Shown here one piece after another: positions 1 through 40,859 of a DNA stretch of 40,859 nt. Source of the DNA: Actinomycetota bacterium (GTDB taxonomy: Bacteria; Actinomycetota; Acidimicrobiia; Acidimicrobiales; Ilumatobacteraceae); assembly GCA_016871295.1 (NCBI GenBank), contig VFZD01000007.1, positions 1 through 40,859 on the forward strand, written 5' to 3'. The number at the start of each line of letters is the position of its first letter. Position 1 is the stretch's first letter. A model generated the notes under the pieces. That model had not been told where the DNA came from and searched no databases. It saw only the letters and a list, made by a program, of their open reading frames with translations. Both the position numbers and the translations under genes were made by a program.

Positions 1-72
1 GGAAACGCAACAGATGGCACCGGCGAGGGGTGACACCGTTCGACGAAAACGCCCAACGGCGCTACGGGTCAT
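1..72 (-). CDS. N-terminal fragment of a possible secreted protein, cut by the window edge
   Basis: An ATG at 72 reading leftward opens a frame of 24 codons that runs off the window. The visible residues start with an arginine-rich stretch (MTRSAVGRFRRT) followed by a more hydrophobic stretch, which would fit the start of a signal peptide. A TAGAAT -10-like box lies 9 bases upstream. The piece is too short to assign a family, and it could be a chance open frame downstream of guaA. Confidence 0.3.
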   Translation of the reverse strand, partial: MTRSAVGRFRRTVSPLAGAICCVS

Positions 73-81
73 GATTCGGTT

Positions 82-87
82 ATTCTA
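82..87 (-). promoter_or_regulatory. Possible -10 box for the left-edge gene
   Basis: On the minus strand TAGAAT sits 9 bases before the ATG at 72, so transcription would start at or very near the start codon, as in the leaderless genes common in Actinobacteria. No convincing -35 box was found at the right distance, so this is a weak call. Confidence 0.25.
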
Positions 88-134
88 ACACCGATTTTTC
101 GACCCAATTCCCCGCCACAACAACGGTTATTCGT

Positions 135-1718
135 TCACTCCCACTCGATCGTGCCGGGGGGTTTGGATGTGATGTCGTACGCGACGCGATTCACACCGGC
201 GACTTCGTTGATTATTCGCGACGAAATTTTTTCGAGCAGGTGATAGGGCAATCGCGCCCAATCTGCCGTCATCGCGTCTTCGCTGGTGACGGCGCGCACG
301 ATTATCGGCCGACCATAGGTGCGTTCGTCGCCCATCACGCCCACCGATCTGATGTCGGCGAGCACGGCGAACGCCTGCCAAATCTCGCGCTCGAGACCGG
401 CCAGGCGAATTTCTTCGCGCACAATCGCATCGGCGTCTTGCAGCACCCCAACTTTGTCGGGCGTGACCTCGCCGATGATCCGCACGCCCAACCCCGGCCC
501 GGGAAACGGTTGGCGCAAAACAATCTCGTCGGGCAGGCCCAATTGCGCGCCCAATGCCCGCACCTCGTCTTTGAACAACGAACGCAACGGCTCGACGAGT
601 TCTAGCGCCATGTCCTCGGGCAGACCACCCACGTTGTGGTGGCTCTTGATCACGCTCGCCGTGCCGTCTTGCCCGCCGCTTTCGATCACATCCGGATACA
701 GCGTGCCCTGCACCAAAAATTTCGCGTCCGTCAATCCGCCGGTGTTCTCCTCGAAGATTCTCACGAACAACTCGCCGATCGCCTTGCGCTTGGCCTCGGG
801 CTCGGTCACCCCGGCCAAGCGCTCGAAAAAGCGCGCGCCGGCATCGACATGCACGAGTTCGATGCCCATCGCCCGATGAAACGTCTCGACGATCTGCGCG
901 CTCTCGTTTTTGCGCATCAAACCAGTGTCGACATGAACGCAGGTCAGTTGCTTGCCGATCGCCCGATGCACCAGCGCCGCCGCCACCGCCGAATCGACGC
1001 CACCTGAAAGCCCGCACACGACCCGCTGACCACCGACCTGTTGGCGAACGGCGGCGACTTGCATGTCGATTATCGAATCCATCGTCCAACTGGGCGTGCA
1101 ACCCGCCAGCCGATAGATGAACTGCTGCAGCAACTCGGTGCCTTGTTCGGTGTGCATCACCTCGGGGTGAAACTGCACGCCCCAGATCTTCTTCGCCGGG
1201 TTTTCGATCACCGCCATCGGCGCATCGGGTGTCGAGGCGGTGGCGACGAAACCGCGCGGCGCACGGGTAACGGCGTCGAAGTGGCTCATCCATACGCTCA
1301 AATCGCGCGACTGGTCGAGAATCGAATCGGGCAACAGCGTCGACTGTGCACCCGCGATTCGTCGCATCAAAGTGCGGCCGTATTCGCCGTTGCCCCCGCG
1401 CGCGACTTCGCCCCCGAGTTGTTGGGCGATCAACTGCACCCCATAACAAATGCCGAAAATTGGCACGCCGAGTTGATAGATCGAAGCGTCAAGTTTCGGC
1501 GCGTCGTCTACATGCACGCTCTTCGGCCCGCCCGACAAAATGATCGCCGCAGGTCTGCGCGCCTTGACCTCGGCGGCGCTGATCGTGTGCGCGACGATCT
1601 CCGAATACACCTTGGCCTCGCGCACCCTTCTGGCGATCAACTGCGCATATTGCGCGCCAAAATCGACGACGAGCACCAGTTGCTCGGGTGTCGTGTTCGG
1701 CGCAGTTTTGTTCTCCAT
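135..1718 (-). CDS. guaA: GMP synthase (glutamine-hydrolysing)
   Basis: Converts XMP to GMP with ATP and glutamine, the last step of de novo guanine nucleotide synthesis, in the cytoplasm. The 527-residue protein has the usual two-part layout. First comes a class I glutamine amidotransferase domain with the nucleophile in GICYGVQ (about C91) and the HPE motif (about H194, E196). Then comes the ATP-pyrophosphatase domain with the P-loop SGGVDS (about 248-253). The C-terminus ends in the family-typical KPPGTIEWE. The frame is open further upstream, but the ATG at 1718 (MENKTAP) gives the usual family length and the extension lacks GuaA character. It is divergent from the gene starting at 1781, 62 bases away. 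Confidence 0.97.
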
Positions 1719-1729
1719 GACGACGCCCA

Positions 1730-1735
1730 AGATTA
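1730..1735 (-). promoter_or_regulatory. Possible -10 box of guaA
   Basis: TAATCT on the minus strand lies 11 bases upstream of the guaA ATG in the 62-base divergent spacer. A TTGGCG further upstream is about 20 bases away, longer than the optimal spacing, so only the -10 element is suggested. Confidence 0.25.
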
Positions 1736-1780
1736 GTTCGGATGCGAGCCGACCTCGCCAAAAAGTGGCACTATTGACGG

Positions 1781-2113
1781 GTGAAAAAGTTGTTGGTGAC
1801 GATGATTCTGTGCCTCGGCACACTTTCGGTGACGAATCTGGTTTCATCTCCACCGACTCGGGCCGAACAACAAGGCGATTTCGCGCTCGTGGCGAGCGTC
1901 GCGACGACGGTGCCCGAATCTTACGATCTCGACAACGAACCCTCGGCCTGCATCGGCTTTCTGCCCAAGCCGGGGTGCGGCAAAGAACCCACCGACGCCG
2001 GCGAGCGCGGCGGGGCGCTGCAATATCTCGTGTTCGGCATCATGATTGTCGGCCTGGTCATCGTCGGTCTGGGCATCGCCCGCGGAGTAAGAAAACAACG
2101 ACCCGATTCATGA
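1781..2113 (+). CDS. Small secreted or membrane-anchored protein, unknown function
   Basis: A 110-residue protein starting with GTG. Residues 1 to about 28 form a signal peptide (two Lys, then a hydrophobic core, then a small-residue cleavage region ending TRA). A short extracytoplasmic segment follows, with two cysteines (about 57 and 66) in the stretch [10 protein letters not shown] that could form a disulfide. A single hydrophobic helix covers about 81-101, ending in a basic tail RKQRP. The predicted topology is outside loop, one membrane anchor and a short cytoplasmic tail. The stop overlaps the ATG of the EamA transporter gene by 4 bases, so the two are probably cotranslated. I do not recognise a family. 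Confidence 0.7.
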
Positions 2114-3096
2114 TTCGCAAAGTTCGTCATTTGGTCGACGCCAAACCGCGCACGTTCGGCGTCGTGTTCATCCTGCTCGCCGGCAGCGGCTACGGCACCG
2201 GCCCGTGGTTCGCAACAAACCTCGAGCTCAACGGCGCCAACCCGATGGGTTTTCTCACGGCCCGATTCGTCATCTCGGCGACACTGCTGATCGCGTTTCG
2301 ACTGGTGCGCATGGGCACCGCCAACATGCCGCCGCTCCACGACGCGATGAAAATTTTCGCCCTCGGGGCGTTCGGCTTTTTCGTCTCGCCGCTGCTCTAT
2401 TTCGTCGCCCTGCAGGATCTCGACTCGGGCCTCGTCGTCGTGATCTTCTACATCTATCCCGCCTTGGCCGTGATCCTTTCGTGGACCATCTACGCCCACA
2501 AACCCAATCGCGTGATCACGGTCTGCCTTTTCACCACGCTCACGGGGGTGTGGCTCACCGCGGGCCAGGTCGGCGACGGCAATACCCGTGGTGTGCTGAT
2601 CACGCTCTTCTCCGCTGTCACCCATGCGATCTATGTCGTGGCGGCCGGCACCGTTTCAAAGAAGGCCGACCCGCTGACGATGCTGACGATCGCCCTCACC
2701 GGCGCCGCGTGTGCGTTTGGTCTGGTCTCGTTGCTGGGGCCGAACTCGTTGAACCCCGAGTTTCCGATAAACACGAAAGGTTGGATCTATGTCGTGGCGA
2801 TGGCGCTGCTGATCACGATCATCGCCACCGCGCTGTTTTTTGCGGGCATCAAACGCATCGGGCCCGGCGTCACCTCGATGGTCGAAACTTTCGAGGCCGT
2901 CGTGACGATCTCGATCGGCGTGATGTTGATGAACGAGTCAGTCACGGCGATTCAGATTCTCGGCACGGTGATCGTGCTCGGTTCGATCGTCGCCATCGGT
3001 CTCGCCGAGTCTCGCGCCGAGGCACGGGGCGATTCACAGTCGGGCAAACACCCGGGTGCGCATAGTGGAACTGTGCTCGATCTGCCCATATCCTAG
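2110..3096 (+). CDS. EamA/DMT-family transporter
   Basis: A 328-residue integral membrane protein of the drug/metabolite transporter superfamily, with two EamA repeats and about ten hydrophobic helices. Repeat one begins near residue 13 (GVVFILLAGSGYGTGPWF) and ends around the PALAVILSW region. Repeat two begins near the GVLITLFSAVTHAIYV stretch and ends with the family-typical ETFEAVVTISIGVMLMNE and a final helix GTVIVLGSIVAIG. The ATG overlaps the preceding stop (ATGA), which sets the start. The substrate cannot be told from sequence; EamA proteins usually export small metabolites. It lies just upstream of the FMN riboswitch but is not under its control, since the aptamer follows the stop codon. 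Confidence 0.88.
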   Translation: MIRKVRHLVDAKPRTFGVVFILLAGSGYGTGPWFATNLELNGANPMGFLTARFVISATLLIAFRLVRMGTANMPPLHDAMKIFALGAFGFFVSPLLYFVALQDLDSGLVVVIFYIYPALAVILSWTIYAHKPNRVITVCLFTTLTGVWLTAGQVGDGNTRGVLITLFSAVTHAIYVVAAGTVSKKADPLTMLTIALTGAACAFGLVSLLGPNSLNPEFPINTKGWIYVVAMALLITIIATALFFAGIKRIGPGVTSMVETFEAVVTISIGVMLMNESVTAIQILGTVIVLGSIVAIGLAESRAEARGDSQSGKHPGAHSGTVLDLPIS

Positions 3097-3114
3097 AAAT
3101 ACAACTAAATAGAA

Positions 3115-3238
3115 CTTCTTGCAGGGTTGGGTGCAATTCCCTATCGGCGGTGAAAGCCCGCGACTCTCACGAGCAATCGTGGGACTGATCTGGTGAGACT
3201 CCAGGGCCGACGGTAAAGTCCGGATGGAAGCAAGAAGC
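3115..3238 (+). promoter_or_regulatory. FMN riboswitch (RFN element)
   Basis: The closing stem is formed by CTTCTTGC (3115-3122) and GCAAGAAG (3231-3238). Between them are the conserved RFN blocks: GGGTTGGGTGCAATTCCC, then the CGGCGGTGAAAGCCCGCGA region, a variable hairpin, GATCTGGTGAGACTCCAG, and GGGCCGACGGTAAAGTCCGGATG. These match the family consensus closely. It sits in the leader of ribD and should lower expression of ribD-ribBA-ribH when FMN is abundant. The expression platform between 3239 and 3317 shows short GC hairpins but no clear U-tract, so translational control or Rho-type termination is more likely than an intrinsic terminator. Confidence 0.96.
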
Positions 3239-3317
3239 GATCGTGTCGTGCGTGCGCGTCGCGCATCGCCCGGCCGTTCGTTGGTCGACCCTGCGCGTTG
3301 TTCGCGAGACGAAAGCG

Positions 3318-4325
3318 ATGCAAGTGGACGATCTTCAGGCGATGCAGATTGCGATCAACCTCGCTGATCGCGCGCGCCTGATCTCCCGCCCAAACCCCTG
3401 GGTCGGTGCGGTTGTTATCGCCAAAACGGGCGAAATTTTCGAAGGATCAACCGGTCGGCCCGGCTTGCCGCACGCCGAAGTCATGGCGATCACCAGTGCC
3501 GGTGCGCTGGCTCGCAACGCGACCATATACACGACCCTCGAGCCGTGTTGTCACACGGGTCGAACAGGTCCGTGCAGCGAAGCGATCATCGAAGCGGGCA
3601 TCGAGCGAGTCGTGATCGGCATCACCGACCCCGACAAGAAGGTTTCAGGACGCGGCGTTGCGCGGTTGCGCGAAGCGGGACTCAAAGTCGACCTCGGGGT
3701 TCGTGCCGATCAAATCGCCGACCAACTCGCCGCCTATATCCATCATCGAAAGACGAATCGTCCGTTCGTCGTGTTGAAGATGGCGGCGACACTCGACGGC
3801 AAGACCGCCGCACCCGACGGCACGAGCATGTGGATCACCGGCGAAAGCGCGCGACGGCGGGTGCAGCAACTGCGCGCGCAAAGCGACGCCGTGCTCGTGG
3901 GCGCCAAAACCGTTCTCGCCGACGACCCGCGGTTGACAGTGCGCGATGTTCACGGCGAATCGCCGCGCAGGGTCGTGCTCGGCGAGGTTGCGCCGAGCGC
4001 GAAGGTCAATCCGTGCCTGCAGTGGCGCGGGCCGCTCACCGGGCTGCTCGATCATCTCGGCAGTCAAGATGTTTTGCAACTGCTTGTCGAAGGTGGGCCG
4101 ACCGTGGCGGCGTCGTTTCATCGCGAGAAACTCGTCGACCGATATGTGTTTCATCTGGCCCCGGCGTTGAGCGGCGGCGGCGACGCCCTGCCGATTTTCT
4201 CGGGGCGCGGTATCGCCACGATGAAAGACTTGTGGCGCGGAAAAATCGTCTCGACCAGTCAACTTGGCGACGACATCGAGGTAGTGCTCGCACCCAAAAC
4301 ATCAAACCCGGAGAAACGCCGATGA
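3318..4325 (+). CDS. ribD: Bifunctional riboflavin deaminase/reductase RibD
   Basis: Carries out the second and third steps of riboflavin synthesis: deamination of the diaminopyrimidine product of GTP cyclohydrolase II and NADPH-dependent reduction of its ribose. From the ATG at 3318 the protein is 335 residues. The N-terminal CMP/dCMP-deaminase-type domain has the zinc site PHAE (H52, E54) and PCCHTGRTGPC (C77, C86). The reductase domain starts near RPFVVLKMAATLDGK and has the NADPH-binding LLVEGGP stretch. The frame also opens at a GTG at 3243 directly after the aptamer, but that extension looks unlike RibD. The middle of the reductase domain appears shorter than in E. coli. The stop overlaps the ribBA start (ATGA). 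Confidence 0.95.
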   Translation: MQVDDLQAMQIAINLADRARLISRPNPWVGAVVIAKTGEIFEGSTGRPGLPHAEVMAITSAGALARNATIYTTLEPCCHTGRTGPCSEAIIEAGIERVVIGITDPDKKVSGRGVARLREAGLKVDLGVRADQIADQLAAYIHHRKTNRPFVVLKMAATLDGKTAAPDGTSMWITGESARRRVQQLRAQSDAVLVGAKTVLADDPRLTVRDVHGESPRRVVLGEVAPSAKVNPCLQWRGPLTGLLDHLGSQDVLQLLVEGGPTVAASFHREKLVDRYVFHLAPALSGGGDALPIFSGRGIATMKDLWRGKIVSTSQLGDDIEVVLAPKTSNPEKRR

Positions 4326-5569
4326 AACAGAAGGCCAAAGCGACAACCCCGGAGACGGTTTTTGCGCCGATCGAGGAGATCGTCGCGGCGATCGGTCGGG
4401 GCGAACTCGTGATCATGGTCGACGACGAAGATCGCGAGAACGAAGGTGACCTGATCATGGCGGCGCAATTCGCCACACCCGAAAAACTGGCGTTCATGAT
4501 TCGCCACACCTCGGGCGTCGTGGTCGCGCCGATCACCGGCGATCGATGCGACGACCTTCGCCTGCCGATGATGGTCGGCAACAATACCGAGAGCCACCGC
4601 ACCGCGTTCACGATTTCGGTCGACCTGTTGGAGGGCACGAGCACGGGCATCTCGGCCGCAGATCGAGCCGCGACGTTGCGCGCGCTCGCCGACCCCAAAA
4701 TTTCTCACGCGGCGTTCGCCCGACCCGGGCACATTTTTCCGCTGCGATCGCGCGACGGCGGGGTGCTCAAGCGCGCCGGCCACACCGAGGCGGCGGTCGA
4801 TCTCGCCCGCCTTGCGGGTTGCGAACCTGCAGGCGTGATCTGCGAAATTCAAAATGACGACGGCACGATGTCGCGCCTGCCCGAACTGGAGAAATTCGCC
4901 CAACAACATGGGCTTTTGATTTCATCGATTGCCCGACTGATCGAATATCGCCGCCACAGCGAGAGGCTCGTCGAACGAATGGGCTCGGCGTCGGTGCCGA
5001 CCGAGTGGGGCACCTTCGAATGTGTCGCCTATCGCAGCAAGATCGACGGCATCGAACATTTGGCGTTCGTGGTCGGTGATCCGAGCACCCCTGCACCGGT
5101 GCTGACCCGAGTGCACAGCGAGTGCCTGACCGGCGACGTGTTCGGCAGCCGTCGTTGCGACTGCGGGTCGCAACTCGCCACGGCGATGCGAGCCGTGCAG
5201 AAAGAAGGCCGAGGCATCGTCGTCTATCTGCGCGGTCACGAAGGTCGCGGCATCGGAATCGGGCACAAGATTCGGGCATATTCGTTGCAAGACGAGGGGC
5301 TCGACACGGTGGATGCAAACCTCGAACTCGGCTTGCCGATCGACAGCCGCGAATACGGCATCGGCGCGCAGATCTTGGCCGATCTCGGTGCGCGAGAGTT
5401 GCGACTGATGACCAACAATCCCGCCAAATACGGCGGCATCGCCGGCTACGGGTTGAGCGTCGTCGAACGCGTGCCGATCATCACCAGAAGCACCCCCGAG
5501 AACTCCGCATATTTGGCCACCAAACGCGACCGCCTCGGCCACTTTTTCAGCGACACGGAGAACCAATGA
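4322..5569 (+). CDS. ribBA: Bifunctional DHBP synthase / GTP cyclohydrolase II
   Basis: Supplies both precursors of riboflavin: 3,4-dihydroxy-2-butanone 4-phosphate from ribulose 5-phosphate, and the pyrimidine from GTP. The 415-residue fusion has an N-terminal RibB domain with the acidic motif DDEDRENEGDL (about 34-44) and the RPGHIFPLR segment (134-142). The C-terminal RibA domain has zinc ligands C268, C279 and C281 in SECLTGDVFGSRRCDC and the GTP-binding HEGRGIG segment. It overlaps ribD upstream and ribH downstream by ATGA junctions, consistent with coupled translation from the riboswitch-controlled transcript. Confidence 0.97.
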   Translation: MKQKAKATTPETVFAPIEEIVAAIGRGELVIMVDDEDRENEGDLIMAAQFATPEKLAFMIRHTSGVVVAPITGDRCDDLRLPMMVGNNTESHRTAFTISVDLLEGTSTGISAADRAATLRALADPKISHAAFARPGHIFPLRSRDGGVLKRAGHTEAAVDLARLAGCEPAGVICEIQNDDGTMSRLPELEKFAQQHGLLISSIARLIEYRRHSERLVERMGSASVPTEWGTFECVAYRSKIDGIEHLAFVVGDPSTPAPVLTRVHSECLTGDVFGSRRCDCGSQLATAMRAVQKEGRGIVVYLRGHEGRGIGIGHKIRAYSLQDEGLDTVDANLELGLPIDSREYGIGAQILADLGARELRLMTNNPAKYGGIAGYGLSVVERVPIITRSTPENSAYLATKRDRLGHFFSDTENQ

Positions 5570-6048
5570 CAAGATTCAAGTTTGACGCGACGAAATCCGA
5601 CAATCGGGCGTTGCGGGTCGGCATCGTCTGTTCGCGGTTCAACGAGTTCATCGTCGAGGCGCTGCTCGCCGGCGCCCAACGCGGTCTCGAAAAATGCGCG
5701 ATCGACCCGAATAACGTCGATGTGTTTTGGGTTCCGGGCGCCTTCGAAATTCCTCTCGCCGCACGCACCATGGCGACGTCTGGTCGCTACGAGGTTCTGG
5801 TCGCGCTTGGTGCCGTGATTCGTGGCGACACAGCCCATTTCGAATATGTCGCCGGGCCGTGCAGCGACGGCATCGCCCGTGTGCAACAAGACACGGGGTT
5901 GCCGATCGGCTTCGCCGTTCTCACGACCGAGAACGTCGAACAGGCCATCGAACGCTCGGGTCCCGACGCGGGCAACAAGGGTGAAGAGGCGGCGATCGGC
6001 GCGATTGAAACTTGGCACGTGCTGCAGGCGATTCGCGCGCCAAGATAG
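5566..6048 (+). CDS. ribH: 6,7-dimethyl-8-ribityllumazine synthase
   Basis: Condenses the RibB product with the ribitylamino-pyrimidine to give lumazine, the penultimate step of riboflavin synthesis; the enzyme family forms pentamers or icosahedral shells. The 160-residue protein has the substrate-binding FNEF motif (25-28), GAFEIP (58-63) and the GAVIRGDTAHFEYV segment with the catalytic His at 91. The ATG overlaps the ribBA stop, and a CGGAGA sequence lies a few bases upstream as ribosome binding site. No riboflavin synthase gene (ribE) is adjacent, so it must lie outside the window. Confidence 0.97.
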   Translation: MTRFKFDATKSDNRALRVGIVCSRFNEFIVEALLAGAQRGLEKCAIDPNNVDVFWVPGAFEIPLAARTMATSGRYEVLVALGAVIRGDTAHFEYVAGPCSDGIARVQQDTGLPIGFAVLTTENVEQAIERSGPDAGNKGEEAAIGAIETWHVLQAIRAPR

Positions 6049-6075
6049 CGACCAGACCACACATCTCGACTCGCC

Positions 6076-6092
6076 GGCGCGCAAATCGCGCC
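6076..6092 (+). other. Hairpin downstream of ribH, no U-tract
   Basis: GGCGCG and CGCGCC pair around a 5-base loop between ribH and the phospholipase gene. No T-run follows, so it is not a typical intrinsic terminator. It could stabilise the rib mRNA end or separate the two genes. Confidence 0.3.
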
Positions 6093-6108
6093 ACGAAACG
6101 GAGTCATC

Positions 6109-6633
6109 ATGGGCCTCGCCCACTTTGCTCTCGTTGCAGTCTCGAGTGTTTTGACCGCCTCAACTTCGCCCCCGGCCATCGGCGTACCCGACGCTCGAAA
6201 AGATCTCGAATTCGTCCACAAAATGGTTTTTCAAACCGAACTCGGCAACTTCGATCGCTCGCGATTCATGCTGCGCCGCCAATACAGGTGGTTCGACTGG
6301 ACGTCCGACGGCTGCTCGGTGCCGATCGTCGGCGGTGAGGGTCGGTCTTTCAACTTCACCGCGGCGTGTCGACGGCACGATTTCGGTTATCGCAACCTGA
6401 AGCTTCTCGATCAGCGCTACAACTGCGCGAATCTCGCGGCCGGTTCGATCTGTAGCTCCGCGGCTTGGTCGTTCGGCAGGTTCTGGAATGCCGAATCACG
6501 ACAACAGGTCGACGAGCAGTTCAATCGCGACATGCTCAATAGTTGCGCCAAGCGACTGCGCTCGTTTCGCGTTCGGTGCGAAGCCTGGGCGCTGACCTAT
6601 TTCACCACGGTGCGTGCGGCCGGTGGGCCCTGA
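6109..6633 (+). CDS. Secreted prokaryotic phospholipase A2
   Basis: A 174-residue protein with a hydrophobic N-terminus (about 1-23) that looks like a signal peptide, although it lacks the usual basic residues before the core. It carries the bacterial/fungal phospholipase A2 signature: DGCS (67-70) followed by CRRHDFGYRN (87-96), where H90-D91 would be the catalytic dyad and C69-C87 a likely disulfide. Family members cleave the sn-2 acyl chain of phospholipids outside the cell, using calcium. CGGAG at 6099-6103 is a good ribosome binding site. The 3' end overlaps the convergent Nudix gene by 37 bases. Confidence 0.88.
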   Translation: MGLAHFALVAVSSVLTASTSPPAIGVPDARKDLEFVHKMVFQTELGNFDRSRFMLRRQYRWFDWTSDGCSVPIVGGEGRSFNFTAACRRHDFGYRNLKLLDQRYNCANLAAGSICSSAAWSFGRFWNAESRQQVDEQFNRDMLNSCAKRLRSFRVRCEAWALTYFTTVRAAGGP

Positions 6634-7301
6634 TGTTGTTGATGTTTGACCGCGAGCATCATCACTTGGAACAAGATTTGGGCGGTCGCACCCCAGATCG
6701 TCTCGTCATCCAAATAAAAAAAGTTGATCCTAAACTCGCGGTCGTCGAACGACCAATGTTCCTGACTATACGTGTCTTTGCGCACCAGGTCTGACAAAGC
6801 CACGCTGAACACCCGGTCGACCTCGCCGCTCGACAGTCGCCACTCGGGCGGCGACGCGTACGTGGCGACAATCGGCACGATGTGCGAGTTGCTGGCCTCC
6901 GTCGCCATGCCATTCAGTTCGCCGACGACGCTGGCCGAACTCGGCTCGATGCCGATTTCTTCGTGCGTCTCGCGCAACGCCGCGGCGACGACGCTCTCGT
7001 CATTCTCGAGACACCCGCCCGGAAACGAAATCTCGCCGCGATGGTTTTCCATCGATTGTGAGCGGCGGGTCAGTATCGCTTCGACGCCGCGTTGCGATTC
7101 GAACAACCCGACCAGCACCGCCGAGAGCCGGGCTTCGGCCGACGGGCGACGCAGGTTCTGGTCGGGCACGAACGCCCGCAGCGCATCCTCGACGGCGCTG
7201 AGCGATTGCAGCGCGCGCGTATCGAGATTCAGCCAAGGATTGTGATCGATGATCCGAAAACTCTTCGGTCGCGGAATAACCTGCGCGCCACCGGCCCGCA
7301 T
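6597..7301 (-). CDS. Nudix hydrolase, probable CoA pyrophosphatase
   Basis: A 234-residue protein (from the ATG at 7301) with a full Nudix box at about 96-118: GCLENDE, seven residues, then RETHEEIGI. Immediately before it is the LTRRS...HRGEISFPGG stretch, typical of the NudL-type family that cleaves coenzyme A to 4'-phosphopantetheine and 3',5'-ADP. A GTG at 7331 in the same frame is an alternative start. The ATG at 7301 is preferred because it lies 4 bases after the stop of the small upstream gene. The C-terminus is antisense to the end of the phospholipase gene. Confidence 0.88.
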   Translation of the reverse strand: MRAGGAQVIPRPKSFRIIDHNPWLNLDTRALQSLSAVEDALRAFVPDQNLRRPSAEARLSAVLVGLFESQRGVEAILTRRSQSMENHRGEISFPGGCLENDESVVAAALRETHEEIGIEPSSASVVGELNGMATEASNSHIVPIVATYASPPEWRLSSGEVDRVFSVALSDLVRKDTYSQEHWSFDDREFRINFFYLDDETIWGATAQILFQVMMLAVKHQQHQGPPAARTVVK

Positions 7302-7305
7302 CGCG

Positions 7306-7476
7306 CTATTTTTCGCCCGGCACCCAACCACGCGCGGCCAAATCTTGCAACACCACGGCGAGGCCCGCTGTTTTCATCGACGCCAGGGTGCGACCGGGCT
7401 GTTCTTCCCCGCGCTCCCATGACTCCCATGCGGCGAGAATTTTCTTGATGTCGGGGGCTGGTGCTTCGAAACTCAT
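7306..7476 (-). CDS. Small conserved-looking protein, 56 residues, unknown function
   Basis: ATG at 7476 to TAG at 7306-7308. The sequence begins MSFEAPAPDIKKILAAWESW, continues with an acidic/Gly patch (ERGEEQPGRT) and ends WVPGEK. It appears to be two short amphipathic helices joined by a loop, with no signal peptide or cysteines. The gene fills the space just upstream of the Nudix gene with a 4-base gap, so it is likely in the same transcript. It resembles short actinobacterial hypothetical proteins I have seen, but I cannot name a family or function. Confidence 0.65.
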   Translation of the reverse strand: MSFEAPAPDIKKILAAWESWERGEEQPGRTLASMKTAGLAVVLQDLAARGWVPGEK

Positions 7477-7511
7477 TGCCTCAGCCTAACTGCCGGTCGA
7501 AGACGCGATTT

Positions 7512-7793
7512 TTATGGCTGGCGAAATACTTTTTTCGTGTAGTTGGTCGTCAACGCGATGACGATGATCGCCACGGCCATGGCGAACAAAGTAGTGCGCG
7601 TCGGCTGGTCGACATCGAGCAGAAATGATCCCGCAAACAGCGCGACGACGAACAACCAGTCGATGATTCGATGCGCGTTGCGCGGCACGAGCTTGTATGC
7701 GCTGAGCGGGCCGTCGGCGACCGCATTGTTGATCAGCAACGCGATGCCGTAACCCGCCACGACGAACGGGTGTCGCGACTGCGCGCTCATCAA
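7512..7793 (-). CDS. Small multi-helix membrane protein, unknown function; start uncertain
   Basis: From TTG 7793 (or ATG 7790) the protein is about 93 residues, with hydrophobic helices near FVVAGYGIALLI, WLFVVALFAGSFLL and TLFAMAVAIIVIAL, and a basic C-terminus. These starts cut into a helix: the same frame continues upstream without stop through EYLIAAALIL and further to the groEL stop codon, and it has no ATG, GTG or TTG there. The true start may be ATT 7826, CTG 7814 or ATA 7862. The gene follows groEL by a short gap and is probably on its transcript. Family not recognised with certainty. Confidence 0.6.
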   Translation of the reverse strand: MMSAQSRHPFVVAGYGIALLINNAVADGPLSAYKLVPRNAHRIIDWLFVVALFAGSFLLDVDQPTRTTLFAMAVAIIVIALTTNYTKKVFRQP

Positions 7794-7865
7794 GATGAGC
7801 GCCGCCGCGATCAGATACTCGACAATCTGATGTAACCAAAAACCTCTTTGTAAAGAAGCTATGGC

Positions 7866-9515
<1,650 letters not shown>

Positions 9516-9809
9516 TTATTTTGAAACGATCGCCAACACGTCGCGGCTGGTGAGAATCAACAGATCGTCACCCTTGTGTGAAACTTCGGTGCCGCCGTAT
9601 TTCGAATAAAGAACGACGTCGCCAACTTTGATGTCGAGCGGCGTGTGCTTGCCGGTGTCATCGCTCCAGCGACCCGGGCCGACGGCGACAACGGTGCCCT
9701 CTTGCGGCTTTTCTTTGGCGGTATCTGGAATCACGAGGCCAGAGGCGGTCTTCTCTTCGGCTTCGTTCGGCTTGACCACAATCCGGTCATCGAGTGGCTT
9801 TAGGTTCAT
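9516..9809 (-). CDS. groES: Co-chaperonin GroES (Hsp10)
   Basis: A 97-residue lid protein for GroEL. It starts [14 protein letters not shown], has the mobile-loop region [18 protein letters not shown], and continues with [10 protein letters not shown] and the typical [21 protein letters not shown] lies 6 bases before the ATG. It is first in the groES-groEL pair, with CIRCE in its promoter region. Confidence 0.98.
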
Positions 9810-9866
9810 GTTGGTTCCTTGTTCGCTTTCGGGTTGTTTCGTTGATTTCTCGCCCCCGAGATGCGG

Positions 9867-9893
9867 TTAGCACTCGAGTGGGGCGAGTGCCAA
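9867..9893 (-). promoter_or_regulatory. CIRCE operator (HrcA binding site) of groES-groEL
   Basis: The inverted repeat TTAGCACTC, 9 bases, GAGTGCCAA differs from the consensus TTAGCACTC-N9-GAGTGCTAA at a single base. It lies 57 bases upstream of groES. On the minus strand TTGGCA inside the site, followed after 15 bases by TGCTAA, could serve as -35 and -10 boxes. HrcA bound here would then block the polymerase directly; the promoter part is inference. Confidence 0.93.
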
Positions 9894-9909
9894 GGCTATT
9901 GACAAACGC

Positions 9910-10536
9910 CTATTTTTCCAACCCAAATCGCTCGGTCGGCCCCTCGGCAGAGCCGGCCAGCCGCGAAATCTGGACGCCCACCTGGCTCAGTTGCCGACCC
10001 AAAAGTCGCGCCGAAAGACCCACAACCGTGTCCCGATCACCGCGCACTTCTGCCACCAGTCTTGCCCCCAAACCCTGCACCGCATACGCGCCAGCCTTGC
10101 CCAACGACTCGCCCGTGCCGATGTACCAGTCGATCAATTCGGGCGACAAGACTCGCAGCACAACTTCGGCCGTGTCGCAACCGTCGGCGCTCGTGCCTTT
10201 GTGGCGCACGCTCACCGCCGTGTGAACGAAATGCGACTTGCCGGATAATTTTTGGATCATCCCGCGCGCCTCGTCGAGACTCTGCGGTTGACCAAATATT
10301 TCGCCATCCAACGCCACGGTCGTGTCGGCGGCGATCACCACGCACGACCGATCGTGTCGGGCCGCGACCGCGTCGGCTTTGGCGGCGGCAACCCGACAAA
10401 CATAGGCGATCGGATCTTCGCCGACTTCAGGTGTCTCGTCGATCTCCGGTGAATCGACCACGAATTTCAGATTCAGTCTTTCGAGAATCTCGCGCCGCCG
10501 CGGTGAACGCGACGCCAGAACAATTTCTGTCGGCAT
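9910..10536 (-). CDS. maf: Maf-family nucleotide pyrophosphatase
   Basis: A 208-residue house-cleaning enzyme of the Maf/HAM1-like fold that hydrolyses (modified) NTPs to NMPs. The N-terminal LASRSPRR motif (about 7-14) and the acidic IAADTTVALDGEIFGQP segment are the active-site signatures. The C-terminal part GESLGKAGAYAVQGLGARLV is also typical, while the extreme C-terminus after about 190 is variable. It lies 27 bases downstream of dusB in the same direction and just upstream of the groES control region. Confidence 0.93.
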   Translation of the reverse strand: MPTEIVLASRSPRRREILERLNLKFVVDSPEIDETPEVGEDPIAYVCRVAAAKADAVAARHDRSCVVIAADTTVALDGEIFGQPQSLDEARGMIQKLSGKSHFVHTAVSVRHKGTSADGCDTAEVVLRVLSPELIDWYIGTGESLGKAGAYAVQGLGARLVAEVRGDRDTVVGLSARLLGRQLSQVGVQISRLAGSAEGPTERFGLEK

Positions 10537-10563
10537 TGTGAAGGTCAGCTTCGCGCCAATTTT

Positions 10564-11727
10564 TTATCCGCCACTCATGTAGGTCAAGGTCGCATCATCG
10601 GGGGCGACGAGATCGTCGAGGCTTTGGAGAAACCCGTGCGGCAAAACGATGTTCACCGGGCCGTTGCTGTGACCGCGCACGAACCGTTCGCCACCTTCGA
10701 CGATGCTCGCCGCGGGGTCGCATTGATCGATCAACCGTCGCAACTGGTCGATGCTCGACACCTCGCCGAACTGTCGGCGCAACTCGCCACCCACGGGATA
10801 CCCGGTCAAGTACCAACCGGCATGTTTGCGAAACTCACGAATGCCGCGCGTGGCCGGAAAGTGCGCCTCGAGAGCGACGGCGTGGCGCAACATCACATCG
10901 GTGACCCAGCCCAACTTCGGCGTGGCGGGTATCGGCTCGTTGTTGAAAACCGCGATGATGTCGCGAAACAGCCACGGCTTGCCCAAACACCCGCGACCGA
11001 TCACGACGCCGTCACAGTTGGTTTGACGCATCATCAAAAGCGCGTCGTTGGCCTCCCAGATGTCGCCGTTGCCAAAAACCGGAATCTCCGTCACGGCGTC
11101 TTTCAATTCGGCGATCGCCTCCCATCGGGCAAACGGCGCGTAATGCTGTTGGGCCGTGCGCGCATGCAGTGCGATCGCCGCCACGCCCGCATCTTGACAG
11201 ATCAAGCCGGTGTGAACATGGGTCAACAAATCGTCGTTCAAACCGATGCGAAATTTGCACGTCACGGGAATGCCGAACGATCCCGCCGTCTTCACCGCCG
11301 CCTCTACGATTTCACGCAGCAAATTCTTCTTCACAGGCACGGCCGCGCCACCGCCGCGTCGCGTGACCTTGGGGGCGGGGCAACCGAAATTCAGATCGAT
11401 GTGATCGACGGCGTGACGACGACCCAGTTGGGTGATCGCATCGGTCATGATTTTCGGGTCGCTGCCGTATAGCTGCAAACTGCGAAACGATTCATCGGGC
11501 CCGAAGGCGATCATCGCCTCGGTTTTGGGGTTTTCGTGGACGAGCGCGGCGGCCATCACCATCTCGTTCACATAGACCAAGCCCGGGCCAAACTCGCGGC
11601 ACAGCGTGCGAAACGGTTGATTGGTCACACCCGCCATCGGCGCCAGAACCACGGGTGGCCAGACACTGTGCTCGCCGAGTTGCAGTGGCTTGGCGGCCAC
11701 GACGGGCGAGGCGGTTTGATTCGTCAT
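10564..11727 (-). CDS. dusB: tRNA-dihydrouridine synthase, DusB-like
   Basis: An FMN-dependent reductase that forms dihydrouridine in tRNA. The 387-residue protein (ATG 11727) starts the TIM barrel with VVLAPMAGVTNQPFR (27-40) and has the catalytic cysteine C116 in DLNFGCPAPKVTRRGGGAA, then GNGDIW and GRGCLGKPWLF near the phosphate-binding end. A helical C-terminal RNA-binding domain follows. The frame is open further upstream into tsaD, but the ATG at 11727 overlaps the tsaD stop by ATGA and gives the normal start. Assignment to DusB over DusA/C follows actinobacterial context and overall likeness. Confidence 0.93.
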   Translation of the reverse strand: MTNQTASPVVAAKPLQLGEHSVWPPVVLAPMAGVTNQPFRTLCREFGPGLVYVNEMVMAAALVHENPKTEAMIAFGPDESFRSLQLYGSDPKIMTDAITQLGRRHAVDHIDLNFGCPAPKVTRRGGGAAVPVKKNLLREIVEAAVKTAGSFGIPVTCKFRIGLNDDLLTHVHTGLICQDAGVAAIALHARTAQQHYAPFARWEAIAELKDAVTEIPVFGNGDIWEANDALLMMRQTNCDGVVIGRGCLGKPWLFRDIIAVFNNEPIPATPKLGWVTDVMLRHAVALEAHFPATRGIREFRKHAGWYLTGYPVGGELRRQFGEVSSIDQLRRLIDQCDPAASIVEGGERFVRGHSNGPVNIVLPHGFLQSLDDLVAPDDATLTYMSGG

Positions 11728-12755
11728 GCCGGCTCGACGCTCAAACCCATATTCGGGTACGCGCCGAGGTCGATTCGCGACCCGCCGCTCAAGTTGAGTC
11801 GATGCCACCCCGCCGAGGCGATCATCGCCGCGTTGTCGGTGCACATCGCCATGCTCGGCAGCACGAGACGAAAGTCTTTTGTCGCACACGCCCGCGAAAT
11901 CTCGGCGCGCAGCAACGAGTTTGCCGCCACGCCACCGCCAATGGCGATGGTTCGAGCGTCCAGATCGATCGCCGCGCGCATCGTCTTGGCCACGAGCACA
12001 TCGACCACCGCGCTTTGAAACGACGCCGCGATGTCGCTCGTCTTTGCCGTTTTGTGTTTGCGGACATGGTTGATCACCGCGGTTTTTAATCCGCTGAAAG
12101 AGACGTCCAACCCGTCGTTGAGCATCGCCCGCGGAAAATCGATGGCTTGCGCGTCACCCATCTTGGCGAGTTTGTCGATGACCGGGCCGCCGGGGTAACC
12201 CAAATTCAGGAATCGCGCGACCTTGTCGAAGGCCTCGCCCGCCGCATCGTCGCGGGTCTGACCGACGATCTTGTAGTCGCCGGGTCGGCGAACTTCGACC
12301 AGCATCGTGTGCCCGCCCGAAACCAACAACACCAACATCGGGAACTCGACGTTCGGGTCGTCGAGCAACGCCGCATAGAGATGCGCCTCGAGATGATTGA
12401 CCCCGACGAACGGCACGCCAATCGTCAGCGCCAACGCCTTGGCCGCCGAGACGCCGACCAGCAATGCGCCGATAAGCCCTGGCCCGACGGTGGCCGCGAC
12501 CGCGTCAACTCGATCAAAACCCAAACCCGATTTGGCCAACGCCTGGTCGACAACCGGTGTGATCGATTCGAGATGGGCGCGACTGGCGATCTCGGGCACG
12601 ACCCCGCCGAATCGGGCGTGAATGTCTAGTTGCGACGCGACCACCGAGGACAGCACGTCGTTGCCACCCATCACGAGGGCGGCGGCGGTTTCATCGCAAC
12701 TCGTCTCGATTCCGAGCACGACCGTCGCCGAGTCGGCTTGCAGTTCGCGCCTCAC
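11724..12755 (-). CDS. tsaD: tRNA threonylcarbamoyladenosine transferase subunit TsaD
   Basis: Catalytic subunit that transfers the threonylcarbamoyl group to A37 of ANN-decoding tRNAs. From GTG 12755 it has 343 residues, the usual length. It shows the ASKHA fold start GIETSCDET (15-23) and the metal-binding pair H121 and H125 in NHLEAH, with phosphate-binding glycines in LLVSGGHT and FSGLKTA. The GTG overlaps the rimI stop (GTGA), which supports this start over more upstream ones. The partners TsaB and TsaE are encoded just upstream. Confidence 0.97.
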   Translation of the reverse strand: MRRELQADSATVVLGIETSCDETAAALVMGGNDVLSSVVASQLDIHARFGGVVPEIASRAHLESITPVVDQALAKSGLGFDRVDAVAATVGPGLIGALLVGVSAAKALALTIGVPFVGVNHLEAHLYAALLDDPNVEFPMLVLLVSGGHTMLVEVRRPGDYKIVGQTRDDAAGEAFDKVARFLNLGYPGGPVIDKLAKMGDAQAIDFPRAMLNDGLDVSFSGLKTAVINHVRKHKTAKTSDIAASFQSAVVDVLVAKTMRAAIDLDARTIAIGGGVAANSLLRAEISRACATKDFRLVLPSMAMCTDNAAMIASAGWHRLNLSGGSRIDLGAYPNMGLSVEPA

Positions 12756-13345
12756 ATTCGGCTCAATTCGATCTTGCGCAAGCGATCGGTGAATTCGCTT
12801 CGTTGCACCCCGGCGCACCACATCACGACCGCGTCGTCGCGGTTTTCATAATAGTTTTTGCGCACCCCCGCGGGCACGAAACCAAATCGGCGATACAGAT
12901 TTTGCGCCGAGATATTCGTGTGACGAACTTCGAGCGTCATCGCCTCGCAACCGCGACGGTTCGCCTCCCACGCCAGATCCAGCAACAGTTCGGTGGCGAC
13001 ACCTCGGCTTCGCCATTGCGGATGCACCGCCAGATTCGTCAAATGTGCATCGGCTTCGACATATAGCAACCCGCCGTAACCCACGATCTCTTCGCCAACC
13101 GTGCCGACCAAATAGTGTCGCTTGCCGGCGCGCACCTGCTCGAGCTCCTCGACGAATACCTGGGCCGTCCACGGACGCGGATACACCTGTTGCTCGATCG
13201 GCATGATCTTGCGAATATGGGCGCGTCGCATCGGCTCGACGATCAAACATGGTGGCTCGCCGCTTGCCGACGCGACTTCGGTTCGAGCAGCGCGCTCGCT
13301 TGTGTCTTCGCCTCGGGCGCGAACGAATCGATCCAAGATGCTCAT
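12752..13345 (-). CDS. rimI: Ribosomal protein S18 alanine N-acetyltransferase RimI
   Basis: A GNAT acetyltransferase of 197 residues. The acetyl-CoA loop is at WRSRGVATELL, and the C-terminal NLYRRFGFVPAGVRKNYYENRDDAVVM segment is characteristic of RimI. The first 38 residues are a polar extension before the domain begins at MRRAHIRKI; M39 could be an alternative start, but ATG 13345 lies 3 bases after the tsaB stop. Placement between tsaB and tsaD is the usual actinobacterial arrangement, which favours RimI over a generic GNAT. Confidence 0.92.
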   Translation of the reverse strand: MSILDRFVRARGEDTSERAARTEVASASGEPPCLIVEPMRRAHIRKIMPIEQQVYPRPWTAQVFVEELEQVRAGKRHYLVGTVGEEIVGYGGLLYVEADAHLTNLAVHPQWRSRGVATELLLDLAWEANRRGCEAMTLEVRHTNISAQNLYRRFGFVPAGVRKNYYENRDDAVVMWCAGVQRSEFTDRLRKIELSRM

Positions 13346-13348
13346 CGC

Positions 13349-14065
13349 TCACCCCACCTGGCTTCGGGTCAACCAGTTGATTTCGGCGTCGGGCGCACGC
13401 AGATATAGCGCCTGAAGTTGGGTCGCGGTTTGCCATTGTTCGTGCAACGCCAGATCGGCGGCGATCAACGCCAACAGGGTCGCATCGGGTCGCGAGAGTT
13501 GCTCGCTCGCCCACTCGACCGAAACGGCCGTCGTTTCAAGTTCGTCGTTGATTTGATTCCTGTACCGAAGGGCGCCGTTGCCGACGATCAATGCGTCCTG
13601 ACCCCGATCGACGATGTCGACGACGCAGTCGCCAAAGGTTCCGACCCGCGGTGGTTTGACCTCGAGACTCGAGCCGACATCGTTGCGATACAACGCCCAA
13701 TACAACTCGCCGCGTCGGGCATCGATCGTCGAGACCACGACCCGATCGGTCGTCGAAACCGACCGCGCCAGGATATCGAGGCTGGAGACGCCGATTATCG
13801 GCACGTTCAAAACTTGGGCGATCGACTTGGCCGAGGCGATGCCGACCCGCATGCCGGTGAACAGACCGGGGCCGACATCGACCGCCACGACATCGACCTC
13901 GGAAACTGCGACGTCGGCCTGGCGGCAAACCGCGTCGATCATTGGTGCCAACTGCTCGGCATGGCGTCGATCGCTTGTCACGTGCGCGCTGGCCAAAAGT
14001 TTCTTTGAGTTGTTGACCGCCACGCTCACCGCGTCGGTAGATGTATCGATGGCCAAGATGATCAT
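13349..14065 (-). CDS. tsaB: tRNA threonylcarbamoyladenosine biosynthesis protein TsaB
   Basis: Non-catalytic partner of TsaD needed for t6A formation. The 238-residue protein begins MIILAIDTSTDAVSVAV, the ASKHA start, and has the GPGLFTGMRVG segment used in TsaD contact and the ISTIDARR-like VVSTIDARRGELYWALY. The C-terminal half is weakly conserved, as usual. It sits between tsaE (4-base gap) and rimI (3-base gap). Confidence 0.95.
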   Translation of the reverse strand: MIILAIDTSTDAVSVAVNNSKKLLASAHVTSDRRHAEQLAPMIDAVCRQADVAVSEVDVVAVDVGPGLFTGMRVGIASAKSIAQVLNVPIIGVSSLDILARSVSTTDRVVVSTIDARRGELYWALYRNDVGSSLEVKPPRVGTFGDCVVDIVDRGQDALIVGNGALRYRNQINDELETTAVSVEWASEQLSRPDATLLALIAADLALHEQWQTATQLQALYLRAPDAEINWLTRSQVG

Positions 14066-14069
14066 GCTC

Positions 14070-14588
14070 TCAGCCTCGCGCCAAAACCTTGAAACTGCGG
14101 CTCAATTCATCGCCCAATTTCTGCATTCGGCCAAGCCACTGCGCGCCTCTCGGCTCGATCGTGATCAGCCGCGACTCGGTTGTTTGCTCGCCCGGTTCAT
14201 CGATCACGGCGTCGCCATGGCTGAAACTCACCACCAACGCATCACCCAATTCGTCGCCGACAACATCGCCCCACTCGACAACCACGACACCGCCCGCGTC
14301 TTGCAGTTCGTCGAGACCCAGATCGACAAGTTCGCCGGTGCGCTCGAGTCGAAATAGGTCGGCGTGGTGCAGGGCCAGGCGCCGCGAGCGATAGTTGTGC
14401 AGCAGATTGAAAGTGGGCGAAGTGATCGTCTCGGTGACACCCATCGCCTTGCCCAGGCCCTGGGTGAAAGTCGTCTTGCCCGCGCCCATTTCACCGCTGA
14501 GCACGATCATGTCGCGGGGTCGAACCAGTTTGGCGATGATTCGAGCCAGCGTCTCGGTTTGGCCGAGAGAGTCGATACGCAGTTTCAT
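14070..14588 (-). CDS. tsaE: tRNA threonylcarbamoyladenosine biosynthesis ATPase TsaE
   Basis: A small P-loop ATPase (172 residues) that resets the TsaB-TsaD complex. The Walker A motif GEMGAGKT is at 32-39, followed by the SPTFNL segment, the HADLFRL aspartate region and VVVEWGD (Walker B type). A TTG directly before the ATG in frame gives an equivalent start one codon earlier; ATG 14588 is chosen. It lies 12 bases downstream of alr. Confidence 0.96.
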   Translation of the reverse strand: MKLRIDSLGQTETLARIIAKLVRPRDMIVLSGEMGAGKTTFTQGLGKAMGVTETITSPTFNLLHNYRSRRLALHHADLFRLERTGELVDLGLDELQDAGGVVVVEWGDVVGDELGDALVVSFSHGDAVIDEPGEQTTESRLITIEPRGAQWLGRMQKLGDELSRSFKVLARG

Positions 14589-14600
14589 CAAGACGGTCTT

Positions 14601-15728
14601 CTATTGATTCAGATAGACGCGCGGCACTCGAGAACTGATCGCGCAGACTATTTCGTAACCGATCGTGTCGAGTTTAGTGGCGATGTCGTTGGCCGAAATC
14701 GTCTGGCCCAGCTGTTCGCCGAGCAAGACGACATCGTCACCGATTTTCACGTCCAAGTCGCCGCAATCGACCATCATCTGATCCATCGTCACCACGCCCG
14801 CGATCGGGCATCGCCGACCCGCGATCAGCACCTCACCGCCCGATTTCCATAAACGGCGCGGGACGCCGTCGGCGTAACCCAGCGGCAGCGTGGCGACAGT
14901 CGCCTCGCGCTCGAGCCGATGACGCAGACCATATGAAACGCCCTCACCCGCGGCCAGACGCTGCACATGGCTGACGCGCGCGCGCCACGCCAAGGCGGGC
15001 CGCAATTCGGTGGCGTGCGCCTGCATTTCGACACTCGGACTTATGCCGTAGAGCGCGACTCCGACGCGCACAATGTCCGTCTGGCCCGTCAGGTCGCGCA
15101 GCGTCGCCGCCGAATTGGAGATATGCACATGCTTGGGTCGCATCGATCGTCGGTCGAGTTCGGCGATGAACTCGGCGAATCGTCGGGTCTGATTCGCCGT
15201 CTCCGCATGTTGCGGCAAATCGGCGGCGGCAAAATGTGTATAGACACCCTCGAGTTTCAACGACGACAACGACGAAATCTGTTCGACCCTCGACATCGCC
15301 GATTCGACCGGTGCGCCGACCCGATGCATTCCGGTGTCAACTTTCAAGTGCACGGCGCCGACGGTTTTCAGGCGCGCCGCAGTCTTGGCATATTCGGCGA
15401 TCGTCGCCTCGTTGTACAGCGTGGCGACGACGTTGTCGCCCAGCATTTGTTCGAATGCGACCGGTGGTTGCTCGCTGACGACGAGAACCGGCGCCGCAAT
15501 CTCGGCCATGCGCAGTTGATGGGCCTCGTCGGCCAGCGCCACGCACAAACCCTGGGCACCCGACTCGAGCGCCGTGCGGGCGACTTCGATCGCGCCGTGC
15601 CCGTATCCGTTGGCCTTTACGGTCGCCCACAACTGAGCCCGACCCGCGCGACGGGCGAGCAGCGCGGTGTTGTGGCGTATCGCCGCAAGATCAACCTCGA
15701 TCCACGCCCAACGATTCAGCTCGACCAT
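14601..15728 (-). CDS. alr: Alanine racemase
   Basis: A PLP-dependent fold-type III enzyme that makes D-alanine for peptidoglycan. The 375-residue protein starts MVELNRWAWIEVDLAAIRHN. The PLP lysine is K38 in ATVKANGYGHG, and the dimer-contributed tyrosine region is VALYGISPS. The C-terminal beta domain has GRRCPIAGVVTMDQMMVD. The frame extends upstream of 15728 but only through acpS antisense-like sequence, so this ATG is preferred. Its place between acpS and tsaE matches many actinobacterial genomes. Confidence 0.97.
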   Translation of the reverse strand: MVELNRWAWIEVDLAAIRHNTALLARRAGRAQLWATVKANGYGHGAIEVARTALESGAQGLCVALADEAHQLRMAEIAAPVLVVSEQPPVAFEQMLGDNVVATLYNEATIAEYAKTAARLKTVGAVHLKVDTGMHRVGAPVESAMSRVEQISSLSSLKLEGVYTHFAAADLPQHAETANQTRRFAEFIAELDRRSMRPKHVHISNSAATLRDLTGQTDIVRVGVALYGISPSVEMQAHATELRPALAWRARVSHVQRLAAGEGVSYGLRHRLEREATVATLPLGYADGVPRRLWKSGGEVLIAGRRCPIAGVVTMDQMMVDCGDLDVKIGDDVVLLGEQLGQTISANDIATKLDTIGYEIVCAISSRVPRVYLNQ

Positions 15729-15739
15729 GAAACTGTCCG

Positions 15740-16114
15740 CTAGATGCTGGCGACAACGGCCACGGCCGTATCGCTGGTGTGCGAGAGCGAGACGTGCCAA
15801 CCCTTGACACCGCGTTGCGCCGCGAGCTGGGCGGCGCGACCCACGACCACGAGTTCGGGTGCGCCTGTCTTTTCATTGCGGACCGAAACATCGCGCAGAT
15901 CGAAAGCCCCGAGCCCGACACCCAGCGCCTTCATCGCCGCTTCGCGCACGGCGAAACGCGCGGCCAAACTTGCGGTGATGTCGGCGTCGGGGCTGCGCCG
16001 TGTCAGCGACTCAATTTCGGCGTCGGTGAAAACTCGCGCGCGAAGATTGGGCGTGCGAGCCAACGCATCGCGAAACCTTTGCACGTCGACGATGTCGACA
16101 CCCAGCCCGATCAT
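15740..16114 (-). CDS. acpS: Holo-[acyl-carrier-protein] synthase
   Basis: Transfers the 4'-phosphopantetheine arm of CoA to acyl carrier protein. From ATG 16114 the protein has 124 residues, normal for AcpS. It carries the magnesium-binding GLGVDIVDVQRF (3-14) and the ARFAVREAAMKALG segment with the second acidic ligand. The end HVSLSHTSDTAVAVV is typical. An upstream in-frame ATG at 16138 would overlap the preceding gene; the chosen start lies 5 bases after that stop. Confidence 0.95.
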   Translation of the reverse strand: MIGLGVDIVDVQRFRDALARTPNLRARVFTDAEIESLTRRSPDADITASLAARFAVREAAMKALGVGLGAFDLRDVSVRNEKTGAPELVVVGRAAQLAAQRGVKGWHVSLSHTSDTAVAVVASI

Positions 16115-16119
16115 CGTTG

Positions 16120-19100
16120 CTACTTGCCCGTTCGCCAAAGATCGGCCATCTCGCTGATCGGCAAGATCAACAAGTCGGCCACCGAGACTTCGGCCAAACG
16201 ATCTTCCCTGAACGAGCCCTCGGTCTCGGTCACCCAGTCGACCAACCTGTCGTATCGACGGTCGTAGCCCTGCAGCACCGCGCGCATCGCGGTCACGGGC
16301 AGGCGCTCATGAAACAACACGTGCAACAAGGTGATGCCCGTGGTCTGGCCGCTCTTTGTCTCGGGCACCATGATCACGGTTCGATTGTCGCTTCGACCCC
16401 GCACCACCAAAACCTCCTGGTCGCTGGCCACTCTGCGCTTCGTACCGACGAGGTTCGAGTTTCTTTCGACGCGCGAGGTCAGGTTCTTCGACATTCCGCC
16501 ACGATCGACGATCGCGATCGTCGCGGTCGAGCCCTGAACATCCCCGTCGATCCGATATCTGGTGAAACCCGTGACGGAACTGACCGCGGCATCCAAGTCG
16601 GCGACGATCTTCAGCACCCGATATGAAAGACGCTCGCGAGCCACACCGGCTTCGAGCAGGCTCTTCACCAACTTGCGATCGAACAAACCCTCGTCGCTGC
16701 GAGAAATACCGACCGTCACCGTCTTTGCCTGGTGCTTGATCGCGTCCACGGGTCTTGTCAATTCGTCGATGCCGCGGGTCAACGCGCTGGTCAGATCGTC
16801 GAGCAACAACTCGGGCGACGCGATCTTTCCCGAACTGCGTTGATACGCCTGCACCGGATCATTCGACAATGTGTCGCGCAACATCGTCACGATTCGCACC
16901 GCCGTGCTGGCCTCGAGATTGCCGTCATAATTTCCGGTCGCCAACGCGTCGGTAAACCGTGTCGCGGGCACGCCCAAGTCCGTGCGAATTTTCCCCACCA
17001 ACTCGTTCGCATCACCGCCTCTTTCAACGGCGTGCTCGACCACCTCGCGGGCCTCGCGCAACGGCCGGGCCAAGGCGTCGATCGCGAGCGCCGCCTCGTA
17101 GCCGAACAGGTGTCCGACCATCACGCTCAATATGAACGACAAACTGCTCTCGACATTCGGCACCAACAGCAGCGCGGCCGCGGCGTCGAACCTGGTCTGG
17201 CCGGCGTTGGCCACGACGATCGGCAACGCCTTGTGCGCCCGATAGATGGCGATTTCTTTCGCCACGTCCGAGGCGGTCCCCTCGAGCAAACCGGTGGCAC
17301 AAACAAAAATCAAGGGCTCACACGAAAGATCGATGTGCTTTTTATCCTCGGTCGAGTCGCTTGAAATCGACTTGTAGCAAAGTTCCGACAATTTGATGCG
17401 GATTTCCTGTGCGGCGATCGTGTTCATGCCGTTGCCAACCACCGTCCAATATCGGCGCGACGAGGCGAATTGTCGCGCGGCCGCGGCGATCTGCGGGCGT
17501 GTCTCGAGAACTTCGACGAGCGCATCAGGAATTCGCCTCAGCCCCGTCAGCAGCGCGTGTCGGGCCTTGTCGCTCGACTTGTTCATCGCCTTCGACAACG
17601 CGCACGCGTAAAGCGCGCCCGCGGCAACCTGCGCATAGAACGCTTTCGTGCTGGCCACGCTCATCTCGACATCTCTGCCATCGGACGTATACATCACTCC
17701 GTCGGCCTTCTCTGAGAGTTCGCTGCCTCGACGATTGACTATCGCCAACACGCCCGCCCCGCGTGACCTGGCCAAATCGACCGTCCGGTTGGTGTCGGTG
17801 GTCGTGCCACTTTGGCTGACCGCGATGACGATCGTGTCGGACATATCGAGTTCGAGCCCGAAACCCGACAGTTCACTCGCCAACTGGGCTTCGATGCTCA
17901 GGTCAACTCCGATCAGTTCCTGCAAAAGTTTGGCCAGTGCCTGACCCGCGACGGCCGCCGTGCCCTGCCCGACGACGCGAACTTTCTTGATTTGTCCCGA
18001 ACCCAAGCGACTGCGAATCGACTTGGGAAATACTTTTTCGCCCAATTCGGTGGTCAGGACTCCGTCGACCTCGACGATGCGGCCGCGCAGTGTCTTTCTG
18101 AAACTCTCGGGAGCCTCGGCGATTTCTTTGGCCAAGAAATGCTTGTGGTCGCCACGATTGATGTCGCGGGTTGTTATCTCCGCGCACAGCACATTGTCTT
18201 GACCCAAAGAAATTTCACGACCGTCGTAGGAACGGAGCCGAATGCCGCTCAATTCGCCGGCTTTCTCGGCCGACAATGTCGCCACTTGGCCGCGGCTCGA
18301 AGCGTTGTCTGTTTCGACGAGCGCCTCGCCATCCATGCGCACATAGTTCATCGTCTCTTCGACCACGCCATATGGCTCGCTCGCCACCACGAATCGATCT
18401 TCTGCCAACCCGATGCACAATCCTTGACCGCTGCCGTGCAGTGCGAGCAAAAGTTTCGTCGGCTCGGTCGCGCTGGCCGCGGCGATCGCCACCGAACCCT
18501 CGAAATGCGACACCGTCTCGCGAAATGCTTCGCTCAAATCAGAATTCACCGCGAGTCGACGCGAGACCAACGCGGGTATCACCTTGGCATCGGTGGTTAT
18601 CGGCCCGGCCACGCGCAACCCGTGTTCGACTCGCAAGTCGGCGTGGTTGTCGACGTCCCCGTTCAGCGCCGCGACCAGATAGGCGTCGTCGTATTTGCCC
18701 TCGAGTTCTTCGCTGTTTACCGGATGCGCGTTCGGCTCAGAGATGATGCCGACGCTCGCCCAACGCGTGTGCGCCAGAACCGCCACCTGCGAATCGGGTT
18801 GCGAGATGCACAACCGCAACAGATCATCGGCCATCACGGCATTGCGCATCGCACGGGTGTTGTCGCCCAACTCGCCGATTTCGGCCGCCGCTTTGTAAAC
18901 GAACGACCAGGCATTCTCGGTCATTCGCACCGCCCCCGACATGAACAAGGCGTCATCACCACGACCAGCCAGCAGTGCCACGACGTCTCTGTCGGTGGCT
19001 TTCAACCCGTGATTCGAAACCAGCACGTGAACTCCGGCCGAATCTCGTCCGCGAACTTCGAGACGATCCAAACCCGAGAAAGCTTGCTGAATCGAAAAAT

Positions 19101-19530
19101 AGCCGCTCCGCGCCGACGCCGAAGCGCCCTGACCCGCCAGGGCGTCCACCAACTTGGCGGTGCGAATTCGGTCGTTGCGCAACTCCCAAATCGCGTCTTT
19201 GGCCCTCGTGATTTCTTCGAGCACGTGCTCGGATTTTTCTGATTGCGGGCTTGCCGACTTCTCGAGCGAAACCTCGTATGCCGAGACCATCGATTCAAGT
19301 TGATCGATGCGCGATGTCATCGAGGCGATGAGCTGGTGATTGTCGGCCATGCAAAACTGCCCGGCATCTCCGCGCAGCAATTTGTCGACGGTCGTTACCG
19401 TCGCGGCAAGTCGATCGATGTAGTTCTTCGCACCCGCCTCGAGCGCCGAGTCCAAGAGCCTCAAAATCTCCTTGGCCGTCGGCGTGTTTCGGCTCGTCCT
19501 GCGGCTGAGCACGCAGATGATTCCGCACAT
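16120..19530 (-). CDS. glmS: Expanded GlmS-like glutamine-fructose-6-phosphate aminotransferase
   Basis: At 1136 residues this is nearly twice the usual ~610. The N-terminal glutaminase core is recognisable: nucleophile C2 in MCGII, then, after about 150 extra residues (11-158, helical, low complexity near 92-100), RGRDSAG (160-166), HTRWASVG (254-261) and NG..DN (290-295). The first SIS domain follows, after the HFLAKEI..APESFRKTLRGR linker (464-484), with SQSGTTTDT (572-580). The second SIS domain (about 690-830) has GNG and KLSELCYKS but lacks the usual AYPAGELKHGP. A segment resembling the catalytic GlmS C-tail (QAKTVTV, K936) comes after about 90 extra residues, and another 195 unassigned residues end the protein. 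Its position directly after glmM supports amino-sugar synthesis; activity is inferred. Confidence 0.85.
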   Translation of the reverse strand: MCGIICVLSRRTSRNTPTAKEILRLLDSALEAGAKNYIDRLAATVTTVDKLLRGDAGQFCMADNHQLIASMTSRIDQLESMVSAYEVSLEKSASPQSEKSEHVLEEITRAKDAIWELRNDRIRTAKLVDALAGQGASASARSGYFSIQQAFSGLDRLEVRGRDSAGVHVLVSNHGLKATDRDVVALLAGRGDDALFMSGAVRMTENAWSFVYKAAAEIGELGDNTRAMRNAVMADDLLRLCISQPDSQVAVLAHTRWASVGIISEPNAHPVNSEELEGKYDDAYLVAALNGDVDNHADLRVEHGLRVAGPITTDAKVIPALVSRRLAVNSDLSEAFRETVSHFEGSVAIAAASATEPTKLLLALHGSGQGLCIGLAEDRFVVASEPYGVVEETMNYVRMDGEALVETDNASSRGQVATLSAEKAGELSGIRLRSYDGREISLGQDNVLCAEITTRDINRGDHKHFLAKEIAEAPESFRKTLRGRIVEVDGVLTTELGEKVFPKSIRSRLGSGQIKKVRVVGQGTAAVAGQALAKLLQELIGVDLSIEAQLASELSGFGLELDMSDTIVIAVSQSGTTTDTNRTVDLARSRGAGVLAIVNRRGSELSEKADGVMYTSDGRDVEMSVASTKAFYAQVAAGALYACALSKAMNKSSDKARHALLTGLRRIPDALVEVLETRPQIAAAARQFASSRRYWTVVGNGMNTIAAQEIRIKLSELCYKSISSDSTEDKKHIDLSCEPLIFVCATGLLEGTASDVAKEIAIYRAHKALPIVVANAGQTRFDAAAALLLVPNVESSLSFILSVMVGHLFGYEAALAIDALARPLREAREVVEHAVERGGDANELVGKIRTDLGVPATRFTDALATGNYDGNLEASTAVRIVTMLRDTLSNDPVQAYQRSSGKIASPELLLDDLTSALTRGIDELTRPVDAIKHQAKTVTVGISRSDEGLFDRKLVKSLLEAGVARERLSYRVLKIVADLDAAVSSVTGFTRYRIDGDVQGSTATIAIVDRGGMSKNLTSRVERNSNLVGTKRRVASDQEVLVVRGRSDNRTVIMVPETKSGQTTGITLLHVLFHERLPVTAMRAVLQGYDRRYDRLVDWVTETEGSFREDRLAEVSVADLLILPISEMADLWRTGK

Positions 19531-19554
19531 GGTTTTTAGTCTACTTTCGGCTCT

Positions 19555-20928
19555 TTATCCGCCGAGCCGAGACGTGATCGAGTCGACGAGTTTTGCAGCC
19601 ACGCTTTCGGCAACGGACTGCTCGGTGGCTTCGACCATCACCCGCACCAGATTTTCGGTTCCGCTGGCGCGTACGAGCACTCGACCGTCTTGCCCCAAAA
19701 GTCTTTCGCCCAAGGCCAGCTCGGGGGCAAAGGACCGCTCACCTTCGGAGACCTGCTTCGAAACCTTTACGTTGCGCAACACTTGCGGAAAACTCGTCAT
19801 CGAACTCGACGCGATCTCGCTCAGTTTCAACCGGGTGCCGACGAGCATCCTCGCCAAGACGAGCGCCGCGAGCAATCCGTCGCCGGTGGTCGCCAAGTCG
19901 CGGTAAACAATGTGTCCGCTTTGTTCGCCCCCCAAGACGAGATCGTTCTCTTCGAGCGCGACCAGAACCGCACGGTCGCCAACCGGCGTGGTCACGACCG
20001 CTATGCCATTGGTTTTCATCGCCCGATGAAAACCAATGTTCGTCATCACCGTGACGGCGACGCTGTTGTTGCGCAATACGCCGTTCTTTTTCATTTCAAT
20101 TGCGCTCATCGCCATCAGGTGGTCGCCGTCGACGATCGAGCCGTTTTCATCTGCGGCGATCAGTCGATCGCCGTCACCGTCGAAGGCGACACCGAAATTG
20201 GCCCCGGCGTTTCTTACGGCGGCACTCAATGCTGCGGGATGTGTCGCGCCGCAATCGAGGTTGATATTGCGACCATCCGGGTTGTCGTTGATCGTCGAGA
20301 TCTTGGCCCCAAGACCGACGAACACGGTCGATGCGATCTTGCTGAACGCACCGTTGGCGCAGTCGAGCACGACATGCAGATCTTTCAACGACACACGGCC
20401 CACCGCGTCGAGCAAAAACTCGCAGTATTCTTGCACCAGCGAAGCCTGATCCGTCGGCCGGGTTGACCGAACCGTTTTCGCCGCCTTGTTCGCTTCAACC
20501 GACGAGTTCTTGTCGTGCGAATCGCCGGTCGGCGAAGAACCGAGCCTCGACACGAGTTCGTGCTCGATCTCTTGTTGCTCGGCCTCGGAAAGCTTTCGAC
20601 CGCCCCGACCGAACACTTTGATTCCGTTATCCGAATAGGGATTGTGCGACGCCGTTATCGAAATCGAGACGGCGTTTTGGGTCGATGCGGCGAATGCGAT
20701 CGCGGGTGTCGGGGCGACCCCCATCAAACCGACTTCGACGCCTGCGGTCGTCAGCGCACGCGTGATTGCGGCTTCGAGAACGCTGCCAGATTCGCGGGTG
20801 TCGCGACCGACAAGCACCTTCGGTGCGTCGAGAACTTCGGCCACGACCACGGCCAGATTCGCGACATAACTTTCGGTTAGTTCGCTGCCGAACTTTCCAC
20901 GAACACCATCAGTGCCGAATTTCAACAC
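19555..20928 (-). CDS. glmM: Phosphoglucosamine mutase
   Basis: Interconverts glucosamine 6- and 1-phosphate on the way to UDP-GlcNAc. The 457-residue protein has the phospho-serine S94 in TASHNP, the magnesium loop DGDGDR near 250 and the sugar-phosphate-binding RASGTEN near the C-terminus. It starts with GTG. A polar stretch of about 30 residues near 137-165 (SPTGDSHDKNSSVEANKAAK) seems longer than usual. The gene sits 3 bases downstream of rpsI and 24 bases upstream of the GlmS-like gene, a typical actinobacterial order. Confidence 0.97.
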   Translation of the reverse strand: MLKFGTDGVRGKFGSELTESYVANLAVVVAEVLDAPKVLVGRDTRESGSVLEAAITRALTTAGVEVGLMGVAPTPAIAFAASTQNAVSISITASHNPYSDNGIKVFGRGGRKLSEAEQQEIEHELVSRLGSSPTGDSHDKNSSVEANKAAKTVRSTRPTDQASLVQEYCEFLLDAVGRVSLKDLHVVLDCANGAFSKIASTVFVGLGAKISTINDNPDGRNINLDCGATHPAALSAAVRNAGANFGVAFDGDGDRLIAADENGSIVDGDHLMAMSAIEMKKNGVLRNNSVAVTVMTNIGFHRAMKTNGIAVVTTPVGDRAVLVALEENDLVLGGEQSGHIVYRDLATTGDGLLAALVLARMLVGTRLKLSEIASSSMTSFPQVLRNVKVSKQVSEGERSFAPELALGERLLGQDGRVLVRASGTENLVRVMVEATEQSVAESVAAKLVDSITSRLGG

Positions 20929-20931
20929 GGC

Positions 20932-21327
20932 TCAACGCTTTGTGTACTGCGGCGCCTTGCGTGCTTTCTTAAGACCGTATTTCTTGCTTTCTTTGCGACG
21001 CGAATCGCGGGTCAACAAACCCGCCTTCTTGAGAACTGGTCGCTGCGACGGATCAATTTCTACGAGCGCGCGGGCGATCGCCATTCGCAATGCACCAGAC
21101 TGACCGGCGATGCCGCCACCCACGATGTCGGCGTCGACGTCGTAACTCGCCAAAGTATTGGTGATGCGCAGCGCCTCGGTCGACGAGTTTCGTTGCACTT
21201 CTGACGGAAAATACTCGGCGAATGCACGGGTATTGATCTTCACGATCCCGCTACCCGGTCGAAGACGAGCGCGACACACCGCCTGTTTGCGACGGCCTGT
21301 GGTCTGAGTCAATGGCTTTGTTCCCAC
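20932..21327 (-). CDS. rpsI: 30S ribosomal protein S9
   Basis: A 131-residue small-subunit protein whose C-terminal tail reaches the P-site tRNA. It has the family start TGRRKQAVCRARLRPGSG and the invariant end KKARKAPQYTKR. The start codon is GTG. It follows rplM with a 27-base gap and precedes glmM by 3 bases, so these genes probably form one transcript. Confidence 0.98.
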   Translation of the reverse strand: MGTKPLTQTTGRRKQAVCRARLRPGSGIVKINTRAFAEYFPSEVQRNSSTEALRITNTLASYDVDADIVGGGIAGQSGALRMAIARALVEIDPSQRPVLKKAGLLTRDSRRKESKKYGLKKARKAPQYTKR

Positions 21328-21354
21328 GAGTTATCTTCCTTCTGTTGTCGTCGG

Positions 21355-21801
21355 TCAGCGAGCTTTCGCCTGTGCGATCTCGAAAACTTTTGGTGACTGT
21401 GCGGCATGCGGATGCTCGGCGCCCGGGTAGACCTGCAACTTCTTGATCATCTGGCGACCCAGCGGCCCTTTCGGCAACATTCCGCGAATCGAGCGACGAA
21501 TCGCATCGCCGGGCTTGCGCTCCAAGAGGTGCGCGTAAGTCTCGCTCTTCAAACCGCCCGGGTAGCCCGAATAATCGTAAACAATTTCTGTGTTCGCCTT
21601 GTTCGACGTCAGGACGACTTTGGATGCATTGATGATCACGACATGATCGCCCGTGTCGATGCTCGGGGTGTACATCGGCTTGTGCTTGCCGCGCAACAAC
21701 GTGGCGACTTCTGTGCACAACCGACCGAGAACCAAACCCTCGGCGTCGATGATGTGCCAGGCCCTTTGCACATCGGTTGTTTTTGCTGAATAGGTACGCA
21801 T
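21355..21801 (-). CDS. rplM: 50S ribosomal protein L13
   Basis: An early-assembly large-subunit protein, 148 residues from ATG 21801. It shows WHIIDAEGLVLGRL, RGKHKP, GDHVVIINA and the GMLPKGPLGRQM signature. GAGGA 6 bases upstream supports this start rather than a TTG five codons earlier. It is the first gene of the rplM-rpsI-glmM cluster, with a probable promoter at 21865-21894. Confidence 0.97.
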   Translation of the reverse strand: MRTYSAKTTDVQRAWHIIDAEGLVLGRLCTEVATLLRGKHKPMYTPSIDTGDHVVIINASKVVLTSNKANTEIVYDYSGYPGGLKSETYAHLLERKPGDAIRRSIRGMLPKGPLGRQMIKKLQVYPGAEHPHAAQSPKVFEIAQAKAR

Positions 21802-21864
21802 TGAAATCCTCGTCAAACGTTTGACCGTCGGATTGCCAGAAGCACTCGTTTTGACGGCCTAGTA

Positions 21865-21894
21865 AGGATACGGTCAAAAACCCTGAATTCACAA
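21865..21894 (-). promoter_or_regulatory. Probable promoter of rplM-rpsI-glmM cluster
   Basis: On the minus strand TTGTGA and TATCCT are separated by 18 bases, in the 175-base spacer between the glycosyltransferase and rplM. The rest of the spacer holds short GC-rich inverted repeats near 21900-21930 without a U-tract, and no open gene. Confidence 0.4.
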
Positions 21895-21976
21895 TCGTGG
21901 TGCGCCGAATCAAACGGCACCGAGCCGGGTCGATCAGCCCAGAACCAAAGACTTCACCCGAGCAATCAGACCGCGA

Positions 21977-23041
21977 TCAGATCGCCGCCAGAGCCTCGAG
22001 CAGCCAGTTTTCGACTTTGCGTGCGAAACTTTCGGACGAATAGTTGCTCGTCACGTGCGCGCGACAATCGGCCCTCTTGATTCGGCCGATTCGTCGCACC
22101 GCTTCGGCCATCTGCGTCAAGTTGTCGGGTTCGACCGTGAAACCAGTCTGACCGTCGACCACGATTTCGGCGGGTCCACCCCGTCGGTAAGCGATCACCG
22201 GCACGCCACACGCCAACGCCTCGATCACCACATTGCCGAATGCTTCGACCCATTTTGAAGTCACCAACAACGCCCGACATTGACCGAGCACGCGACCCAA
22301 CTGCGCACTTGTGACAAAACCTTCATGACTGACCGATGCTCGCGGATATCGCGATTTCGCCCGTTGCAAATGATCGTTATCTTGAAGCAGTCCCCAGATT
22401 TTCAGTGGCAGACCCGTGCGCTCGGCAATCGCCACGGCGTCTTCGACGCCTTTCTCCGCCGAGACTCTGCCGACGAAACCCAGCGCGCCGTCAACAGAAC
22501 CGTTGAACTGATAGTTGTCGAGCGCCACGCCACTGCCGACGATCCGCACGTCTGGCGACAAGCCTGAAAAACTTTCCGCTTGGGCGCGACTGTGCATCGC
22601 AATCGCCGCCTTGTACCTGATCGAGGTCTCGACGATGACTCCGTCCATCGCGTCGGTCAACGACGCCATCGAAACCAAATGCACGACCCGCGCACGAAAC
22701 AGACCGGTGAGCCGCATCGGCAAAGCGTCATAGGCGAAATTCAAGACCACGTCGAACTTGTCTTGCTCGCGCCAAATCTTGTCCCAGATGTTTTCCAATA
22801 CCGAGCCTTTGGCGATCGAGATCGGCTCACCGCGATCCGCGTCTTGGGTCGGCGTCTGCAGCGTGCCGTCGATCTGATTCACGGCGAAACCCGCGAGCAC
22901 CGAACCTGACGGGGCGAAGATCTCGATCGAGTGTCCGAGTTTTTTCAACCCATTGGCCAAGATCTCCAGCGTCAGTTCGACACCGCCGCCCACGCCCGAA
23001 CCGAGCGGCCCCACCGGTGTCGATGCAAAGGCGATGCGCAT
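21977..23041 (-). CDS. GT4-family glycosyltransferase (possibly pterin glucosyltransferase-like)
   Basis: A 354-residue GT-B fold retaining glycosyltransferase. The acceptor domain opens with FASTPVGPLGSGVGGGVELTL (about 5-25), and the nucleotide-sugar domain has GFVGRVSAEKGV (about 188-199) and the E-x7-E motif E266/E274 in EAFGNVVIEALACGVPVIAY. The N-terminal STPVGPLGSG...GGVELTL block resembles cyanobacterial proteins described as UDP-glucose:tetrahydrobiopterin glucosyltransferases, but that link is from memory and the acceptor here is unproven. It lies 21 bases downstream of truA, likely in the ribosomal transcript, an uncommon place for a glycosyltransferase. Confidence 0.85.
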   Translation of the reverse strand: MRIAFASTPVGPLGSGVGGGVELTLEILANGLKKLGHSIEIFAPSGSVLAGFAVNQIDGTLQTPTQDADRGEPISIAKGSVLENIWDKIWREQDKFDVVLNFAYDALPMRLTGLFRARVVHLVSMASLTDAMDGVIVETSIRYKAAIAMHSRAQAESFSGLSPDVRIVGSGVALDNYQFNGSVDGALGFVGRVSAEKGVEDAVAIAERTGLPLKIWGLLQDNDHLQRAKSRYPRASVSHEGFVTSAQLGRVLGQCRALLVTSKWVEAFGNVVIEALACGVPVIAYRRGGPAEIVVDGQTGFTVEPDNLTQMAEAVRRIGRIKRADCRAHVTSNYSSESFARKVENWLLEALAAI

Positions 23042-23062
23042 GCGGGTCGAGACTCGGCTATC

Positions 23063-23893
23063 TCAAGAGGCGGTGAACGTCGCCGTCACATCGGCCGGAT
23101 ATCCGACCGCGGTCAAAAACAGACCTTGCGGTGGCGCCAACTGCGAGGCCTCCGCGCGATCACCCGAGCGCACAAGGCTCATCATGTCGCTGCTCGGTCG
23201 CTTGCCGGCACCGATCTCGACGAATGTGCCGACCAACGAACGAACCATCTGATGGCAAAACGCGTTGGCCCGAATGTCGAATTGAAACGTCGAGTCGCCG
23301 ACTTGTTTCCAGTTCGCAACCATCACGCAACGACGCAAAGACTTCTCGCGACTCGGCCCGCCGCTCGCATCGCCCAATTCGGGCCCCTCGAGATCGGGTT
23401 CGCCGCCGGGTTTGGGTCGACGGCAAAATGCCGAAAAGTCGTGCGTGCCGATGATCGGGTCGCACGCCAACTGCATCGCATGCAGGTTCAACGGCGCCAT
23501 CACGTGCCACGACGAGGCAACCTTGAACGGATCGGGGAAATCGGAGTTGTAAACGAGATATTGGTAGTGACGCCAAATCGCCGAGAAGCGCGCGTGAAAG
23601 TCGTTGCTCGCCCACGAAATCTCCTTGACGATGATCTCGGGGCCACAAAGCGAATTCAACTGCTTGCGCAATGTCGGCAAGACGGTGTCGGCGTCGACAT
23701 CGCAGCCGATCACCTGGCCCGTGGCGTGCACGCCGGCGTCTGTTCGACCCGCGGAAACCAGCGGAATGTTTCGTTGAAAAATTTGTTGCAGCGCGCCAGA
23801 AAGCGTGCCGGCCACCGTTTTCACTTTCGGGTTCACGGCAAAACCGTGGAATGTTCCGCCGTTGTAGGCGACAACCAAGCGCACGCGACGCAT
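23063..23893 (-). CDS. truA: tRNA pseudouridine(38-40) synthase TruA
   Basis: Isomerises U38-40 in the anticodon arm of tRNAs. The 276-residue protein has the catalytic Asp D52 in SAGRTDAGVHA, the RHYQYLV stretch and the C-terminal FCHQMVRSLVGTFVEIGAGKR. A segment near 165-185, rich in Gly, Pro and acidic residues, seems inserted compared with E. coli. It follows rplQ by 15 bases, the standard position at the end of the alpha operon. Confidence 0.96.
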   Translation of the reverse strand: MRRVRLVVAYNGGTFHGFAVNPKVKTVAGTLSGALQQIFQRNIPLVSAGRTDAGVHATGQVIGCDVDADTVLPTLRKQLNSLCGPEIIVKEISWASNDFHARFSAIWRHYQYLVYNSDFPDPFKVASSWHVMAPLNLHAMQLACDPIIGTHDFSAFCRRPKPGGEPDLEGPELGDASGGPSREKSLRRCVMVANWKQVGDSTFQFDIRANAFCHQMVRSLVGTFVEIGAGKRPSSDMMSLVRSGDRAEASQLAPPQGLFLTAVGYPADVTATFTAS

Positions 23894-23908
23894 CGGTTTG
23901 AGGTTTGG

Positions 23909-24280
23909 CTAGATCAGTTCGATGCGCGCCATCGGTGCGTTGTCACCATGGCGCGGACCCAGTTTCAGAATTCGCAGATACCCGCCGTTGCGGTCGAGAT
24001 ATCGTGGCGCGACGACGTTGACGAGTTTGTTCGTCATTTCTTTGTCGCGCAGGTAGCTCTGAATCTGGCGAATGCGATGAATTCGCATCGGGCTCGAGCC
24101 TTGGGCCTTTTTCGCCTTGGTAATCAGCTTTTCGGCGATGGGTCGAAGAGCCTTGGCCTTCGACTCGGTGGTGACGATGCCCTCGGCGGCGAAAAGCGAC
24201 GAGGCGAGGTTGGCCATCATCAACTTTTCGTGCGACGAACTACCGCCGTAACTTCTTGCGCGACGTGGTCTGCCTGGCAT
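23909..24280 (-). CDS. rplQ: 50S ribosomal protein L17
   Basis: A 123-residue protein near the peptide exit tunnel. The N-terminal MPGRPRRARSYGGSSSHEKLMMANLA and the TTESKAKALRPIAEKLIT segment are diagnostic, and it ends in the GDNAPMARIELI motif. The gene follows rpoA with a 42-base gap in the normal alpha-operon order. Confidence 0.98.
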   Translation of the reverse strand: MPGRPRRARSYGGSSSHEKLMMANLASSLFAAEGIVTTESKAKALRPIAEKLITKAKKAQGSSPMRIHRIRQIQSYLRDKEMTNKLVNVVAPRYLDRNGGYLRILKLGPRHGDNAPMARIELI

Positions 24281-24322
24281 ATCGAATCGTCTCCTTGATC
24301 AATCTCTTGATGGTTACCGCTA

Positions 24323-25255
24323 TCAAGACCGAAGCGAGAGACCGCGCTCATCAAGCTTCTGCTTGATTTCTTCGAGGCTCTTTTGGCCGAAGTTTGTGAT
24401 GTTCATCAGGTCTTCTTCTGTTCGGGTCAACAATTCGCCGATCGTGTTGATCTGACCACGCTTCAAACAGTTGCGCGGACGCTCCGAAAGATCGAGGTCT
24501 TCGATCGGAAGGTCGAGTTCTCCCGAGCCGCTCGAGTAACCCGAAACCTCGCCCAATTCGAGGGCGACCGGCTCGGCCGTCAAATTGGCGACCAGATCGA
24601 CCAGCGAACGCAATGTCGCACCCGCCGAAGCCAACGACTCGATCGGCGTAATCGAACCGTCGGTCTCGATGTCGATGATCAAGTTGTCGTAGTTCGTCGA
24701 CTGCTCTACGCGCGTCGGCACGACCTCGAACGAGACCCGACGAATCGGCGAAAAAATCGCGTCGATCGGGATGATTCCGATGGTCTTGCGCGCGCTGTCA
24801 CGATCGGAGGTCGTATAACCCTTGCCACGCTCGACAGTAAGTTCGAACGCCAGTTTTCCTTTGCTCGAAAGGCTGGCGATCTTTTGCGACTTGTTGAGAA
24901 TCTCGACCTCGGGTGGGCACTGAATGTCGCCCGCGGTGAACTCGGTGGGGCCCTTGACGTCGACGCTCAGCACGATCGGGTCGTCTGATGTCGACTGCAA
25001 GACGATGTCTTTCAAATTGAGGATAATCTCGGTCACGTCTTGGTGCACGCCCTCGATCGTGTCGAATTCGTGCAACGCCGATTCGAACTTCACCGATGTG
25101 ATCGCCGCCCCGGGGATCGACGACAACAACATGCGGCGCAGGGAGTTGCCGATTGTGTGGCCAAGACCCGGCTCGAGCGGACCGACCGAAAATTTCTGGC
25201 GGTTGTTCTCTTCCGTACCGATCGGTTCTACTGTCGGGCGCTGGATTACGAGCAT
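24323..25255 (-). CDS. rpoA: RNA polymerase subunit alpha
   Basis: A 310-residue subunit that nucleates polymerase assembly and contacts upstream promoter DNA and activators. The N-terminal domain shows GPLEPGLGHTIGNSLRRMLLSS and the family-typical GVHQDVTEIILNLK. The C-terminal domain (from about 240) has LDLSERPRNCLKRGQINTIGELL and the helix-hairpin-helix NFGQKSLEEIKQKL. It lies between rpsD and rplQ. Confidence 0.99.
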   Translation of the reverse strand: MLVIQRPTVEPIGTEENNRQKFSVGPLEPGLGHTIGNSLRRMLLSSIPGAAITSVKFESALHEFDTIEGVHQDVTEIILNLKDIVLQSTSDDPIVLSVDVKGPTEFTAGDIQCPPEVEILNKSQKIASLSSKGKLAFELTVERGKGYTTSDRDSARKTIGIIPIDAIFSPIRRVSFEVVPTRVEQSTNYDNLIIDIETDGSITPIESLASAGATLRSLVDLVANLTAEPVALELGEVSGYSSGSGELDLPIEDLDLSERPRNCLKRGQINTIGELLTRTEEDLMNITNFGQKSLEEIKQKLDERGLSLRS

Positions 25256-25285
25256 GATTTCTCCTCAGACCATTCTTTTTGGTTT

Positions 25286-25903
25286 TTACTTTGAATAGAG
25301 CTCAACGATCAATTGTTCGCGCACGGGCACGTCGATCTGCTCGCGCACGGGCAGTTCGCGAACGGTTACCTGCTTGCCCGCCTCGGCGACATCCAACCAG
25401 GCCACGACTTTACGGTCGAGCGTGTCGATGTTGTGCTGAATGACGATCATGTTTCCGCCCTTTTCGGACAACGTCACAACTTCGCCCTTTTGCAGGGTGT
25501 ACGACGGAATGTCGACGCGCTTGCCATCGACCTTGATCAGGCCGTGGCTCACGAATTGCCGCGCCTGTGGACGAGATGCCGCCCAACCCGCTCGGTAAAC
25601 GACATTGTCGAGGCGCAATTCGAGCAGGCGCAAAAGGTTTTCACCCGTCGGACCGCTCAGGCGCACCGACCTCTTATACAGGTTGCGAAATTGACGCTCG
25701 AGCAGGCCGTAAATGAACTTCGCCTTCTGCTTTTCTTGCATCTGGGCCAGATATTCACTGCCCGCACCCTTGCGACGCGAACGACCGTGGTGACCCGGCG
25801 GAAACGGACGACGCTCGAGTGCCTTCGAGCCCTTGGAGTTTTCGAAGACGTTGATGCCCAAGCGACGCGACAAACGAACTTTGGGACCTGTGTAGCGGGC
25901 CAT
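25286..25903 (-). CDS. rpsD: 30S ribosomal protein S4
   Basis: A primary 16S-binding protein, 205 residues. It starts MARYTGPKVRLSRRLG and is the cysteine-free form (no N-terminal zinc knuckle). The S4 RNA-binding domain has RLDNVVYRAGWAASRPQARQ and VSHGLIKVDGKRVDIPSY. In many bacteria S4 represses the alpha operon; no such leader could be identified here. It lies 3 bases downstream of rpsK. Confidence 0.98.
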   Translation of the reverse strand: MARYTGPKVRLSRRLGINVFENSKGSKALERRPFPPGHHGRSRRKGAGSEYLAQMQEKQKAKFIYGLLERQFRNLYKRSVRLSGPTGENLLRLLELRLDNVVYRAGWAASRPQARQFVSHGLIKVDGKRVDIPSYTLQKGEVVTLSEKGGNMIVIQHNIDTLDRKVVAWLDVAEAGKQVTVRELPVREQIDVPVREQLIVELYSK

Positions 25904-25906
25904 GAG

Positions 25907-26302
25907 TTACGGACGCTTTCTCTTTGGCTGACGACAGCCGTTGTGCGGCATCGGCGACAAGTCTTTGATTCCTGAAACTTCGATGCCCAAGTTTTGAATT
26001 TGGCGCAGTGCGGTGTCGCGACCCGAACCCGGACCTTTGACGTGCACCTCGGCGCGACGCAGTCCGAGCTCCATCGCGGCGCGACCGGCTTTCTCGGCGG
26101 CCATCTGTGCGGCGAACGGCGTCGACTTTCGCGAACCACTGAAGCCCACGCCACCCGACGACGCCCATGCAATCACGTTGCCCTCGGTGTCGGTGACCGA
26201 GACGATCGTGTTGTTGAAGGTGCTCTTGATGTGCACGATGCCCGACGAGACGTTGCGACGCTCTCGTTTGCGCTTGCGAGTTACGGGTTTCGGATCGGCC
26301 AT
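25907..26302 (-). CDS. rpsK: 30S ribosomal protein S11
   Basis: A 131-residue platform protein. From ATG 26302 it reads [19 protein letters not shown], then [17 protein letters not shown] and the C-terminal [18 protein letters not shown]. The open frame continues upstream across rpsM antisense-like sequence, but this ATG begins the family homology and lies 2 bases after the rpsM stop. Confidence 0.98.
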
Positions 26303-26304
26303 GA

Positions 26305-26685
26305 TTACTTCCTCACCGCGACCTTCTTGTTGGCGACCGTCTTCTTCGGGCCTTTTCTCGTTCGGGCGTTGGTGTGGGTGCGCTGACCGCGAACCGGCAG
26401 GCCTTTGCGATGACGCGTGCCCTGATAAGAGCCGATCTCGACCTTGCGCTTGATGTCGGTCTGAACATTGCGGCGGCGGTCGCCCTCGACGCTGAGGTTG
26501 TTCTCGATGTAAATTCGGATCTTGTTGACTTCCGAGTCGGTGAGGTCGCGAACTCGTGTATCGGGATTGACGCCCGTCTCGCCGAGCAACTTCTTCGAGG
26601 TCGAACGACCGATACCAAAAATATAGGTGAGACCGATCTCTACGCGCTTCTCGCGTGGAATGTCGACTCCTGAAATACGTGCCAT
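26305..26685 (-). CDS. rpsM: 30S ribosomal protein S13
   Basis: A 126-residue head protein that contacts the P-site tRNA and forms intersubunit bridges. It starts [21 protein letters not shown] and has the helix-two-turn-helix segment and the basic tail [20 protein letters not shown]. It lies between rpmJ and rpsK with very short gaps. Confidence 0.98.
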
Positions 26686-26697
26686 CTTTTTTCTCGC

Positions 26698-26811
26698 TCA
26701 GCCTTGTCGTTGTTTGTGCCGTGGGTTTTCGCAGATCACCATCACACGACCGTGCCGACGGATGACTTTGCACTTCTCGCAGATTTTTTTGACGCTGGTT
26801 CTTACTTTCAC
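26698..26811 (-). CDS. rpmJ: 50S ribosomal protein L36, zinc type
   Basis: A 37-residue protein read from GTG 26811 to TGA 26698-26700. It starts [18 protein letters not shown] after the initiator and ends NPRHKQRQG. The zinc ligands C11, C14, C27 and H33 are all present, so this is the C+ form. It sits between infA (11-base gap) and rpsM (12-base gap), the normal order. Confidence 0.96.
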
Positions 26812-26822
26812 TTCACGCCCTC

Positions 26823-27047
26823 TTATTTAAAACGATAGGTAATTCGACCCCGGGTGAGGTCGTAAGGTGTCAGCTCCACTTGCACCTTGTCGCCGGGAAG
26901 GATTCGAATGTAGTTCATTCGCATCTTCCCCGAAATATGAGCCAAGACCGTATGACCGTTCTCTAACTCGACTCGAAACATTGCGTTGGGTAAGGATTCT
27001 GTGATCTTGCCTTCCAGCACGATTGCATCTTCCTTGTTTTTGGGCAA
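26823..27047 (-). CDS. infA: Translation initiation factor IF-1
   Basis: A 74-residue OB-fold factor that occupies the A site during initiation. The core [37 protein letters not shown] and the end [13 protein letters not shown] are unmistakable. The only suitable start is TTG at 27047, with GGAG 6 bases upstream. No map gene lies between adk and infA, unlike many bacterial spc operons. The 73-base spacer to adk shows no clear element. Confidence 0.96.
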
Positions 27048-27120
27048 AGTTTCTCCGAACGGGTTTGGTTTTTTCTCTTATCGCCCGACGACCAAAGACC
27101 GTTTAGGGCGACTAATCAGG

Positions 27121-27783
27121 TTATCGGCGCAGGCCGGTTTCAACCACCGTTTTTAGGCGCTCGAACACCTCGTCGGGCGAACCCAGACCGTCTATCACGT
27201 GCAACGATCCGCGACCCCGATAATAAGAAATCAGCGGTGCCGTCAGGGTCTCATAGACATCGAGTCGGTGGTTGATCGCCGCGGGTCGGTCGTCGTGGCG
27301 CTGAGTCACCTGACCACCGCACTTTGCGCACTTCCAGTCGGCCGGTTCGCCCCCCGCGGCGGTGTAGATCGCCCCGCACGAGTCGCAGATCCGACGCGCC
27401 GAAAGTCGCCCGACGACCACGTCTCGCGTCACATCCAGGTCGATCACGAAGTTCACGGGTCGGGCCCGGGTTATTGAGTCGAACGCGGTCGCCTGGGCGA
27501 TCGTCCGTGGAAATCCGTCGAGCACATAGCCGGCGACTCGGGCATCTTCTTGACCGATTCTTCCCTGCACCAACGAAACCATCAGTTCGTCGTCCACCAG
27601 TTCTCCGCGTTCGAGCACCGTCTTTGCCGCCCGACCCACGACTGAATCTTGTTTGACGGCGTTCCGCAGCATCTCCCCAGTCGAGATATGCGGCACACCG
27701 AAGTGTTGGGCAAGTCGCGAACTTTGGGTGCCCTTGCCCGCCCCTTGACGACCGAACATGATGATCCTCACCCCGGTACTCAT
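27121..27783 (-). CDS. adk: Adenylate kinase, zinc-LID type
   Basis: Interconverts ATP + AMP and 2 ADP. The 220-residue protein has the P-loop GRQGAGKGT (11-19), the NMP-binding STGEMLR and DGFPRT, and a LID with four cysteines, C133, C136, C152 and C155, that should bind zinc. It is the long form. It follows secY with a 58-base gap, the usual spc-operon position. Confidence 0.98.
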   Translation of the reverse strand: MSTGVRIIMFGRQGAGKGTQSSRLAQHFGVPHISTGEMLRNAVKQDSVVGRAAKTVLERGELVDDELMVSLVQGRIGQEDARVAGYVLDGFPRTIAQATAFDSITRARPVNFVIDLDVTRDVVVGRLSARRICDSCGAIYTAAGGEPADWKCAKCGGQVTQRHDDRPAAINHRLDVYETLTAPLISYYRGRGSLHVIDGLGSPDEVFERLKTVVETGLRR

Positions 27784-27841
27784 AAGTGTTTTCCGATCCT
27801 CATGCGGATGAATCTCTGCGACAAACCTGCCGTCGCCAAGT

Positions 27842-29161
27842 TTATTGCTTCAGGAAACCTTCGTAATTTCTCTGCATCAATTGACTGTCGATCTGACGCA
27901 TCAACTCGAGTGCGACGCCCACCGCGATCAAAACGGTCGTGCCGGCGAACGGAAACGACGAAACATTGCCGACCCACAACACGATGTACGGCAAGATCGC
28001 GACCACCGCGACGAACATCGCCCCCGGCAATGTGATTCGGTTGACGGTCTTTGCCAAGAACGATTCGGTCTGCTGCCCGGGACGAATGCCGGGAATAAAC
28101 CCGCCCTGCTTGCGCAACTGGTCGGCCTGGCGAATCGGGTCAAAGGCGATCGAGTTGTAGAAATAGGCGAAGGCGACTATCAGGATTGAAAACACGCTGA
28201 CATACAACAGGTTCTGGCTGTTGATCAGGTATTGGTCGACGAATCGGGCGATCGAGCCGCGCCAACCCTCGGCGCTTCCCAGCATGTTCGACAGCAACAC
28301 CGGCAACAGCAACACCGAACTGGCGAAGATAATCGGCACGACACCCGACTGGTTCACCTTGAGAGGAATGTATGTGTTCTGACCGCCGTACATCTTTCGA
28401 CCCACCACCCGCTTGGCGAACTGCACCGGCAACCGGCGTTGCCCCAATTCGACCCGAACGACGGCGATTATGATCGCCAACGTGAGCGCGATCAATATCG
28501 CAAAGACGATGTTTTTCTTCGTCTGCAACAACGAGTAATAACCGAACGGCAGATCGCTGACTACCGATGCGAAGATCACCACCGACATACCGTTGCCGAT
28601 GCCCCGCTGACTGATCAACTCACCGATCCACATCAGCAACGCCGTGCCGGCAACCAAAGATGGAATCACGAGCAGCGCCCGTGGCATGAACGGATCCAAC
28701 AGCACGACGTCTGGCGCGTTCGCGCTTGCACCAAAAAATGCCGAACCCCTGCCCTGACCGAAAATGAAAGTGAGACCTGCGCCCTGCAACGTGGCGATAC
28801 CGATCGCGACGTAGCGAGTCCATTGGGTGATCTTTCGTTGTCCCGTTGCACCCTCTTGTTGCCATTGCTCCAATTTCGGAATGACCACGGTCAATACCTG
28901 CATGATGATGCTCGAAGTTATGTACGGCATGATGCCGAGCGCAAAAATCGAGAAACTACCGAACGCACCACCCGAGAACAGGTTCAAGAAACCGAGGGCG
29001 CCCTGGGACTTCGATGCCTCGCGCAACTGGCTGACCGCCTGCGCGTCGACCCCCGGCACCCGCAGCGCCACACCGAATCGATAGATCAACAGCATCGCCA
29101 AGGTGAACAAAACCTTGTTTCGAAGCTCCTCGACTTTGAAGATGTTTCCGACTTTTGCCAC
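27842..29161 (-). CDS. secY: Protein translocase subunit SecY
   Basis: The channel-forming subunit of the Sec translocon in the cytoplasmic membrane, 439 residues and ten hydrophobic helices. The N-terminal helix begins at LRNKVLFTLAMLLIYRFG, the plug/helix-2 region follows, and the characteristic cytoplasmic loops are FAKRVVGRKMYGGQNTYIPLKVN and IRQADQLRKQGGFIPGIRPG. The start codon is GTG. It lies 45 bases downstream of rplO. Confidence 0.98.
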   Translation of the reverse strand: MAKVGNIFKVEELRNKVLFTLAMLLIYRFGVALRVPGVDAQAVSQLREASKSQGALGFLNLFSGGAFGSFSIFALGIMPYITSSIIMQVLTVVIPKLEQWQQEGATGQRKITQWTRYVAIGIATLQGAGLTFIFGQGRGSAFFGASANAPDVVLLDPFMPRALLVIPSLVAGTALLMWIGELISQRGIGNGMSVVIFASVVSDLPFGYYSLLQTKKNIVFAILIALTLAIIIAVVRVELGQRRLPVQFAKRVVGRKMYGGQNTYIPLKVNQSGVVPIIFASSVLLLPVLLSNMLGSAEGWRGSIARFVDQYLINSQNLLYVSVFSILIVAFAYFYNSIAFDPIRQADQLRKQGGFIPGIRPGQQTESFLAKTVNRITLPGAMFVAVVAILPYIVLWVGNVSSFPFAGTTVLIAVGVALELMRQIDSQLMQRNYEGFLKQ

Positions 29162-29206
29162 GAAGTTACCTCGTCTGTCGATCTAGAAGCGAACGGTTCG
29201 CATAAT

Positions 29207-29701
29207 CTAGCGGTTGGTGAACTGACTACCCTTGGCCGGCGGGCGAACACCCTTGAAAGCGGGTGGCAAAATGACCACCGAACCACCTGCTGCGACGATC
29301 GCCTCTTGCGCCGACTTCGAAACGGCGTGCGCCGAAACCTTCACCGCGCGCGTTATTTTTCCGCGACCCAAGATTTTGATCATCTGACCCTTGTGCGCCA
29401 CGCCGCCCGAGACGAGTTTCGCGGGGTCGACTTCGCTGACTGCCAACGCCTCGATCGCGTCTAAATTCACCGCGTAGTATTCGACACGAAACGGGTTGTT
29501 GAACCCTTTCAGTTTCGGAACGCGCTGCTTGAGGGGCATCTGTCCACCTTCGAAACCACGACGCACCGTGTTGCGTGCGAATTGACCCTTGGTGCCTCGG
29601 CCCGCCGTCTTGCCGCCTTTGCCACCGATACCACGGCCGACGCGCTTCGGCTTTTTTCGCGCTCCGTGACGAGGCCCGACTTGATCGACGCGCATGTTCA
29701 T
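29207..29701 (-). CDS. rplO: 50S ribosomal protein L15
   Basis: A late-assembly large-subunit protein, 164 residues. The glycine-rich GRGIGGKGGKTAGRGTKGQ segment and FEGGQMPLKQRVPKLKGF are diagnostic. The ATG at 29701 overlaps the rpmD stop by ATGA; an ATG two codons later is an alternative start. Confidence 0.97.
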   Translation of the reverse strand: MNMRVDQVGPRHGARKKPKRVGRGIGGKGGKTAGRGTKGQFARNTVRRGFEGGQMPLKQRVPKLKGFNNPFRVEYYAVNLDAIEALAVSEVDPAKLVSGGVAHKGQMIKILGRGKITRAVKVSAHAVSKSAQEAIVAAGGSVVILPPAFKGVRPPAKGSQFTNR

Positions 29702-29970
29702 GCTCCTTTTTGTGTCACTTCGACGAGATGCGGAACCCTGGCGATCATGCCGCGAATTTCGGGGCGATCGGGAAGGGTGTTGACGTCACCGATCTTGCGC
29801 AAACCGAGGGCGCGCAGTGTCGCCTTGGTCTTGGGCATGATGCCGATCTGGGAACGAACTTGTTTGACCACGACTGTCGGACCCGTGTTCTCCTTGCGGG
29901 TCGGCTTGGCCGACTTGGTTTTGGCCGCAACCTTCTTCGCCGGTTTCGGGGTTTTCTTTGCGACGGTCAT
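29698..29970 (-). CDS. rpmD: 50S ribosomal protein L30 with Lys/Ala-rich N-terminal extension
   Basis: The L30 core, about 60 residues, begins around VVVKQVRSQIGIMPKTKATLRALGLRKIG and ends with VPHLVEV. It is preceded by about 30 residues rich in Lys and Ala (AKKTPKPAKKVAAKTKSAK), making the protein 90 residues. The ATG at 29970 lies 2 bases after the rpsE stop. The basic tail could contact rRNA near the surface; this is inference. Confidence 0.94.
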   Translation of the reverse strand: MTVAKKTPKPAKKVAAKTKSAKPTRKENTGPTVVVKQVRSQIGIMPKTKATLRALGLRKIGDVNTLPDRPEIRGMIARVPHLVEVTQKGA

Positions 29971-29972
29971 GG

Positions 29973-30629
29973 TTACTTCGGTCCGGTGGTCGTGGTTGTC
30001 TTTTTGCGTTCGGTGTAAGCGCGCAACATGCCCTTCGGAACGAACTCATCGACCGCGAGACCGCGTCGTTTGGCCACCTCATCGGGACGCTGCAAACCTT
30101 TGAGGCCGTTGATCGTTGCGCGCGCGACATTGATCGCGTTCGACGAACCAAGAACCTTGGCCAGCACATCTTTGATGCCTGCTTCTTCAAGGATGATCCG
30201 AGCCGCGCCACCTGCGATTACGCCGGTACCAGGCGCCGCCGGCTTGAGCATCACGCGTCCGGCGCCGTTTACGCCGATCGTCGCGTGTGTGATCGTCGAG
30301 CCGGCGAGAGCGACATGAAAGATGTTTCGCTTCGCCTCTTCGGTGCCCTTTTGAATCGCCAAAGGAACCTCTTTGGCTTTGCCGTAACCCAAACCAACTC
30401 GACCGTTACGATCGCCGATGACCACCAACGCGGTGAACGAGAACCTGCGACCACCCTTGACGACTTTGGCCACGCGATTGATGTGCACGACTCGCGAATC
30501 GCCGATCTCGCCGACCTTCGCCGGTGGCCGGGGTTCACGCTTCTCGCGCGGTTCGCGACGGTCACGACGATCGCGACGCTCGGTCGGCTCCTTGCCCGAG
30601 CTATCTGGAACCTTGTTCACGTCGCTCAT
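29973..30629 (-). CDS. rpsE: 30S ribosomal protein S5 with charged N-terminal extension
   Basis: A 218-residue protein involved in decoding accuracy. The S5 double-stranded-RNA-binding fold starts near [24 protein letters not shown] and is followed by [12 protein letters not shown] and the C-terminal [19 protein letters not shown]. The first 35 or so residues are a run of Arg, Asp, Glu and Pro ([19 protein letters not shown]), as in several Actinobacteria. It abuts rplR with no gap. Confidence 0.97.
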
Positions 30630-30995
30630 CTAGAACTCCAAGCCTTCTTCTCGGGCAGCCTGCGCTGCTGCTGCGATGCGACCGTGATACAAAAAACCGC
30701 CGCGGTCATAGACAACTTTTGTTACGCCAGCCCGCTTGCCCCGCTGCGCGACGGCCTTGCCGATTCGCGCGGCGGCCTCGACGGTAGAGCCCGACGACTT
30801 GCGAAACTCTGCTTCAAGCGACGACGCCGAGGCGATGGTGCGACCCGCATCGTCGTCGATAAGTTGCGCCGAAAGATGCTTGTTGCTCCTGAAAACGGCC
30901 AAGCGCGGGCGGTCGGCGGTGCCATGAATCTTTTTTCGCACCCGACGCTGACGACGCAAGCGCGATGAATGTCGTTTTGCTGTTCTATTGGCCAT
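30630..30995 (-). CDS. rplR: 50S ribosomal protein L18
   Basis: A 5S rRNA-binding protein, 121 residues. The basic N-terminus [21 protein letters not shown] and the core [25 protein letters not shown] lead to the C-terminal FDRGGF-type segment (here [13 protein letters not shown]). The TAG stop is directly adjacent to the ATG of rpsE. Confidence 0.97.
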
Positions 30996-31017
30996 GATTT
31001 CGTTCCCCTAGTTGTTG

Positions 31018-31560
31018 CTACTTCTTGCCCGTCTTGCCGGCCTTGCGACGCACGCGTTCGTTCAGATAACGAACACCTTTGCCCTTGTACGGTTCGGGTT
31101 TGCGCATGTTGCGCAGGTTTGCCGCCACCTGGCCGACGACTTCTTTGTCGCTGCCCTTGATCACGATCTGGGTTTGTGCCGTCACTTCAAATGTGATGCC
31201 CTCGGGTGCCGTGTAGACGATCGGGTGCGAGTAACCGAGCGCCAACTTGAGTTTGTTCGGGCCTTGCGCCTCGGCACGATAACCGACGCCCTGAATGTCG
31301 AGCGCCTTGGTGTAACCCTGGGTGACGCCGACGATCATGTTCGACAACAAGGTTCGGGCCATGCCGTGGCGCGAACGCACGTCGCGTTCGTCGTTGGCTC
31401 GGTCGACGAAGAGATTGTTCTCTTCGCGTCGCGCCGAAACACCGACGGGCAACTCGCGCCTCAGGGTGCCCTTTGGCCCCTTGATCGTCACGGCGGCGCC
31501 GGAGATCGTCACTTCGACCCCACTCGGCACTGCGAGTGCTGATTTTCCTATGCGTGACAT
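31018..31560 (-). CDS. rplF: 50S ribosomal protein L6
   Basis: A two-domain large-subunit protein near the factor-binding centre, 180 residues. It starts MSRIGKSALAVPSGVEVTI and contains VTQGYTKALDIQGVGYRAEAQG and the C-terminal EPYKGKGVRYLNERVRRKAGKTGKK. It lies between rpsH (25-base gap) and rplR (22-base gap). Confidence 0.98.
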   Translation of the reverse strand: MSRIGKSALAVPSGVEVTISGAAVTIKGPKGTLRRELPVGVSARREENNLFVDRANDERDVRSRHGMARTLLSNMIVGVTQGYTKALDIQGVGYRAEAQGPNKLKLALGYSHPIVYTAPEGITFEVTAQTQIVIKGSDKEVVGQVAANLRNMRKPEPYKGKGVRYLNERVRRKAGKTGKK

Positions 31561-31585
31561 CGTGTCTCCCTGCTCGACCCTCGAC

Positions 31586-31987
31586 CTACCACACGAAGCA
31601 CATGACTTCGCCGCCGATTTTGCGCTTGCGCGCCTCGCGGTCTGTCATCAGCCCGTGACTTGTTGACAACACTGCAACTCCGAGACCGCCCAAGACTCGC
31701 GGCACCTCCGCGGCCGCTCGATAGACGCGCAGACCAGGGGTTGAAACTCGCTTGATTCCCGAAATCGTGCGTTGACGATCGACACCGTATTTCATGGTGA
31801 TCTTCAACAGTTTTCCCGAGGTGTTCGGGTCTTGCACGACGGCATAGTCGGAGATGAAACCCTCGCGCTTGAGAACTTCGGCCAGTGCCGACTTCTGTTT
31901 CGAGGCGGGCATCAACACTTCGCTGCGCATCGCAACGTTTCCGTTGCGAATGCGGGTCAGCATGTCGGCGATCGGGTCGGTCATCAT
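31586..31987 (-). CDS. rpsH: 30S ribosomal protein S8
   Basis: A primary 16S-binding protein, 133 residues. It starts [15 protein letters not shown] and ends with the signature [21 protein letters not shown] and [20 protein letters not shown]. Two adjacent ATGs (31987 and 31984) could serve as start; no strong ribosome binding site distinguishes them. S8 represses the spc operon in E. coli; no matching leader was looked for beyond inspection. Confidence 0.97.
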
Positions 31988-31993
31988 GGGCGG

Positions 31994-32179
31994 CTACCAA
32001 CTTGCCTTGGTGATGCCGGGAATCTCTCCGGCATGCGCGAGCTCACGGAAACAAAGGCGGCACAAACCGAATTTTTTGTAGACCGAACGGGTTCGGCCAC
32101 AGCGCTGGCAGCGGGTGTAGCCGCGCACCTTGAACTTCGGTTTTGCCTCTGCTTTGATCCTCAATGATTTTTTTGCCAT
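31994..32179 (-). CDS. rpsN: 30S ribosomal protein S14, zinc type (type Z)
   Basis: A 61-residue zinc-binding form. The ligands C24, C27, C40 and C43 are intact in the RCQRCGRTR and [11 protein letters not shown] segments, and the end [11 protein letters not shown] is typical. This is the short zinc paralogue that sits in the spc operon of Actinobacteria and Firmicutes. It lies 27 bases after rplE. Confidence 0.97.
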
Positions 32180-32206
32180 AAGAGTCTTTTCTCCGTTGCT
32201 CGTCCG

Positions 32207-32815
32207 TTACTTCTTCTTCAATTTCTTGGCCTTGGTCACCGATTTCGGTTCCTCGCCCTTGCGAAATGGAAAACCAAATGCGTCCAAAAGCGCCTTGCCG
32301 GCGACATCGTCTTTGGCCGTGGTCACGATCGTGATGTCCATGCCGCGCGGGGCGTCGACCTGCTCGATGCGAACTTCCATGAACGCCAACTGCTCGCTCA
32401 GACCGAATGTGTAGTTGCCGTTGCCGTCCCACGACTTGCCCGAAAAACCTCTGAAGTCGCGGATACGGGGAATCGCGATCGACAACAACCGATCGAAGAA
32501 CTCCCACATTCGATCGCCACGCAAGGTCGCCTTGCAGCCGATGGCCTGGTGTTCGCGCAACTTGAACGACGCGATCGCGATTCGCGACTTGGTCACGAGC
32601 GGTTTTTGACCGGTTATCGCGGTCAGGTCGGCCACGGCGCCATCGAGCAACGAGGCCTGTTGTGTCGCTTTGCCCACGCCCATGTTGACGACGATCTTTT
32701 CGATCGTCGGCACCTGCATCGGGTTGCTCAGTTTGAGACCCTTCATCAGGTCGTCGCGAACCGTGTTCAAATAGTGCGCCTTCATGCGCGGCACATATTT
32801 CGTCGTGGTAGCCAT
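32207..32815 (-). CDS. rplE: 50S ribosomal protein L5
   Basis: A 5S rRNA-binding protein, 202 residues. The core [40 protein letters not shown] and the [19 protein letters not shown] segments are conserved. The C-terminus has a short Lys-rich tail (AKKLKKK). Its ATG overlaps the rplX stop by one base (TGATG), so translation is probably coupled. Confidence 0.98.
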
Positions 32816-33117
32816 CAGATCTCAGCCCCGGTCTTCTTGGCGATTCTCACTTTGTTGCCTTTTTTGTCGACTTTGTAACCAATCTTCGACGGCTTGCCCC
32901 CCTGGTTGATCGCCACATTCGAGGCGTGGATCGGCATCGGCTTCTCGAGAATCTCGCTCTTGGTATTTTTGCCGCGTGCGACCGTGTGACGTTTTGCAAC
33001 GTTCACCTTGTCGATGATCACCTTGTTCGTCGCCGACATCACGGCCGAGATCGTGCCGGTCGCACCTTTGTCTTTGCCCGCGATAACGATCACGCTGTCA
33101 CCTTTTTTGAACTTCAT
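32815..33117 (-). CDS. rplX: 50S ribosomal protein L24
   Basis: An assembly-initiating large-subunit protein, 100 residues from ATG 33117. It begins [21 protein letters not shown], the KOW motif, and continues with the [11 protein letters not shown] and IHASNVAI segments. The open frame upstream of this ATG runs through rplN antisense-like sequence and is not L24. Confidence 0.97.
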
Positions 33118-33118
33118 T

Positions 33119-33487
33119 TCACAACACCTCCGGGGCGAGCGAGATGATCCGCATGAACTTCTTGTCTCGCAACTCTCGACCCACGGGACCGAAAATTCGG
33201 GTGCCACGCGGCATCAGGTCTTCCTTGATCAAAACCGCCGCGTTCTCGTCGAACTTGATGTAACTGCCGTCGGGACGACGCTTCTCCTTGGCGACGCGCA
33301 CGACGACGCAGCGAACAACCTCGCCCTGTTTCACGGCTGCACCGGGGATCGCATCCTTCACGGTGCCGATGAAAACATCGCCGATCGAGGCGTATCGGCG
33401 ACGAGTGCCACCCAACACCTTGATCACCAGAACTTCGCGCGCGCCGCTGTTGTCGGCGACACGAAGACGAGTTTCCTGCTGAATCAC
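33119..33487 (-). CDS. rplN: 50S ribosomal protein L14
   Basis: A 122-residue protein at the subunit interface. It starts [26 protein letters not shown] after a GTG initiator and ends with the [30 protein letters not shown] signature. The GTG overlaps the rpsQ stop (GTGA) and there is a 1-base gap to rplX. Confidence 0.98.
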
Positions 33488-33768
33488 TTTGCACGCTCCA
33501 AAATTTCGATCACGCGCCAGCGCTTGAGTTTCGACATCGGTCGGGTCTCCATCACCAGCACGCGGTCACCCACCTTGGCGTCGTTGGCCTCGTCGTGGGC
33601 ATAAAGTTTCTTGGTTCGGGTCACGAATTTCTCGTATTTCTTGTGGCGGATTCGCTCGACGATGGCGATGACGATCGTCTTGTTCATCTTGTTGGAAACG
33701 ACGACTCCTTCGCGGGACTTTCGCGCATTTCTTTCTGTTGCGGTTGGTTCAGACATTTGCTCGCTCAC
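33484..33768 (-). CDS. rpsQ: 30S ribosomal protein S17
   Basis: A primary 16S-binding OB-fold protein, 94 residues. The core begins [20 protein letters not shown] and ends [16 protein letters not shown]. The frame begins at GTG 33768, overlapping the rpmC stop (GTGA); an ATG at 33756 is an alternative start, four codons later. Confidence 0.96.
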
Positions 33769-33983
33769 TTCCCTGCGGCCTCTGCAGCCAAGATTTCTCG
33801 TTCACGAATCAACATGCTGATTCGGGCGATCTGTCGACGCGCCTTGCCGATCGACGCCGTGTCGTCGAGTTGACCGGTCGCGTTTCGAAAGCGCAAGTTC
33901 AAGGCCTCCTGCTTGGTCGCGCGAAGTTCTTCCACGAGCGAGGCCAGATCCATTTCGCGCAGTTCGGTCAGTTCGCGTGCCAT
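33765..33983 (-). CDS. rpmC: 50S ribosomal protein L29
   Basis: A 72-residue helical hairpin protein near the exit tunnel and a docking site for signal recognition particle and chaperones. It shows [32 protein letters not shown] and [12 protein letters not shown]. It is one base downstream of the rplP stop and overlaps rpsQ. Confidence 0.97.
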
Positions 33984-33984
33984 C

Positions 33985-34401
33985 TCAGATCGCCTCGCTT
34001 CGAGAGATGATTCGGGTCTTGATCGGCAACTTTTGTGCGGCGCGACTCAAAGCCTGGTGGGCGGTTTCCGCGGTCGGGTACGACAACTCGAACAGAATGC
34101 GCCCGGGCTTGACCACGGCGACCCACGACTCGGGGTTGCCCTTTCCCGAACCCATTCGAGTTTCGGCGGGCTTCTTGGTCACCGACTTGTCGGGGAAAAT
34201 GTTGATCCAGACTTTTCCGCCACGCTTGATGTGACGGGTCATCGCGATTCGAGAGGCTTCGATCTGGCGCGCGGTGATCCAACCCGGCTCGAGAGCCTGA
34301 ATACCGTATTCACCGAACGCAAGTTCGTTGGCGCCCTTCGAGATGCCGTTCATTCGACCGCGGTGGTGTTTGCGATGTTTGACTTTGCGTGGTTCCAACA
34401 T
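33985..34401 (-). CDS. rplP: 50S ribosomal protein L16
   Basis: A 138-residue protein near the A-site tRNA and peptidyl-transferase centre. It begins [17 protein letters not shown] and has the [28 protein letters not shown] and [21 protein letters not shown] segments. The ATG at 34401 has a GGAGG upstream, inside the end of rpsC; an in-frame TTG three codons earlier is less likely. Confidence 0.97.
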
Positions 34402-34406
34402 GACGA

Positions 34407-35288
34407 TCAAACCTCCCGCTTGAAGTGAGGGGTCTCATGACTGTCGTGACTGCGACGCTGGATGTCCTCTTCTTCGTCCAACAGACGTTCGAACTCGGGG
34501 TCGGCCTCTTTGACCAACGGTGCCAACGCCAAGTCTTCGAGATCCGCGGCTTTCGGGCCGGCTGAAGTCACGACTTTGCGCGCGGCGTCTGAGTGACCTG
34601 AAGTCTCGCCCGCCGCCATCGCCGCTTCACGAGCGATGCGATCGTCTGTCTGGCTCTTGTAGGGCAGAATCTCGCCCTTGTACAGCCAAACCTTGACGCC
34701 GATTCGACCGGCGGTTGTCGCCGCTTCGCGGAAACCATAATCGATGTTCGCGCGCAAAGTATGCAGGGGCACGCGTCCTTCGCGATACCACTCACGACGG
34801 CACATTTCTGCCCCGCCCAAACGACCCGAACACTGAACTCGAATGCCCTGCACGCCCTGCTTTTGCGCGTTCTGCACGGCGCGCTTCATCGCGCGTCGAA
34901 AGGCGATTCGATTCACGAGTTGATCAGCCACGCCTTGGGCCACCAATGCGGCGTCAAGTTCGGCGTCGCGAATCTCGGTGATATTGAGCTGCACCTTGTT
35001 GTTGCCCGTGAGCGCGGTGAGTCCGGCGCGAAGCTCTTCGGCCTTCTGCCCTTTGCGGCCGATGACGATGCCCGGCCGTGCGGTGTGCACGTCGATGCGA
35101 AGTTTGTCGCGGGTGCGCTCGATCTCGATTCGACTCACCGCGGCGTCGGCCAACTGCACCTTGAGATAATCGCGAATCTTCCAGTCTTCGGTGAGATAGG
35201 CCTTGTAGTCCTTGGTGCTGAACCACTTGCTCTTCCAGTCGGTGGTTACACCGAGGCGAAAGCCGTACGGGTTGATCTTCTGGCCCAT
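34407..35288 (-). CDS. rpsC: 30S ribosomal protein S3 with C-terminal extension
   Basis: A 293-residue head protein at the mRNA entry tunnel. The KH domain is in the [15 protein letters not shown] region, and the second domain has [32 protein letters not shown] and [11 protein letters not shown]. After about residue 210 there is an extra tail of about 80 residues, Ala/Glu/Asp-rich, ending in a mixed-charge run ([23 protein letters not shown]), longer than E. coli S3. Confidence 0.97.
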
Positions 35289-35840
35289 TTACTTCTCCGT
35301 CGCTTCTCTGTCGGCATCAGTCGAAGCCTCGGCTTTTTCAGATGCTTGTTTTGACTTTTGCGCCCGTGCACGGCTCGCCTCGACGCGGCTGCGGCGCTTC
35401 GCCGCATCGGCACCACCTCGCGACTCGCTCTGCGAATCGCGGGCAGCCAAGGCGGCTTCGCTCAATTTGTCGACAACGATCGTCACGTGGCTGGTGCGCT
35501 TGAAAATCGCCGCCGAACTTCCCTTGGCGCGCGGACGAAAACGCTTCAAGGTCGGTCCACCGTCGGCATAGCAGGCCTTGATGTAGAGCTCGTCGGCGTT
35601 CTGCTGAAAATTGTTCGTCGCGTTGGCGACCGCCGAGGCCAGAAGCTTGCGCACGATGTGGGCCGAGTCGCGCTCGGTCAATCGCAACAAATTGTCGGCC
35701 GATCGCACGTCCATCCCGCGCACCAAGTTCAACACGACGCGAACTTTCGACGGTGAAAGGCGCGCGAAGCGTGCCGAAGCGCGAAAACCGCTCGACGCAT
35801 CCGCGACCCGGGTCGCTTCGTTCAACTTTGGACCGGTCAT
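35289..35840 (-). CDS. rplV: 50S ribosomal protein L22 with long C-terminal extension
   Basis: An exit-tunnel protein of 183 residues. The L22 core runs from [30 protein letters not shown] to [24 protein letters not shown] (about 20-130). The last 50 or so residues are an extra Ala/Lys/Ser/Glu-rich tail, highly charged ([21 protein letters not shown]). The start overlaps the rpsS stop (ATGA), and the stop is adjacent to rpsC. Confidence 0.97.
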
Positions 35841-36151
35841 GACGTGGCCGGCAAGGGTGCCGCGGCGGCGGCCGCGGCGGCCGCAGCCTTCTCTTGACTC
35901 TGGTGGAATTTGAAAGTGCGGGTCGGTGAGAACTCGCCGAGTTTATGGCCGACCATCGATTCGGTCACATATACGGGCACGTGCTTGCGACCGTCGTGCA
36001 CCGCGAAAGTGTGACCGAGCATGTCGGGAATAATCGTGCTGCGTCGCGACCAAGTCTTGATTACTTTGCGATCGCCACTGGCGTTCATCTCGTCGACCTT
36101 CTTGAGCAGATGCTCGTCGACAAACGGGCCTTTTTTCAAACTGCGTGACAT
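35837..36151 (-). CDS. rpsS: 30S ribosomal protein S19 with poly-alanine tail
   Basis: A 104-residue head protein. From ATG 36151 it reads [19 protein letters not shown], then the conserved [27 protein letters not shown] and [15 protein letters not shown]. The C-terminal part after the core contains a run of ten alanines encoded by GCN codons, an unusual feature. It overlaps rplV by 4 bases. Confidence 0.97.
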
Positions 36152-36155
36152 CTGA

Positions 36156-36992
36156 TTAACCTCTCGACTTTCCCGATCGGCGACGACGAACAATCATCGG
36201 TTGTGAAGCCTTGTTCTTGTCGCGGGTGCGGCGTTCTGGTTTGCCCCACGGCGAAACCGGAGGACGACCGCCCGAAGTTTTGCCTTCGCCACCACCGAGC
36301 GGGTGGTCGACCGGGTTCATCGCGACACCGCGCGATTGCGGACGCACACCCTTCCAACGATTTCGACCCGCCTTGCCGATCTTGATCTGTTCATGTTCAG
36401 CGTTGCCGATTTCGCCCACGGTCGCCCGACAGTCGATTGGAATGCGTCGCATTTCGCTCGACGGCATGCGCAACGTCGCGTAGAAACCTTCTTTGGCCAC
36501 AAGTTGCACCGCCATGCCCGCCGAGCGGGCGATCTTGCCACCCTGTCCCGGTCGCATTTCGATGTTGTGCACGGTCGTACCCACGGGCATGTAGCGAAGC
36601 GGCAACGCATTGCCGACGATGATGTCGGCCTTCGGACCGCTCTCGACTTTCGCCCCGACCTCAAGACCCTTCGGTGCGAGAATGTATGACTTCGTGCCAT
36701 CGGCATAGTGCAACAGCGCGATTCGACAGGTGCGGTTCGGGTCGTATTCGATCGCCGCAACTTTGGCCACGCAATCGTCTTTGCCCCGCTTGAAATCGAC
36801 GCTGCGATACTGCTGCTTGTGACCGCCACCCTGGTGGCGTGAGGTGATTCGACCCTGCGCGTTTCGACCACCTCGCGACGGTTTCGGCGACAACAGAGAT
36901 TTTTCCGGGGTCGACTTGGTGATCTCGCTGAAGTCGGAGACGGTCTGGAAGCGACGACCTGCGCTGGTCGGGCGGCGTTTGCGAATCGGCAT
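36156..36992 (-). CDS. rplB: 50S ribosomal protein L2
   Basis: A 278-residue protein required for subunit association and peptidyl-transferase activity. The OB/SH3 core includes [26 protein letters not shown] and the C-terminal [31 protein letters not shown] with the His residue near the catalytic centre. It lies between rplW and rpsS. Confidence 0.98.
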
Positions 36993-37007
36993 CTGGGGTC
37001 GTCCTTC

Positions 37008-37298
37008 TTAGTTCTCGAACAGCGGGATCTGATTGCCCGCTTCCAATGTCACGATTGCGTGCTTCGAACCGTCGCGCACGCCGATGCGGTTTGTTCCGCG
37101 GGTGATGCGACGCTTGCCCGCGCGATTGATGGTGTTGACCCGCAAGACCTTGACGCCCCAAATCGATTGCACGGCGTCCCGAATCTCGGGCTTGGTCGCC
37201 AGCGGGTTGACCTCGAAGGTGTAGGTGCCCTTGTCGATCAACGAATAACTCTTTTCGCTGACCACCGGTCGAAGGATGATGTCGCGCGGGTCTTTCAC
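37008..37298 (-). CDS. rplW: 50S ribosomal protein L23
   Basis: An exit-tunnel protein that docks trigger factor and SRP, 96 residues. From GTG 37298 it reads KDPRDIILRPVVSEKSYSL after the initiator, with KPEIRDAVQSIWGVKVLRVNT. GGAGG upstream and a GTGA overlap with the rplD stop support this start. Upstream in-frame codons belong to the antisense of rplD. Confidence 0.97.
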   Translation of the reverse strand: MKDPRDIILRPVVSEKSYSLIDKGTYTFEVNPLATKPEIRDAVQSIWGVKVLRVNTINRAGKRRITRGTNRIGVRDGSKHAIVTLEAGNQIPLFEN

Positions 37299-37915
37299 TT
37301 TGCACCCTCCAATCTCGGCAAGCTGGCCTTGGTGAACACGATCCAGTCGTTGCACAAGATGTCGTAGGCGTTCAATTCGCCCGTCGAAATCACCTGAACG
37401 TCTTTCAAGTTTCTGAAGCTCTTCCAGGTCGTCTCGTCTTCGCGCTCGAGAACCATCAACACTCGATCGCCCACGCCCAGACTCTTCAGCGCGGCCGAGG
37501 CAGACTTCGTGCTCGGTTCGGCGAACGCGAACTCGTCGACGACGACGACTTTGTTTTCGGTCATGCGGTCTGACAGCGCCGAGCGCATCGCCAACTGCAC
37601 CATTTTTTTCGGCGTGCGCTGCGAGTACTTCCGCGGCGTCGGACCAAGCGAAACCGCACCTCCGCTGAATTGCGGGGCGCGAATCGAACCCTGACGCGCG
37701 TTGCCCGTGCCCTTTTGTCTGAAAGGCTTCTTGCCGCCACCGCTGACCTCGGCACGGTTCTTGGTGCTCTGGGTGCCCGAACGGCGATGGGCCAACTGGG
37801 CGACGACGACCTGGTGCATCACCGGAATGTTCGGGGTGATCGCAAAAACCGCGTCGGCCACCTCTACCGCAGAGGCCTTCTTGCCCGAGGCATTTTTCAT
37901 TTCAATCTTTGCCAT
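37295..37915 (-). CDS. rplD: 50S ribosomal protein L4
   Basis: A 206-residue assembly and exit-tunnel protein. The long loop GGGKKPFRQKGTGNARQGSIRAPQ is characteristic, and the C-terminal half has the Rossmann-like core LKSLGVGDRVLMVLE and ending CNDWIVFTKASLPRLE. L4 represses the S10 operon in E. coli; whether it binds the leader here is unknown. It lies 6 bases downstream of rplC. Confidence 0.98.
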   Translation of the reverse strand: MAKIEMKNASGKKASAVEVADAVFAITPNIPVMHQVVVAQLAHRRSGTQSTKNRAEVSGGGKKPFRQKGTGNARQGSIRAPQFSGGAVSLGPTPRKYSQRTPKKMVQLAMRSALSDRMTENKVVVVDEFAFAEPSTKSASAALKSLGVGDRVLMVLEREDETTWKSFRNLKDVQVISTGELNAYDILCNDWIVFTKASLPRLEGAK

Positions 37916-37921
37916 GTTCGA

Positions 37922-38584
37922 CTATTTCCCCTTGCTCGATCCCTTGACGGCGTTGCGAATGATCACGACGCCTCCGTTTGGACCCGGCACCGAGCCCTTG
38001 ACCAGCAGAAGATTTTTCTCGGGGTCCGCCTGCACGACCTCGAGGTTCAGCGTCGTTACCTGCTGATGACCGAGGTGACCTGGCATGCGCAAACCCTTGA
38101 AGACTCGACCAGGGAAAGTACACGAACCGATCGAACCAGGGGAACGGTGGTGCTTGTGGTTGCCGTGGCTCGCGCCCTGGCCGCTGAAGTTGTGTCGCTT
38201 CATCGTGCCCGCAAAGCCCTTGCCGCGGCTGACCGCCGTCACATCGACCCGTTCGCCGACAGCGAGAGTGTCGACTTTGATCTCTTGACCGATTTCGAAG
38301 CCATCCACAGAGTCGAGACGCAACTCGACAAGACGGCGACCAGCGGCGACATTGCGGGCGCCACTCTTGGGCGCGAAGTGACCTGCTTCAGACCTGCTCA
38401 ATTTTTTCGCGTCGCGTTGACCGAAGGTGACCTGCAGAGCCGAGTATCCGTCGGTCAAACCGTTCTTCACCTGCACAATGCGGGCGGGCTCGACGCGCAA
38501 CACGGTGACGGGCACGACGCGTTGGTCGTCCCCCCAAACCTGTGTCATGCCGACCTTTTCGCCGACGATCGCTTTTTGTGCCAT
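37922..38584 (-). CDS. rplC: 50S ribosomal protein L3
   Basis: A 220-residue protein at the heart of the large subunit. It begins MAQKAIVGEKVGMTQVWG and has the DVTAVSRGKGFAGTMKRHNFSGQGASHG and GSIGSCTFPGRVFKGLRMPGHLG segments. The ATG at 38584 marks the family start; the frame is open for 53 more codons but that stretch is not L3-like. It is the first gene of the cluster here, with no rpsJ (S10) upstream. Confidence 0.97.
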   Translation of the reverse strand: MAQKAIVGEKVGMTQVWGDDQRVVPVTVLRVEPARIVQVKNGLTDGYSALQVTFGQRDAKKLSRSEAGHFAPKSGARNVAAGRRLVELRLDSVDGFEIGQEIKVDTLAVGERVDVTAVSRGKGFAGTMKRHNFSGQGASHGNHKHHRSPGSIGSCTFPGRVFKGLRMPGHLGHQQVTTLNLEVVQADPEKNLLLVKGSVPGPNGGVVIIRNAVKGSSKGK

Positions 38585-38622
38585 GAGGCAAAACCTTTTC
38601 TTGAAATTCTGTTTAATCACAC

Positions 38623-38657
38623 AAATGCTCCGCAGGCCTTGGCCGCGCGGAGCATTT
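38623..38657 (-). promoter_or_regulatory. Strong hairpin in the leader of rplC
   Basis: AAATGCTCCGC (38623-38633) and GCGGAGCATTT (38647-38657) form a perfect 11-bp stem with a 13-base loop, 39 bases upstream of the rplC start. On the minus strand TTTGTGTG follows, a weak U-tract. It could end htrA transcription, or act as an attenuator or protein-binding leader of the ribosomal operon. A second smaller hairpin, CCCGC and GCGGG, is at 38680-38696. The rest of the 257-base gap between htrA and rplC holds no gene. Confidence 0.55.
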
Positions 38658-38841
38658 TTCTCGTTTTCGCTGTGAGGTACCCGCAAAACACGCGGGCGCA
38701 CACAGACATCAATTTTTTGGATTGACATTTCGCCCACAGCCAAACTGCGAACGAGGTGATAACGCTATCCCCCGAAAATCGTCACCCAAAACCCGACGAC
38801 CAAAGAAATACGCCGGTTTTTGGGGTTTTATCCCCGCATTT

Positions 38842-40035
38842 CTATTTGGATCGGGCGATCAAAGTGGCCTCAAAAACAAGCCTTTTGCCTTCGCGGAAAA
38901 TCTGGATTTTCACGGTCTGACCGGGCGCGGCATCGCGAATCGCGGCGACCAAACCGGCCTGACCGTCGATCGGTTCACCGTCCACCGCCAAAACGACGTC
39001 GTCAACCAAGATGCCCGCCTTGTCGGCAGGCGAACCAGGCTGCACATTGGTGATGATTGCGCCTTGCCCACCGTCTTCGCGTGCCGCCAAGCCCACACCC
39101 AGAAAGCCTTCTATGCGCTCGACGCCCTTGGCTTGATCGCGCAACTGCTCGATCACGATCAATACCTCGTCGACCGAAATCGAAAAACCGATGTTATTGG
39201 CCGCCGAATCAAAGTCGCCGCGCGCCACGGCCGTGTTGATGCCGACGACCTCACCCTTCAAATTGACCAATGGTCCGCCCGAATTACCCGATGAAATTGC
39301 GGCGTCGGTTTGAATCAAACTGTTCAACGCACCCGAATCTGTTTCGATCGTTCGCTTGAGAGCCGAGACGATCCCTGAAGTCACGGTTGGCCCGCCGTCG
39401 AGCGCCAACGCATATCCGATCGCGACCACTGTGTCGCCGATGCGCACGCTTCCCGGTTTGGCAAACGTGGCGGCAATCAGGCCCGTGGCGTTCACCTTGA
39501 TCAGGGCCAGATCGTTGCCGGGATCACTCGCCAATACTCTTGCTTCACGGGGTTCGGTCTCACCGGCGAATCGAACCACCACTTCCGCGGCGTCTTCAAC
39601 CACATGGGCGTTTGTCAAGATCTCGCCATCCGAAGTCAGCACGACCCCCGTGCCGACTGCTCGACCGCCACCTGAATCATCGTCTACGACCGTCGAAATC
39701 GTCACGACGCTGTTCGCCAAGCGCTCGGCGACCTTGGAAATCGCTGTTTCACCGACGAGGTCATCTCCGCTCGCCACGACCACGGGCGCCGAGGTGATCT
39801 GCGTCGTCGATTCAGGACTTTCGCCGAACACTCCGAAATTCAGGTCTTGGGCGACCGATGCGCCGAGAATCCCGCCCAGCAAACCAAATACTGCGGCGAT
39901 CGCAACGATCGCCAATCTTCGCCGAGCTCGACGATCGGCCCGCGAACCTTCGTAACCGTTCTGTGATTCGCCTGAGCCCGGCAATTGCGGAGGCGGCAAC
40001 TGAGATGGCGACGCGAGTTGCTCAAATTCGATCAT
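38842..40035 (-). CDS. HtrA/DegP-like membrane-anchored serine protease with PDZ domain
   Basis: A 397-residue protein (ATG 40035). It has a short cytoplasmic Pro/Gln-rich and Arg-rich region, a membrane anchor at about 41-62, and then an extracytoplasmic trypsin-like domain with the triad H144 (ILTNAHVV), D175 (GNDLALIKV) and S252 (SGNSGGPLV). A C-terminal PDZ domain (about 305-395) includes GAIITNVQPGSPADKAGI. Such proteins degrade misfolded envelope proteins or process signals. A TTG two codons upstream is an alternative start. It is transcribed toward rplC across a 257-base gap. Confidence 0.95.
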   Translation of the reverse strand: MIEFEQLASPSQLPPPQLPGSGESQNGYEGSRADRRARRRLAIVAIAAVFGLLGGILGASVAQDLNFGVFGESPESTTQITSAPVVVASGDDLVGETAISKVAERLANSVVTISTVVDDDSGGGRAVGTGVVLTSDGEILTNAHVVEDAAEVVVRFAGETEPREARVLASDPGNDLALIKVNATGLIAATFAKPGSVRIGDTVVAIGYALALDGGPTVTSGIVSALKRTIETDSGALNSLIQTDAAISSGNSGGPLVNLKGEVVGINTAVARGDFDSAANNIGFSISVDEVLIVIEQLRDQAKGVERIEGFLGVGLAAREDGGQGAIITNVQPGSPADKAGILVDDVVLAVDGEPIDGQAGLVAAIRDAAPGQTVKIQIFREGKRLVFEATLIARSK

Positions 40036-40129
40036 GATCAAAATTTACCGTTTCGCCCGAGCGACCCAGGTGTCGATGTGACAAAGAATCTAGGCGTTTT
40101 GAATCTTGATTTCGACTGCCTTTTCGAGT

Positions 40130-40859
40130 TCACAAAAATGCTGGGGGAATAATCCAATTGGCATCTATGTGGGAGAGCTTTATTGCGATTTTGCGCGCGA
40201 TTGGCTCAGGAAATGGGAGATAGACCGACGCTCTAGGTGGTACAGATTGGGGGGTAAAAACTTGTCGTCCAAAAACCTTTTGATCGACTCGCGCAGGGTC
40301 CTCATCCACAAAAAAATCGACATGCGTTTCTAGTTCGCCATAAAGCCAGACTCCGTTGATTGAGGTTCCAAAGATCCCGAAGGGTTTTCGTGTCGTGACC
40401 GATCGTGCATGTTCGCGCACTTGACCTAACCAGTCAATCGACTCTGGTAACCATTCATTTGAGAATCGTTTGAAAGATGACTCTTTCGTAGCATGAGAAA
40501 ATCGGCAAACAGCCCAAAGCTCACGACTCTCAGAATTTGATTCGATATGAACCACTTGAAAACCAGCTGTTGTCAAGAGCTTCTCAAGTGACTCACAGGA
40601 AAAGTGGAGGCAGTGATCGGCTATCAGCAACTTGAATGGATCCGCAACGCAATCAGGCACAGCAATCGCAAGCACTCCGTCAGCGGTCAGCAAATCCGCC
40701 AAGTCACCCAAAACTTCAATCGGATTAGACAAATGCTCCAGAGAATGGGACATCACAATCAAGTCAAACTTGTGCGATTTTGGCAAATCTTGTGTGAAAA
40801 GTTGCTCGAAGCCATTGATCGCTTGCAGGTTGCGAACCTCATGATCGTCAAGGTCAAAA
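40130..40859 (-). CDS. Class I SAM-dependent methyltransferase, partial, sugar C-methyltransferase-like
   Basis: The 3' end of a gene that continues past the window edge; 242 residues are visible. It shows the post-motif region of a SAM methyltransferase: LIVMSHSLEHLSNPIEVLGDLADLL, then AIAVPDCV and the HFSCESLEKLLTTAGF segment. A C-terminal Rossmann-like part begins at KPFGIFGTSINGVWLYGEL and has the acidic FFVDEDPARVDQ loop. This layout resembles the NDP-sugar C-methyltransferase type with an extra C-terminal domain. The nucleotide composition is visibly more AT-rich than the neighbours, suggesting acquisition. No partner gene is visible in the window. Confidence 0.75.
   Translation of the reverse strand, partial: FDLDDHEVRNLQAINGFEQLFTQDLPKSHKFDLIVMSHSLEHLSNPIEVLGDLADLLTADGVLAIAVPDCVADPFKLLIADHCLHFSCESLEKLLTTAGFQVVHIESNSESRELWAVCRFSHATKESSFKRFSNEWLPESIDWLGQVREHARSVTTRKPFGIFGTSINGVWLYGELETHVDFFVDEDPARVDQKVFGRQVFTPQSVPPRASVYLPFPEPIARKIAIKLSHIDANWIIPPAFL

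Follow-up and report, generated by a model that had tools for sequence, protein, structure and literature searches.

The window, a stretch of 40,859 nucleotides from a bacterium of the Ilumatobacteraceae (Acidimicrobiia, Actinomycetota), carries on its reverse strand a GlmS-like gene encoding 1136 amino acid (aa) residues (Table 1). The open reading frame starts with ATG, runs uninterrupted through all 1136 codons and is separated from the preceding glmM by 24 bases; rpsI lies upstream of both genes, and acpS, alr, tsaE, tsaB, rimI and tsaD follow downstream. This gene order bears out the proposal of an earlier sequence-only reading that the protein occupies the glmS slot after glmM. A search for a standard glmS elsewhere in the genome of the window (G000; 1.52 Mb, 91% complete, a draft of 101 contigs) found no second GlmS homologue. 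At window positions 15740-15800, acpS and alr are immediate neighbours in the genus of the window and its near relatives (loci L022-L036), and about 1.4 kb separates these two genes in many relatives (loci L039-L061), a difference which suggests gene loss in the streamlined genus of the window.

Table 1 Features of the long glmS gene and its neighbours, with domain boundaries in residues of the 1136-aa protein and coordinates in the window.
Feature	Residues	Window position	Strand	Basis
glmM, upstream neighbour		19555..20928	(-)	ORF reading and locus comparison
Long-form GlmS gene, 1136 aa		16120..19530	(-)	ORF reading, homologues, profile matches
MCGII start, N-terminal Cys nucleophile C2 (E. 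coli Cys1)	1-10	19501..19530	(-)	C2 invariant 51/51; strand 3-9 in model
Helical insert 1 (five helices), placed after the first strand and before the first helix of the glutaminase domain	11-137	19120..19500	(-)	Model secondary structure
Rest of glutaminase (GATase) domain; RGRDSAG 160-166, HTRWA 254-258, NG 290-291, D314	138-455	18166..19119	(-)	Pfam GATase_6 250-385
First SIS domain; SQSGTT 572-577, VAST 625-628	456-650	17581..18165	(-)	Pfam SIS 515-642, E 6.3e-18
Second SIS domain; E709, K713, E716, H732	651-820	17071..17580	(-)	phmmer to 1jxa; VIA Z 43 to 2j6h; invariant residues
Helical insert 2	821-925	16756..17070	(-)	Model; 103-109 aa in homologues
GlmS C-tail RPVDAIKHQAK936TVTVGISR, lying within the chain and not at its end	926-944	16699..16755	(-)	Conservation and model
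C-terminal domain (CTD), candidate PAS/GAF-like fold	945-1136	16123..16698	(-)	Predicted structure, fold matches
acpS, downstream neighbour		15740..16138	(-)	Frame overlaps long glmS end by up to 19 bases

The motifs singled out in the sequence-only reading (C2, RGRDSAG 160-166, HTRWASVG 254-261, SQSGTT 572-577 and K936) all lie where it had placed them. The three extra segments it had delimited were also recovered, as helices at residues 11-137 and 821-925 and as a separate domain at residues 945-1136; it had missed an expansion of the glutaminase loop between RGRDSAG and HTRWASVG (within residues 167-253), which is longer by about 49 residues than in E. coli GlmS. Alignment of 51 homologues revealed that inserts 1 and 2 (mean pairwise identity 0.38 and 0.51, respectively; insert 1 ranging from 121 to 140 aa) vary faster than the core, while the most conserved segment is the C-tail, with a mean pairwise identity of 0.96 and 16 of its 19 residues invariant, and the CTD (0.61) falls between the inserts and the C-tail. 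Pfam search of the protein recognised only GATase_6 and one SIS domain, and the GlmS models of NCBIfam matched residues 235-816 with scores below their cut-offs (TIGR01135, 240 vs 418 bits; NF001484, 266 vs 381 bits). Profile searches of Pfam and NCBIfam returned no credible known family for the extra segments; weak matches to MMR_HSR1/EngA in these segments were taken as chance.

Structural modelling in AlphaFold2 with the 51-row alignment yielded a model with pLDDT 87 and pTM 0.77, in which pLDDT drops below 50 only near the C-tail, at about residues 928-947. The fold of the glutaminase domain, both SIS domains and the C-tail is present in the model: VIA-align superposed residues 2-940 on residues 1-608 of E. 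coli GlmS (2j6h) with 590 residues aligned at 3.8 A (Z 43.0), and the alignment extends to the last residue, 608, of the E. coli enzyme. The additions of the model relative to GlmS are the helices at 19-132 (insert 1) and 841-925 (insert 2) and residues 945-1136. The long form therefore shares with E. coli GlmS (PDB 2j6h, 1jxa) the whole 608-residue fold at 26% identity, the glutaminase and isomerase catalytic residues, the C-tail motif A-K-[ST]-V-T-V and the pathway role adjoining GlmM, and differs from it in its length, its two helical inserts, a longer glutaminase loop, an internal C-tail, an extra C-terminal domain, the replacements C300 to Q and S303 to A, and a score below the TIGR01135 cut-off. 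Human GFAT-1 (PDB 6svm, 6r4j) matches equally well (Z 43.5 over about 606 residues) and is likewise a GlmS with added regulation, through UDP-GlcNAc feedback and PKA; however, its C-tail (residues 670-681; PMC8041777) closes a chain of about 680 residues, and its control acts via the isomerase domain and the interdomain linker, without a role for a C-terminal domain. NagB-II and other tandem-SIS deaminases and isomerases share the tandem SIS fold (Z about 28-36) but lack a glutaminase domain.

Residue conservation was scored in the alignment of the 51 long forms. The glutaminase residues C2, R256, W257, N290, G291 and D314 (E. coli C1, R73, W74, N98, G99 and D123) are invariant in all 51, as are S572, Q573, S574, T577, V625, S627, E709, K713, E716, K731, H732, A935 and K936 of the isomerase and C-tail, which correspond in that order to E. 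coli S347, Q348, S349, T352, V399, S401, E481, K485, E488, K503, H504, A602 and K603; the pairing of A602-K603 with A935-K936 rests on the A-K-[ST]-V-T-V motif together with the structural alignment. In GlcN-6-P synthase, catalysis is carried out by C1, E488, H504 and K603 (PMC9272926). Among the mapped residues only two differ from E. coli GlmS: in the sugar-phosphate pocket (S303, S347, Q348, S349, T352, V399 and S401) everything is kept except S303, replaced by A525, and nearby C300 is replaced by Q522. In the rewritten stretch of the second SIS domain, SELCYKSISSDSTEDKKHIDL, the spacing from E488 to H504 (16 residues) is preserved. The sequence-only reading was right that the usual AYPAGELKHGP is replaced here, SDSTEDKKHID standing in its place, but in 51 of 51 sequences K731 and H732 preserve K503 and H504, and E716 preserves E488. 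Its suggestion of a changed fructose-6-phosphate site is supported weakly, by the Q522 and A525 replacements, and is opposed by the retention of the three isomerase catalytic residues. The scenario it had weighed against itself, a second, normal GlmS in the genome with catalytic residues lost from the long protein, does not describe this genome, where the residues are kept and no second GlmS was found.

Predicted alone, the CTD gave a model with pLDDT 94 and five strands. Among solved structures it is best matched by the segment 173-361 of L-GDH180, the large (180-kDa) glutamate dehydrogenase of M. smegmatis (7jsr; Foldseek E 4.7e-4, VIA Z 9.2), with 159 residues aligned at 10% identity, and the next matches, at Z 6-7, are sensor domains of the GAF, PAS and Cache types; a Z of about 9 is only slightly above the background of 7-8 reached by unrelated models. 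The PAS-bearing N-terminal segment of L-GDH180 is thus the nearest fold to the CTD, although the catalytic core of that enzyme is unrelated and sequence-profile support for homology with the CTD is absent. Comparison with an alignment of 19 N-terminal regions of actinobacterial L-GDH gave an hhalign probability of 0.1%, leaving a link at the level of fold only. Searches of the CTD of 30 long-form members gave no Pfam PAS or GAF match, and no sequence match of the CTD to solved structures was obtained; PAS profiles often miss genuine members. We therefore treat the PAS/GAF-like character of the CTD as a fold-level lead from modelling, short of a firm assignment. In 150 class genomes, strong CTD matches (E 1e-67 or better) number one per genome and always form the terminal part of a long GlmS; the only other hits in these genomes were two, both partial, with E about 3e-4 and probably due to chance.

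These features bear on what the additions do. The long form could be a working GlmS in which the extra blocks are structural, providing oligomer contacts, stability or partner docking, and not a metabolite sensor, a view to which we give slightly less than an even chance and which is about as likely as a sensor role. It is favoured by the helical, faster-varying nature of the inserts, by the lack of a recognisable ligand-binding family for the extra blocks in profile searches and by a CTD Z score only modestly above background, while a CTD with 26 invariant residues, several of them charged (R991, K1031, D1048, R1050), placed directly on a mobile C-tail, and a list of its matches filled with GAF, PAS and Cache sensor folds argue against it. 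The regulatory module that the sequence-only reading had proposed is plausible, in the form of a PAS/GAF-like C-terminal domain fused to the C-tail.

Genome searches covered Actinomycetota. The contig scan gave 587 relatives, and nearly all of the 80 kept are full length, with 53-88% identity; 75 long-form loci were read to the stop codon, all but one encoding 1111-1153 aa. Nearly all genomes of the window's own family carry the long form. The idea that the gene is a pseudogene or an error of assembly or reading frame, for which the draft state of the window's genome could speak, is refuted by these homologues and deserves practically no credence, since about 75 loci and some 136 class genomes, single-contig genomes (G062, G170 and G063) included, show the same architecture, with invariant catalytic residues; the extra blocks thus do not stem from a sequencing or assembly error, as the sequence-only reading had allowed. 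In one two-contig genome (G046:C1:1179746-1183184) the long glmS is interrupted near residue 736 and reads as two open frames, reflecting either an assembly frame error or a real split gene. Viral contigs contained no relative and plasmids only ordinary GlmS-like matches covering about 60% of the query, so that a phage or plasmid origin is unsupported.

We then classed GlmS in 296 Acidimicrobiia genomes of at least 90% completeness according to whether the best match by E was to the long protein or to TIGR01135, values that are sharply bimodal. The long form was found in 136 genomes, the standard form in 155 and neither in five, and none held two complete genes; because the genomes share ancestry, these counts represent far fewer independent events than genomes. 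By reading of the tables, no family within the class mixes the two forms. The five genomes of at least 90% completeness with no clear long or standard GlmS (G182, 98% complete in 40 contigs, and G273, G108, G166 and G192) probably reflect assembly gaps. Two weak exceptions to the exclusion were seen: G308 combines a long form with a fragment of the standard form, 236 aa long and lying at the edge of a contig, which may be contamination, and G366, outside the class and with 5% contamination, has both forms. A second class, that of G484, comprised four genomes with the long form, 15 with the standard form and none with both. Such exclusion is expected of two versions of one essential enzyme, and the gene order in both states is the same, rpsI-glmM-glmS-acpS-alr-tsaE-tsaB-rimI-tsaD, as in L159 (standard) and L171 (long). 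In G484 (L153, G484:C4) and G431 (L155, G431:C7) the long glmS lies outside the glmM operon, adjoining a recN-like gene, and no standard GlmS gene was found in either genome; G467, of the same family, has kept the standard gene after glmM. It is likely that the long gene was transferred into these two genomes and the standard gene lost, a natural replacement.

Elsewhere in the window's genome (G000:C12; L203:339-1436, + strand, outside the window), GlmU has only 365 aa, stopping near position 345 of the 452 of TIGR01173, and so lacks the last part of the acetyltransferase beta-helix. Sampled genomes throughout the window's order share this truncation, whichever form of GlmS they carry, and GlmU is mostly full length in the rest of the class. 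A link between the long GlmS and the truncated GlmU was therefore rejected, as truncation tracks the order and not the GlmS type.

In a tree built from core columns, all 30 long forms sampled fall into one clade with support of 100, about 8.4 changes per column from the clade holding the actinobacterial and E. coli GlmS. With so long a branch, the protein looks less like a recently enlarged actinobacterial GlmS than like an old, separate branch, a divergent sister of the known enzymes, though the same length leaves the root and the exact depth soft. The branch, the replaced C300 and S303 and the rewritten loop of the second SIS domain might also indicate a related amidotransferase with another product, a different ketose phosphate or amino sugar instead of GlcN-6-P. 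We regard this as improbable given the exclusion with the standard GlmS, the shared operon slot adjoining glmM, the need of cell wall synthesis for GlcN-6-P and the retained equivalents of E488, H504 and K603. On a GlmM tree the GlmS type has to change five times, and well-supported branches force two of these switches (a soft count from a quick tree), suggesting that the type was switched more than once or exchanged in place.

Taken together, we consider it probable that the long form is the sole working GlmS of this bacterium, a double-size sister enzyme whose CTD may act as a sensor via the C-tail. Its parts differ in strength. That the long form is a working GlcN-6-P synthase is very probable, judging from the invariant residues, the fold, the position and the exclusion with the standard GlmS, whereas a CTD that senses a ligand or partner and acts via the C-tail is a model-based proposal standing at, or a little under, even odds. 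Cys2 at the N-terminus would hydrolyse glutamine, the tandem SIS isomerase would receive the ammonia, fructose-6-phosphate would be bound as a Schiff base by K936 of the C-tail, and E716 and H732 would carry out the isomerisation. The C-tail of known GlmS is a mobile element with residues of both active sites (PMC8041777). In the long form it is internal and joined directly to the CTD, compared to a free end that couples the two active sites in known GlmS, and the CTD, placed immediately after AK936TVTVGISR, may sense a ligand or partner and so set the position or mobility of the C-tail, a direct allosteric control. The helical inserts may pack around the core, form oligomer contacts or support control by the CTD. 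By its sequence score the protein would be filed as a sister group that works like GlmS but stands outside the TIGR01135 equivalog. No description of the long GlmS was found in the open-access literature searched, and databases may well list the protein under a generic name.

Peptidoglycan receives its amino sugar through GlmS, an enzyme already studied as a drug target. In a large, mostly uncultured actinobacterial group, with about half of the Acidimicrobiia genomes sampled, the long form stands in for the standard enzyme; in these Acidimicrobiia, about one sampled genome in two, the GlmS escapes current profiles at their curated cut-off. More tentatively, the long form may be a self-contained allosteric GlmS, in which a metabolite, e.g. 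a hexosamine-pathway, nucleotide or nitrogen signal, would switch the first committed step towards cell-wall precursors through a sensor welded to the C-tail, and which would have repeatedly displaced the standard GlmS, with at least one transfer into another actinobacterial class. A clade-wide sister enzyme of double size that is interchangeable with the ordinary GlmS in one slot offers natural comparisons of long and standard forms in related families, and the long-form clade makes regulation of GlmS by a fused domain through the C-tail directly testable.
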